A stretch of 64,000 nt of DNA from contig CAIIXF020000003.1 in the NCBI GenBank assembly GCA_903813345.2, forward strand, positions 9,442,218 through 9,506,217, given 5' to 3'. Position 1 is the stretch's first letter, and each line of letters starts with the position of its first letter. Of this stretch, positions 1 through 64,000 are shown one piece after another. The notes below the pieces were generated by a model. That model was not told where the DNA came from. It did no database searches and was given only the letters and a program-made list of their open reading frames with translations. The stretch is from Owenia fusiformis. Taxonomy: Eukaryota; Annelida; Polychaeta; Sabellida; Oweniidae. The position numbers and the translations under genes are program-made.

Positions 1-58
1 CATGTTTTTAAATATTCATACGTTAAGGAAATGACAAATGGACTACTGTGGTGAAACT

Positions 59-415
59 TCACAAAAAGTTTCAGATGACTAGCTCAACTAGAGGCACTTT
101 TATAAGTGTTACAAGATGGTCGTCGATTCCTTTGCAGGCACACTTAGATATTTCACAAACAAATTGCCTGACCCACCTTTTGTAACATAATTTTATCAAT
201 GAACTATTACCATTTTGTGTTTAATCGAATGGACATCCTTTTCATGAAGTTACAAGCAAAAATTATAAGTTATCGTGAAGTTATGTTTCAAAGGTAGTCG
301 GCATTTTGTGTAGAATGCAAGTGTGTCTGCAAAGGAATGGACGACATTTAGAGCAAATTTTGTAACGCTCATAAAAGTGCATCTAGTAGAGCAGGTCATC
401 TAAACTTGTCGAGTC
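59..415. repeat. Imperfect foldback element (MITE-like)
   Basis: The left arm (about 59-146) and the reverse complement of the right arm (about 321-415) match over roughly 90 bases with mismatches. For example, GATTCCTTTGCAGGCACACT on the left pairs with AGTGTGTCTGCAAAGGAAT on the right. The loop is about 170 bases. No coding capacity is seen. It is probably a non-autonomous DNA element; no clear target-site duplication was found. Confidence 0.7.
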
Positions 416-2110
416 TAGTGGAGTCTAGTTTTAATGTACCGAAGAACAATTCAGATAGCATGCAGACAAAAAAGTTAAAAACATTAAATAGGTATTTAAT
501 GTGGAATTTCTGTGACGCAGAAAATTGAAAATTATTTTAACATTTCTTTCAAAAGTGACTCACCCGTGTTCGACTCTCTTTCGACATATAAGGATCTTTC
601 GGACAGCATTGAGAGATGATAAGCGACATATTGGACGATGCAGCTTTAATTACAAAAGTAATGATTTCTATAAAGATTCTACTTATGTACAACAGAAGGG
701 GGGGGGGGGAAGCCAGCAAATGTCAAGGCGGTTTGCATTACTGCAACCCCTCCCCCCCCCTTCCCCAGTTACGGCCATGTAGAAATATACATGAAGATGA
801 CAAAGGAACACCCAAGAAGCTTTAGAGCAAAATTTCTTCTTGAATTCAATTGATCTGGCCTGGCCGTGAGCCGACCCACTCCGTGCATGAACGCTTACAA
901 TCAGTATACCTATTAAAACCTATTTATAGGATAAATATTCATTTCAAATAAACACCCATGGGCGTTTCCACGATTTGTTTTAACGACTCGGCAAAAACAA
1001 GATGGTTCCTGGCTTTCCCTGACTGTAACTGCCCTGTTAAAATTATAATGTTACTCACTTGTATGTAACCGTTCATATTCAATAATAAGCAAACAGAACA
1101 TCATGTCATATTTTGTTATAAAATTTTTATTGCAAAACATGGACTTAAACTGCAAATCAAGTTGGACAATATTACACTAACCATGTATCACTTTAAAGTA
1201 AAGTGATTATTTCCAAACAATACTGTTTCCTAGGCATACTTATAGCCAATTCGGCCCTGAATGTGGATATTGAATATTTGATGGAGATAATACATGATGC
1301 ATGACTATTGCAACACTAGCTAAATCCAGTTCTACATTAATAAGGTTAACATGGTGGATCTGGCGGGGTTTCTTCAAAGATTGGCCTCCAATTTTCACAC
1401 AAAAATGCCCAAAATATTGTAAATACATAATTTCATGATCCACCCCTTGTTTAACAAAATCTGTAATTCACTACAGAGAATTTAAATAAGAGCAGCACCA
1501 AAACAATTAAAACATCAATGAGGCCATATTTAAAATGCAAAATAGACTGGATGAGGGCGGGAAAAGCAAGGAATAGAGTACTCAGGCACGTAGTATGCTT
1601 GCTTAATTGTATAGATATGCCAGAGAAGTTTGACATCTCATTCAAATTTATCTGAGAAACAAGTGGAAAACACATTTTCGCATTTTCTGAGAAAATTGAG
1701 AGGAAAACATGAATAGAATGACATTTCATAAAGCAATGTCGAGGAACAGCTAAAATAACAACTTTTTTTACATTATTTCAATTCAGGTATATCCATTAAT
1801 GCACTTCATTTATAGCTCTAACACGTCTAAACAGGATTTATCAAGAGGTTAACAAAGAATACATACTAGCATACGACTATTGCTCAACTATTCATTCCAA
1901 GATAAAACTATTGCTCAAAACTGGTAACTTTGTGATAACATATCGTAAGTTTGAAAAAACTATTAAAGCCTACATTATTTGAGATGTAAAGTACACCTTA
2001 TTAACTGAAAACCTGAATTTTACTTTTAACCTCAACCTAACTACATACAGACATAGGAGTCTCCCAGAGGTGAACAATTTCCACCATTCACCCAGGGAGA
2101 GGTCAATATC
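416..2110. other. No gene recognised
   Basis: This is AT-rich sequence with only short, unconvincing open frames. It contains a 12-base G run (698-709) and a C run (752-760), which are prone to sequencing error. I see no splice-linked coding signal. Confidence 0.6.
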
Positions 2111-2690
2111 CTTTTTAACCAATCTATTAAATATCCAAAAATTATATAATTTAACATGGTTACAGATTTACAATTCAAAGAACACTATAATATTTGAATA
2201 TAATGATACAATTACATGTACAGCAATATCATGAATATACAAAATCAGAATGCTATATTTGGTGTGAGTCCAGGTGAGTAGGCCTTATTTGGTGTGAGTC
2301 GAGATGAGTATACCATTAATATTACCAATATTATAAACAACCCATATTTTGAAACAACCCTTTTTTCTAAACATCCCATATTGAATTCATAATAAGTTTA
2401 TAGTTCTTTTTAACCAATCTATTAAATATCAAAAAATTATATAATTTAACATGAATACAGATTTACAATTCAAAGAACACTATAGTATTTGAATATAATG
2501 ATACAATTACATGAACAGCAATATCATGAATATACAAAATCAGAATGCCATATTTGGTGTGAGTCCAGGTGAGTAGGCCTTATTTGGCGTGAGTCGAGAT
2601 GAGTATACCGTTAATATTACCAATATTATAAACAACCCATATTTGAAACAACCCATATTTCTAAACATCCAATATTGAATTCATAGTTCT
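2111..2690. repeat. Tandem duplication, about 295-bp unit, two copies
   Basis: The segment starting CTTTTTAACCAATCTATTAA at 2111 recurs at 2406, and the two copies stay similar to about 2690. Each copy contains a smaller internal repeat of TATTTGG[TC]GTGAGTC and pairs of AACAACCCATATT. It is non-coding and of unknown origin. Confidence 0.85.
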
Positions 2691-3997
2691 TCAAAGTAAT
2701 TATTTTACAACTGCTTACAAAACACTGTATAATTATTGACTAAAAATCTGGTTTTATTTAAATTGTAAGTTAACTTTTCAGCTTTAGAATGCAAAGGGGC
2801 TTTCAAATGCAGTACTGTTTCCCTACTTAATTTGGTGGCTGTTTTAATATGGCGATATGCAGAAATTTGCCAATTCATGTATTTGTAATTTTTTCAGAAA
2901 AATCTAGTTAGAAATGCTGTAACTGTTAATATAACTAAGTGTTTTGTATGATGCACTTCAAAATTCATGAGTATTCATTTGTGGCAATGTTGTCTTAGTA
3001 ACATGCTCACTTATGTCAAATTTACTAAATTAAATCTTCGCCAATTTTTTCGTTTTGCTTATTAAAAAGCATCAAATTAAGTAGAGGAACAGTATGTCTA
3101 TTTTTTACATGTCTCCCATTTCTTAAGTACATGTATGTCTCGTTAATCTATCGCAGGGTATAGAGACATGTTACAGAATCCCTTTTAAATATTTCTATAA
3201 TTTTTCAGCCCAAACACGTATTGTCCAAACCATTTATTTTTTCCCATAATGCATTTTTGGTGCGTCCTCCAATCACTGACTTCCAATATCAGATATGCTT
3301 GAAACGACAGACATAGTTTGACATAGACATAGTTTTAAACGTGGCAGAAGGTCCTATCAGTTGCACCAATTTTTATTTACGCACTTTTTTAACCAGCGTA
3401 AATGCAATGTAACTGTGCTGCCATCTTTATATAGTTATCACTCCTTCATAAAGTCACATTGAGAAAAACGTCACAGTGGTCATGACTTAAAATGCAAAAT
3501 AGAGTGCAAAAGAGTGGAATTAGCAAGGAATTGAGTATATAGATGTGTATTGAACACTTTGGATTAATAGAAATGCAAGGAAATGATCAGATTCATTCAA
3601 ATTTTAGAGAAATTGCAATGCAATCTGCGTGACAAAATGGACATTGATAACAAATTAGCAACAATTCATATAGCACTATACTCTAAATTGTGTAGAAAGA
3701 AATACAAGAAAACCAGAAACTTAATTCAAATTTTGGAGAGAAATGAATTAAATCAGAATGGACAGAAGATATTATGTGTGGATTAATGATGACCAAAGTG
3801 AGATTTTAACCATTGACTTTGTACGGTGTAGTGGAGATACTAGTACATCAATAGATTAAGTTAAGCAGAATCGTGAATGGACAATCGGAACATGTCGTGA
3901 AACAGGAAGTAAGAGTCTGGTAGTTTCTTAATATAGAACACTTGAGAGTAGGCGTGAGGAGGGTCATCGTCAGTCTGAAAAAGAGCAATTTTTCAAT
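2691..3997. other. No gene recognised
   Basis: AT-rich sequence. The longest open frame (3583-3786) has low-complexity composition and no recognisable domain. Nothing else stands out. Confidence 0.55.
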
Positions 3998-4075
3998 TAC
4001 AGGGTGATCCCAAAAAACAGGACACAAACATCTTTGAATTAAGGGTTGGAGTTCTGCTTTTTTGGGATACCTTGT
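3998..4075. mobile_element. Very short TIR element (78 bp)
   Basis: It opens with TACAGGGTGATCCCAAAAAA and closes with the near reverse complement, TTTTTTGGGATACCTTGTA. The ends resemble those of 4519-4770 and 46659-47904, so this looks like a miniature member of the same TACAGGGTG family. Confidence 0.55.
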
Positions 4076-4518
4076 AAACTTAATTTAAGTATATTATAAG
4101 GTTGCATATCTGAAAATTCACAAAAAGGGACAAGTCCGTTAAATGTTCATTTTCATAAAATTGGGATAATTTTGCTTTTAAACTTAGTTATTGTCTTCCT
4201 GCCCTGAATTAAAGCATGCCTCATAACAATAGCTTAAGATATTATTGTCACTCTTAAAATCTGAAAAAGTGCTTTTGACGCAAACAGATACTTTCCATTA
4301 AAGAACTTAAATATCTTCTCATCCAGGAAGAGTTGTAGTTTAAACAATCAATGGACCTACACATGAAACTTTTTTCTTTAATTATCTGAGCCTCGAAAAA
4401 AGGTTTCTGTAGAAAGAGAAATAATTGGCTTACAAATCCAAAAAGGTGCAAATAATGTTTATTTAATTCAGAACATGTCAAACTGCTAATGAGGTAAAGA
4501 ATTTTTCTCAAGCTTTGT

Positions 4519-4770
4519 TACAGGGTGACCCAAAAAAATGCAACCGTTTTCCTTGAACATTGCAAGTTTGTTTTCAGCGAAATTGACGACATCTGGAGCA
4601 TATTTTGAAACGACCATAACTTCATCAATATAAGACTATGATTATTAAAACTTTTCCAGAGGATCCCACATTGAATGAAGTCCTTGTGTGCCAAATCTCA
4701 GAGCAATTTACCTCCATTTAAGAAAAATATTGAAGAAATGGAGGGTTGCATTTTTTTGGGTCACCCTGTA
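4519..4770. mobile_element. 252-bp MITE with TACAGGGTGACCC termini
   Basis: The left end TACAGGGTGACCCAAAAAAA and the right end TTTTTTTGGGTCACCCTGTA are inverted repeats that extend inward through GCAACC / GGTTGC. The outermost TA fits a TA target site, as made by Tc1/mariner-type transposases. There is no coding capacity. Related ends occur at 3998 and 46659. Confidence 0.85.
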
Positions 4771-4843
4771 TTTCAGAAAAAATAAGTTTTTACCAAGTCT
4801 AATGATTGTGTGATTTATACGTTCTGAATTTCAGATTCAAACA

Positions 4844-5050
4844 TTTTTTTTTTTTTAGGTTATTGTTATTTATTTCTATATAATTCAACATAATTATTTA
4901 CATAGATTGTGAGGGGCCGAGGCTATATAGCATTATTGGCCCCCCTCTAGAAAGTTAAAAACATATAATAAATCACTGGAGTGTGTAGGATTGCAACGGA
5001 CAGCAGACGGTCGTCCACCAGGTCTTGCCCATGATGATGTATATGAGTGT
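4844..5050 (-). mobile_element. Possible 3' end of a non-LTR retrotransposon
   Basis: The + strand shows a 13-base T run (4844-4856). Read on the - strand, this is a poly(A) tail preceded by AATAAATAACAATAACC and a GC-richer stretch (GAGGGGCCGAGGC on +). This is the layout of a 5'-truncated LINE-like insertion. No reverse-transcriptase coding remains here. Confidence 0.35.
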
Positions 5051-5870
5051 TAATGAGAGATGATGTGAAATGAGGAGGATGGTTATTCTAAGATGTTATC
5101 GATATCTTTTGGTTACTTATAATGGGCATTACAGCTATTGCCCCTTTAATTTATACACTGTAATTTATTGAAGATTATAGGGAGAAATGGCAGAGAGTTT
5201 AATTATCCATTAGGATTTTAAGCTACAATAAATCAGTTTATTTTTATGAATATTTAGAATGTTTCAAATATTTTGATAAAAATCACAAAAACATTGGAAT
5301 CCTTATTCAAATAATAATCATTTGAAGAGATCTACACTTTTTAGTGTTTTTAAAAGCTCGTTGTAAGAGTAAATATTGGATGCTTATTTAAGACCATTCT
5401 AACGATAAGGAAAACCTCATCAGAATTTCATGGGGTAGGTTACTTAATCCAACAAATTTCTCACAACACAACCCCAAAAAATTCTAAAAATGGTGACCCT
5501 AGGTCACCACTGAAATGTAAAAAAGTAAGTTTTTTCGGAAAGTGTAAATGAGAACATTTTTGTTACGGAATAAAAAATACCTTTAATCGCCCAGTCACTA
5601 AGACTAGTACTCCCCCTTCCACAGTTGGTTGACAGTCTATCTTTGTAACTACATGTTGTATAGCTTTAAACGTCAGACTCTGGAAAATAAAATAGTTAAT
5701 TAGTTTTATTATTATTTACAATGGTAGGTTACTAAATACAATTCAAAAGATAATAAAAATATATCCCAGCTTACTTTGGCACTTGGGCTTATCAGCCACT
5801 TTGAGATAAATAAACTACACAAACTAAAAAATAGCAACTCCACGGAGTAGGAAATCCCACTGAACAAAAC
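5051..5870. other. No gene recognised
   Basis: Non-coding AT-rich DNA. The only local structure noticed is the short palindrome GGTGACCCTAGGTCACC near 5504-5520. Confidence 0.5.
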
Positions 5871-5879
5871 GTGTTTTGA

Positions 5880-6896
5880 TAAATAGCGGCCACATCAAAT
5901 TTGAGCCAAATCCATCAACTGGTGTTTGAATTATCAAAGATTATGTTTTTATGAAACATGGTTGCCATTTTGAAATTCAGCTGTCATCTTTAGATTTCTT
6001 CGTTAGCAGAGCTCCTTTGTCCCAAGGCATCAGCATATGCAATTTAATCCAAATCCATCAACTGGTACTTGAGTTATCAAGGATTACATGTTTAATGAAA
6101 AATGGCGGAGATTTTGAGAAATAGCAGCCACCTTGAAAATTTCTAAAAATCTGAAGTAAATCCATCCAATGGTATCTGAGTTATCAATGATTACCTTTTT
6201 TTATGAAAAATGGCAGCCATTTTAAATTCAGCTGACACCTTTGAAATTTCTTCTGAAGAAGATCTCCTTTTATCCTAAACATCAGCATATGAAATTGGAA
6301 CCAAATCCATCCACTGGTATTTGAGTTATCAATGATTACGTTTTTTTTACAAAAATGGCGGCCATTCAAATGGCGGAAATTCAGTGGCCATCTTGAGGCA
6401 TCAGCATATAGAATTTGAATCAAATCCGTCAGCAGTTATTTGAGTTATCAAAGGTTATGGTCTGATGGCCATTTTGAAATTTAGCTGCCATCTTGAAAAT
6501 CAATTCTCGAGCAGAGTTCCTATGTCCCCTAGGCATCAGCATGTAAAATTTGAACCCAATCCATTCAATGGTATTTGAGTTATCAAAGATAACATATTTT
6601 TACAAAAAATGGCCACCATTTTGAAATATGGTGGCCATCTTGAAAATGTCTTCTTGAGCAAGGCTCCTTTGTACCCAGGCAACAGCATACAAAATTTGAA
6701 CCAAATCCATCCATTAGTATTTGAGTTATCAAAGATTATATTTTTCTGAAAAATGGCCGCCATTTTGAATTAAGCGGCCATATTGAAATTTCCTTCGTGA
6801 ACAGAGGTCCTACACCCATAAGGCATAAGCCTATAAAATTTGAATGAAATCTGTCAACCGGTATTTGAGTTATTGCCCGGACACACGAACGGACGT
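5880..6896. repeat. GGCGGCC-family repeat, about seven degenerate tandem units
   Basis: A unit of roughly 130-170 bases recurs about seven times. Each unit has a version of AATCCATCAACTGGTATTTGAG, TTATCAA(A)GATTA, ATGGC[GC]GCCATTTTGAA and GGCATCAGCATAT. It ends with GAGTTATTGCCCGGACACAC, the edge that precedes the GGACGG microsatellite in related copies. A matching tail (ACGGACGGATGG followed by CTATATCCCCCTCGGACTTT) appears near 7515-7575, so this copy seems split by about 600 bases. Confidence 0.75.
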
Positions 6897-7590
6897 CATT
6901 TGTCGCTGCTGCATCAGTGTCTTATTCATTTTCTTCTTCCTTTGTCTTGATTTGATTGTTGTCTTGATTTAATTCTTCAGGGTCCACAGGCTTGAGACTT
7001 CACGTAGGTGGGTTTAACGTTTTGATCCGGCCTGAAAACTCTCCCCTTCCCCTAACTGATGTTCTGATGTTGTCTTCTGTCAGTTCTTTCCTCTTACTAG
7101 TGATCGGTCTTCTAACTTTACTCATAGTTTACCCTCTTTGCGGAGAATATACTGTTTCATATTCATTTGTTTATGTTGTCTTCCTTCACTAATTTTCCAG
7201 TGCTTCATGATGATATTTTCCTGCATATTGTATTAAATACAATATCCATTTATTTCTTGATATAGCTTTCTTAGTATACAAATTTAGTATGTTACTCCTA
7301 TAACATTGACATTGTAGTTTTTCCCAGGCTGGTAACTCTGTTTGTTGCATCTTCCAAATGACTGCAGATTCTTGAAATCCTTATTATTTGTGATATATTC
7401 CATAAGAATGGTTTCTAGGAATTTTTCCAGATAAATTTGGATATGAGACTATTTGGAAATTGAAGTTTTCCCTTTTGTCGTATAGTTTTTTTTATGATTT
7501 GTTTCTTTACTATCTTCGGACGCACAAACGGAGGGACGGACGGATGGCTTTTCTATATCCCCCTCGGACTTTGTACGGTGGGATAATAAT
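6897..7590. other. Apparent insertion splitting the repeat, then the repeat's tail
   Basis: Between GCCCGGACACACGAACGGACG and the GGACGCACAAACGGAGGGACG tail lie about 600 unrelated bases without a domain-bearing open frame. The tail (about 7515-7590) matches the terminal part of the copy at 25490-25580. It could be a small insertion or simply divergence; no clean target duplication was seen. Confidence 0.4.
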
Positions 7591-7633
7591 ATATGCACTA
7601 GGCCTAATGTTTTTTAATGTATACATTGTATTC

Positions 7634-7781
7634 TTTGCTTATTATAGTTACGCCATGTCTTGGCATAAATGGTTACATTACATACCCCAAGTGCTTGTTT
7701 AATAGCTTTGCTTATTATAGTTACGCCATGTCTTGGCATAAATGGTTACATTACATACCCCAAGTGCTTGTTTAATAGCTT
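7634..7781. repeat. Recent 73-bp tandem duplication
   Basis: TTTGCTTATTATAGTTACGC at 7634 begins a 73-base block that is repeated essentially unchanged from 7707. The near identity points to a recent event or a collapsed array. Confidence 0.9.
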
Positions 7782-8196
7782 CGTGGCCAACTGCTTTTTT
7801 ATCTTCAAAGTACCACTGAGCATCAGGCTGCAGTTAAAAAGAACATATATTACACACGTCAAATTGTCAACTAAAGAGAGATCTACACGGGTAACATATG
7901 ACAATAATAAATAAATAATTTCAAATAAATGAACCATAAAAACTAAAAAAAAATAACAAATTGCAAAAAATGTTTAAATTCACAACATTCATAGAAATAT
8001 GTATAAATTTTTGTTTTTCATTGAACTTCTAATCAAAATGTACAGTAGAAAATTTCCTGTTATTTACTCCAAATAAATCTCTTATTGAAAGCATGAACCG
8101 TAAGCTATATCACAGTAAACATTGCCAGCATTTGGGGATTAATACTTTTTAACCCGAATGTAATGCTGTAAGGCCAAAATATAATTATTGGGTTTG
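7782..8196. other. No gene recognised
   Basis: AT-rich and non-coding, with short A-rich stretches. Nothing else is seen. Confidence 0.5.
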
Positions 8197-8798
8197 TATC
8201 AGATGCTGGCACACTTTTGCCGAAAGGTTGCAAGAAGTAACTTTTGGCAATGTAGTATGTTAGAGTAACCTAGTAGGTGTAAGAAAATATAAGGTGATGG
8301 GCTTTAAAGTGGTAAAACAATTTTCACGGCCGAATTGGACTTCAATTCCTGCGATTTCAGGGGGTACTATAAGACTATTTCATAACATAAAGGGTATACT
8401 GTAGTTGCTATTGTTCTGCTTTCTACAGCACATATTACTAGTCCAAAGATGAATAATATCCTAAAGTTATAGGCCGATATCTGTATTAGTCTCAGAAATA
8501 TTGCAATTTATAGGAAAAAATATGCAATTTTTGTCATCTTTAAGTCTCACCTATTTTATATTTGTAGCTTCCAGCAAAAGATGGCAGCTTAAATAGCTCA
8601 AAATTGATTTCTAAAAACTAATTCAAGCTTTGTTTGATATTGTTATACAATATATATATATCAGAATATGGCTGTGAAAATTGTTTTTACCACTTTAAAG
8701 CCTATCACCTTATATTTTCTTACACCTACTAGGTAACTCTAACATACTATATTGCCACAGGTTACAACCTTCTGGCAAAAGTGTGCCAGCATCTGATA
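8197..8798. mobile_element. 602-bp foldback DNA element with arms of about 130 bp
   Basis: The element starts TATCAGATGCTGGCACACTT and ends with the near reverse complement, GTGTGCCAGCATCTGATA. The arms (about 8197-8332 and 8665-8798) match over about 130 bases with few mismatches, including AGGTGTAAGAAAATATAAGG against CCTTATATTTTCTTACACCT. The unpaired centre is about 330 bases and non-coding. A MITE or foldback transposon is the best reading. Confidence 0.85.
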
Positions 8799-9001
8799 CA
8801 GTTAACATTTTCAATTATTGATATACAGGATTCACAAATGTATTTCAATTGATTTCTTGTATATGTAATGAATATTATTGCAGTGCTCTTTCCTCAAGAA
8901 TTTTGAGATTTTTGTGAAGTACTTCATTTATTTATTTCAATCTGCAGAAATTTGTTTTTCCTGAGAATGCATGCAATCAAGATAATATAACGGGAGTAAT
9001 A

Positions 9002-9654
9002 ATGAACAGGAGTATTGTATATAACATGTTACAAACCTTTATCAAGTATGAGTTGAATGACATGATAATTAATGTTATTGAACAAAACATCATCTCTTCA
9101 AAGGAAATATGGAAAAAGAAATATAAAACTAATGCATATAAGCTAGTAATTGAAAGATGGAAAATACTAGAGTCCTTATGTTAAGTCACAAACTTAATGT
9201 TTTTAGAATTGTATGTCCCAAGTTCAAAGTAAATGCTTGGTGGACTATGTGCAAGAGAGCACTTATTGTTAAAAATGAATGCTTCCAAATGGTGAGGCTA
9301 CTAACTGGAGGGTGTTCATTAGAGGTATTTAATCAAACCAATGTTATAAGGGAAACAGGAGATGTTCTTTGTAATGCTGGAGTTGGAGACTTAATACATT
9401 TTGTACAACAGTGCAATATTTTACTAGATTCAGATGTTTGGCCGCTTAGAAATACTATGAGGGCAAAACTTGTTAAACTAGATTATGATAACTTTTACAT
9501 GAGATCAGAAACTGAAAGCTTTTATATCATGATGGGATTACAAGAAATACCAGGTTTAAATGATGAAATGGATTTTACTATTAAGTTTCATAGCTGCAAA
9601 ATGATATGCAATATGTATAACTATAGAAATGTAAAACTGAAGGAACTAAATTAA
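9002..9654 (+). pseudogene. Degraded C-terminal end of a LINE-type (non-LTR) retrotransposon ORF
   Basis: Two overlapping frames (9002-9184, then 9157-9654) read as one protein tail interrupted by a frameshift near 9160-9180. The second frame has WWTMCKR, then LTGGCSL and the spacing C-x8-H-x4-C in LCNAGVGDLIHFVQQC. This resembles the cysteine/histidine knuckle often found after the reverse transcriptase in LINE ORF2 proteins, with the first cysteine missing. The frame ends at 9654 and is followed by a tail ending GGTTGAATAAATACAA (about 9752-9770), like LINE 3' ends. No RT core or endonuclease is present upstream, so it is a 5'-truncated relic. The family assignment is by pattern only; a host gene fragment is less likely. 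Confidence 0.55.
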
Positions 9655-9770
9655 TTTAAGTCAATAGATAAATGTGGCACTGTATAAATGATACTTTTTA
9701 TTACTATGTCTATTGTAATGTAAAAATGTAAGTATTGCCACCAAATTGGTGGTTGAATAAATACAACTAA

Positions 9771-11538
9771 TTTATTCCTATTGTAGGCCTACATGGTAAA
9801 TGACATTTGTATATCTTGGATTGCTTCTAGTTTGGCTGATAAAGTATGTGGCCTCTTATATTTTAATGCTTCCCTGCCATAGTATTTTCAAAAAGATAAA
9901 CATGGCTGAAATTTTTGAAATTACAAAAGGGCATAGGCTTATTTCACAAAAAACTTAATAATCTGAAATATGCAAATGTCATTCATGTACAATATGTATA
10001 TACTTTTCCATCTATTATTGTATATTATTATATACCAAATATGTAACACTAATCCTGATTGGTCAATACCTATTAACATGTTCCGAAATAGATTTACTAT
10101 TACCCTTCCCAAGTTATATTGAATTCCCTCAAATGTAAGAAGAGGGGTAAGTTCATTTTAGGGCACAGACGTCAAGTACGTTTCTGGCGAAAGCTGGAGC
10201 ATAGATTTTTAAGAGGACTGGAAACAAGATGGCAGTCTATTTCAATTCTGCCAATTCGTGTTGGCCTATTTATCACTATTGACTCAGTTGTTCACCTTAG
10301 TTTTACTTACCTTAGATGCTTAGTAATCTATTCAGTATAATATTGTTTCCAAAATTATTGTCATTTGCGATAATTAGTACTAAAAGTACTTTGAACAGGT
10401 CAGCTGCCATTTGCTTGGCTTAATCGTACCAGTCCACAAAAAGAGTGAAATCATATTAAAAATACCAATAAAACTTTTAAATTGGTTTGAGAAATAATTA
10501 GGATAAGGTTTCAAAAATATGCACATGACAATATATGACTACTAAATGCAGGCAGGGACTTTTAATTACCAAAAAGTTGAGTGACTTTTTAGATGTCGAA
10601 AATCTTAGATCTAGATCTATCAGTATCGGGTTGTACTAAATACCACCTAGGTGCCCCACACCTCGGTGTCCCCATTGAAATGCATATTTTACTACTTTAT
10701 TTCAAGATAACATTATTCCAAGTGTTAATATGGTACATAATAAAGTATTTTCGTGGAATTTGTGTAAATATTTCTGAATTTTGATCGATGTCGAAAAAGT
10801 CATTTGTAAGAATAATATTTCATTATTTGCTCACTATAAAATGTTACAAATTCACTTTTTTAGCAACAAGTAAGACTGTAAGAACAATATATGTATATAT
10901 TTCAAATATAAAAGCACACTTTAGCATAAATGGTGTTTTATTACTACAAATAAGTAACCATACATATGAGCAAAATTCAAGGTGCCCATTTTTCTAACAA
11001 TAAAACTGTTACATTTTATTTTCGAATCTTCTTTGCTATAAATTATTATTTCAAGCCTATTAAATGTAAAGTTAATATGACAACGGAAATAATACTATAT
11101 TTAAAATGTGTACGTGGTTTAAAATGGAATTAGAAATCCAGGTGCCTAAGGGGACACCTACAGTGGGGATCATAAAGAATTACAAAAGCTATGAAAATTA
11201 CATGCTGTCGCACATGTAATAAATTCTTACCTCAGTGTATTCAGTGCTCTATTTTCTCTGTCTTATTAACTTAATTAAGTCCAAATATAGTGGAATTTGT
11301 GTCCATAATGACAAATAAGAACTTAAAAAGTTGAAGTAGATATTCACATGTTATGCCGACTCTTCAAATGTTGAGGTGATTTTGTCGCCCGATTGCGCCA
11401 GAACGGAGGATTGGCTCCCAGAATGCAACATGACACGTGCCAGCTTTCAAAATGCTGTTCCGTCATTTTTAAAACTGTCACGAGTAAATACAGTTAACTA
11501 ATGTTGCATTCTGAGTCAACCGTCCTTGGATAACAAAC
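9771..11538. other. No gene recognised
   Basis: AT-rich DNA. CAGAATGCAACAT (near 11420) and ATGTTGCATTCTG (near 11502) form a small inverted repeat. Loosely complementary AGGTG-rich blocks lie near 10645-10675 and 11140-11165. No supported coding region is seen. Confidence 0.5.
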
Positions 11539-11595
11539 ATGGCGATTCATGAAAACATTCGTTCGATTTGGAAGGGACTTAGCCATTATTTGCAG
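11539..11595 (+). CDS. Candidate short first coding exon, unidentified
   Basis: ATGGCG in good context (AACATGG) opens a 19-codon frame, MAIHENIRSIWKGLSHYLQ. It ends exactly at a strong donor, CAG|GTATGA, in phase 0. The preceding 150 bases are GC-richer than the surroundings and include CRE/E-box-like words (ACACGTGCC, CCGTCATTTT). I could not find the next exon. Joining it to the untranslated start of the CENP-T exon at 17592 gives an immediate stop, so it is not the CENP-T start. It may be a first exon of another gene, an upstream exon, or chance. Confidence 0.2.
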
Positions 11596-12250
11596 GTATG
11601 AAGCTTTGGAATTCATTTATTGTGCTACTTTAGTGAACGGGAATTATTTTTCTACAGCTTGGGAGAGTTTGAGACACGAAACTTGGAATTTAGCTCATTG
11701 TGACAACTTGTGAACGTTGAGTTTTATTTTTGTCCCCCACTGTTGCACAGTCAGAGAGAATGTTTCTGGCGAAATTCTGGGATTTCAAAAACTTGAAGTT
11801 GGGAAACCGGAAGGGCTTACCTTTTTTAATTCCCGAATCTCACCGAATCTCTCCGAAATTAGCTCATCTTGGTGACTGTAAATTGCACAGCTGTATTCAA
11901 TGGAGTCTCGTCATATTCAATCAGCCTCAATTTTAAAGTGTATATTTTATTTTCAACGTGATTTCATCGTTTTTTGTCGACTGGTAAGAATACGCTGGGC
12001 AAATGGCAAGATGGATGACTTTTGACCTGACCTACACCGATGGCGGTGACGTCATCAATTTTATCTATACAAATTCTATTTGGTCACGTGACCTTGTGCC
12101 AGAAGTCCGACTTTTTGGTCAGTCGACCTGTTCAAAGTACATTTAGTAATAATTATCGCTTTTCAGAACAATTTAGGAAACAATATTTTCTATCTACGTC
12201 GATTACAAAGCATCTAAGGTACGTAAATTTATATGAACAACTGAGTCAAT

Positions 12251-14372
12251 ACTACTTTTTTCAAGGCCTGACTTCGTCGCTAACATGCTAAATATAAGAG
12301 TTAGCTGACGTTTGGGAGTCTGACTTACCTTCTAAAGGTTAGAACCCGAATCTTAATGAAACCATATCACCTTTGTTCCGTCGATGATGATGCATAAACA
12401 TAGCATTTGATAGAAATTAGTGTAAATGCTTTTCCGACTTTCTCATTTTTCATCAATGTTGACCTCCGGGAAGGCGTTGTAGTTATCACGAAATAACGCA
12501 TTGACCCTTGAACTTTACTTTGTTGACGTGTCAACCAAGCATGTCTGGTGTGAAAATTAAAAGAATATTAAGCAATGTTATACATCCGCCAAGCTACGTG
12601 AAGTAAAGTGCTGATATATAATAATTAAGGGTGCGTTTTCAAACTAAACAGAGTGCTCCTATCAAAATGAATTTGCCTACATACCCCTGAGACTCTTATC
12701 TGATAGATAAAATGCACAAATAAAACAAAAGTTTTGCTATTATAGGTAAAAAGTTCTCTTGAAATTTCGAAGTGATTTTACCTGTTAATTCTGTCCATGT
12801 CACGCCATTTTTGCGGAAGTTACACTGAAACGCAAACTCTATGAAACGAAACGAAATCACTAGAAAAAAAATGGCACACATTGTGCGCATGTGCAGCAAA
12901 GTTTAGACCAATCAGATTATTTGATTATTTTGCGCATATGAATTAGTTGCTTCTGAGCACTTACAAGCTTACCACAATAAACAAACCTGGCAGAGACTAC
13001 CCTTAGCCTACTTCATTTTGGCGAAATTTCAGCTCAAACTCGTGATAAATGCATTATGCATACGCTGGTGTGAAGCCTTGGAGACACTCATTTTGGTAAA
13101 TATGATTTATGGGGTATACTTTTCTGCAGTTTGTGGGAGTTTGGAACATTAAATGTTAAAATTCAAGAAAATATGCCAATTAAACGACTGATCAATTAAT
13201 ATATACCAGGACTGTAAAATATTTTTCACATGCTGTCCGACAGTCAAAAAATCAATTTTTAGAAAAAGTTCAAATCTCTCAATAAAATCATTTGGCCTAC
13301 TTACTCATATTTACATGACTTATTTTTTGAAGTCAAATGTGTGCATATTCGCCTAGTCAGTAGGCAGATTCTCGAAATTGGATCCAAATACAGTAAGAAA
13401 CTCAGGCCATTTTCTTGAGAAAAGTTCCTTCTCACCCTCTGTTCAAGTGACGTCAGAGTTCCAAGAATCTTCCAGAATTGCATGAATTCCATGAATGAAC
13501 TATAGTTTAATTTTTGAAGGGGTGATAAATATCCAAAATTATAAATAAACAGATTCAAATGTGATAATCCAGTTTACAAACTAATCTAAACATATGTAAT
13601 TTCACATAATGTAATAAATGTAATTGACAATCTCAAGTATGATGGTCAAGTTTACAAAATATAATGACTTGTCATGTCATGAGATTTTTTCGAATCATCC
13701 ACCATTTTTAAATTTAGAGGATTAATCAGAAGAAAATGTAATTGGACACGATTCTGTTCAGCTCTCTGACGAAAGGAAGGAGGTGTAGATAAGTCATAGA
13801 CCAAATTTATCATATATGGCTGAAAAACTCAGGAATACGGCCGAATGAGAAAATAAATGGATTTTTCGACCGTCGGACAGCATGTGAAAAATATTATAGT
13901 CAATATTTAAAATTACCAATTTCAAGTGAAGTACGCAACGAACGAAACTGCGTGATCTACACTCCCACTATTGGTCTGAATGAAATGCTACGTAGAAATA
14001 TGAGCCGTCTGCTGTATTAGTCGATTAATAGAGTAAGACCTGTTGGTGATGCTTTATAATTTAGACCAAAACATTGAAGAACAAACGAACCCGTAAATCG
14101 TGAAAACAACGAACAAATATTCGGTTTTCACATATGTTCGGTAATTTTTCGTATTGAAACTTCCGGAACTTACAAAGAAATCATTCATTTTCTCGGTCCA
14201 TGATTTACCTCTTGGATGTTGTGGCAAATGCTCCATGGTTGACGGAACAAAGGTGATATGGTTTCATTAAGATTCGGGTTCTAACCTTTAGAAGGTAAGT
14301 CAGACTCCCAAACGTCAGCTAACTCTTATATTTAGCATCTTAGCGACGAAGTCAGGCCTTGAAAAAAGTAGT
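12251..14372. mobile_element. 2.1-kb foldback element with a nested inner inverted repeat
   Basis: The outer arms, 12251-12383 and 14241-14372, are close reverse complements over about 130 bases: ACTACTTTTTTCAAGGCCTG on the left matches CAGGCCTTGAAAAAAGTAGT on the right. Inside, a second inverted repeat pairs about 13220-13263 with 13850-13895 (TTTTTCACATGCTGTCCGAC against GTCGGACAGCATGTGAAAAA). The interior has no transposase-like frame. It looks like a non-autonomous foldback transposon, perhaps with one element inside another. Confidence 0.8.
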
Positions 14373-17300
14373 AGGGATAAATAGCCCAACGAGAGTCGGC
14401 GGTCTAAAAAATACTTGGATCTGGATGCCAGTCCTGGTATAGATATAGTTCCAGGGCAGTTCCAGGGCAGTTCGAAGAACGTATTAGATGTCCGTGCACT
14501 GTTCGTGGTATTTAGTAACACAGTATCACTGGAAATCTGAAATGAACATGTGAAGAAGTACTTACGCCGTATAATGTTATTAGTTGCCCAAGATTTAAAC
14601 TGTCAAAAAATGTATAATAGCTTTGGACAAATGCCTGACCAATCTCATTAGCTAGATCCGGATTCATGTACTGATTCATGGCTAGATTTCATGCAAAATA
14701 GTTAAAATTTTTGAAAGTTGACTTTTTGATGAAAATGGCGGCGGTCAACCGTAGATTCCAAACTTTGAAACGAAATGATTATAAACATCACTTATAAGTA
14801 ATATTCTATCCAAAATCCAAAAAGAAATTTATTTGTTTTTCTTGATCAATAGTTACAAGTACACAAAAAGATAATAAACTCATAAAATAAGCTATTTTTC
14901 TCCTTCTTTTTAGATTTCGTTTATTAGTCTAAGTTCTAGTTTTTAACCGGAAGTAAATATCCAGCGGAATTTTCAAAATACTTTTAAAATGCCACAATAT
15001 TGTTGAATTCCACCATATATTCGATGACTTGGTAAGTTTGAATACCTGGACAGTAATAAAGAAATATTTTTTAATACAAGATGCCATCTTGAACTAAATT
15101 GACTGTTACTCATCTCTAGATTAGGCCAAGACTGTTTCGTCTGAATAAATTCAGTTGGATAGCCAACACATGGACATGTAGGCTAGGCCTACATTACTCG
15201 AGTCTCTAGCTTACAGCTAGACGAAACTTCATTGATTTCGTATGTACTGTGCTACACGCACCTACACGCACCTAGAACTCATTTTTAATAAATTTTATAA
15301 ATATTTTTAAGAATATTAATCATATTTAGGATGAAGCGTTGCTTGTCTGGATTTAGATATTTCAAAATTTCATTTCGGAGTTTCAACACATGGTGAAATT
15401 TTCTCGCTGTAGCTAAAAATGGCTTCCGGTTCTGGACGTGAATAACATTTGAAATTATTCTCGCTTAAAGAAATCAAATATAACAATAGATTCAGACGGG
15501 GATGTGAGCTGGTGTTCTTCAAATCTATACATAAAGGTATATTTCATATTATTATGTCATATTTACTGTGCGTGTGACACAATGATTTACAATATTTATA
15601 ATACTAAGGCAGCTCAATCTTCCTCCTCAAAGCCGGAATATAGAGAAGGCTTTGGACCGAAGTAAGGCCTACATGTACTACATCAGCTTACTAAGCTTAG
15701 TTTAGGCCTCTGTGCACACAAGATTCAAGATTGAAGTTCCCTTATTACAGTCTTAGGCCTACATGTTAATATTTTACATGTCTAATTTGGGTGGCCCTAT
15801 ATTCTGAAATCATCTCAAAATTTTATGGAAAAACCGAAATTGTTTACATTACGGTTTTTGTAGATTGGGTTAATTTGGCACCTGCTTTACTTTGGCGAAG
15901 CAGGAAAAAATCAATTTACATCTCGACCAAAACTGAGAAAAGATCCCAGGGAATTTTCCAGGGAACTTCGTCGTATGCATTTATTCACTCTTGGTTTAGT
16001 TTTCACAAATTCTGAAAAGGATCAGCTGAACGATCATCAATATGATTGAGCATTTACACATGGAATTTTTCAGTAATAGTTTACTACGGTAAAATGTATG
16101 TACACAAGTCCTAACTTTTGTACATTTCAGATAGTTATGTACAATGTGCAGCAAAACTGTGGCCTTTTGTAATTTAATCGCCAAATCATGTAGCACAAAA
16201 TTAATCCCATCTACAGTACTAAATTTGGTGATACACCCATAGATCTGTTCTATTGGCCGACAACTGGTTTGGGAGCCGTCAGCTCAGATTTTTTTCAGAA
16301 ATTACATATAATAATTGTGATTGGTTTATATGTAATGTTCTGATTTGATTAGCAAATGGACTGACGGCCCTTAGATTGGATAATTGAAATTTCTTTACCA
16401 AAAGAGAATCATCAATGAATGTATGAACTGGTATAAGTGACAAGTGTCCAATTGATAATAAGTACAAAGTGAAAATACTGTACACCAAAAGGCAGCATTA
16501 TATTGCTGCCAAATGACATACACAATCACAGTAACGGATATAGAAGAAGAAAATTTAGATAACACGTAGGAAAAACTGAGTTGACGGACACAAAACATTA
16601 CGCATGCATGTCACCCTTCATCTCAATCCCATATCCATCATCTGTTTTCAGTACCCTATCATCTCGGTTTCATAAAAGCGCTTAAATCTCAAATAGCTCA
16701 ATGTGAAATTTGCAATTTTTTGCAATTTGAAAAGTAAACCACTGAATATTTTAGTAATTTATACATTCTAAAGAAATATCAATTAATATATAATCTAGAT
16801 ATAATAATGCACCTTTTGCGCAAAAAAATGGAAGATGTATGTGTGGAATGAGTTATGTTTATCTGGAAATAACACTGTCCTGAAATTTCATCAAGGTACA
16901 CATTGACCTTTAAGATATCATCGTATTGTTGTCTAGCCTGTGACCTAGTGGTAAAATAGGTAATTAACAATTACCTACTTGCATCTTTGTAATTGAAGTT
17001 CACCATCAGTTTGAAAACAGCTGTGACGTTCATCCAATTCAAACGCAGTGAACAGAATTTCCTTCTTATTATTATTTAAAACTACAAGTGCGGCATATTT
17101 TTCGTCAAAAATATTGATGTTTTTCAAATGGATAGTACACGTCTTTATCCTGATTTTTGAGATTTGCAGTCGTACCGGCCTGAGATAACACCCTAAAGGA
17201 TCTAGAAAAGCATATTTCAAACCTCAATCTCGCTATTATGGCAAGATAATATCTTCCCTTGCATCCTTATTTGGTTTTCTTAAAAAAAAGATTTGAGATA

Positions 17301-17591
17301 TGATCAAATATGGAAGTACAGGTGAAAACCAGATTTTTTAAAACATCAAAATAGCGTGGAGTCGTGGGTTTGATCCCCATTTGGGTGGACTGACTTTTTC
17401 ACATCAGCCCTTAAAACTGGATTTTATTCTGTGTTTTCATTAACATACACACCTCCTTCCCTGAATTAAAAAAATCTAGATTATCTTAACATCACCATCG
17501 CCCATTTACACTTATTAAGTTATTTGACAATTGAAGAATGATTCAAATCATTATAAAGATGCTATTGAATTTCTGATATTTTTGCATTTAG
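14373..17591. other. Region upstream of CENP-T; possible promoter side
   Basis: No coding exon is recognised. Two ETS-type sites are visible: ACCGGAAGT at 14946-14954 and its reverse complement core CTTCCGGT at 15423-15430. A tRNA-like B-box word, GGTTTGATCCC, occurs at 17368-17378 without a partner A box. The CENP-T start exon is preceded by a plausible acceptor, TTTGCATTTAG, ending at 17591, so at least one 5' untranslated exon probably lies in this stretch. Confidence 0.4.
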
Positions 17592-17603
17592 ATTGACTGA
17601 AGG

Positions 17604-17792
17604 ATGGAAACTCCCAGAGACCAACAGAGCCAGAGCATGCTGGTGCGAAGATCCTCCTCTAGGAAAGCCAAAGAAAGGCAAAGTACATCAATGATAGAGG
17701 GCAGCACCAGGTCTCGCTCTTCACGGAAAAGGAAAAGCGGGGAGATGCTCAATAGTCCAGGGCTAATAGATGAAGACACTCCAAGGTCTCAG
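17604..17792 (+). CDS. CENPT: CENP-T exon 1 (start exon)
   Basis: Codons 1-63. The ATG is in good context (AGGATGG), and the exon ends ACTCCAAGGTCTCAG|GTACAT in phase 0. It encodes a basic, Ser/Arg-rich N-terminus and finishes with DEDTPRSQ, the first TPR[ST] motif. Upstream bases from 17592 are probably 5' untranslated, after an acceptor ending at 17591. Confidence 0.85.
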
Positions 17793-20700
17793 GTACATGA
17801 ATATTAAAAATTCGGGGTTCAAATTTTGAAAGCTGTTCTTCGGGTCAAACTTTAGGGGGTGGCTCACAAGTGGTTATTATAAAAATACTGTTTAATAAGG
17901 TTTCTTATTTTTGAAATAGACATTAATCCATGTTGTTAGCCAGGAATTAGGCTGCAGGAGAAGCATGCAATCATCTGTCTTTATATAAAAAACCTACTAC
18001 CTCATACCCACCTACCCACGTACGTTGGACATGAAACAGTCTTTGAAGGGTTCAATTTTAAAGGTCTTAGTTTATTAAATCTTAGTTTATGATGAATTAT
18101 AGATGCATTTGTGACAAGCCTTGATAGCAATTTGGGGCATCGAATTTAGCACACTTTCTTTCAATTTCTTTATCTGGCTTGTTGGACCTATGCTTGCTTT
18201 CATTAGTTATTTATTCCCTTGGAACACCCTTGGGTCATTGCACATTAAAATGCATCCATATGCCTTTATTTATGGATCTGTCATCTGTCTAGTCATAAAA
18301 TAAATCCGGAATTGTAGAAATATTAATAATTTGAGCTATTTTGAGATTTAATAATCTTTAAAATTGAACCCTTCAATGACTATCATGTTCCACGTAGGTG
18401 GGTAGGTGGGTATGAGGTAGGAGGTTTTTTATACGAAGCCCAATTTTATACAAATCATCTCACAAAAAATTCAAACCTTTGTTCAGATCCTGGCTGTTCC
18501 AAACTGAAATTACGCATTCATAAATATGTATCTTTTATATGATGTTTTTTAGATCAATGCTCTCTTAAAGAATATGGACACAGTGTATCCAGAGAAGCGT
18601 CAAATGTCACATCTTGGAAAAGCTAGAGCAACCCCTACCTCTATCACTCCACTCTCCTCGGCAAAGACAATAATGAAACACCACGGGCGTGGGAAATTTC
18701 GTGGACTGTCACCAAATGATAGTCTCACATTGCGGAAGATTACACCAAGAACAGCAATCAGAGGTCTTATTGGAACAGGTAGGAGAAATTTATTTCAAAA
18801 TTCAAAATCGAATTTTGAATAGAATAAGCTTAAATAAGTATCAGGTAAATTATAAGCCTACTCTTAATTTTTATTTTTAAATTATTATCCCATCGAACAA
18901 AGTTCAGAGGGATATAGTGATAGGGAACGCCTCCATCTGTCTGGGCAATTACTCAAATACCGTTGACCCGATTTTGTTCATATTTTTCACATATGCCCTA
19001 TGGTAGTAGAAGTTCTTCTTAGAAGCATACTTTCAAAATGGCTCCTCGCTTAAAAATGGCAGCTATTTTAGTACGGATTTTAGAGAACTGTAATTGCAAT
19101 ATGTTTTAAATGTAAAAAAGTTATAAAGGACATCTAGCTAGAAATGTAGATATTTAAGAAGCACATAGCAGTCATCTTGAAAATGGCAGCCTTTACACGC
19201 TATTTTACAATTTTTGCTGTAACTTGAAAAGCAGTGGAGCCATTTTGTTCATATTTGATTTGTAAACACTCATAAGCATGACACACTGTTTTATGACACT
19301 TGCATTTTTCAAAATGGCCATCATTTAACATGTCTTATTATATGTTCATATTTGATCTATGAACGTATGACTGCCATTAACAAGTATGATTGCAATTTTT
19401 TGAAATTTTATATGTGCCTACTTTATAGAAGTTTTACACTTTTTATGATAGTTTGGCTAATGAGCAACCATTTTAAAAATGGTGGCCATTTCTATATTTG
19501 TTATATTACGATTTTTGCTATATTGAAAAAGTAGTAGAAGAATTTTGTAAAAATGCCAGCCTTGGCAGTTTGATGGGATTTGCCACGCTTTGGCGTTGCT
19601 GTTGTCTAGTTTAACTTTTGATGGCTATAATAACTTATTTTGTATGGTCTCCAGTGGATGATTGACTACCCAGATGTGTTGGTCATGTGATTCTATACTG
19701 GTTGAAAAATGAAAGTGAAAGTGATGATTCTTAATCTTCAGATAACACCAATATTACAAACAAAATCATTTTTTATGATTATATATATTTATTTCTTTAT
19801 TAAACATACATTTGTTTCATACTATATAGACTTATTTTGGCAATACACTTATTTCAATGTTAACCTTATTTCAATATCATTTGTTTTCTAACAATTTCCA
19901 AACTTGAAGGAATCAAAATGTTAACAAACTCTTTCAAGTCGACTTCCTAATGATGATGGGACCTTGGATGAATTCATTGGCAAACGCTGCTAATTTACAA
20001 TATATACAAACTAATTCTATATACAATAATTACTTTCATCAATCTCTTTCTGCAATTTTATTTTAACATTCTTTGTGTTTTTTGCTTTATAAATAGAAAA
20101 CGAAATTGCAAATGCATTTTCTTATCCTTCATTAGTTCCCAAAATGTTTGAATTGATCTTAAACTCTCAATATTTTCTGTTGAGATGAATACATGTTCAT
20201 CTTTCCCTCAGTATATGAATTCACTAAATATAAAATGGAATATTTGATTTTTTATTGAAATGTTCTCACTAAGTACATATACAAAATAGGTGTATTTCTT
20301 TAACATATTTGATAAATATCTGATACGAGGAGGACTTCATGCTTTACACCTTTCTCTTTTGTTTCAAGATTCAAGTTATGTTAAAAAAAAAAAAAAAGTT
20401 GACAGTGTCCATTGTTCATATATAATGTTTCTTGAGTGCAAACTCGAGACTGTAGGTGACTTGGGAATACACCCTCATATTTTTATCATGTGATTGGTTC
20501 TTATCCAATGAGAAGTGTTCAGATTGGAGTGTGTTCAGATTAGCCAGGTGTTCGGATACAGGTTTCAATGCATGTCTGATTGAACGCAGTGTATACCTTA
20601 CAAAAACTTTCAATAAAAGTCCACTGACTTCACTCGCGAACTCTTCCTCAAATAAAACTTGATAAATTCATGACGTAAAGACCTACTGGTGAGAAACTTC

Positions 20701-23700
20701 AAACATTTGATGATACTGTAAAGACACAATACAAATATTGAATATAAGAGATGAAACAATTGACTATCATTCATTCTAAATGTTATCTGTGTAACCATGT
20801 GGAACAAGGCTGCAATAAGCAAGACAAAAACTTCAGTGGCAATCAACTTGTATTCCCAAATGAAATCTTTTCGTTGTAAAGGATGGATTATACTAAGCTG
20901 CTTTTGTTGATTTTGACGATGCTTTCCATCAGGATTTGATTCACCAAGATCCTTGGATGGAGAAAATGGAGAAATCTTATTCTTAAACCAGTTTTTTACT
21001 TTGTGACACTTAACCATATTATTCTCATTCTTTGGATTAGTTTTATTCATCCCTCGTTTGGCATTTACTTTTATAAAACTATTAAATGTTGTCCTAATGT
21101 CACTGATTGTTTCGTTCTGCTTTTGTGGCTGTTCATTTGAATGTTCTTCGAAACTCTCCTCATTATTTTCTAATTCATCAAAATCTATATGAATCTGGAA
21201 TGCATCAACAATGTGAGTTTGTGTATCATCTTGTACGTTTGATTCTGTCTGATGGGCATTCGTGTTATCAATCTTACCAATCTTGAACGTATCATCTTTT
21301 ACATTTGGCTGTGCCTGACGGCCATGCATGTTTTCAAGCTTATCAATCTTGATAGTATCATCTATTACATTTGGCTGTGTCTGACGGCCATGCATGTTTT
21401 CAGGCTTATGGACTTGGAACACATCGACTGGTGTCTGCACGCTTGATTGATGTTGTCTGCTTTTGACATTAGGCTGAATATGTACCGTAAAAATCTTCTC
21501 TCTTAAGGACCATACCATCTTAGAATGTACAATTACTGTGAGGCCAAAACAGCATATGTCAGCTACATTGTCCACCCAAATAAGGTCATTGTGGTCTGGT
21601 ATTATGATAAGTATTGCGGAATACAGACATACTATGACTGACATGACACAAATTATCCACCAGGGAATCCGTCTGTATGGTTGAGTAACTTTCACCATCC
21701 TAACAATTCCAATCAAGCAAAGGAATTTCATACTCAGCCTACACATTGGTAAATATTTCCTCCACGTAAACACCCCTGGCAAGTTGCATTCATTGAAATC
21801 CAAGGCCACAAGAATGCCTATAATCAATTCTTTGAGTATGCCGCAAATGTGAACGAAAACTTGTATAAAATGAAATGTATTCTCACGGATATGTAATCTT
21901 TTTCCTTTGAATGAAAGAAACAGCCAGTTTATTTGAATGTACATGGCTACACAGCAAAAGGTAATAACAGCCGCAGATGCAATTCTGTTATAATGTCTAC
22001 ACCCATATTTGTCGCTCCTATCATCAAGCATTTGCTTGTAATTGACGACTGTAACATTGTCTTCAACAGTTGGCAAAGCAGTGTCTGCAAAACTTTCTTC
22101 AATCATTTTGGTTCCAGACTGTTGATATTTGTTGAGGTTCCCGTATTTAAATTCTTAAAAATGATCTTCTTACGGAACTAATGACGTCCATGTGCATGCA
22201 GTGTTCCTATTGGATGATAGGTCAAATTGATGTAAGTGTGATTGGTTAACAAATATGTAATAAGCAGACTAGGCGATTAGTAATATCTAGGGTTCTGGTC
22301 TATAGATCCTCGTGCCCTGTTTTTTAATTGTCAAGTGATAATTGAAGTACAGATGTGCTAATATAACCGATTCTATTTTGAATAAGGCTTTTTTGTCTTG
22401 TGGCTCATTTGAAATCCTCCGTGTATGGCAATTTCATCCATCCTTCATTTAAAGGAGTTCATTTATTACTCAATTCAAGAATGATGGAAAGAAGTGAAAT
22501 ACCCTTGGACCAAGGATGTGACAATTCATATGGTTTCACTTTTTAAAATGTGTCTTATAAAGTCTTCAGTTGTCCCTCAAGTTAGAAATATACAGATCAA
22601 AATGAACGAAGTGAACAATCCAGAAGCAAAACAATAAAAGGGGGATCACAGCAACTTTGCACAATCAGGCCCGTAAGACACTTTTCTCCAAGGGGGGTGC
22701 GGTTTTTAGCTTACTAAAGAGAATATAAAATTGTCATTTTTTTGCCGCGTAAATCAAATCGCGTAAGACAGAGGGGGGGGGGGGGGGTCAGTTACTCCCC
22801 ATATTGGTTTGGAATAAACAAATGCATTCAACTTCCAAACGTTCCAATTGTTTTGTGGGGGGTGTGAGGAGTGGTCCACTCCCCCTAGAAAATTTTACAG
22901 TTTTGAGATGCTATTTGGTGCTTTCTGGGCACTTTCAAAGTAAGTTTCTAAGTAGTACGCCACCACCACGGGAATAAGAGTTGAGTGAATAAAAAACCGA
23001 GCATTCAGGGGGGGGTCTGGGGGTTCTCCCCCAGGAAAATTTTGAAATTTGGTTGTATTTGGAGCGAATTTGCAACCATCTGGTACGCCTGTGCATTATG
23101 AGTCGATAAGAAAAATGTGAATTTTTTTCAAATTCTTTTGGGGGTGTCAAAGAGGATGAGAGGGTGCAGTGGGGTGGGGTGCCAGTAGGGGAGCAAGGGG
23201 TTGTCCCCCAGAAACATTGACCATATCAAGGTGCTATTTGATGATGTCTGGGCACTTAAAAAATGTCTGAGACAATACATGAAATTCAGAATATTTTCTT
23301 TTGTTTTGTGAGGGATGTGAGGCGTGTCTAACTCTCCTAGAAAATTTTACAATTTAAAGATGATATTTGGTGCTTCTGGGCACTTTTAAAGTGTATTAGT
23401 CAATAAAAACATTGAAAAACAATCACAATTTTTTCAAATTTTTGGGGTGTCAAAGGGGAGGGGTGCCAGAGGGGGAGGTGGGGCTGGGGTGCCAGAGGGG
23501 GAGCAAGTGTTGGTCCCCCATATCAAAAATTACAATATCAAGGTGCTATTCGATGAAGTTTGGGCACTTAAAAGTGTCTGTGCCTAAAAGTGCCTATTTC
23601 CCAAGAAAATTTTACAATTTTAAGATGCTATTTGGTGCTTTCTGGGCACTTTCAAAGGGTATGAGTCAATAAAAAAATCTCAATTTTTTGGGGGGAGGGG

Positions 23701-26700
23701 GGCTGCCAGACGGGGGAGGTGGAGTGGGGATGCCAGAGGGCGAGTAAGTATTAATCTTCCAGAATCATTAATTTTATCAAGGAGCTTTGATGATGTCTCT
23801 CTGGGCAATTTAAAAGTGTCTGAGACAATACATAAAACAAATTCAGAACTTTTCCATTGTTTTGTTTGGGGTGTGAGGGGTGGCCCACTCCCCCTAGGGG
23901 GGGGGGGCGCCAGAGGGGGGGGGGTATGCAAGTGCAAGATGCAAGAGGGGGAGTAAGTCCCCCAGAAACACTAACTATATCAAGGAACTATTTGATGATA
24001 TCTGGGTACTTTAAAAGTGACCAGAGCTGTCAAGTGTCCCGCGAATGGCGGGATTATCCCGCGAATTTGATCAAAATTAGGCTAATTCGCGTGTCCCGCA
24101 TTGTCCCGCGAAGTCCCGCAAAATGTGGCTTTGACCTCCGCGAATTTCCGAAATTGTTGCAATCCCCTATATTTTGATTATCTTATCTTATATAAGAAGC
24201 TAAGTTTTTGCACTTTTGAGGAGTAAAGTTTACCTAATTTTAAGTACCTAGCATGCTGTTGTTTGGTATCAAAACCAGAACAACGGCAACGCCAAAGCGT
24301 AGCGAATCCCATCGAACAGAAATAGCTGGCATTTTTACAAACGAAATATATAGCAAATATCATAAAATAACACACATAAGAAAGTTGTCATCAGAAGAAG
24401 TAATATGCTTTTTTATAGTATTCACATGCCAAATATGAACAAAATCGCTCCACTACTTTTCGAGTTATAGTAAAATACTTTAAAATGGAGGCCATTTTTC
24501 AAAATGGCCGCCTTCTACCAAAAGTGTCATAAGACAGTGTGCCATGCTAATAGTATTCGAATACCAAATATGAACAAAATCGCTCAACTACTTTTCAAGT
24601 TACAGCAAAAATCGTAAAATAACGAGTAAAGGCTGAGTAAAATACGTTTAAATGGCGACCATTTTTCAAATTCCATTTTTTGTCATCAGAAGAAGTAATA
24701 TGCTTTTTTTATAGTATTCACATGGCAAATATGAACAAAATCGCTCCACTACTTTTCGAGTTACAGTAAAATACTTTAAAATGGTGGCCATTTTTCAAAA
24801 TGGCCGCCTTCTACCAAAAGTGTCATTAGACAGTGTGCCATGCTTATATTATTCACATACCAAATATGAACAAAATCGCTCCACTACTTTTCGAGTTATA
24901 GTAAAATACGCTAGAATGGCGGCCATTTTTCAAAATGGCCGCCTTCTACCAAAAATGTCATTAGACAGTGTGCCATGCTTATAGTATTCACAAACCAAAT
25001 ATGAACAAAATCGCTCCACTCCTTTTTGAGTTAAAGTAAAATATGTTCAAATGGCGACCATTTTTCGAAATGGCGGCAAATTTTCAAAATGGCTCCTCCT
25101 ACCAAAAATGTCATTAGACAGTGAGCCATGCTTATAGTATTCACATACCAAATATGAACAAAATCGCTCCAATACTTCTCGAGTTACAGCAAAAATCGTA
25201 AAATAACGAGTAAAGGCCGCCATTTTTCAAGATGGCTGCCATGTGCTATTTTAATTTCTACATTTCTAGCTTTATCAATGTCCTATATAATTTTTTTACA
25301 TTTAAAACATAATGCTATCACAGTTTTACATATTGCACCTAAATAACTGTAAAATCGGCACTAAAATGGCCGCCATTTTAAAATGAGCGGCCATTTTGAA
25401 AATCGGCTTTTAAGCAGAACTTCTACCCCCATAGGGTATATGTGTACAAAATATGAACAAAATCGGGCCAACGGTATTTGAGTTATTGCCCGGACGGACG
25501 GACGGACGGACGTACGTACGTAGGGACGGACGGACGGAGGCGTTCCCTATATCCCTCCGAACTTCGTCGTCCCTTCGGTCGTTCGGGGTACAGAAAACGT
25601 TTGTGCCGAGACCAGCTGGGTGTTATTCGAAACTAGAAACCCTGCTCTTTGGTCTATATTTCTTAATTAATCAGTATCTGAAAGTTTGATTTAAGTACTT
25701 CTACACGCTTTTACATTAGTCCCAATCACGCAAATCCCTTGAATGTCCCGGGACATCCTGCAAATTTAGGTGGATGTCCCGCGAAATCCCGCAAATTTAG
25801 GGCACTTTGTCTAAAAAATCTGTCCCTCTATGAAGTTTTTGGTGGTACACCTGTTAACTGTCCCGCAATTTGGGTGTTTGTCCCTCGAATGGTCCCGCGA
25901 AATCCCGCGAATTTGATAAAAAAAATCTCCTATTAGCGCAATCACGCAAATCCATTAAATGTCCCGCAAAATCCCGCGAATTTAGTAGATGTCCCGCAAA
26001 ATCCCGCGAATTTTGGGCACTGGGTCTAAAAAATCTGTCCCGCGAGAAAATCTTTAGGGGTTGACAGTACTGAGTGACTGAGAAAAAACTTAGAACTTTT
26101 CCATTGTTTTGTGGGGGGTGAGGGGTGGCCAATACCCCTAGAAAATTTTACAATTTTAAGATGCTATTTGGTGCTTTCTGGGTACTTTCAAAGTGAATGA
26201 GTCAATGAAAAAAAATATTACAAAAAAAATATTTAAAAAAAAAAAAATTTAAATTTTTTTTTTCAAATTTATTTTTGGGGGGGTGACAAAGGGGGGTGCG
26301 GTCGCACCCATCGCACCCCCCCATCTGACGGCCCTGACAATCAAGGGAGAACAATCTTGCTTCAGGATCCTCCCCCTCCCCACCTCCCCTTAACTACTTG
26401 AAATTTACTATCCTTGAAGCAAGACTTAGTGAGAATTCTATAAAAACTACATTTTCAGATTTCAAAATGATAAACGAACTTTGCAGATTCAAAACATTAT
26501 AGATGAGTAGCAATATTGAAGGAATTATAAGCAAAGGCATGAAAAACAACATGCTTATGACAAATCAGAGAAATGTGTTAATTATTATTAAGAGACCCCA
26601 GAGAGTGTTCTTACCCCCCTATCACACCAAACTAGTTCTTACCCGTTCTTGCCAGTCCTACGAAAACATCGTCAAATGGGCTCAATCTGGCTGTGGTCGG

Positions 26701-29700
26701 GAAATATGTCTGAAATAATTAGCTTCTTCGTTCTTAAAGACCGTGCTCGAGTACCCCCCTGCAGCCCATTAAGGAAATTAGATAGCTGATAAAAATTACA
26801 TAATTAAACATTAAGGATTAGCCTATCACTGATGGGCTCACTTTCCTTATATGGATAACTGTAGTATTTACTGAACATAATGACCTATGCACATGGTATA
26901 TTTGGCGGGGTTTTGTATCTTGTAGGGTGCTTGTTTATGAAGGACAATTGGGTGTTAGTCTACAGATAGCCATCTGAGATAAAGTTTTCTTTATTCTTTT
27001 AATTATCCAAATAATTTCAAGAAGTCCATAATTTGTTATCTTCTTATTCTACCATAAATGATGAGCTGAATTTTACTAATGACCACTTTGAATGTCTAAA
27101 GAATCAGGATCTACTTGAAGAGTGTCATTAGCAATTGGTTTTAGGATAGTTCAGTAGAAGTTTATAGGGAACTTCTCAAAAATTTGCCAAATGAATTATA
27201 GATCATGGTATGAACCAATCCTGAGATACCAACAAGTTTCCTACAATCCCCCAAATCAAGGGTAATGTCTGGAAATGTAATGTCCCTTTCATCCAGAGAA
27301 ATGAAAGCAAACACAGGACAACCAGAACCATGATAAATGTCCAAAATAAGGAAAAGTTGGGTAATACAGTGGGGTTGTTGAAAGATATTCTTCTCAGGGA
27401 CACCAAACCCAGGATGTCCTGGTCTCTAACCCATAATCACTCATAAACCATACAGTTTGAAATTGTAAACTAATTTTCAATGAGAATATTTGAGTCATCT
27501 TCAAAATGTTAAAATGGTCAATTCAATTATATAACCTGGGGATGTCTCTACTTCCCTTTACTTTCACTTTACTTACAGTTCTCAAATCAACTACATCATG
27601 TCTCAAGCACTAACAAATAAAAGTAAACAGAAAGTTATTATTCAAAGTAGAACATCTTGGAGAGGATTTATAAAGCAGAGACTTTATAACAAGCTTGGTG
27701 GGATTAAAATGCAAACTTAGCAATACCAGTTTAGTGACTTATACATTGTCAAATGCATTTGATACACAATGTTGAGAAAAGGTCAACAATTATTAGCACC
27801 AACATATTGTATAAAACAAAACACGGAACATATTCAAGGATTATCAATAAACTCAAGCAAAAGACCTTATAAAACAATATCATTTAAAATCAAAGGAATA
27901 TATACTCATTGGCATTGTTGGATTACGTTTTTGAATTGATGAATACTACACATGTTTGGTAAGTAGAAAACATTGTTCTCTATTTACACTCAGCAATATC
28001 CCTTTGTTTATATGTATCATGTGACCAATTTCTGCAATGCCGATTGGCTGTACTTTGAGTTGTTAACTCCTCCCATTAGCAGTTAAAAAAATGAAGATTT
28101 AATGTGTTTTCAAGATAACTCTGATTGAAATAAATACATTTATTTGAAGATTGTATATTCATACACAAATGAGACAAATTATGTTGCAATCTGATCATTA
28201 ATTCTATAGGAAAAGGCTAATTTATTGTCAGAGCAAGCAGTTTCAGTTATTTTCAAATTTAATGGTTTACTAATGACTCCATTTCTTACTGAATCTGGCT
28301 TTAAATACTCAGCCACCCCCTTTAAACAGTCTTCAATACGTCCATCTCGTTCGCAGTTCGTTCAGGTCGCACCACGTCCGAGTGCAACGTCATAGAATGC
28401 GTCCCTTCTAGAAGGTCAACATGACCTGATTACAGAACGGCATGGCCGCATCGAATTTTGAATCGATTCAAAATTCTAAAATCACATTCCCGTCTGAGAA
28501 CGTTCATAAAGTTCGTAAATAGACCTTAGAAGCTACGTTCATTCCGTTCGCACACAGTTAAAAACCAGTTTTGAAGAACGCAGTGGCAACTTGTTTGGTT
28601 TGATAGCTATATTTTTGCTAACTCGTTCATAAGCAGTGTTAAATACTTTCTTAATCAGTTTAAACCCGTTTGCAATTAGTTCTACCTCGTTCTCTACATG
28701 TCCGCAGACAGTTAAACTCGTTAAAACATCCCTAGTAGGATTGAAGTACGACGGTTCCGTTCGTAGTACGTCCAGCTCATCGTTAGTACATTGTCACTCG
28801 TTCTAATTGTAGAACGTGACGACCACGAGAACATTTTGAGCATTGTCTAAGTTCTAGAGGACCTACCCATTCGAGTATGTTCGATGAAGTTTGTAAATAG
28901 ATCCCAAACGGTTCTTAGTAGGTCCAGTCGGTTCGTATACAGTTGAAGCCCGTTTTCGAGAATGCAGTGAGAACTAGTTTGGTGTGATAGTAGGATTAGC
29001 TTTTCTTTATTTGCTCCTCATTTAATTCTTTCAAAGCATTTTTCTCATTCTCTCACTATTTACTAGACGCTCCTGCTAGGGAACTAATGATCGCATTAGT
29101 GGAAGTCTAGGAGGCCTGTTATGCCTCTTTCCCTGTGTGTATGGTACATATTTTCAACGCACACATACTATTTTACTCATTTTTCCAAAAAATAATTAAA
29201 AGCTTAAAATTATAACTTTTTACATTACACGTTTGAATTAATATTTTTTTCAAAAGTGGAACTAATGGGACATTATATTATTCAGTTGGGGTTACATTAT
29301 CATCAGTTGACTATTTCTTAAAATCTTGCACCAGTTTTGAGATAGAAGAGCTCAAAAACATCCGCCCGTCCAGGCGATAATTCAAATAACAATGACCTGA
29401 TTTTGTCAATATTTTGTAAACATGCATACTCCCTAGGAATAGAAGTTCTGCTGAAAAGCTGATTTTCAAAATGGCCATTTTAGTGCCAATTTTACAGTAA
29501 TTTAGGTATAATATTGTCGGACCTGGCCAAAATCTGGTAGTGTGGTTGTGATCGGGTCACGAACAATTTTTATTATTTATTAAGGGATTCTCACTGGTCT
29601 TATGTGGGCGTAGACCTGGTTTGGTGGTACTGCTTTCACTGAAAGAGGAGGTTGTTACACATATGCATACAAAATACAGATATACAGTTTTTATAATTTA

Positions 29701-32700
29701 TTAACACTATAATTTAACAAATAAAACTCAGTGTCCATATAATAATCGAATGTAAGTTGTGTCGTTGCTCTTCTCTTGTTGTACTCTACTCGGCTTTACT
29801 CTCTATTCTGTTTTGGTTTCGTCTCTGCTATCTGTTGTGCTTTATGTTCGACTCTGTTCTGCTTACTCTTGACTCTGTTTTGCTTTACTCTGTTCTGCCC
29901 CTGTTTACTCTTTACTCCTTTCTGCTCTGCTCTGCTTACTTTTTACTCCTCTCTGCTCTGCTTACTCTTTACTCCTTTCAGCTCTGCTCTGCTTACTCTT
30001 TACTCCTATCTGCCCTGCTAATTCAGGATTTTGCTCTGCTTACTCTTTACTCCTTTCTTCTCTGCTCTGCTTACTCTTGACTCCTATCTGCCCTGCTTAC
30101 TCAGGATTCTGCTCTGCTTACTCTTTACTCCTATCTACCCTGCTTATTCAGGATTCTGCTCTACTTACTCTTTACTCCTATCTGCTCTGCTCTGCTTACT
30201 CTTTACTCCCATCTGCCCTGCTTATTCAGGATTCTGCTCTGCTTACTCTTTACTCTTTTCCGCTCTGCTCTGCTTACTCTTTACTCCTATCTGCCCTGCT
30301 TACTCAGGATTATGCTCTGCTTACTCTTTACTCCTATCTGCTCTGCACTGCTTACTCTTTACTCCTATCTGCAATGCTTACTCAGGATTCTGCTCTGGTT
30401 ACTCTTTACTCCTATCTGCTCTGCACTGCTTACTCTTTACTCCTATCTGCAATGCTTTCTCAGGATTCTGCTCTGGTTACTCTTTATTCCGCTCTGCTCT
30501 GTTTTATTCTCTATTCTGCTCTGGTTACTCTGGATTACTCTTCTTCAGCCCGAGTTACTCTTCTTTACTCTTCGCCGCTCTGCTGTGCTCTCTCCTCTGT
30601 TCTGGTTACTCAGGATTACTCTTCTTCAGCCCAAGTTACTCTTCTTTACTCCCGACCACGGTTCTTTACTCCTCTGGTCCAGGTTACTCTCCGAACTCAC
30701 AGATTACTCTTGGCTTACTCTCTGGTAGTTCTGCTTAGAGTAACAAGTACTCTGAGCTCACTGGTAGATACCGTAAGGCCAAGGAGTAAACGTGATTTAG
30801 TCGTCTGTCATCTGCTAAGGTTTTACTCCCGCTATTCTTCTTTACTCCTAGCCACTGCCATTTACTCCTCTGGTCCAGGTTACTCTCCAAACTCACAGAT
30901 TACTCTTGGCTTACTCTCTGGTAGTTCTGCTTAGAGTAACAAGTACTCTGAGCTCACTGGTAGATACCGTAAGGCCAAGGAGTAAACGTGAGATTAGACT
31001 TGAACTACACGTGGACCGGAAGTCATCCAAGATGGCGGAATTACACGTGGACCGGAAGTCATCCAAGATGGCGGGCTTTCAAGGGATTGTGGGAACTGTA
31101 TGATGCAACTGCCAACATCAACGCTGAATTACAAAGAATCAAGTTAAAACCTTTCAATTCTATCACAAAAAGGAATTATAAAACTAGATTAACACTCACA
31201 AACTCTGACAAACGTCCTCTAAGCACCTCTAGACTGCAGTCTCCCTAGCAGCTCTCCCTGGACGTCAATAACATCTCTGGCCAAATATCCACGTGTCACT
31301 GTCTGTTTCAGCCACAAACAGTGTGAAATAATCCAATAAACTCCGTCCGTCACTTGGTTAAACTCTATTCTCCTTTTGAGAGTTCAACACTCCTTGAATT
31401 GACATCAATTCCACCAGGAAAATCACAATCTTCCATCAACTTCTTGAGCCAGCTTCTGTAAAATGACACTACAGGTCCTCACACTTCAACTTCTTGAGCT
31501 AGACTAACATAAGGTGATCAGATCATCTCCTATCTTAACCCACTAATGAGATGCATAAGGAAGCGATCTGATTGGCTACAGCTGGACTGAGCTGGTGTGT
31601 TTACTCCATTTGGTAATGCATTGTGGGAAATCACCATGGTAATGTCAATCAAGTAGCTTCTAATTCCTGGTGACTCATAACCATGTGGCCTATTTCTCCT
31701 ACAGGTTGACCAATTCTAGGACAAGGGTTCCCGCACAAGCAAAGAGTAAGGTTACTCTTACTCTTACTCCCAGCTTACTCCTAAGTTACTCTTTGAGATT
31801 TGCACTTACTCTTAGTTTACTCCTTAACTTACTAGCAGCACATGAAGTGTTAATTATGAATAAAAATGGCCTTAAAAATAACAAAAAGTGGGGAATTTCT
31901 AAATTTCCCACAATATATAAAACAGTAAGAGCAATATGTTTTAAATGTTAAATAATATAAACAAATAAACCAGGGTGTTTGGAGTCGTAGAAATGTATTG
32001 CATCATAAAAAATATACCATTACATAATATTACATAACATTACATTACATTATACAACATTACATAACATTATATAACCCTACATAATTAAAACCTGAAA
32101 ACAACACCTTCCACTATGCACCAAAAGTACATAACACAAACTAAACTAAAACCTAAGTTAACTATCAAATTAAAACAAGAAAAACGGTAAAATAAAAATA
32201 ACCCTCAAATGCAACTAAGACCCAAGTGGAGGGAGGGTGGGAGAAAAAGCTAGCTCATATTACTGCCTAATGCTACGTGTAAGCTGCTAAGAGACTGACT
32301 GACTGCTAGACTGGAGTGACCATGTGACCTGATGAATAACTCACATAGCCATCAGTACATTAGCATAAGTAAATAAACAAGCCCAGATGTCCACATTATT
32401 TAAATGAAGATACTGACATATCTCAGAATTAAAAAATATAAACAAATAAACCAGGGTGTTTGGAGTCGTAGAAATGTATTGCATCATAAAAAATATACCA
32501 TTACATAATATTACATAACATTACATTACATTATACAACATTACATAACATTATATAACCCTACATAATTAAAACTTGGAAACAACACCTTCCAAGAAAC
32601 TCTATAAAACAGTAAGAGCAATGTGTTTTAAATGTAAAAAAAATATATAGGAGAAATATATTTAAGAAACACATGGCAGCCATTTTGAAAAATGGTGGCT

Positions 32701-35700
32701 TTTACACAGTTTACGATTTTAGCTGAAACTTGAGAAGTAGTGGAGAAGTATGTAAATACTATATTACAAGCATGGCACACTGTTTAATGCCATTTTGAAA
32801 AATGGCTGCCATTTTTGCATGTGTTATTACATTGTAACTATACCTCGAAAAGTAGTGGAGCAATTTTGTTTATATTTGATATGTAGTAGGTGCCATTTTT
32901 ATGTGTTTTATTTTATGATTTTTTGCTATAACTAAAAAAGTAGTGCAAGGATTTTGTAAAAATGGCAACCAAGGCTGTTCGATGGGATTTGCTACGCTTT
33001 GGCATTGATGTTATCTAGTTCAAAACCTATATACTGAGACACCATATCCTGTTTATTTTTCTTAATGGCATTTATAATTCAAAATAACAGAATTAAGGGA
33101 ATAACTGAAATTGTACATTTGAAAATTTGAGTTCCAATATTATATTCAGTTGAGAAAAATCTAGACCCCATACTCTAAATTCTTTGAACTTCGTAGAAAT
33201 GACAAGTTATCAAACTGAAAGAAATTGTATATTAAGTGCAAAGGCAAATGTCTATTGAGTCTGAAATTTTTGTTTTCAGCTGAAGAAGAATCGCCAATTA
33301 TACCAGAGGACCCTTCCCAGAATAGAACCCAACTTGGCAGAGATACAAGTTTCCCATCCATTGACACAGAGGGGCGAGTCAATGTCAGGTAAACGAGTCT
33401 ATTTCAAGTGAACAAGTCAATGTCAGGTTAACGAGTCAATGTCATGTGAACAAATCTATGTCAAGTAAACACACCAATGACATGAAAACAAGTCAGTTAA
33501 GCTAAGTTCACACCAAAAGCGCTATCAAAGCGCCGTTGGTGTGGACTTAGCTCTAGTTGAAGAAAAACATAATAATTCGTTGGACATTGTCATTTCAATT
33601 TCTTCAGCTTCACCAAAAGGGGGAGTTACTTCTTTCTTCCAAATGATACTTTCACAACAATATCCATCACCCCCAAATGCAGTCAGATATTCAACAATTT
33701 TTCGGCACCAAATTTTTCAATGCGGACACAGCGCCAAATTATATCGGTTGTGTAATTGATTTGCCCAACAACATTGATGAAAATATCAACTCATTTAAAT
33801 TCAGAAAATCTGTTTAAGGACTTTTAATCACATCAGGTAGCATTTAGTTAAATTGGTAGCTGGACTTTGAAAAGTGTTCCACTTTACAGGTTTTCTGCAT
33901 GTTGATTTTGAAGTAATTTTTTGCAAACTAACAGATATATATTATATTGTACTTTTGTATTATATTGTACTTTTGTATTATATTGTACTTTTGTATTATA
34001 TTGTACTTTTGTATTCCAGTGGAGCGAGCTTCTCTGAGTTCATCCAGGATCAAACAGTGAGAATGTCACCGAGAAAAGGCCCTCGCGAAATGCGGCAACG
34101 TCACAAAAAACATAAAATGACACAACAAAAAGAGGATTTTGCTGCAGGCGTGGAGAGGCTAAGCCAAGAGAACTCCGACAAATCCTACAATCAATCATTT
34201 GGTAAGACTGAGTGTTTTCATTTATTTTTTTAACAACAGGCATTGAAGAAAATAGATACTGCATATTGAAAATATGACTTAAACATCAAGGATTAGGTGT
34301 CCAGGTTCAAATTTCTCAAAGCAAAGTTTTGATAAAAACACCAGGAGACAATCCTATTGCTAGTGTATTTTTTATATAATTTAGCAAAATTCTTGAAAAT
34401 TTTTGGACCACCCTGTATTTCGGATTTTGTATACATGAACTTCTCATATTTCACAGTTGCCTTTTATTCCATACATTTAGTACAAACAATACAACATATT
34501 TCACAGCTGCCTTTCATTTCAAACTCAACTACAAACAACACAACATATTTCACAGCTGCTTTTCATTTCAGACTCAACTACAAACAACACAACATATTTC
34601 ACAGCTGCTTTTCATTTCAGACTCAACTACAAACAACACAACATATTTCACAGCTGCTTTTCATTTCAGACTCAACTACAAACAACACAACATATTTCAC
34701 AGCTGCTTTTCATTTCAGACTCAACTACAATCAACACAACATATTTCACAGCTGCTTTTCATTTCAGACTCAACTACAAACAACACAACATATTTCACAG
34801 CTGCTTTTCATTTCAGACTCAACTACAAACAACACAACATATTTCACAGCTGCTTTTCATTTCAGACTCAACTACAAACAACACAACATATTTCACAGCT
34901 GCTTTTCATTTCAGACTCAACTACAAACAACACAACATATTTCACAGCTGCTTTTCATTTCAGACTCAACTACAAACAACACAACATATTTCACAGCTGC
35001 TTTTCATTTCAGACTCAACTACAAACAACACAACATATTTCACAGCTGCTTTTCATTTCAGACTCAACTACAAACAACACAACATATTTCACAGCTGCTT
35101 TTCATTTCAGACTCAACTACAAACAACACAACATATTTCACAGCTGCTTTTCATTTCAGACTCAACTACAAACAACACAACATATTTCACAGCTGCTTTT
35201 CATTTCAGACTCAACTACAAACAACACAACATATTTCACAGCTGCTTTTCATTTCAGACTCAACTACAAACAACACTGGGGACTTCACCACTGCCTTAGA
35301 GAAAATTATCGAAGAAAATGAAGATGACCCAAGGAAAAGTGTCGGGAGAAATCTTCGGGTTCCAAAAAAGAGAGGCAAAATCAATATCACAAAATTTTCA
35401 CAAGGAGTTCGCACTTTATCGCAACAGGATCCTGATTCAACATGTAAGTTTCCAGATTGAGATTACATGTCCATAGCCAGCTTTTGCCAAGGGGGTTCAC
35501 TTTTCAAGAAGTGCAGGGGGAGTCCTGATTCACATTTGACAACTTTGGCCAAAAATCACCAGACAAGTACTCAGAATTGTCAAAAACTGCATGATTTTTA
35601 AAGAATTTGTGGCCAAGGGGATTCACTCGAACCCTATTACAGTAAAACCTGTCTAGTCTGAACACTACCTGTCTAGTCTGAACACTACCTGTCTAGTCTG

Positions 35701-38700
35701 AACACTACCTGTCTTGTCTGAACACTACCTGTCTAGTCTGAAAACTACCTGTCTAGTCTGAAAACTACCTGTCTAGACTGAACACTACTTGGCTAGACTG
35801 AACACTACCTGCCTAGACTGAACACTACCTGTCTAGACTGAACACTACCTGTCTAGACTGAACACTACCTGTCTAGACTGAAAACTACCTGCCTAGACTG
35901 AACACTGCCTGTCTAGACTGAACATTACCTGTCTAGACTGAACACTACCTGTCTAGACTGAACACTACCTGTCTAGACTGAACACTACTTGTCTAGACTG
36001 AAAACTACCTGCCTAGACTGAACACTGCCTGTCTAGACTGAACATTACCTGTCTAGACTGAACACTACCTGTCTAGACTGAAAACTACCTGTCTAGTCTG
36101 AACACTACCTGTCTAGACTGAACACTACTTGGCTAGACTGAACACTACCTGTCTAGACAGAACACTACCTGGCTAGATTGAACACTACCTGTCTAGTCTG
36201 AACGCTACCTGGCTAGACTGAACACTACCTGTCTAGACTGAACACTACTTGGATGAACCAAAAGTGTTCAGATTACAAGGTGTTCACATTTTAAGGTTAA
36301 AATGGAAGTCTATGGCACATTTAAAAGAATTAATAAATAGGATGAAAAGTGTACACATTGAGAGGTTTTCACATAAGAGAGATATAGGACAAATAAATGT
36401 AACTTTGGAGAAGGTTTAAATGATATATGACGCATATTATGGAGAAATTGGTGTATGTCTACTTAGGGGGTCCTATATTTTCGGGACATCCCGTTGATAT
36501 ACAAATTTACTGTAGGTAACTGCCACCAGATGTTAACATTGTGCCATATTAAAAATGCCTTATTTTCTGTAGTTGAGGACAGTGAGTCTGGGAGTGTATT
36601 CACCAATCAGGAGGAAGATGTAGGGGACAACATCGATACATCAAAGGAAGAAGTTCAACGAAACACATCTGGTGAGTAGAAAATGATTAAACATCATAGA
36701 TTTTTTATATCATGATTTTAAAATGTCACTTATGCCAATTAAAGAAAGGCTATTCCTTGATCTAATTATAGTGTCACCTATATGGTTGGTAGGCAATTGA
36801 AAGGCCTGCGGTGATGGATTTCAATTTTTAAGTACAAAATTGTCTATGTCAAGCCTTGTTTTCTTCGATTTAGTCACTTTTTATGTCCCCACCACATAGT
36901 GTGGGGCCATATTGTCGGCCTAGGCGCGTCCGTCCGTCTGTCTGTCCGTCTGTCTGTCCGTCTGTCTGTCCGTACGTCCGGCAGTTTTCTCCAAAACCGC
37001 TACAGATATCACCTTCAAATTTTCAGGGATAACTTATGAGTGCATACAGATGTGGATGAAAAAAAATTAAATCGATACCTACTTCCTGTCGGCCATTTTG
37101 AAGTCAAATGCTAAAATCCTTGTTAACCCTTTTGGTTCATGAAAAACAGTACTTACCTCTTTTATGTCCTTGGTTATTAGAATAGGTGCAAAGGTTTACA
37201 TAGTGGTATGGGGTATATTCAAATCATAAATACTTTATGATATATATTTTTCTATGTTTTAATTATATTGACAATATTTTTACATGTACATTACAGGTAG
37301 TGAAATGGAAGAATCTGATAATATAAGTATAGCCCGAAACAGAGAAAGTCGACGCTCTCATGACAGATTGTCAAAACGTGACAGTGCAGGAATGCGTGAC
37401 AGTGTAGGGAGACGTGACAGTGTAGGGAGACGTGACAGCTTAAGAAAACAAGACACTTTAATTGAACCCGAAAATGAAAATGAAAATAATGATAAACAAG
37501 TTGAGGAAGATGATAACATAGCCGAGGAAGATGACAACAGATTTGAGGAAGATGATCAAGAAGTCAAGGAAGACGAAAATGAAAATATAAGTGATGAAGA
37601 TGAGAATCAAATTGAAAGAAGGGATTTGGAAAATGACAGTACTGAAAACAGATATGTTGATGAGGAAGATATTGATGACAATATTGAAAATAAAGATGAC
37701 AATATTGAAAATGTATCTGAGGATGTAGAAAATTATTATGAAAATGTTGAAAATGAAGATGACGATGTTGAGAATGAGGTTGACAATGTTGAAAATGAAG
37801 AAGACGAGGCTGAAAATGAGGATGACAATGCTGTAATTGAGGATGACAATGTTGAAGGTGATGATGACAATGCTGAACATGATGATGAAAATGTTGCAAA
37901 TGATGCTGATGAAGAAATGGAAAATGAACCAGCTGAAGAGGGTGACGAAATTGGAGAAGACAATGATGAGAATCTAGAAGAGGAAGCAGATGTCATGGAA
38001 CGAACAAGGTATTTCATTTTTTTGCTAGAATCAGAGAAATAAAGGTTGATAAAATTGCAACAACGTAATTATATTTCAACCAATGTTTCCTTTACTATGG
38101 TGAATGTATCAGAGATTGGCAATGCAGAACTCTTCTTATAATATTGAAAATAAACATCAATTAATGTTTTGATAATTCAGCTAAATAACATAAGATTCTA
38201 CAAAGGCAGCAATGCTATATACTAATCACTTTATTCACAATACAGTACTTACAGTTTGAATTCTGATTTTCTTTGTTTTAAATGTTGCCATTTTGCATTT
38301 TTATCACTCAAAGCCGCTCATAAATATATTTTCAGACATCGAGACCCGCTTGATTTTGCGACACCTGGTACTATAAGACCCTTGCGCCCTCTTGCAAGAA
38401 CTCCTTCTAAAGTGCGACAAGAGAGGTATGCTACAACAGTTTATAATTAGTAATATGTATTTTTTTATTTTCTTCATGTAGTCATAGTTCAACTTGCCAA
38501 AAGGTGGGATTCGATTAAAGGGTGACGCATATCGTTTAGCAAATCGAACGCTCGTTTCTGGTGTTGCTCACCGTTTAGTATAAAAGGCCCGATCCCGGAA
38601 TAATAATAAATAATCGTACTCAAGGGTTCACAGGTTCGAGGTCGTTGTGTCAACACCTCTAACTGTTATATAGCATAAGTATATTATAGATCGTCACACA

Positions 38701-41700
38701 TTTATAAAAGGGTGATTTTTATTTTGACAAATCAATTCCACATTTATGGGTGAAGTTTCAGGATCTTCTATTTGTGTATAATAAGGAAAAATTGGCATCT
38801 AAATTTCCCCATAACGTAATAGCACACAGCTTGGCATATGAAATATCCTACAAATGAAACAAAGCAAGACAAACCGATTTCTAATACAAGAATTTATATT
38901 GGCTGTTGTGCATGTATTATTTGAACGCAATCACTCTTTGAATAACGTTTTCAAAATCATTATAAACGGATTACTTTATCTCAAAGACAATTTCAATAAA
39001 CTGGATTTTACAGAACTCCCCTTATTTCTTAAAAATGGACTGATCCAGTTGATTCGCCTGGAGCCGCCATATTGTTTTTATACGGGATGCTAATCGGAAC
39101 CCTTTAATTGAATGCAGTTTTTGAATTTTCACCAGGATGCTGTACATTCCTGTCCACTATTGCACTCAGCTTAAGATTTTAAAGTAGTGCTGCACTCCTT
39201 ATTTTCACATTCAGTGTTAAATAGTTATTCAAAATTTGAAAGATAGGCATCTACTTTTGATCTGTTTTAATCCTTAAAATCAGATTGAAATAAATAACTT
39301 TTTTGAGGAAAATTTATGATATTAATTAGTCATGTTTGGAAAATATTGCGATTTGCAAAAAATGCATAATTTATTTTATTTTTTTTAGTGCCACACCAGG
39401 GAAAAGTATAGTTCAACTCTCCAATGCCCAGAAGGCTAGACAGGCGCGGAAACCTCGGGCATCAAAGGGAAAATTGCCGCCACATTTACCGAGAAGCCTC
39501 ATAAAAGATCTTGCTAAACATTTCAGCCAGGGTATGATGGTATCCAAGGATGCAATAGCAGCGATTGAAGATGTGTAAGTGCACATATTTTTAGTATATG
39601 AAAATCACATTATTTTGAAAATGAGCGACCGTCCATTCAATTTCCCAAATATTATCTTTTCCTTTTTTTATGTTATTTTCTAAAATTAATTAATTGCAAA
39701 ATCTATACAATGAACATCCAAAATTACAATAATTGAAATAAGTGTTTTTTTTGGCCTTTTATGCAATTTAAGATGCTTGTGTTTGGTTTAGATATGTGAG
39801 CAGGGGTAGGGGTGAATTATGCAAAATTTTCCTGTATTCCAAGAATTACATAAACTGAGAGGATTCACAATGACATACATCCAAACCTATTTTAATACAG
39901 GGTGGCCAAAGAGTAGATTTACAATTGTTCAACAATCTTTAAACTGTTACTGTAAACCTACTTTTTGAACACTCAGTATCATGACTTAAATGGTTAATTA
40001 ATTCCCAATTATACAAAAATTGGCATCTTATGAATTTGTTAATCATTCGAGATTAGTTTGATATTTATCTATTTTAGATCGGCTAAATATTGGAAAAACT
40101 TGGCGGAGGATTTGGGTGCTTATAGTGAGCATCGCACAAGGAGTAGATCAGGTTCTATTACTATGAAAGATGTAATCTTGCTCATGAAGAGGTAAGAAGA
40201 GTTCTACTTAAGTATTTATTCATATGATTTTAAAGTTCAAGAACATGGTTTTACAATAATTGATTTTAGGGGTTATTTGCTTATTTCATTGTTTGGAGGT
40301 TATGAGCTTTAAGACTTTTCGAAGAAACTCACAATTACACTTTTAAAACATGTTGAAAAATCAAAATGGGAGACCTAGTGTCATTACTTAGTGTACACCC
40401 TGTATTCAGGAACATTTACACAAAATTTATGATATCTGTTGTATAATATTCAATTGAACATATGCAAATACATATTATATAAAAAAAATCATTGTTACAT
40501 GTACATATAACTATTAGAAATAATAACAAATAATACCTTAAAAAGACAATGTCCAGGGCTCTCGCCAGGCTTTTAGACTGTGGCGCAGCACCACACTCTA
40601 TTTAGCTCCCTCCACACCCTATTGGCAAATCATGACTGTTTCCACAGTCTAAACTTGACTGAATATACAATAATAGCATGTAAAAAGGATAAAACATAAC
40701 ATAAATATGATTTATCACGATTGAACGATTATTCTGAAGATGTCAGCACCACACCCTAAATATTTCCTGGTGAGAGCCCTGATGTCATTCAAATCATGTT
40801 GACTTTATGTAACGAATCACAAATCTCCCCCTAGGATTTCCTGAAAAAGTGCTTATTTGTGATTGCAATTGTATAAATCTACATAAACTGAGTGAAATTC
40901 ACTTCCTAAGTCTTAAAGAAAATCTTGAAGTACATACAACAGGGTCCATCACATTTCTTGAGTGAAGTACAAGTTATATATTTAAACATCATGTGGTATA
41001 TGTGCTTGTAATGTTAGTACTCTGTCTTGTTCATCTTTTATGAACTCAGTAATATGCTCATGAATCCATTTTAGTCCGACCTGGTTGTAACCTGGTTATA
41101 TTATGGTAGATGGCATTTGTGTTAGAAGGCATAAATGGGAGTTGCTAGAAGGCACTTGTGGGAGATGCTAGAAGGCATTTATGGGAGATGCTAGAAGGCA
41201 TTTATGGGAGATGCTAGAAGGCATTTATGGGAGATGCTAGAAGGAATTAATGGGAGATGCTAGAAGGCATTTATGGGAGATGCTAGAAGGAATTTATGGG
41301 AGATGCTAGAAGGCATTTATGGGAGATGCTAGAAGGCATTTATGGGAGATGCTAGAAGGCATTTATGGGAGATGCTAGAAGGAATTTATGGGAGATGCTA
41401 GAAGGAATTTATGGGAGATGCTAGAAGGCATTTATGGGAGATGCTAGAAGGCATTTTTGGGAGATGCTAGAAGGCATTTATGGGAGATGCTAGAAGGCAT
41501 TTATGGGAGATGCTAGAAGGCATTTATGGGAGATGCTAGAAGGCATTTATGGGAGATGCTAGAAGGCATTTATGGGAGATGCTAGAAGGAATTTATGGGA
41601 GATGCTAGAAGGCATTTATGGGAGATGCTAGAAGGAATTTATGGGAGATGCTAGAAGGCATTTATGGGAGATGCTAGAAGGAATTTATGGGAGATGCTAG

Positions 41701-44700
41701 AAGGCATTTATGGGAGATGCTAGAAGGAATTTATGGGAGATGCTAGAAGGCATTTATGGGAGATGCTAGAAGGCATTTATGGGAGATGCTAGAAGGCATT
41801 TATGGGAGATGCTAGAAGGCATTTATGGGAGATGCTAGAAGGCATTTATGGGAGATGCTAGAAGGCATTTATGGGAGATGCTAGAAGGCATTTATGGGAG
41901 ATGCTAGAAGGCATTTATGGGAGATGCTAGAAGGCATTTATGGGAGATGCTAGAAGGCATTTATGGGAGATGCTAGAAGGCATTTATGGGAGATGCTAGA
42001 AGGCATTTATGGGAGATGCTAGAAGGAATTTATGGGAGATGCTAGAAGGCATTTATGGGAGATGCTAGAAGGCATTTATGGGAGATGCTAGAAGGAATTT
42101 ATGGGAGATGCTAGAAGGCATTTATGGGAGATGCTAGAAGGCATTTATGGGAGATGCTAGAAGGCATTTTTGGGAGATGCTAGAAGGCATTTATGGGAGA
42201 TGCTAGAAGGCATTTATGGGAGATGGTGTTTACACTTTGTCCATTACACTTTGTTCAAAAATGGTAATAACAGGAATAATGTCAACACCAGAAGTGGTGA
42301 CTTATTGTTATAGTCTCCAAGATTTTTGTGGATGGTGTTCATGTTCATTTTTGTCATGTTAATGCCTTGTTTTTTATATTTTTAAACACCTTTGACATAT
42401 TGACTCGGGCCCTTATTGATTTTATAGATGCTTTTGAAACCCACATCCATTTATAGATGGCAGTTCATGCCATGTTAAAACAATTCACAATTCAAAAAAA
42501 TATGTGTGACTCATGAAAGGAACAAAGTCATGGTAACATTAAGAGTATTTCCAATACTAATCAGTGAATTCATGAATATCCCAGAAGAAGACTTCTGAGA
42601 AGTAGTATGAAGAGACTTCCAAGAAGTTGCAGAAATCAATAACCTAGTCCAGATAAGCGCCAGCAATCAGCAGACATTTAGATAGCATTTTGAACGTTTT
42701 GCTAGAACTTGGGAACTACGAGAAGAAGCTAAGATTTCTAAAGAACATTTAACCTTGCATTGAAGACTATAGATACTTATTTTGAATTTTAAACTTTGCC
42801 TATTGAAAAATAAGGAAAGGAGAAGCAACTAAAACATGGAAAATACAAACATCTCTGATGAACAGGAGAAGCAACTAACTACCTGCACTGAGCAAATACA
42901 GAGAGTCATAAAACTCAACTATGATGCAGAGCGCATCAAGGAACAGAGCGACTTCATAGAAAACATCGTTGATGTTGTCACAACAAGAGTCGGTCTCTTG
43001 TACCCAGTTTATAAAACGCATCCAAAGTTACGAAATGGAAGCTTCTACCAGGGAACAAAAATTTTACAAGCCAGTGAGTTTGATTTCTTGAACCCTTTGG
43101 TTTTTTCTGATAACAATGGAATAAAGATCGAAAACTATAGGAAGGTTTACATGAGTGATGAAATAAAAGAAATTCTGTCAGAACCAAAGAAAGAATATGA
43201 GTTGGCTCCATTTCCTGATGCCGAACATTCAAGAAATCTGCTGTGTCCATTTGACAGCATCACATCACCCATTCATAAGGCTGTCCGTCGAGCTTTGAAA
43301 AAGTTACATAGCGAGGGTCAGCTTAAATACATGGGTCAATGCAACCTGAAACGTTACAGTCGGGAGGTTGTCGAAGAAGGAAAGGTTGATCTAGAAAAGT
43401 TAAAACAAAGTGAGATTATGTTGGATGAAAACAGATTTGGTCCTTGTATAACTCTTGCTGTTGGTGGGCCACTCTGTGTCTCACATGTAGACTTGACATT
43501 CTGTCTTAAAGACCACAAAGGCCAAAATGAAGTTAACAACATGGATGAAAAGCTGTTTGTGTTACCCAGAAACAGAGTTTGGATATTGACGAAGTATACA
43601 CCTGGTCATTATGAACTTGATGAACACCATAGAAAGATTTTGATGATTCTGAAATATTGTTTACTCGAAAGCAAACGATATGTGCATGATACAAAATACG
43701 ATTCTCATCTCCTAAAAATGATCGTGAACCACCACCAAGAGTCATGTGACAAAAAATCATCACTCGGAAAATGTTTCTATGATGTAACCCAACAATTGTT
43801 CCAGCTCGGGATCGATAAAGACAAATCAGATGATAATCTACATCTCTCCCCCACATGGTTGGAAAATCTCAGAAACGTTGGATACCCACCAGTTACATTA
43901 CTGGAAAAAAACAACAATGTAGACACTGGAGATATGATCTTTACGTTGGTTCTCTACATTTTAGTTCATTTTATGAAATCTTCCCATGATGCAAGATTCA
44001 TGCTGAGTACCCGTGAAGTTCTATCAGTATGTCTCCAGTTGATATCGAAATATTCTATGAAAGAGTTGGTGACCAATGTTGGATCTTTGAGAGAATTGAC
44101 ACTAAAAAAGGATGTAAAAGTTGAAAACATTGAAAGTTTTATCACAGAGTTGAGTGGTCTGAGATACAAAGGAGGAGAGATCAACATTTTGTTATCTGCT
44201 CTTCCATTTCCTTATCCCCCATATTGGCCCGACTCGTGCAAACCAATCAAAATCACTCAAGATGGAACAATAGAGATAATACATCATACGGACAAAAACT
44301 GGACAAAATGGAAAGAAATTATCGACTCCAATCGCTTGGAAGCTCAGCGAGAAAACCAACAGCATGTTCTGTCACTACAGAGGGAGCTGTGTTCAATTGG
44401 ACGACCCAATGAAATTGACCATCTAAAATTAACACCCGAGGAGTTCAGACAACAGCAAATACAATTTGCAGAGGACATCAAGCACCATGCAAATAAACGT
44501 TTAGATCTTAATAAGCAAGCAGATATAACACGTAAAGAGTCGGAAGATAAGAAAACCGGAGATAAGACGTCAGGGAAGCAGATGTCTCAAGATAACTGAA
44601 GTCCAGTATGTTAAAATTTTAGGGCAATAATAATCATTCACTTTTTGGCTTCTATGATCTTTCTGTTTAGAAGATTAAAGTTGTTTTAGATATTAAATAG

Positions 44701-46577
44701 TGTAATCCTTTCTTTCTGTAATTATCAGAGTCAAAACTTGAAAAAAGTCCCCATGAACAATATTAATTAACTACTTTTTTTTTTAAATTGAAAAAGGTAA
44801 AAATAGTAAAATCTCCTTTGGCCAAAATCATATAGACCTTCAGAATAAACCCATTTCAAACCATTCCAGTAACATACTGTATAAGTGGTATTTAATCCGA
44901 GTGGTTAATTTTCCGAATGGTCAAATTTCATCATTTTCCTAATTTTAATTTTCCTAATGACAAGAAACCTCCCATTGGATAACATTATCAAGACAATATT
45001 TCCGACATTTAATTTTCCGAACCTGGCAAAAATTAGGAAATAGGCAAATTAAATGATTAGGCAAAATTACCACTTATACAGTATACACCCTATACAGACT
45101 GTGCTATATGGTAACAAGTGGTGCGAATATCATGTGCGCAAGGTTTGGATATTAACGGTCGTCTTTGAATTTGAATTTGGGATATTTCATAAACTTAGGC
45201 ATGTTGGGATATTTCATAAACAAAGACATGTTGGGATATTTCATAAACTAAGGCATGTGGGGATATTTCATAAACTAAGGCATGTTGGGATATTTCATAA
45301 ACTAAGGCATGTGAGGATATTTCATAAACTAAGGCATGTTGGGATATTTCATAAACTAAGGCATGTTGGGATATTTCATAAACTAAGGCATGTTAGGATA
45401 TTTCATAAACTAAGGCATGTTGGGATATTTCATAAATTAAGGCATGTTGGGATATTTCATAAACTAAGGCATGTTGGGATATTTCATAAACTAAGGCATG
45501 TTGGGATATTTCATAAACTAAGGCATGTTGAGATATTTCATAAACTAAGGCATGTTAGGATATTTCATAAACTAAGGCATGTTGGGATATTTCATAAACT
45601 AAGGCATGTTGGGATATTTCATAAACTAAGGCATGTTGGGATATTTCATAAACTAAGGCATGTGGGGATATTTCATAAACTAAGGCATGTTGGTATATTT
45701 CATAAACAAAAACATGTTGGGATATTTCATAAACTAGGGCATGTTAGGATATTTCATAAACTAAGGCATGTTGGTATATTTCATAAACAAAAACATGTTG
45801 GGATATTTCATAAACTAAGGCATGTGGGGATATTTCATAAACAAAAACATGTTGGGATATTTCATAAACTAAGGCATGTGGGGATATTTCATAAACTAAG
45901 GCATGTTGGTATATTTCATAAACAAAAACATGTTGGGATATTTCATAAACTAAGGCATGTGGGGATATTTCATAAACTAAGGCATGTTGGTATATTTCAT
46001 AAACTTAGGCATGTTGGGATATTTCATAAACAAAAACATGTTGGGATATTTCATAAACTAAGGCATGTTGGGTACTCAATTATAGTAATCCATTTGTAAA
46101 GGATACCTGAGTGATATAGGCTACCTTTAAAAATTTCAAATAGCACAATTATTATCACATTTGAAAAAAGTGCTATTGTTATCGTCTTGTGCTGCTGATC
46201 AGGCAGGTTTGGTGGGTACCACCTAAATCTTGTAATCAAAATTCCAGGAATATTGTTTATCAGTTCAACTTGAAATTTTTTCGGATGCAAGATCCCAAGT
46301 ACCAAGATCTGACGAGGTTTTCAGGTTTTGGGTATGCTGGGTAAATTATGTGGCACATTATGGCAGCTATTAAGCCCTGCTCTTCAAAGTGTGATTTAAC
46401 ACTGTGTGTTTGTTTTATTCTTTCAGGCAAGGCTTCATTACAGAGAATAAATCACTCCACTCTCTGATTGAAGAACATTTGTCGATGGAATACAGAGAAC
46501 TCCTCATCCCATGTGCACGCTCGGGAAATAAAGTAGTTCCTAAAATGAAAATCCAGAAGTATAAAGGGCACAGATAG
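17604..46577 (+). CDS. CENPT: Centromere protein T (CENP-T), 11 coding exons, 747 aa
   Basis: CENP-T is a DNA-bound inner-kinetochore protein. Its C-terminal histone fold pairs with CENP-W, and its N-terminal tail recruits the Ndc80 complex. Coding exons: 17604-17792, 18553-18778, 33280-33388, 34020-34201, 35258-35443, 36573-36671, 37297-38008, 38336-38425, 39389-39574, 40078-40191, 46427-46577. All introns are GT-AG, all phases join and the sum is 748 codons. Residues about 58-73 (DTPRSQINALLKNM) and 126-138 (TPRTAIRGLIGT) resemble the two CDK-phosphorylated Ndc80-binding motifs of vertebrate CENP-T. Residues about 380-560 are strongly acidic. Residues about 620-698 form the histone fold, and the tail EYRELLIPCARSGNKV is nearly diagnostic for the family. 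The protein is longer than human CENP-T (561 aa), mainly through exon 7. Introns 2 and 10 each hold another gene. Identification is from remembered family sequence, not a search. Confidence 0.93.
17979..18438. mobile_element. Foldback element filling most of CENP-T intron 1
   Basis: The left arm (about 17979-18067) and right arm (about 18350-18438) are reverse complements with mismatches. Examples are CCTACTACCTCATACCCACC against GGTGGGTATGAGGTAGGAGG, and GAAGGGTTCAATTTTAAAG against CTTTAAAATTGAACCCTTC. It occupies about 460 of the 760 intron bases, so the pre-mRNA can form a long hairpin between exons 1 and 2. Confidence 0.85.
18553..18778 (+). CDS. CENPT: CENP-T exon 2
   Basis: Acceptor TTTTTTAG|ATCAAT and donor GGAACAG|GTAGGA (ends in phase 1). 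It continues the first motif (INALLKNMDT) and carries the second (KITPRTAIRGLIGT), with several S/T-P sites between them, as expected of the unstructured Ndc80-recruiting tail. Confidence 0.85.
18893..19615 (-). repeat. GGCGGCC-family repeat copy in CENP-T intron 2 (inverted)
   Basis: The left edge (GGGATATAGTGATAGGGAACGCC, shortened here to its clear core GGGAACGCCTCC) and the right edge (GATGGGATTTGCCACGCTTT) are the reverse complements of the right and left edges of the copy at 24252-25580. Internal blocks such as TTGTTCATATTTGAT and AAAATGG[CT][GC]GCCAT repeat as in that copy. The two lie in opposite orientation within one intron. Confidence 0.75.
19616..20609. other. No gene; probable 3' flank of the receptor-like gene
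   Basis: AT-rich DNA downstream of the - strand gene at 20610-22106. TTTATT at 20251-20256 reads AATAAA on the - strand and could be its poly(A) signal. A 15-base A run lies near 20383-20397. Confidence 0.4.
20610..22106 (-). CDS. Divergent seven-helix (GPCR-like) membrane protein, intronless, 498 aa
   Basis: Seven hydrophobic segments can be read at about residues 42-66, 78-103, 115-138, 149-170, 178-200, 420-443 and 449-472. A basic amphipathic stretch follows (SRSLRHEFIKFYLR), like helix 8 of class A receptors. N17 (NVT) is a possible glycosylation site in the short N-terminus. After helix 3, the sequence RMVKVTQPYRR stands where class A receptors have DRY; no NPxxY is visible in helix 7. 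The third cytoplasmic loop is very long (about 201-418), polar, and contains a 22-residue unit three times (238-303; MHGRQ[TA]QPNV). The start AAAATGATTG gives a sensible N-terminus, and CCAAT and CRE-like sites lie just upstream. The gene is antisense inside CENP-T intron 2. Ligand and subfamily are unknown. It could be an orphan class A-like receptor or another 7-helix protein. Confidence 0.75.
   Translation of the reverse strand: MIEESFADTALPTVEDNVTVVNYKQMLDDRSDKYGCRHYNRIASAAVITFCCVAMYIQINWLFLSFKGKRLHIRENTFHFIQVFVHICGILKELIIGILVALDFNECNLPGVFTWRKYLPMCRLSMKFLCLIGIVRMVKVTQPYRRIPWWIICVMSVIVCLYSAILIIIPDHNDLIWVDNVADICCFGLTVIVHSKMVWSLREKIFTVHIQPNVKSRQHQSSVQTPVDVFQVHKPENMHGRQTQPNVIDDTIKIDKLENMHGRQAQPNVKDDTFKIGKIDNTNAHQTESNVQDDTQTHIVDAFQIHIDFDELENNEESFEEHSNEQPQKQNETISDIRTTFNSFIKVNAKRGMNKTNPKNENNMVKCHKVKNWFKNKISPFSPSKDLGESNPDGKHRQNQQKQLSIIHPLQRKDFIWEYKLIATEVFVLLIAALFHMVTQITFRMNDSQLFHLLYSIFVLCLYSIIKCLKFLTSRSLRHEFIKFYLRKSSRVKSVDFY
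22143..22250 (-). promoter_or_regulatory. Probable promoter of the receptor-like gene
   Basis: On the - strand, reading toward the start at 22106, there are two CCAAT boxes (AACCAAT at 22241-22247 and CCAAT at 22209-22213), a CRE-like GGACGTCA (22182-22189) and a TATA-like TTTAAATA (22145-22152). The order and spacing fit a core promoter. No experimental support. Confidence 0.45.
22251..22640. other. No gene recognised
   Basis: Part of CENP-T intron 2; AT-rich, with nothing recognisable. Confidence 0.5.
22641..24025. repeat. G-rich degenerate tandem repeats
   Basis: Blocks such as GAAAATTTTACAATTTTAAG, ATGCTATTTGGTGCTTTCTG, GGGCACTTTCAAAG and GGGTGCCAGAGGGGGAG recur every few hundred bases (near 22885, 23340, 23605 and again at 26140). 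Long G runs are frequent, including 17 G at about 22771-22787. Open frames here are by-products. The block is interrupted at about 24026-26060 and resumes afterwards. Confidence 0.7.
24026..24135. repeat. TCCCGCGAA repeat block, first part
   Basis: Several copies of TCCCGCGAA and TCCCGCAAA within about 100 bases, much more GC-rich than the flanks. The same motif block returns at 25735-26052, so the two appear to bracket the GGCGGCC-family copy. Confidence 0.65.
24252..25580 (+). repeat. GGCGGCC-family repeat copy in CENP-T intron 2, with internal tandem units
   Basis: It starts near AACGCCAAAGCGTAGCGAAT and ends with a GGACGGACGGACG microsatellite (about 25491-25537) and CCCTATATCCCTCCGAACTT. 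A unit of about 150-180 bases is repeated several times: CAAATATGAACAAAATCGCT, CCACTACTTTTCGAGTTA, AATGG[CT]GGCCATTTTTCAAA, then GTCATTAGACAGTGTGCCAT. It is opposite in orientation to the copy at 18893-19615. Confidence 0.8.
25735..26052. repeat. TCCCGCGAA repeat block, second part
   Basis: At least eight copies of [GA]TCCCGC[GA]AA with ATTT or ATCCC linkers, matching 24026-24135. Short open frames on both strands are created by the repeat and are not genes. Confidence 0.7.
26053..26330. repeat. G-rich repeat resumes
   Basis: Contains the same GAAAATTTTACAATTTTAAG and ATGCTATTTGGTGCTTTCTG blocks as 22641-24025, then A- and T-homopolymer stretches and GGGGGGGTGACAAAGGGGGG. This supports a later insertion having split one G-rich tract. 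Confidence 0.65.
26331..28340. other. No gene recognised (CENP-T intron 2)
   Basis: Ordinary AT-rich intronic DNA. Open frames are short and domain-free, and no repeat structure was noticed. Confidence 0.5.
28350..28995. repeat. Diverged duplication of about 375 bp, rich in GTTCG words
   Basis: Sequence near 28502-28607 (GTTCGTAAATAGA, GAACGCAGTGGCAACTTGTT, GGTTTGATAG) recurs in altered form near 28878-28990 (GTTTGTAAATAGA, GAATGCAGTGAGAACTAGTT, GGTGTGATAG). Both copies are dotted with CG-containing GTTCG/CGTTC words that are scarce elsewhere in the window. It is probably an old repeat; family unknown. Confidence 0.5.
29350..29515. repeat. GGCGGCC-family copy, first part (interrupted)
   Basis: It resembles the start of the copy at 18893 (a short CCGCCCGTCC, then ATTCAAATAAC, CATTTTGT-like words, AGAAGTTCTGCTGAAAAGCT, CAAAATGGCCATTTTAGTGC). 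It breaks off near 29515. The continuation (GTTTTAAATGTAAAAAA onward) is found at about 32615. Confidence 0.5.
29757..30990. repeat. TACTC/CTGCTC pyrimidine-rich minisatellite with a 196-bp-offset duplication
   Basis: The + strand is almost entirely variants of CTGCTCTGCTTACTCTTTAC and CCTATCTGCCCTGCTTACTC. The last part holds a direct duplication of about 120 bases: TGGTCCAGGTTACTCTCC begins at 30675 and again at 30871, and both copies run to AAGGAGTAAACGTGA. Overlapping open frames up to 285 codons are low-complexity by-products. Confidence 0.85.
31000..31075. repeat. 33-bp direct repeat, two copies
   Basis: ACACGTGGACCGGAAGTCAT followed by CCAAGATGGCGG occurs twice in tandem. Each copy contains an E-box (CACGTG), an ETS-like core (CCGGAAGT) and a YY1-like word (AAGATGGCGG). 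Confidence 0.8.
31911..32640. repeat. Direct repeats of about 150-200 bp
   Basis: The block starting AATATAAACAAATAAACCAG at about 31955 recurs almost identically at about 32436, including CATTACATAATATTACATAA words and ACAACACCTTCCA. AAAACAGTAAGAGCAAT also occurs at 31919 and 32608, once before the first copy and once after the second. This is compatible with an insertion bounded by long direct repeats, or a duplication. Confidence 0.75.
32610..33010. repeat. GGCGGCC-family copy, second part
   Basis: It resumes the family sequence lost at 29515: GTTTTAAATGTAAAAA, CACATGGCAGCCATTTTGAA, GAAAAGTAGTGGAGCAATTT, and the right edge GATGGGATTTGCTACGCTTT, matching the copy at 18893-19615. About 3.1 kb separates the two parts. 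Confidence 0.6.
33280..33388 (+). CDS. CENPT: CENP-T exon 3
   Basis: Acceptor TTTTGTTTTCAG|CTGAAG and donor AATGTCAG|GTAAAC. It enters in phase 1 and leaves in phase 2, encoding a mixed acidic linker (AEEESPIIPEDPSQN...). The donor lies in the first unit of a 19-bp tandem array that continues into the intron. Confidence 0.8.
33376..33489. repeat. 19-bp tandem array spanning the exon 3 donor, six units
   Basis: Units are variants of GAGTCAATGTCAGGTAAAC. Unit 1 straddles the exon 3 / intron 3 junction. Unit 3 (33414-33432) repeats the donor as GTCAG|GTTAAC, and units 4 and 5 carry weaker GT-containing versions. Reading past the true donor meets TAA immediately. Confidence 0.85.
33945..34013. 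repeat. 18-bp tandem array at the exon 4 acceptor
   Basis: Four units of TTTTGTATTATATTGTAC. The array runs directly into the TTTTGTATTCCAG acceptor of exon 4, so the pyrimidine tract is the last, altered unit. Confidence 0.85.
34020..34201 (+). CDS. CENPT: CENP-T exon 4
   Basis: Acceptor TTGTATTCCAG|TGGAGC and donor TCATTTG|GTAAGA. It enters in phase 2 and leaves in phase 1. It encodes a basic, polar linker (SGASFSEFIQDQTVRMSPRK..., then Lys/Arg/Gln-rich). Confidence 0.8.
34446..35276. repeat. 49-bp minisatellite, each unit a 3' splice acceptor
   Basis: A 49-base unit repeats nearly perfectly. Each has CAGCTGCTTTTCATTTCAG followed by ACTCAACTACAAACAACAC. The acceptor G occurs at 34571 and every 49 bases to 35257: 15 intact copies, plus an upstream AA variant and a more degenerate unit. 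The last copy is the acceptor and first 19 bases of CENP-T exon 5. Because 49 mod 3 is 1 and no frame contains a stop, the array is open in all three frames on this strand. Confidence 0.95.
35258..35443 (+). CDS. CENPT: CENP-T exon 5
   Basis: The acceptor TTTTCATTTCAG|ACTCAA is the last member of the 49-bp array; the donor is TCAACAT|GTAAGT. Enters and leaves in phase 1. It encodes DSTTNNTGDFTTALEKIIEE, then a basic stretch (VPKKRGKINITKF). The 5'-most 19 bases derive from the repeat unit. Use of acceptors 3, 6, 9 or 12 units upstream would keep the frame and add 49 residues per three units. Confidence 0.8.
35648..36252. repeat. 20-bp minisatellite, about 30 units, in CENP-T intron 5
   Basis: Units are variants of CTGTCTAGACTGAACACTAC. 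The array is flanked by AGTAAAACCTGTCTAGTCTG on the left and AAAGTGTTCAGATTACAAGG on the right, matching the ends of the element at 48045-48215. It is probably an expanded inner segment of that element. Confidence 0.9.
36573..36671 (+). CDS. CENPT: CENP-T exon 6
   Basis: Acceptor TATTTTCTGTAG|TTGAGG and donor ACATCTG|GTGAGT. Enters and leaves in phase 1. It encodes an acidic linker (FEDSESGSVFTNQEEDVGDN...). Confidence 0.8.
36893..37110. repeat. CCGTCTGTCTGTC-type dispersed repeat fragment
   Basis: Starts with CCACCACATAGTGTGGGGCC, then a [CT]GTCCGTCTGTCTGTC microsatellite (about 36926-36979), then TTTTCTCCAAAACCGCTACA and CACCTTCAAATTTTCAGGGA. This layout is common in marine invertebrate genomes as a dispersed element of DNA-transposon type; the family name is not assigned. 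Confidence 0.55.
37297..38008 (+). CDS. CENPT: CENP-T exon 7, Arg-Asp-Ser repeats and acidic domain
   Basis: Acceptor ACATTACAG|GTAGTG and donor CGAACAAG|GTATTT; enters in phase 1, leaves in phase 2. It encodes about residues 331-568. It first has RDS repeats (RRDSVGRRDSVGRRDSLRK), which fit R-x-S kinase sites such as Aurora-type. Then come about 170 residues dominated by Glu, Asp and Asn in loose NVENEDD-type repeats. It is the largest exon and explains why the protein is longer than vertebrate CENP-T. Antisense open frames here mirror the acidic repeat. Confidence 0.85.
38336..38425 (+). CDS. CENPT: CENP-T exon 8
   Basis: Acceptor ATATATTTTCAG|ACATCG and donor CAAGAGAG|GTATGC; enters and leaves in phase 2. 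It encodes RHRDPLDFATPGTIRPLRPL and ARTPSKVRQE, a basic Pro-rich linker with two T-P sites before the histone fold. Confidence 0.8.
38510..39113. mobile_element. Possible TIR element in CENP-T intron 8
   Basis: ATTCGATTAAAGGGT at 38510 and ACCCTTTAATTGAAT at 39099-39113 are near-perfect inverted ends about 600 bases apart. The interior has no transposase-like frame. A short TIR makes this tentative. Confidence 0.4.
39389..39574 (+). CDS. CENPT: CENP-T exon 9 (first half of histone fold)
   Basis: Acceptor ATTTTTTTTAG|TGCCAC and donor GAAGATGT|GTAAGT; enters and leaves in phase 2. It encodes residues about 598-660, with LPRSLIKDLAKHFSQG and VSKDAIAAIEDV, the first helices of the CENP-T histone fold. 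Confidence 0.9.
40078..40191 (+). CDS. CENPT: CENP-T exon 10 (second half of histone fold)
   Basis: Acceptor ATCTATTTTAG|ATCGGC and donor ATGAAGAG|GTAAGA; enters and leaves in phase 2. It encodes SAKYWKNLAEDLGAYSEHRT and SITMKDVILLMKR. The second part matches the family pattern ED[LV]xLLM[RK]RQG, completed by exon 11. Confidence 0.9.
40554..40781. mobile_element. 228-bp MITE with 5-bp target duplication
   Basis: The ends CAGGGCTCTCGCCAGG and CCTGGTGAGAGCCCTG are inverted repeats. ATGTC flanks both sides (40549-40553 and 40782-40786), a 5-bp target-site duplication. There is no coding capacity. It lies in CENP-T intron 10. CAGGG-type ends are seen in several DNA-transposon superfamilies; none is assigned here. 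Confidence 0.85.
41123..42226. repeat. 23-bp minisatellite, about 48 units, upstream of the cGAS-like gene
   Basis: The unit reads GAAGGCATTTATGGGAGATG plus CTA, with a recurring C-to-A variant (GAAGGAATTTATGGG) scattered through the array. 1104 bases equal 48 units. It ends about 610 bases before the start codon at 42836. Frames are interrupted by TAG and TAT-containing phases, so it is non-coding. Confidence 0.95.
42593..42625. promoter_or_regulatory. Two STAT-type (TTCnnnGAA) palindromes upstream of the cGAS-like gene
   Basis: TTCTGAGAA at 42593-42601 and TTCCAAGAA at 42617-42625 both fit TTCnnnGAA and are 24 bases apart, 210-245 bases before the start codon. The motif is short and could be chance, but a pair is what an immune-induced promoter would show. 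Confidence 0.3.
42836..44599 (+). CDS. cGAS-like receptor / Mab-21-domain nucleotidyltransferase, intronless, 587 aa
   Basis: Members of the cGAS / Mab-21 family bind nucleic acid and, when catalytically intact, make cyclic dinucleotide second messengers for STING-type signalling in the cytosol; other Mab-21 proteins are inactive. The nucleotidyltransferase core shows the G-S motif (NGSFYQGTKI, residues 67-76), the first two metal ligands in EFD (E81, D83) and the third in HVDL (D219), so the triad is intact. The helical half follows, with KILMILKYCLLES and YDSHLLKMIVNHH in the place of the Mab-21 C-terminal helices. The last 80 residues are Lys/Glu/Gln-rich and probably coiled coil. Start context AAACATGG is good; ATTAAA at 44674 and 44692 may be the poly(A) signal. 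The gene lies on the same strand inside CENP-T intron 10, between two minisatellites. Absence of introns could reflect a retrocopy. No clear vertebrate-cGAS zinc ribbon is seen. Product and ligand are unknown. Confidence 0.88.
   Translation: MENTNISDEQEKQLTTCTEQIQRVIKLNYDAERIKEQSDFIENIVDVVTTRVGLLYPVYKTHPKLRNGSFYQGTKILQASEFDFLNPLVFSDNNGIKIENYRKVYMSDEIKEILSEPKKEYELAPFPDAEHSRNLLCPFDSITSPIHKAVRRALKKLHSEGQLKYMGQCNLKRYSREVVEEGKVDLEKLKQSEIMLDENRFGPCITLAVGGPLCVSHVDLTFCLKDHKGQNEVNNMDEKLFVLPRNRVWILTKYTPGHYELDEHHRKILMILKYCLLESKRYVHDTKYDSHLLKMIVNHHQESCDKKSSLGKCFYDVTQQLFQLGIDKDKSDDNLHLSPTWLENLRNVGYPPVTLLEKNNNVDTGDMIFTLVLYILVHFMKSSHDARFMLSTREVLSVCLQLISKYSMKELVTNVGSLRELTLKKDVKVENIESFITELSGLRYKGGEINILLSALPFPYPPYWPDSCKPIKITQDGTIEIIHHTDKNWTKWKEIIDSNRLEAQRENQQHVLSLQRELCSIGRPNEIDHLKLTPEEFRQQQIQFAEDIKHHANKRLDLNKQADITRKESEDKKTGDKTSGKQMSQDN
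44674..44697 (+). terminator. Possible poly(A) signals of the cGAS-like gene
   Basis: Two ATTAAA hexamers (44674-44679 and 44692-44697) lie 75-98 bases after the stop codon, followed by a T-rich stretch. ATTAAA is the commonest variant of AATAAA. Confidence 0.35.
44875..45083. mobile_element. 209-bp MITE with TACTGTATAAGTGGTA ends
   Basis: TACTGTATAAGTGGTA (44875) and TACCACTTATACAGTA (ends 45083) are perfect inverted repeats of 16 bases with TA at both outer edges. The interior repeats TTAATTTTCC and AATTTTCCGAA words. It is non-coding and sits between the cGAS-like gene and the 27-bp array. Confidence 0.85.
45179..46072. repeat. 27-bp minisatellite, about 33 units, downstream of the cGAS-like gene
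   Basis: The unit is GGGATATTTCATAAACTAAG plus GCATGTT, with variants (ACAAAAACATG, TTAGGATA, GGTATA). Because 27 is a multiple of 3, one frame stays open and would read GIFHKLRHV over and over within a 348-codon frame (45053-46099). There is no gene context, and the array lies in CENP-T intron 10, so I treat it as non-coding. Confidence 0.92.
46427..46577 (+). CDS. CENPT: CENP-T exon 11 (terminal exon)
   Basis: Acceptor TTATTCTTTCAG|GCAAGG; entered in phase 2, ends at TAG 46575-46577. It completes RQGFITENKSLHSLIEEHLS and then MEYRELLIPCARSGNKV. This closely follows the vertebrate C-terminal pattern EYR[QE]LLIPCA.SGN.V, plus a short basic tail (MKIQKYKGHR). Confidence 0.93.
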
Positions 46578-46608
46578 AGTTAAACCTAGTTTTAATATAA
46601 TACATTGA

Positions 46609-46614
46609 AATAAA
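46609..46614 (+). terminator. CENPT: CENP-T poly(A) signal
   Basis: AATAAA lies 32 bases after the CENP-T stop codon and is followed by GTGTTTTTCTTG, a GT/T-rich downstream element. The transposon-like element at 46659 begins only 45 bases further on. Confidence 0.7.
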
Positions 46615-46658
46615 GTGTTTTTCTTGAAAAACCGAACAGATAGATATTAAGTCCAATG

Positions 46659-47904
46659 TACAGGGTGTCAAAAAAGGCACCCCCAATGAAGATTCAAAGA
46701 AAGGTTCAGCTTTGCGTAATCCCCTAACACAGGCTGGTATCGAAATATTTGTCCGCTGTGACGGAGCATGCTATTTCTCATAAAAACACTAAGAATACTT
46801 CACGATTTATTTTTTAACTCATATGTTTTGTTATACCAAAGAAAATTACTTACTCCATGCAATGGATATATCATTTGCTGGTAACTTTCAATTCTGTTTG
46901 AAGTCCAATTACGCTGGGAAGACAAGTTATTGAAAATGGCGCTGGAGTATCATACTTCAAAATGTACCATTTCTTGTTTAACTTTCTAATGGCACAATAT
47001 AGTGACACGATAATATTTACACATGGTTTCAGCATTACTATGAAGGTATAAATGAAATGTTGATGTATTTGGTCTTTTTTAATTCTTTTATAAAAAATAA
47101 TGTTTAATTTTTTTGTCCGCTGTGACGGAGCAGTTGCAAATGTAAACTGTAAAAATGCTCCATCAGAGCGGACAAAAAATATTAGTATTATTTTTTATAA
47201 AAAAATTAAAAAGACCCAATGCATTAATATCTCATTAATACATTCAGAGTTATGCTGAAAACATATTTTAATATTCTTGTGTCACTATATCATGCCATTA
47301 AAAAGTTTAAAAAGAAATTGTACATTTTAGAGTTTGATACTCTGGCGCCGTTTTCAATAGCTTTTACTCCTAGCGTTATTGGACTTAAAACAGAAGTGAA
47401 GGTTACCCGCAAATGATATATCCATTGCATGGAGTAAGTAATTTTCTTTAATGTAACGAAACATATGAGTTAAAAAATAAAGTGTGAAGCATTCTTAGTG
47501 TTTTTATGAAAAATAGCATGCTCCGTCACAGCGGACGAATCTTTCGATACCAGCCTGTGCCTAAGCACTTTTCTCATATTCCTCAGAAATACATCCCTAC
47601 TGTATCCATTTTCAAGAGGCCCCCTATCTATCGATTCCCCTACCCTGTCTTTTACAATTTAACCCATATGTTCAGCGTAGTTGAGATCTGGACTATTTCC
47701 TACTTATTCATCATTTTAAAGATTTGACCTTCAACCAGTAACAAAGTAACAAACAAAGTACTGAAGTAGCAAACTTCGAAACAATGTTGCTTTTTTAATA
47801 AGTAACTCTGGAATTGAATTATCTTACAAATGAGGTATGACAGCCATGTAACATTAAGTACATTTTGCTGTAGAGGGAGTGCCGTTGTTTTTTGACACCC
47901 TGTA
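46659..47904. mobile_element. 1.25-kb TACAGGGTG element containing an 830-bp palindrome
   Basis: The outer ends are TACAGGGTGTCAAAAAA (46659) and TTTTTTGACACCCTGTA (ends 47904). Inside, 46728-47145 and 47150-47559 are reverse complements over about 410 bases with perhaps one mismatch in seven, and there is almost no loop (centre near 47148). The 18-base word GTCCGCTGTGACGGAGCA occurs, with small changes, at both ends of each arm, four times in all. The open frame at 47506 is a by-product. It is probably a non-autonomous DNA element. Confidence 0.88.
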
Positions 47905-48044
47905 TGTGATCAATTAAAAGTGGTTGATATAATGTATAACCTCATATGGTTGATATATACTTCACATTCATTCTGTACATATTCTCATGTCTATATGATA
48001 AATTCACTTGTTTGACCTACTAACTTGTAAATATATCATAAACT

Positions 48045-48215
48045 GTAACAGTGAAACCTCTGTGAACATCTATCTCTAGTGAACACATGTGTCTAGTGAA
48101 CACCTCTCTCTGACTTCTGCATAAAATTGCCTTTTTGAAATGAACACCTGCCTACAGTGAACACATTTGTGCGGCTCCATAAGTGTTCACTGTACACAGG
48201 TTTTACTATAATATA
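48045..48215. mobile_element. Small element with GTGAAACCT / AGGTTTTAC ends
   Basis: AACAGTGAAACCTCTGTGAA at the left is imperfectly inverted by GTGTTCACTGTACACAGGTT at the right. The interior has four copies of [CT]TAGTGAACAC. The same end motif flanks the 20-bp array at 35648-36252. Confidence 0.55.
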
Positions 48216-49639
48216 TATTATATCTCGTAGATTGTGTAAAAAGACTACATACAGAATGCGCAATCATATAAATGTATAAACTCATATTATGTTTTAGTTC
48301 TGATGTCTACATGAAATAATAGTTTTTAATAAATCAAAAAATATATGACAATGAATATTGAAAGTGACTCAAAACTGTGAATCAATCGGTTGAAAGTTGT
48401 CAGACATCAGCCCCATCTTTATGACATATTGAAATTCAATCACCTCCACAATTGTAATGTACTCACATAGAAATAATGTGGTAATAAAGGATACAATACA
48501 ATACAATATAATTATGGAGTTGATTGTTATAAATGTATCATGAATTGTATAGTGTATATAAATGTAACATAAATACATAAAACTGGACAATGTACCATAC
48601 ACGCTTTAACAAGGGTTTTCTTGGTATTAAGGATGTGGTAGAATTATACAGGTTGGGCCAACATAACAATATCAATATTTTTTCATTTTCCTTTTTTATA
48701 GTGAATGGATTTCCACAATAATTTCGCAGAGAATGCCTCAATAGACCAATCCAGTATATCATGCCATCTATTGGTTATGATGTCATTCTAACAATTTCAG
48801 TGCTGAAATAGGATTAAAATATTGCTAATTTTCAAAAACTTCTTTCAATTTTGTTTGCAAACAATACTGGTGAAGTATGACATCATAAAGCTAGCCAATA
48901 TACCCCAGTTTCCTTGGTTCACAAAGAGATGTCAGGATTTATTGGAAAGGTCTATTCATCAAGCAGTCAATCCTAAAATTGTATGATTAAATGTAGCAGT
49001 GTTTGAAGGTTCAAACTAACCAATAATTTGACAAATATGTTTGTATGGTTGGATCATCTATTCCGAGAATTGCTGTTTTATAGATTATAGTTCTTTAGGG
49101 AATAACTGGAAAATGAGTCATGTATCTTCATCAAAATATATTTGTAAGATACCCATTATTTAGGCTGTAAGAATCAGGCAGGGGGTTCACATCAAGGTTT
49201 CCAAATAACATTGTTGGCCCCAAAATATGAAAGAATGAATAAATGTTGATAGAAATTCAATATGAAAAAAACCTAATATGTAATAGTGCCTACACCACAG
49301 CGTTACTAGGCCCACTCTGTAAACAAGTATACTGTCAAATCAGTGTATTCCTTTAGTATACCTAAGTTATAAAGTGACGGATCAAGATACATGTACTCAA
49401 TGAGAGATTGGGTATGTTTTTTTGTTTTGCAAAAAGTAATAGACAATAAATATATTTATTTGTAATATATTTGAACAGATCTTTATTTGATTTAACAAGT
49501 GTAAACAATTGTAAATAAATAGTGTACAATACAAAAAATGTAAATATTCTCTTGTGTACAATACAAAAAATGTAAATATTCTCTTTGGTTCAAATGATAA
49601 AACTTTTACATGACTACCTGATTGTACAATCATTGTGTG
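48216..49639. other. No gene recognised
   Basis: AT-rich intergenic DNA with a short ATACA microsatellite near 48490-48512 and a 39-base near-tandem duplication (GTGTACAATACAAAAAATGT) near 49515-49583. No coding evidence. Confidence 0.5.
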
Positions 49640-50240
49640 CTTTTAGAATTCTCTTACATTGCTACATGGTTGAACGGTATAAGAACATTTTTACATGTCT
49701 ACCCAATTGTGCACTATTATAACACTTTTACATGACTATCCGATTGTACGCTGTTAGAACACATTTATATGACTATTTGATTGTACCCTCTAAGAACACT
49801 TTTATATAACTACCTGATTGCACACGCTTGGAACACTTTTACATGACTACATGATTGTACGCTGTTGGAACACTTTTACATGACTACATGATTGTATACT
49901 GTTGGAACACTTTTACTATACCCGATTGTACGCTGTTAGAACACTTTTACATGACTACATGATTGTATGCTTTAAGAATACTCTTACATGACTACATTAT
50001 TGAATGTATAAGAACATTTTTCATGACTACCTGATTGTACACTATAAGAACACTTTTACATAACTACCTGATTGCATACTGTTGGAACACTTTGACATGA
50101 CTATTTGTGATTATACATATTATCAAGTCTGCTTTTCATTGAAACTTTTACAATAAAACCTATATCTTTATTGACATGCTTAATGCTATTACAAGAAGAA
50201 CACTTTTACATGACTATATGATTGATGGAATTACAAACAA
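49640..50240. repeat. Degenerate tandem repeat, unit about 37 bp, roughly 14 copies
   Basis: Recurring GAACACTTTTACATGACTAC and [CA]TGATTGTACGCTGTTAG blocks with considerable drift. It is non-coding. Confidence 0.8.
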
Positions 50241-50689
50241 CATTTTTGACACAAAATATTAATATATAGGCTATACAATTAGCATTCGAAAAGATTTCTT
50301 AGTGTTCCAAAATTTTGTCATGAAATTAGCAGGAAAATCATCTATTTGTGTTCTAGGTAAAAAAATATGAGCGATTTCAGAGGCATTTCTTGATAGAGGG
50401 TTATTTACATTCACTAGAAAATATGGCTATTGATTGAAATGACTAGAATAGTTGACTTTCATGAAGTGCCCGGATGTGGTCTATTCCCAAATCTGCGGCA
50501 TGGATGGTTCCGGAAAACTACACAATAAGAGATAATTTCAAGAATTTCTAAATAGTTAATGGAGTTTTGAATAATTAAGGGCTAAAAAACTTTTTTTGTA
50601 TCTAATTATTTTGTCTGGATAATAGGAAATCGAAGGCTAGCAATCAACATCTTTGCTCAATAGTTGATCCTTGATTGTTTGTGACCTAC
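50241..50689. other. No gene recognised
   Basis: AT-rich spacer between two arrays; nothing seen. Confidence 0.5.
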
Positions 50690-51785
50690 AGTTCACCGGG
50701 TCATGGTGTTAAAGTTGACCCTCGACCCTTAAATAGATGTGACAGGTGTTAATTAACACCAACGTGAGGTGACTGTGACCTGTTCACAGGGTCATGTTGT
50801 TAAAGTTGACCCTCGTCCGTATCAATAGTTAATTAACATCAATGCGAGGTGACTGTGACCTATAGTTCACCGGGTCATGCTGTAAAGTTGACCCTCGACC
50901 TTATCAATAGATGGTAATTGATAGCAACGCGATGTGACAGTGACCTATAGTTCACAGGGTCATGTTGTTAAGTTGACCCTCGACCTTTTCAATAGATGGT
51001 AATTGATAGCAACGCGATGTGACAGTGACCTATAGTTCAACGGGTCATGCTGTAAAGTTGACCCTCGACCTTTTCAATAGATGGTAATTGATAGCAACGC
51101 GATGTGACAGTGACCTATAGTTCAACGGGTCATGTTGTTAAGTTGACCCTCGACCTTTTCAATAGATGGTAATTGATAGCAACGCGATGTGACAGTGACC
51201 TATAGTTCACCTGGTCATGCTGTTAAAGTTGACCCTCGACCTTATCACTAGATGGTAATTGATAGCAACGCGATGTGACAGTGACCTATAGTTCAACGGG
51301 TCATGCTGTTAAAGTTGACCCTCGACCTTATCAATAGATGGTAATTGATAGCAACGCGATGTGACAGTGACCTATAGTTCACCGGGTCATGTTGTTAAAA
51401 TTGACCCTCGACCTTATCAATAGATGGTAATTGATAGCAACGCGATGTGACAGTGACCTATAGTTCACCGGGTCATGTTGTTAAAATTGACCCTCGACCT
51501 TATCAATAGATGGTAATTGATAGCAACGCGATGTGACAGTGACCTATAGTTGTTCACCAGGTCATGTTGTTTAAGTTAACTCTCGACCTTATCAATAGAT
51601 GGTAATTGATAGCAACGCAATTGTGACAGTGACCTATAGTTCACCGGGTCATGTTGTTAAGTTGACACTCGACCTTATCAATAGATGGTAATTGATAGCA
51701 ACGCGATGTGACAGTGACCTTTAGTTCACCGGGTCATGTTGTTTAAGTTGACTCTCGACTTTTCAATAGATGTTACACATGTTGA
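50690..51785. repeat. 86-bp tandem repeat, about 12-13 copies, rich in TGACC/GGTCA half-sites
   Basis: Each unit has GTGACCTATAGTTCACCGGG, GGGTCATG[TC]TGTTAAAGTT, TTGACCCTCGACCTTATCAA and AGATGGTAATTGATAGCAAC. The inner copies are nearly identical while the first and last are diverged. Every unit holds TGACCT and GGGTCA ten bases apart, and a second TGACC, i.e. nuclear-receptor-type half-sites. Confidence 0.92.
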
Positions 51786-52404
51786 TTTATGAACTGTACT
51801 GCAACCTTTCATTCAAGCGGTCGACTGATGTTAATGCCATACCTACTCACAAGCAGCAAATACCATGTGACCCTATGTGAGACAACCCATTTGGGAATGA
51901 AAGTAGACATAGAACAAATGCAATTTGTAACACCATACAGCTGAAATCTTTCTTTAGACAATTAAAACATTTCCAGGATAAGCAAAAATTAGTTGGTCGA
52001 GACAATTAAACAGTGTCACCAGAAACTAGAGAGCTCTATTTAACGAGGTCTAGAATTCTAGTGTGTAACTTTAAGTAGTTTAGTAACAAGCAGATAACAT
52101 GTTTCAGGGTCTCTATTTAGCGATACCCCTATTAATGTAAATGCTTGCGTTCGACATAAACCAGAGAGCTCTATTTAGCGAGATCTGATTTAAACTTAAC
52201 GTTACTACTGAAATTGCTCTAGAACCAAATTTTGCTATTCGGAAAATGTTTTTATTATCTGAAAAAAGGTCAGCAAATATGCGTGTCTCCAGAATTGCAT
52301 GTGTTTATTGTAAACTGTCATTCCCTCGTGGGTTAACTCATCGTCGGGTTACATGGTTGCATCAATACAGCGCACATTATTAACACGTTTAGAGTAAACT
52401 GATG
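51786..52404. other. No gene recognised
   Basis: Between arrays. GAGAGCTCTATTTA occurs at about 52029 and 52165 with similar flanks, an old short repeat. No coding evidence. Confidence 0.45.
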
Positions 52405-52760
52405 CCCAAACAGAAAAGGCCGATACCAGCAGTAAACAGCTTACGTCAAATCGCCAAAGGTCGATACACAGAAAAGGTCGTTACCAGCAGTTAACTCACA
52501 CGCCAAATCACCAAAGGTCGTACAGCCAACAGAAAAGGTCGAAAGAGGCAGTAAACTCACGCCAAATCACCAGAGGTCATACAGTCAACAGAAAAGGTCG
52601 ATGCCGGTAGTAAACTGTTACGCCAAACCACCAAAGATCGTAGTCAACAGAAGAGGTCGATACAGGCAGTAAGCTCTCACGCCAAACCACCAAATTTGGT
52701 CAATACGGTCAACATAAAAGGTCAATTACCGGGAGTAAACTCTCACTCTTAATCACCAAA
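52405..52760. repeat. Degenerate tandem repeat, unit about 60 bp, six copies, with CAAAGGTCG words
   Basis: Recurring ACAGAAAAGGTCGATACC, AGCAGTAAACTC and ACGCCAAATCACCAAAGGTC. Each unit carries two AAAGGTC words, so the GGTCA-rich character of the previous array continues. Confidence 0.75.
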
Positions 52761-53177
52761 GCTCGATAGAGTCGGAGATGCGAGGCTAGTAAATGTAGGT
52801 ATACATTACGGAGATCTTACAAGTAAAATGGGAGCATACACCTCTTGAAATTAATTCACCGTCTATTGGGTTATTTTCAATTTTCGTTCCCCTGATATGG
52901 ACCAAAAGGGTTTGAACTTTGGAAATCTAATGTTTGTGTATCCAGGGGATGGGGTTCAAAGTAACAGGTGATTCAGAGTTGTTTTTCCAGTCTTGGTGTA
53001 ATTTAGGAACATGAGAAAGGAATTGAGCCCCTTTTAATATGACAAACAAATAGGCCTACGATATATGCTCCAAATTTTCAAATTATAAATGTAAAAAAAT
53101 AAAAAGTGAACCATCCTCGCAGAGTTGGGAATGAATCCCATCCGTGAATTACTGTGATGAAGATCTATATAATCAAT
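52761..53177. other. 3' flank of the PP1-motif gene
   Basis: No coding sequence. TTTAAT at 53033-53038 reads ATTAAA on the - strand, about 140 bases past the stop of the gene at 53178, and may serve as its poly(A) signal. Confidence 0.35.
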
Positions 53178-53285
53178 CTATGCAATTCTTTTTGCCGCTT
53201 CATTAGCTTTGGCACGTGCCCTGACATAGGTATCATCCAGGTCATTCTGGTGAAGCTCTAAGTTTTTAGCTAGACCAGTCTCCCA
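53178..53285 (-). CDS. PP1-motif gene exon 3 (terminal)
   Basis: On the - strand the acceptor TATATTCCAG|TGGGAG leads to 36 codons in phase 0, WETGLAKNLELHQNDLDDTY then VRARAKANEAAKRIA and TAG (53180-53178). It continues the charged helix begun in exon 2. Confidence 0.65.
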   Translation of the reverse strand, partial: WETGLAKNLELHQNDLDDTYVRARAKANEAAKRIA

Positions 53286-56200
53286 CTGGAATATAATAAC
53301 AACAAAAATTAATTATCTCTCGATTAATATTATGTATTATTGTTTCCATGCTGTGATACTCGTTCTCTCATTGGTCAATTACATACCATGTGACTAAAAA
53401 TATACAGATTTATTACATATATCCACACCTAGAAAACATGTGTAGAATTATATATAATACTAGTATTTCACGTTGCACTGTTGAATGGTCACCTTATCGC
53501 CAGGTCAGAAGACTAGAAACAACTGGCTCTTCGGAATAGTAAATCTCAGTGATGCCATTATCATTTTTTTGTTTCATTACAACAATGACTCTTAATGTCT
53601 AAACGTATAAAAAAGCAGATTCCATTGAGAAAAATAATGCAAAGTAGTTTCCACGAATATATATAGGTTATTGACTGGGAGGGATTGAATATGGGTTTTA
53701 TTCCGAGGGACAATATGATATTGACCGAAGGGTAATATGATATTGACCGAGGGAGCGCAGCGACCGAGTGTCAATATCATATTGCTCAAGGTCAATATCA
53801 TATTTTCCGAGGAATAAAACCCATATTCAATCCCGACCGGAAATGACCTATTTATTCCATAATACTTTCCTCTAAAATGTTACATTTGGATAATGCTTTT
53901 ATCAATTAGCCAAGGTTAAGAAATAACCGGGAAACGAAAAATGGGTTAATACGTTCCAAAACGATTTTTCCCAGGCACAATACGATTGTTTCATGTAATA
54001 GGCTCCAACACGATTTTTCCCGGGGACAATACAATTTTTTCATGTAATACGATTTTTATTCCTTCATATTTCCCTGGGGAGCCAGTAGTATTATGGAATA
54101 AACCCCATTATTATATCACTATCTAGCTAGCGACAGTATGATTGGTCAAAACCGGGACACATGTCGTGGGATATCTGGCGATATTCAATGGCAATGCTAA
54201 TCAGATAAGACAACCGTGAGATATCTAGCGATATCCAACGCTCCCGGGAATTTTCAAAGAATTTGTTTTCGTTCGGGCTTCGTGGAATATCACTTGTGAA
54301 AGTGCTACAGGTATTCACCGAAAATAGAGTGAAATATTTGTTCAATATAAATGAATAATTTCGAAAAATGAAAAGTAACCATGAGTTTGGTGAAATAATG
54401 AATTATCACTCACCCAATCCAGAGAGTGTTGCGCTCTTCCTCTTTTCTTTTCAATCTCCCGTCTATGATTTTCTTCGGCCCTTTTCATTTTGTCCTCCAA
54501 TTTTTGAGCAAGGCTTTGTTGGTTGGCCTTTTCCTTAAATTTGCGTTTGTGTATTGCCGTGGATCCTTGCATTTGAGTAGAGGGCTTTCTGGTAGCAGGT
54601 GGAGCCGGGGTTGGTCCGCATGTACGCCTAGATGGTCGCGACTCTTGCATGTAGCGATGTTTCGGCACATTTGGCGGGATGACTGCATTTGATTGGCTTA
54701 TTGGAGGGGGTTCACATGAGCCAGGAGGCGATGGTGTGCACATTGGGCGTTTCTGTTGAATGGCGATATTGGCTTGGCCTGATCTACGGCGCTGTGTTGG
54801 GCGTGATGTTGTCGGCTTGGGCTCTTTACGCGAGATGGTTGCAGTAAACTGGTCGTTGTCTATCAAAGGAAGTCCCATGGAACCAGGAGGCGATGGCGTG
54901 CAGTTGCACATTGGGCGTTTTTCTTCGATGCCACAGGAGGGAGCGATATTAGTTTTCGCTGGCCTTGGGCGTTGTACTGGACGTGCTGTTGTTGGTCTAG
55001 CTCGCTGGCGGGCAGCAGTCAGTTGGCTCTTGTTTATTGCAGGCAGTTCACTACTATTGTCCAGGGTGCCAGGGGGAGATGGTGAGCAGTTCAAAGGTGA
55101 TGTTGTCCCGGAAGCTTTCACCAGAATGGCACAGGAGGGAGCGGCATTGACTTTCGCTGGCCTTGGGCGTTGTACTGGCCGTGCTATTGTTGGTCTACCT
55201 CGCTGATGGGCAGCAGTCAGTTGGCTCTTCTTTATTGCAGGCAGTTCACAACTTGTATCCGGTGTGCCAGGGGGAGATGGTGAGCAGTCCAAAGGTGATG
55301 TTGTCCTGGAAGCTTTCACCAGAACGCCACAGGAGGTAGCGGCATTAGCTTTCGCTGGCCTTTGGGGCTGTGATGGCCGTGCTGTTGTTGGTCTAGCTCG
55401 CTGGGGGGTAGCAGTCAGTTGGCTCTTGTTTATTGCAGGCAGTTCACTACTATTGTCCAGGGTGCCAGGGGGAGATGGTGAGCAGTCCAAAGGTGATGTT
55501 GTCCCGGAAGCTTTCATCAGAATGGCACAGGAAGGAGCGGCATTAGCTTTCGCTGGCAGTTGGCGTTGTCCTGGCCGTGCTGTTGTCGGTCTACCTCGCT
55601 GGAGTGAAGCGGTGAGTTCTGTTGTGCTTATTGCAGGCAATTCAAAAGTATTGTTCGGGGTGCCAGGAAGAGGTGGTAAGTAGTCCCAAGGTGGCAGTTC
55701 ATCTTCAATGGTAGATGGATCGATCTTTATAAGACTATCGTCATTATGTTCTTCGTCGCTAAAGGATACCTTCTTCTTGTGACCTGGGGTGGGCTCACCG
55801 AAACAGCTTGAATCATTAAGGGCTTTCAGAACATCATTAGCACCTTCACTGATCCACTCCATTTCGATATCCTTGGCCAACTTCTTCCTGAGATCGGCTA
55901 TGAGTTTCTCCGTTTCATCAACGAACGGCTGTAACCTTCTGGTCAACTCTTCTTCAAAGATTTTCTCCTTATCTGAATTCAATTATTAATATTCATTTAT
56001 AACATTCAATGAACAGCATAATGCTATAGACCGCTCCCCCGGTCAGAAATGCTTTTTTGTCAATTTTGTTTACATAAACAGGCGTTAAATATGCCCACCA
56101 TTTTGATCAATTATGAGTAGCCCCAAATTTTGGCCTTAACTTATCAATAGCACTAATGATATGCTGTTGAGACAATGAATTCCACTTTTCAATAATTGTG

Positions 56201-59200
56201 TCCTTAATGAGGGACTGAATAGATGTAAAGGATTCATGGAACACTAATTCTGTTAGTTCTCCCCATACTTGGAAGTCGCAGACACCTGGTGATCTGGGAG
56301 AGGCAGTTATTAATGGCCCATCTTGTTTGAAAATGTAATGATTCGAAAATGAGCTCATATATGAATGATCTCAAACAACAACTGATGTCAACGTCTACAA
56401 CTACCACGTATTAGGAAAACTTACAGAATTGGTTTACCATGAACCCCTAACATCTACTCAGTCCCTTATTAAAGATAAAATAGTTGAGAAGTTGAATTCA
56501 TTGTCTCAACAACATATCAACAAAATTGGTGGACATATTGAACGTCTGTTTATGTAAATAAAATTGACGAATAACTCGCTCTTTGCAAGTTTCGGAAACC
56601 CGTTTTGAAATGAAAATGACGTTATTTATATAATGAAGGGTGGTTGACAGATTTTAAAACAAATCTGAACTTATGATAAACCAAATTAAAGATAAGTTAA
56701 TTCCATATCCACTGGTATATACTATGACATGTTTTCATCAAGAGAATCAATATTTTTTTGAAATACGAGTATATCTCTTTTGGACCACCTCGAATACTGA
56801 ATTGACCGAGTATGTGACGTATTTAATCTTTAATACTAGGAGATTTTTTCAATTTGGATGCTTAAACTATCATCTCTTGAACTACAATATTACCCTATGA
56901 GGGAAGTTTAAATGTATTATAGTACGACAGACTTTGCCACAAATTATTTGTACGCCCATTGTTGGGACTCGAAAATTGGTAGAAGAAAACTTATATCTGC
57001 TTTTTTAATTCATTGCTTTTAAGGAGTTAAGCCTTGGACTCAGAACGTAGTTCTCTAAGGTGAAAATCTAAAGCTCAAACTCAAATCAAGGAAATAACGT
57101 CCGGGTGGAATGAATTATCCACAGTAGTGTTTTTTATGTTGAATCAAGCTTGATATCAAGATTGAATTAACTTCGATTTGCCATCAACCTTGATTCAACC
57201 TTGATAAATGTTTGCCGTGTAGGCTTACATTCTTTCCACACATTGCAAAACCACCCCAAGCAGACTGATCGCCTAAAGTTACATTCGAATGATGCGAAAC
57301 AGGAGCAAATTTTTTTAACTGCTTAAGAAACTGTGAATGATAGTCACACAAGTTCTACAAGTATGAGAATAGCACTGCTGATATTTCAACTAAGGTAACT
57401 CATTTGAAAAATTATTTTGATAAAAAAAAAACTGTTTGATGAATCGATTTTAAATTTTCAGGGATATTTTTCCTGTACAAACGTCTCGAACCGATTGGAT
57501 TCTGGATAATTTGTCATGGCGGCCATTTTGGATTTTCAGTCCTAAAACCAATTAGCTCAAGTCTTGACTACTATATATTTCAAGCCAAAACTGTTTGATT
57601 GATTGGTTTGAAATTAATCCTAATATGAATGTCTAAATTGTTTAGTATCCTGGGCATATTGGTGAATTTTCCATCTAAAATCTTGTCTGCAAAACATTAC
57701 GTCCAAACCGTTTGATTTCAAATATGGATGGACTGATTAAAAATTATCTTAGTACAGCCGAACTATCATGTCGATTGGTCTGAAACTTTTAGGGACGTTT
57801 CTTCGTATGGATTAGAGATGTTTAGTTTTGAGGTATTCTGGGTAATTGTTAAGGTTGACATCTTGGAATTTCCGTGCTTATCCATCTTGTTTGTAAGTCT
57901 TGTCTACGCGTTTCTAACCAACTAGTTGAGCAAACTAGGGTGATATAAATGACCACCTCTGAACTAAGGTTGCAATACACCATTGGAAAACTGAAAATGT
58001 GAGCTTTAAGAATCTGACCTCCATTCGATTTTTTATGAATGCAAAATTGGATATTAACCCTTTCATCACCGAGGGGTCATTTATTAAGTTTATGAAAATC
58101 AATTTCAAAATGACAAGTACCCCTATTGCCAGAATGGATTATTTTTAAGATTACAATAGATTATACTTTGGAGAATATTTATGAATTTGAACCAAGATAG
58201 GCTGAGATAGGGGTCATTTAGTGCATTATGCTACAAAATACATCAGAATATTTGTTTTCAGTAGAAAAGAGATTTGATTATAAGTTTACTTATCAATGAT
58301 ATTACTTATTCCAAAGGAGCACTACACACAGTCTAAACAAGTTGAATGGGGAATTCACTACATATCAAGGTTAAGTGGAATCCATCAAGCCAAATATTTG
58401 ACATTTGACCTCTATTGTCTCACCAATTCACTCATACAGCATCTTTTTTATTTCACTCAAAATGTAGAACTCCATCCTAAGCATGCATTATGTCTAACAT
58501 GGAGTGATAGTTTGTTAGACATAACAGTCCATTTGCATTCTGGAAACCATATATATATCTACATACAGCCACCCTCATATAAACTAAGGAGAGAAACAAA
58601 GTCACACAACTGATCATGAACTGTGAAGTGTAACACCAATATATCCTTTATGCATTTAAAGTACATTCTATATTTGTATATTCTCCTGTTTTATATGAAA
58701 AATCAATGAAAAATTATTATGTAAAAAGGAAACTTGGCATTGTTTTCATGGGTATTTTGGTGATCATTTCAAAGAGAAAATGTATTCATAACCACAAAGT
58801 GTAAACATCATAATTATATACTGTTGTGTTGCCTCGACCATAAACTTTGTTGTAATGGACATTTAGGTTGGAAAAAACAATTGTCAAAATATATTTTGAT
58901 TGAAAAGCATCATTGATTTCATAATTTTACTCCTTGATGATGAAAGGGTTAATATCTAATTTTGCATTAAGCGAAAATTCGAATGAAGGCAAAATTCTTA
59001 AGTCTGATACACTCGCTTTCCAATGGTGTATTTGAACCTTACATGCCTTAGTGCAGAAGAGATAATTTAAAAATCACTGAGTAGCGCTCTATTTTGTCGG
59101 ATTGGACGTTTAGGACTGATTAGTTTTGGGTCATTTGGTCAAATCCTAAGACAGGCTTACTGTCTATTTAAGGATGTGATGCTGTTTAGCTTTGTGAAAT

Positions 59201-59739
59201 AAAGTAACTGGTAATAAACAACAAGTGAGTGGAATGGATGGTTGATGCTGGAGGTTTGGAGCAAATTAAATGTTGAACATTACCCGTAAATATCGTTTTA
59301 TTCGGTGAAATGTAACATTTTCATGAAAACATATGCAATTTCGACGCTGAACTTTTCTTTTCTAGATATCTCCTTTTTATTTTTTATGTGGTACTGGCCA
59401 CCCTGTTTTGCAACTTCGAAAAACAAGATGATGATATCCCCATGTTAATAATCTGGGGACATCATGATGTCGTTTATAAAGTGTATTGAGTAAGCTACTA
59501 ACTCAATACTTTTTCAGCTACTCGGCTTCATGACTCGACTACTTGATATTGTATTTGAGTCAGTGAACTTGATTTCTTTTAAAAGTTTAAACTTTGAGAA
59601 TATGCATAAACTCACCCATGATTCTATTTAAAATGATATGACGATTTTCTTTACAAAATAGAATTCCTTTTTGTCTTTCTGTTGCACTTTTATAATATGT
59701 TTTTATACGGTCTGCTTCGTTCATCCGTGCTTTATCCAT
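53178..59739 (-). CDS. Unrecognised 596-aa protein with KVSF motif and six Pro-rich repeats, three coding exons
   Basis: I assembled this gene on the - strand: exon 1 59739-59616, exon 2 55972-54414, exon 3 53285-53178. Phases join and give 41, 520 and 35 codons plus a stop. The N-terminus (MDKARMNEADRIKTYYKSA..., then KIFEEELTRRLQPFVDETEK) is helical and charged. KKKVSFSDEE at about residues 110-119 is a textbook RVxF-type docking site for protein phosphatase 1 with an acidic follower. Residues about 147-500 hold six repeats of about 66 aa with PSPPGT, ELPAI, RPTTARPxQRxRPAK and SCAILVKASGTTSPLDC; many S/T-P sites and basic patches recur. The C-terminus (LEDKMKRAEENHRREIEKKR onward) is a charged helix, loosely like stathmin-type helices. 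I do not recognise the family. A PP1-regulated or PP1-targeting scaffold is an inference. An ATG-less frame can be extended to 55982 with TTG, but the splice model removes that need. Confidence 0.7.
53663..53851. mobile_element. Hairpin element of about 190 bp in intron 2
   Basis: The arms pair ATTGAATATGGGTTTTATTC with GAATAAAACCCATATTCAAT and extend to ATAGGT / ACCTAT at the edges. Each arm also repeats CAATATGATATTGACCGA. The loop is GAGGGAGCGCAGCGACCGAG. It lies inside the last intron of the PP1-motif gene. Confidence 0.85.
53852..54413. other. Rest of intron 2: short direct repeats
   Basis: ACGATTTTTCCC[AG]GG and TTTCATGTAATA recur near 53960-54060 with a spacing of about 50-60 bases. 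GATATCT[AG]GCGATAT occurs twice near 54167 and 54220. Otherwise nothing is seen. Confidence 0.5.
54414..55972 (-). CDS. PP1-motif gene exon 2 (repeat-bearing exon)
   Basis: Enters after TTGAATTCAG|ATAAGG and leaves at CTGGATTGG|GTGAGT, 1559 bases. It carries the KVSF motif and all six Pro-rich repeats. The repeats are visible in DNA as a unit of about 200 bases between about 54700 and 55700. The pyrimidine tract before the acceptor is weak, so the exon 2 start is the least certain boundary. Confidence 0.75.
56107..56358 (-). pseudogene. Tc1/mariner-superfamily transposase C-terminal fragment
   Basis: An 83-codon frame includes FKQDG, then SPRSPGVCDFQVWGELTEL. This matches the family pattern FQQDG...WPPRSPDL[TN]P[CIM]DFF[LI]WG near the last catalytic acidic residue, with the expected Asp after SP changed to Gly and sequence missing between. 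It is a dead remnant. Confidence 0.7.
56423..56557 (+). pseudogene. Second transposase fragment, inverted copy
   Basis: 44 codons, beginning TELVYHEPLTSTQSLIKDKI and then VEKLNSLSQQHI, match the end of the - strand fragment at 56107-56358 (TELVFHESFTSIQSLIKD, EKWNSLSQQHI). The frame stops at TAA 56555-56557. Confidence 0.65.
56581..57965. other. Intron 1 of the PP1-motif gene: old dispersed repeat
   Basis: Between about 57400 and 57850 there are several weak repeats of [AC]C[CG][GA]TTTGATTGATTGG and AATTTT[CT]AGGGA, with ATGGCGGCCATTTTGG at 57517. This is a degraded relative of the GGCGGCC family. No coding evidence. Confidence 0.45.
57966..59040. mobile_element. 1.08-kb foldback element with arms of about 115 bp
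   Basis: The arms 57966-58080 and 58929-59040 are reverse complements with mismatches. Examples are CAATACACCATTGGAAA against TTTCCAATGGTGTATT, and GATATTAACCCTTTCATCA against TGATGAAAGGGTTAATATC. The interior contains a 105-codon open frame (58296-58613) with no recognisable domain. It lies in intron 1 of the PP1-motif gene. Confidence 0.8.
59616..59739 (-). CDS. PP1-motif gene exon 1 (start exon)
   Basis: ATG at 59739-59737 opens MDKARMNEADRIKTYYKSAT and runs 41 codons to AGAATCATGG|GTGAGT, a strong donor, leaving in phase 1. The spare G plus AT from exon 2 makes Asp. An upstream ATG at about 59744 is in another frame and stops after seven codons. Confidence 0.6.
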
Positions 59740-59797
59740 GACATGTTAATTAATACATGATAATAGCACCATGACAACAATAGAAAGGAATTAAATG

Positions 59798-60204
59798 TGA
59801 CGTCCTGCAGATTCCTCGAACCAATGACCGACTATGACGTCATGTAGATTCTTAGAATCAGTGATAAGAATCAGATTTCATCATGACGTCATGCCTTGAG
59901 ATCAAAATATTGTGACTTTGAAACCATGAACATTGTTTTTGAACTTTCATTTAGAATGCGCATCTATTACCAGAAAAAATATGCTTTAAAAGTTACTAAT
60001 AGACTTACGCATACTTACCCATCATTAGGCAGGTTTCAAATGAAATCAAACCTCAGATATCAGCAGATAATCAACAGATTTTGACGATTTGTACAATTTC
60101 CTGTCGAGACTCGCGATTTTGTTTACATAACAACAATTAAGAGAAATCTTAATGTGACGTCATGTGAATTCTAAGAAGTAATCAATATATATCTTATGAC
60201 GTCA
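59798..60204. promoter_or_regulatory. Cluster of five CRE (TGACGTCA) sites upstream of the PP1-motif gene
   Basis: TGACGTCC at 59798-59805, and TGACGTCA at 59835-59842, 59884-59891, 60155-60162 and 60197-60204. Four are perfect CREB/ATF palindromes. They lie 60-465 bases upstream of the start codon at 59739 (- strand). Flanks such as ATGT[GA][GA]ATTCT[TA]AGAA recur, so the sites may descend from a short repeated unit. Confidence 0.6.
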
Positions 60205-63200
60205 TATTGTCATGTATAGTATTTCCGAGCTCACACAGCTACCATTGTTTTCTAACCAATCAGAATCAATCATATCAGATGGTTCATGCTTCTACGGGGT
60301 ATATTCAAAAACTTCTGATCTCACCTGTATCTGAATTCCTTCTTGATAAGTCAATAGGGAGGTTAAATTACGTGTTTTAAGATAACCTGAACGTGCGCGT
60401 GTAATATTACGACCCCCGGGGATCATTGTCCCGCTCTCAAATCACTTTCCAAGGACCTTGACGGGGATGAAATGATGATGACTGTTTTACTTTATTTCGG
60501 TCCAAACCTTCTCTAATTCTGTAAGCTAAAGACTCGGGTAAGTTTTACTCAATGTTGGCCAAGTAAACAGCTGTAATTCATAGAGGGAATTTTCTACATC
60601 GGCCATATGCTCAACTTGGAATAGTGTGCACAGGCTCCAAAAATAATCGAGACAACATTGAGACCTCTGGACATGTTCGGGATGTTTTAGAGTCCATTGC
60701 AGTATGCATTCCATGGGCATATACATCATGGCTATTCTCCGGCTGTCAATTACCTAAATTACAAGACCCGCCCAATTTGAGACCGCTATTTTATGGCCAA
60801 ATAGTACTCATTTAAATATAAATAGTTCATATTCATATTCAAATTAGTTGACCATACAATAGCAGTCAAATCGTCAGCCGGCGGTAGAATACGCGAATGC
60901 TAGTTCATACTTGAGAGCTGATACAAGATTTGACCATGTATGTACAATCATGGACGTATATCAACTACACACGTCCCACTGAAAACGGCTAAAGTGTGAA
61001 ACAAATTTTGTTAAAAATTCAAAAATGCATTAAAATGATTTTTTCAAATATACATGTAGTATGTATCTGTATACATTTATACACACGTCACCGAAAGCAT
61101 TGAAGTAAACTCAAAGGAACAATAGGTGGAATTTCAAATTGAAATTAGGGCCCGTCTCAAACGTGACGATTTTCACATTTCAAGTCCGTGATTCATATGC
61201 CAATATATTCACATTAGAATGCAATATTTTCAAAAAGCCAGGGACTTTCCCCATGCTACTCTTCTGTCCTTTAAAATCATAAATGAATTTGGACTACAAG
61301 TATTTTCCTTTTGATGTCCTTCACTTGTCGACATGAAACATCTGAATCCATGATTTTTCTCGACTTTTTTTCATACGTTGTGTTTTTAATTTGAGTAAAA
61401 TTGAAAGGTGTCGACACTATTAGAACATGAATCGATTCGGTCATGAAAAATGATGCTTTAGACGAATAGAAAATGATAAAAAAATTATTTGGGGAGCATT
61501 GATCATTAGGCTGAATCAACATTTTTCCGCGTGTCGTTTTTCACAAGAAAATTGGAAACAAATGACAATGAGTTATATGTTCACTTAAGGGAAGTTTTAA
61601 TTCACGAATTGGCATTTTTGATGACTATAGCTAGCTGAATTGAGAAACAAGTTTGTATTTGTGTCTTATATTTTCACCTTTATGTTTAATTTTCCGTCAA
61701 AACTCCACATAAAGCATGAATAGCAGTCGTGCCGTGTTTCACTATCTCCAAGGAAAAAGCAGTTACGCATAAGCTTACATGTTACATAATGTGGACTCAT
61801 ATGCAATCATAGTTTATACCATACTATGTACTGACACACATTTTCTATTTTCAATAACTAAGTGCAAACCACATTATTTATCTTTTTAAATCAACTTCTC
61901 CAAAATTTCACTGATTCAAGAAACCAGTTCTTTTTACATTTAACATCGATGGTGCAAATGCCAGGTCGTCAAGCACCCATCACCCTAGTTCCCGTTTAAT
62001 CTCTTATAGTGTATAAGGTAAGACGCTTTGATTTGTTTTTACAAATTTGAGAAACTTTTACTATGGATGTAGACCAGTTGCAGGGTGATGTAGTGAAGTC
62101 TTCCCTGCATGCACCACAAACAGCAGAACAACCATACATGTTCATTCCAAATGATATTAACGGCATTCAATCATGTATCAGAAAAGTCAGTTTAAAAGAT
62201 TTCAAATTTAAAGAGAGACTTTTTCATTTGAAATATTTTAACGGTATCTCTACTTGATTGTCCGTTATCATTTGAAAGATATGAGAATGATATTTCTGAC
62301 TTATCTAAGTCTGACGAAGCCAAAGGATAAAAATCATCTGCACTGTGAATATGAAATTTTCTTTTGGTCTGTAGTGCGCTTCATCGATGTCCCGATCTCA
62401 TCACACTTTTTGGACATTTTTCATGGCCACCGAAAACGTTCTAATAGTTATGTTTTGCTTCATTCGAGCTGAGTTAAGTCGCCAGAACGAAATATTTTTG
62501 TCAGACTCGATACTTTTTCAACGGTTTCTGATATCACATCACAAAACTCTCAGCATAAACTCAATTCTTTCCTGTGATTTTCAGTTTTTCTTTGAAGTTC
62601 TGCTGGAAGTTTAATTTTCGGTGCAATGGGTTAACCCGGTTTTGCTTTGGAGAGAGAGAACTTTGAAAGAAGTAATCTCGCTTTGTTGGCTCCATTCTCG
62701 AAGCGTGTATTTTGTGTCTCTGATTTCTTTTTGCTAGTCGGTTGGCGATATATTTCAAAGAGGAGTGTATTTTTGAATTGCTTGCCTTACATTTTCTTTA
62801 ATATTCTCGGGCATTGCTTAGTTTTTGCTTTTCTCTGTCTCTTTTCCAACGAATTGCGTTTCGCGAAGGCGTATTGAATATTACAGATCATATACAGATC
62901 GTGCAAATGGAATTCAAAAGGAAATAATAATTAATTATAACACAAAAACATCGTTGAAAAGCTTTAATCGTTCATATTACTTAATTAGAGTTTTCGGTTT
63001 ATGCTGTTCTCCATTAATAATAATTGCATTAATTGAAAAGAAAACAGAATGCAAACATTAAGGGACTTTATGATTGATTTCAGCGATCCCCGGGAATACA
63101 CTGAACGAAACGTTATTTACTAAGGGTCAACTATTTATGGCTTCAATGGTCTTCATATAACATTTTTTGTTATGACTTTTCCGATAAATTATGCTTATGG

Positions 63201-64000
63201 AATATCTAAATAACTTGTCATTTGCTTGCATGTAACGTATTATTGTAAAGACGTATAAATTGTAAAAAGCACATTTACAAAAGGGCAAATTCGTTTAGCT
63301 GTTATCATTTCCTTGTCTATGAGTTGATCTTTGTGCGCTATTACTAAATAATTGTTAAACATGTGTTATAAGAATATGGGCAATTATACAAAATTAAACT
63401 AATCCATCTGGGATTTATAAAAAATGGCTAATTACTGCTTTGAGTTCAATGCTATAATCGTGACGTTTTTCACGCGTGACGTTTGTCACAGTTTCGCACA
63501 ATATCAGTTCATAGATGCGGTAATGCTGGTTATTTCGAAAACCTTTTTTTGTTATAATGGAGTGGACATATTGTTTTCTTGGAAATTGCCCCATTTCCAT
63601 CCAAGACTACTGGCAATATATGAGTAACATCACGGTCGTTTTTCACAAGCAAAACTGTGAATTTTCAGAATTTTTCAGATCATGCTCATTATAATTCCAT
63701 CACAACTATTATCACGATTTGTGACACGATAGTCTGATAAATTGAACTAAAGACTTGATAACCAAAGATAATTTATTTATCTCGAGTTTCCCTACTGCCT
63801 TCTGGGCCCGTTTTAACGACCGTGACGTTTTTCACAGAATAAATTTTACACTTACTATAATGGGTATATATAATCGGTCGTAGGTGAGAAGCAAATAAAC
63901 TGCTGTCATCACACTCTGACTGAATGTTTTCTATGCCAACAGAACCAAAATGAAAAGATCCGACCATTTATAACTGAGATATGACATGTTTTCATAGGCG
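60205..64000. other. No gene recognised
   Basis: AT-rich DNA with short frames only. A frame at 62063-62257 starts with MDVDQLQGDVVKSSLHAPQT in good context, but I find no convincing donor or family. A GTGACGTTTTTCAC-like word recurs six times between about 61158 and 63835. Confidence 0.5.

Follow-up and report, generated by a model that had tools for sequence, protein, structure and literature searches.

A 49-bp tandem array that repeats the predicted acceptor of CENP-T exon 5 in the annelid Owenia fusiformis, probably as a passenger minisatellite

The CENP-T gene and its tandem array

The window, a 64,000-nucleotide stretch of the Owenia fusiformis genome, carries on its + strand a gene that, judged by homology, is CENP-T, as the first-pass annotation had proposed. 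We retain the exon numbers of that annotation; the present mapping begins at 33280. The exon models are based on frame, splice signals and domain homology, the boundary of exon 5 being predicted from genomic signals and not from RNA. Exons 3 (33280-33388), 4 (34020-34201), 5 (35258-35443), 6 (36573-36671), 7 (37297-38008), 8 (38336-38425), 9 (39389-39574) and 10 (40078-40191) have AG and GT ends throughout and share one common frame. Exon 4 ends in a gtaaga donor; exon 5, which is 186 nt long and entered in phase 1, ends in gtaagt and is in frame with both of its neighbors. Together with the last exon (46427-46577), which supplies the C-terminus and the stop codon, these nine exons join in frame to encode a complete histone fold (begun in exon 9 and continued in exon 10) and C-terminus. 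The joined C-terminal domain matches the Pfam family CENP-T_C (PF15511) with 76.9 bits (E 1.6e-21, positions 4-107 of 108), and the runner-up family, CENP-S, reaches 33.3 bits. When the last exon was omitted from the query, chicken CENP-T (3vh5) was matched at E 1e-6, with CENP-S the next molecule at 0.0013. Exons 4-5 returned 0 hits in the PDB, and no Pfam family rose above its cut-off for exons 3-6. Because the nine exons join in frame, and exon 4 with its flank has a single match in the assembly, the host gene looks intact.

A last exon at 42.5 kb was also considered and was rejected for the stops in that stretch; 46427-46577 is the better candidate. The last mapped intron (40192-46426) additionally harbors, on the same strand, a 588-codon open frame (42833-44599) that shows a weak match to Mab-21 nucleotidyltransferase (16.7 bits against a cut-off of 24.1) and is flanked by two large arrays (23 bp x 48 and 27 bp x 33). 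Repeats are found in other parts of the gene as well. A perfect 18-bp x 4.2 array at 33940-34015 occupies the pyrimidine-tract region of the acceptor of exon 4, its end lying 4 bases short of that exon, and intron 5 contains a 20-bp x 30 array at 35647-36248. Exon 7, which is acidic, includes in-frame coding repeats (37376-37909) with periods of 18, 21, 63 and 21 bp, all multiples of 3. A search of the assembly with CENP-T_C placed most other matches in regular repeats on C8 and C11, plus a few weak single matches. Histone-fold matches at C8:9817918-9870321 and C11:19691449-19738954, with spacings of about 6.4 kb and 6.76 kb, are probable histone gene clusters.

A tandem array crosses the boundary of intron 4 and exon 5 on the + strand (34445-35276); TRF reports a period of 49, 17.0 copies and 98% matches. 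Its unit combines the final 30 nt of the intron with the opening 19 nt of exon 5. The sequence CTGCTTTTCATTTCAG is found 15 times in the array, in steps of exactly 49 bp, which puts the possible starts of exon 5 at 34572, 34621 and onward, every 49 bp, to 35258. We thus concur with the first-pass annotation that 15 acceptors spaced at 49 bp lead to this exon and that the unit was amplified along with the exon boundary. Two of its statements require trimming. An acceptor was ascribed to each unit, and is intact in 15 of the 17; the two upstream-most units have no CAG at that position. The same 19 exon bases were said to follow every acceptor, and do so exactly in 14 of the 15, the acceptor whose exon would start at 34719 having one A-to-T change.

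The two upstream edge units occupy 34445-34543. The first (34445-34494) is strongly diverged, is 50 bp long and has a different AG at 34479-34480; the second (34495-34543) carries 2 substitutions, one of them within the AG. The upstream-most intact acceptor lies at 34556-34571, and its use would start the exon at 34572, 14 units early. At the other end, the last unit (35231-35276) is the predicted working acceptor: a TTCAC branch-point-like motif and a pyrimidine tract precede the AG at 35256-35257, after which come the opening 19 bases of exon 5. Thirteen of the 16 in-register units are identical, the exceptions being an edge unit, a unit that carries one substitution, and the last unit, whose sequence departs only where it passes into exon 5. 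The intron part of the unit is identical across all 15 acceptors. Between 34495 and 35276 there is no GT, such that the array contains acceptors without donors, and no ATG occurs on the + strand of that interval. A 39-base unit pattern, allowed up to 3 mismatches, was found 15 times in forward and 0 times in reverse orientation in the 498,259,871-base assembly, always at the CENP-T locus (a reversed-pattern control gave 0 matches); an origin from a dispersed repeat is therefore without support. No haplotype copies of the locus were found among the 40 of 2588 candidates that were scored in the assembly, and 39 other matches cover only a repeat downstream of exon 5. The predicted RNA structure of four units was nothing special (z -1.14).

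Splice signals and reading frames of the array

Every intact unit contains TTCAC, which fits the yUnAy consensus, followed by a pyrimidine tract and CAG; 19 intron bases separate the A of TTCAC from the exon. In the last unit, this A is at 35238. A second AG, within CACAG and 16 bases further upstream, is present in all 17 units; it sits only a few bases from the branch-point-like A. According to PMC1431707, AGs within about 12-15 nt of the branch point may be skipped; each intact unit is thus, on paper, a complete 3' splice site. In a leave-one-out acceptor matrix built from 7 CENP-T sites, the array acceptor ranks 4th of the 8 acceptors of exons 3-10, and two AGs of intron 4 that lie outside the array (34240 and 34385) score above it. 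With so few sites behind it and these two AGs ranked higher, the matrix cannot choose between sites.

To reach exon 5, the exon 4 donor has to be joined to some one of 15 acceptors, with different consequences for the protein. Five of them, located 0, 3, 6, 9 and 12 units upstream, would add 0, 49, 98, 147 and 196 residues in frame; the remaining 10 shift the frame and run into a stop 125 or 147 nt ahead of the end of exon 5. In this allele, the upstream-most acceptor would add 686 nt, enter frame +2 and meet a premature stop. Only the last acceptor keeps the frame, and hence the same protein, at any copy number. All three frames are free of stops from 34481 to about 35296, a property shared by 2.9% of base shuffles of the unit, 22% of its dinucleotide shuffles and 4.6% of random 49-mers from the window. 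The openness of all frames is only mildly unusual for a G-poor unit, and we rejected it as evidence of coding because 22% of dinucleotide shuffles are equally open. The 258-residue reading that begins 12 units upstream drew 8 Pfam families at E up to 1, with no stretch passing alone; its best whole-protein score (BCL9, 25.4 bits against a cut-off of 25) is a sum of short repeated matches.

Boundary arrays in this genome and in other animals

On four sequence features, the CENP-T array is best read as a “mirage”, the term published for a minisatellite-like duplication of an intron-exon boundary in the lancelet Adh, globin, TnC and PGBD5 genes (PMC3087553, PMC3902484). The array is tandem and minisatellite-like, and its unit holds the boundary of the host's own intron and exon as predicted from frame and splice signals. 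Further, many of its units, though not all, keep the splice signals. Lastly, mirages are described as homogenized in their interiors and not at their edges (PMC3087553), and here the interior is homogenized, the upstream edge has diverged, and the downstream edge is the exon itself, not diverged in the shared part. Length instability, between haplotypes or somatically, and undisturbed splicing count among the further features of mirages.

A boundary-containing tandem unit is common to the CENP-T array and to the lancelet mirages reported for Adh3 (units of 10-72 bp), BflGb6/BflGb9, TnC and PGBD5 (PMC3087553, PMC3902484). In BflGb6, the 3' end of an intron and the start of exon 2 are duplicated in 6 and 3 units, and RT-PCR is reported to suggest regular splicing (PMC3087553). 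That mirage resembles the CENP-T array in its acceptor-side location, in the presence of an AG in many units, and in its homogenized interior and excluded edges; it differs in size, as the CENP-T array has 15 intact acceptors and a 49-bp unit, whereas the BflGb6 unit measures 150-160 bp. The CENP-T array also departs from the lancelet mirages in its host gene and in residing in an annelid genome. According to PMC3902484, Adh and TnC mirages occur without aberrant mRNAs, and PGBD5 repeats without interference with splicing.

Human CBS offers two further comparisons. The polymorphism c.844_845ins68 duplicates an intron/exon junction and, like the CENP-T array, leaves competing sites, of which the more distal is strongly favored (PMC2630376). 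That paper writes “donor” for these sites, whereas the title of the work it cites, Romano et al. 2002, says 3' splice site. The human case involves two copies of a 68-bp unit and has been studied experimentally. Also in CBS, a 31-bp VNTR, described as non-coding, lies at the exon 13/intron 13 boundary, and a higher number of units is associated with lower CBS activity (PMC5188458). It is likewise a tandem repeat at an exon boundary, and is itself variable, but it lies on the donor (exon-to-intron) side.

We also considered two other kinds of element. Intron gain through tandem duplication of AGGT proto-splice sites would require a unit with a donor GT as well as an acceptor AG, and the interval 34495-35276 holds no GT. 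NAGNAG acceptors share one branch point and one pyrimidine tract, while each intact unit here has its own tract and TTCAC. NAGNAG and other tandem acceptors (PMC2875228, PMC1449888) do resemble the array in presenting alternative AGs for one exon, but they are spaced 3 nt apart in the NAGNAG form rather than 49 nt.

We next set the array against the repeat load of the genome, counting as minisatellites those repeats with a period of 12-200 and at least 4 copies. They make up 9.2% of a 120-kb sample of the assembly (12 pieces), although 5 of the pieces have none and one piece accounts for about half of the covered bases. Coverage is about 10% in the window and 28% in the CENP-T span from 33280 to 40191. 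Two of the 16 splice sites of exons 3-10 lie inside arrays, namely the acceptor of exon 5 and the donor of exon 3, a number near the expectation from the coverage of the window and below that from the CENP-T span. The exon 3 donor is contained in a 19-bp x 6.3 array (33377-33495, + strand), which constitutes a diverged, donor-side boundary array of CENP-T. With the boundary marked by a slash, its copies include TCAG/GTAAACG, TCAA/GTGAACA and TCAG/GTTAACG, and a GT stands at the donor position in five copies.

Recurrence was surveyed by eye among the 556 exon matches that 7 Pfam families gave in the assembly (kinesin 136, AAA 21, UCH 51, myosin 85, kinase 139, DEAD 49, Y_phosphatase 75); all candidates were scored for UCH and Y_phosphatase, and a part of them for the other families (for kinase, for instance, 124 of 875). 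Two evenly spaced series of copies stood out, and both are acceptor arrays. The first, at C2:23266359-23269174, belongs to a kinesin gene that we take to be KIF4-like; a 159-bp unit is repeated 17.9 times, with 18 copies of CCATAG/ATTCACTAGG spaced by 159 bp except for one step of 158. The second, at C9:8171898-8173421, is in a UCH-domain gene, presumably USP22-like, and comprises 11.2 copies of a 150-bp unit, with 11 acceptors when small variation is allowed and 8 of the exact form. The kinesin and UCH units share at least 116 and at least 128 nt of exon-side sequence, respectively, up to the fourth mismatch. As in CENP-T, each joins an intron end to an exon start, lies upstream, and has the full exon in its last copy. 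Apart from their longer units, these two arrays differ from that of CENP-T in that the kinesin unit contains a stop and in that one frame stays open over 666 aa of the UCH array. All 17 upstream kinesin acceptors, if read on, reach the same in-unit stop, and the last alone continues into the exon; only the last can thus yield a full-length protein. The kinesin unit does contain GT dinucleotides, 6 in one unit, such that upstream acceptors could in principle be spliced onward rather than read to the stop. A pair of kinase exons (C10:2256896-2257205) was examined as a two-copy case and rejected, being two diverged exons without a tandem array. An irregularly spaced cluster of 12 similar myosin exon matches (C9:37986009-37994334, profile positions within 18-84) looks, by eye, like an alternative-exon cluster.

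Choice among the acceptors

The CENP-T array is probably a boundary-spanning minisatellite, i.e. a mirage, in which exon 4 joins almost exclusively to the last acceptor and the array travels as a nearly neutral passenger. Ordinary tandem-repeat turnover, by slippage or unequal crossing-over, would have amplified and homogenized the unit, rather than selection for the array as such. The donor of exon 4 would join almost only at 35257/35258, because exon 5 is short and would be recognized starting from the donor at its end (35444), which favors the nearest acceptor. Transcripts spliced at the other 14 acceptors would be scarce or would fall to nonsense-mediated decay, leaving the array in intron 4 as a nearly neutral, probably length-variable passenger. 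The upstream stops of the kinesin array, the premature stops at 10 of the 15 CENP-T acceptors, and the fact that the last acceptor alone is safe for the frame lead us to expect that it is the last acceptor that is in use. This was the second of two possibilities raised at first pass, that the spliceosome tolerates the array by always using one end, and it is the alternative that fits best.

The choice of the last acceptor is probably made through exon definition. Measured to the last acceptor, the intron before exon 5 is 1056 nt long, and the one after it has 1129 nt; both exceed the approximately 250 nt beyond which, according to PMC9225289, sites are recognized by exon definition, and the abstract of that paper has exon definition favoring the sites nearest across the exon. 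The kinesin array is an independent argument that splicing in this genome cannot rely mainly on upstream acceptors, provided that the gene is functional and that upstream units are not spliced on within the array. Some considerations count against this explanation. Scanning for AG would favor the first AG after the branch point, and each unit has a branch-point-like motif of its own. Further, PMC9225289 reports an overall preference for the upstream site in the choice between alternative 3' splice sites, which exon definition, for sites of like strength, only lessens. In CBS, elements that the CENP-T array lacks may underlie the preference for the distal site, and, given the weak family matches, a second, diverged CENP-T may exist elsewhere in the assembly.

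How the spliceosome picks one of several equivalent 3' splice sites is a long-standing problem, and to our knowledge most work on it has used two copies. The genome of O. fusiformis presents a natural test with 15 acceptors 49 nt apart in CENP-T and 18 in the kinesin gene. The predicted outcomes differ: always choosing the first would shift the CENP-T frame, a uniform choice would keep it in 5 of 15 cases, and exon definition would give the normal protein. The kind of array is already known; its copy number, its uniformity and its recurrence are notable. If our reading is right, the O. fusiformis arrays are mirages outside the lancelets. They suggest that mirages, as described in PMC3087553 and PMC3902484, are a wider feature of minisatellite-rich genomes, and a route by which introns and the edges of exons are remodeled.

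It is also conceivable, though unlikely, that splicing draws on several or even many of the 15 acceptors, with the 10 out-of-frame products degraded by nonsense-mediated decay, such that the dose of CENP-T falls in proportion to copy number. The acceptors are, after all, identical in the intron part of the unit, and the stops lie far enough from the end of exon 5 for decay. Under the usual rule for this process, 125-147 nt suffices to trigger it. The general preference for upstream 3' splice sites (PMC9225289) would point the same way, as would the reported influence of the number of 31-bp units on CBS activity (PMC5188458). However, the lancelet cases are reported without aberrant mRNA (PMC3087553, PMC3902484), and a uniform choice in the kinesin array would leave only about 1 in 18 messages intact. 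For a kinetochore gene matched at a single locus of the assembly, losing much of the message would come at a high cost. In vertebrates, CENP-T is essential.

We regard as improbable the other possibility raised at first pass, a length-variable cassette in which the acceptors 0, 3, 6, 9 and 12 units upstream produce CENP-T isoforms in 49-residue steps before the histone fold. Its premises survive scrutiny: the frames are open, the arithmetic of the four longer in-frame products is correct, and the other acceptors do shift the frame. Moreover, the insertion point precedes the histone fold, where a change in length could be tolerated. Yet the spliceosome would have to pass over the out-of-frame acceptors although their sequence is the same, 10 of the 15 choices end prematurely, and the 258-residue reading contains no stretch that passes any Pfam family by itself. 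The period of 49 is not a multiple of 3, whereas the periods of the exon 7 coding repeats all are, as is expected if the array is untranslated. The stops in the kinesin array and the lancelet arrays, which reportedly spare splicing, also leave the cassette unsupported. We give equally little credence to the array as a tunable splicing device, in which copy number and acceptor choice together set 49-residue steps in CENP-T or the loss of the message to decay. If that were true, individuals with alleles of different length would have kinetochores that differ in linker length or in dose, and the device would be reused in other genes of this genome.

Lastly, an assembly artefact that inflated the copy number or misplaced the array is very improbable: near-identical tandem repeats are error-prone, and a draft genome is reported to have misassembled one of the published mirages (supplementary legend of PMC3087553), but this array lies in a 34.9-Mb contig next to a single-match exon 4 sequence, one of its internal units is a variant, one of its edges has decayed, and similar arrays stand at two other loci.
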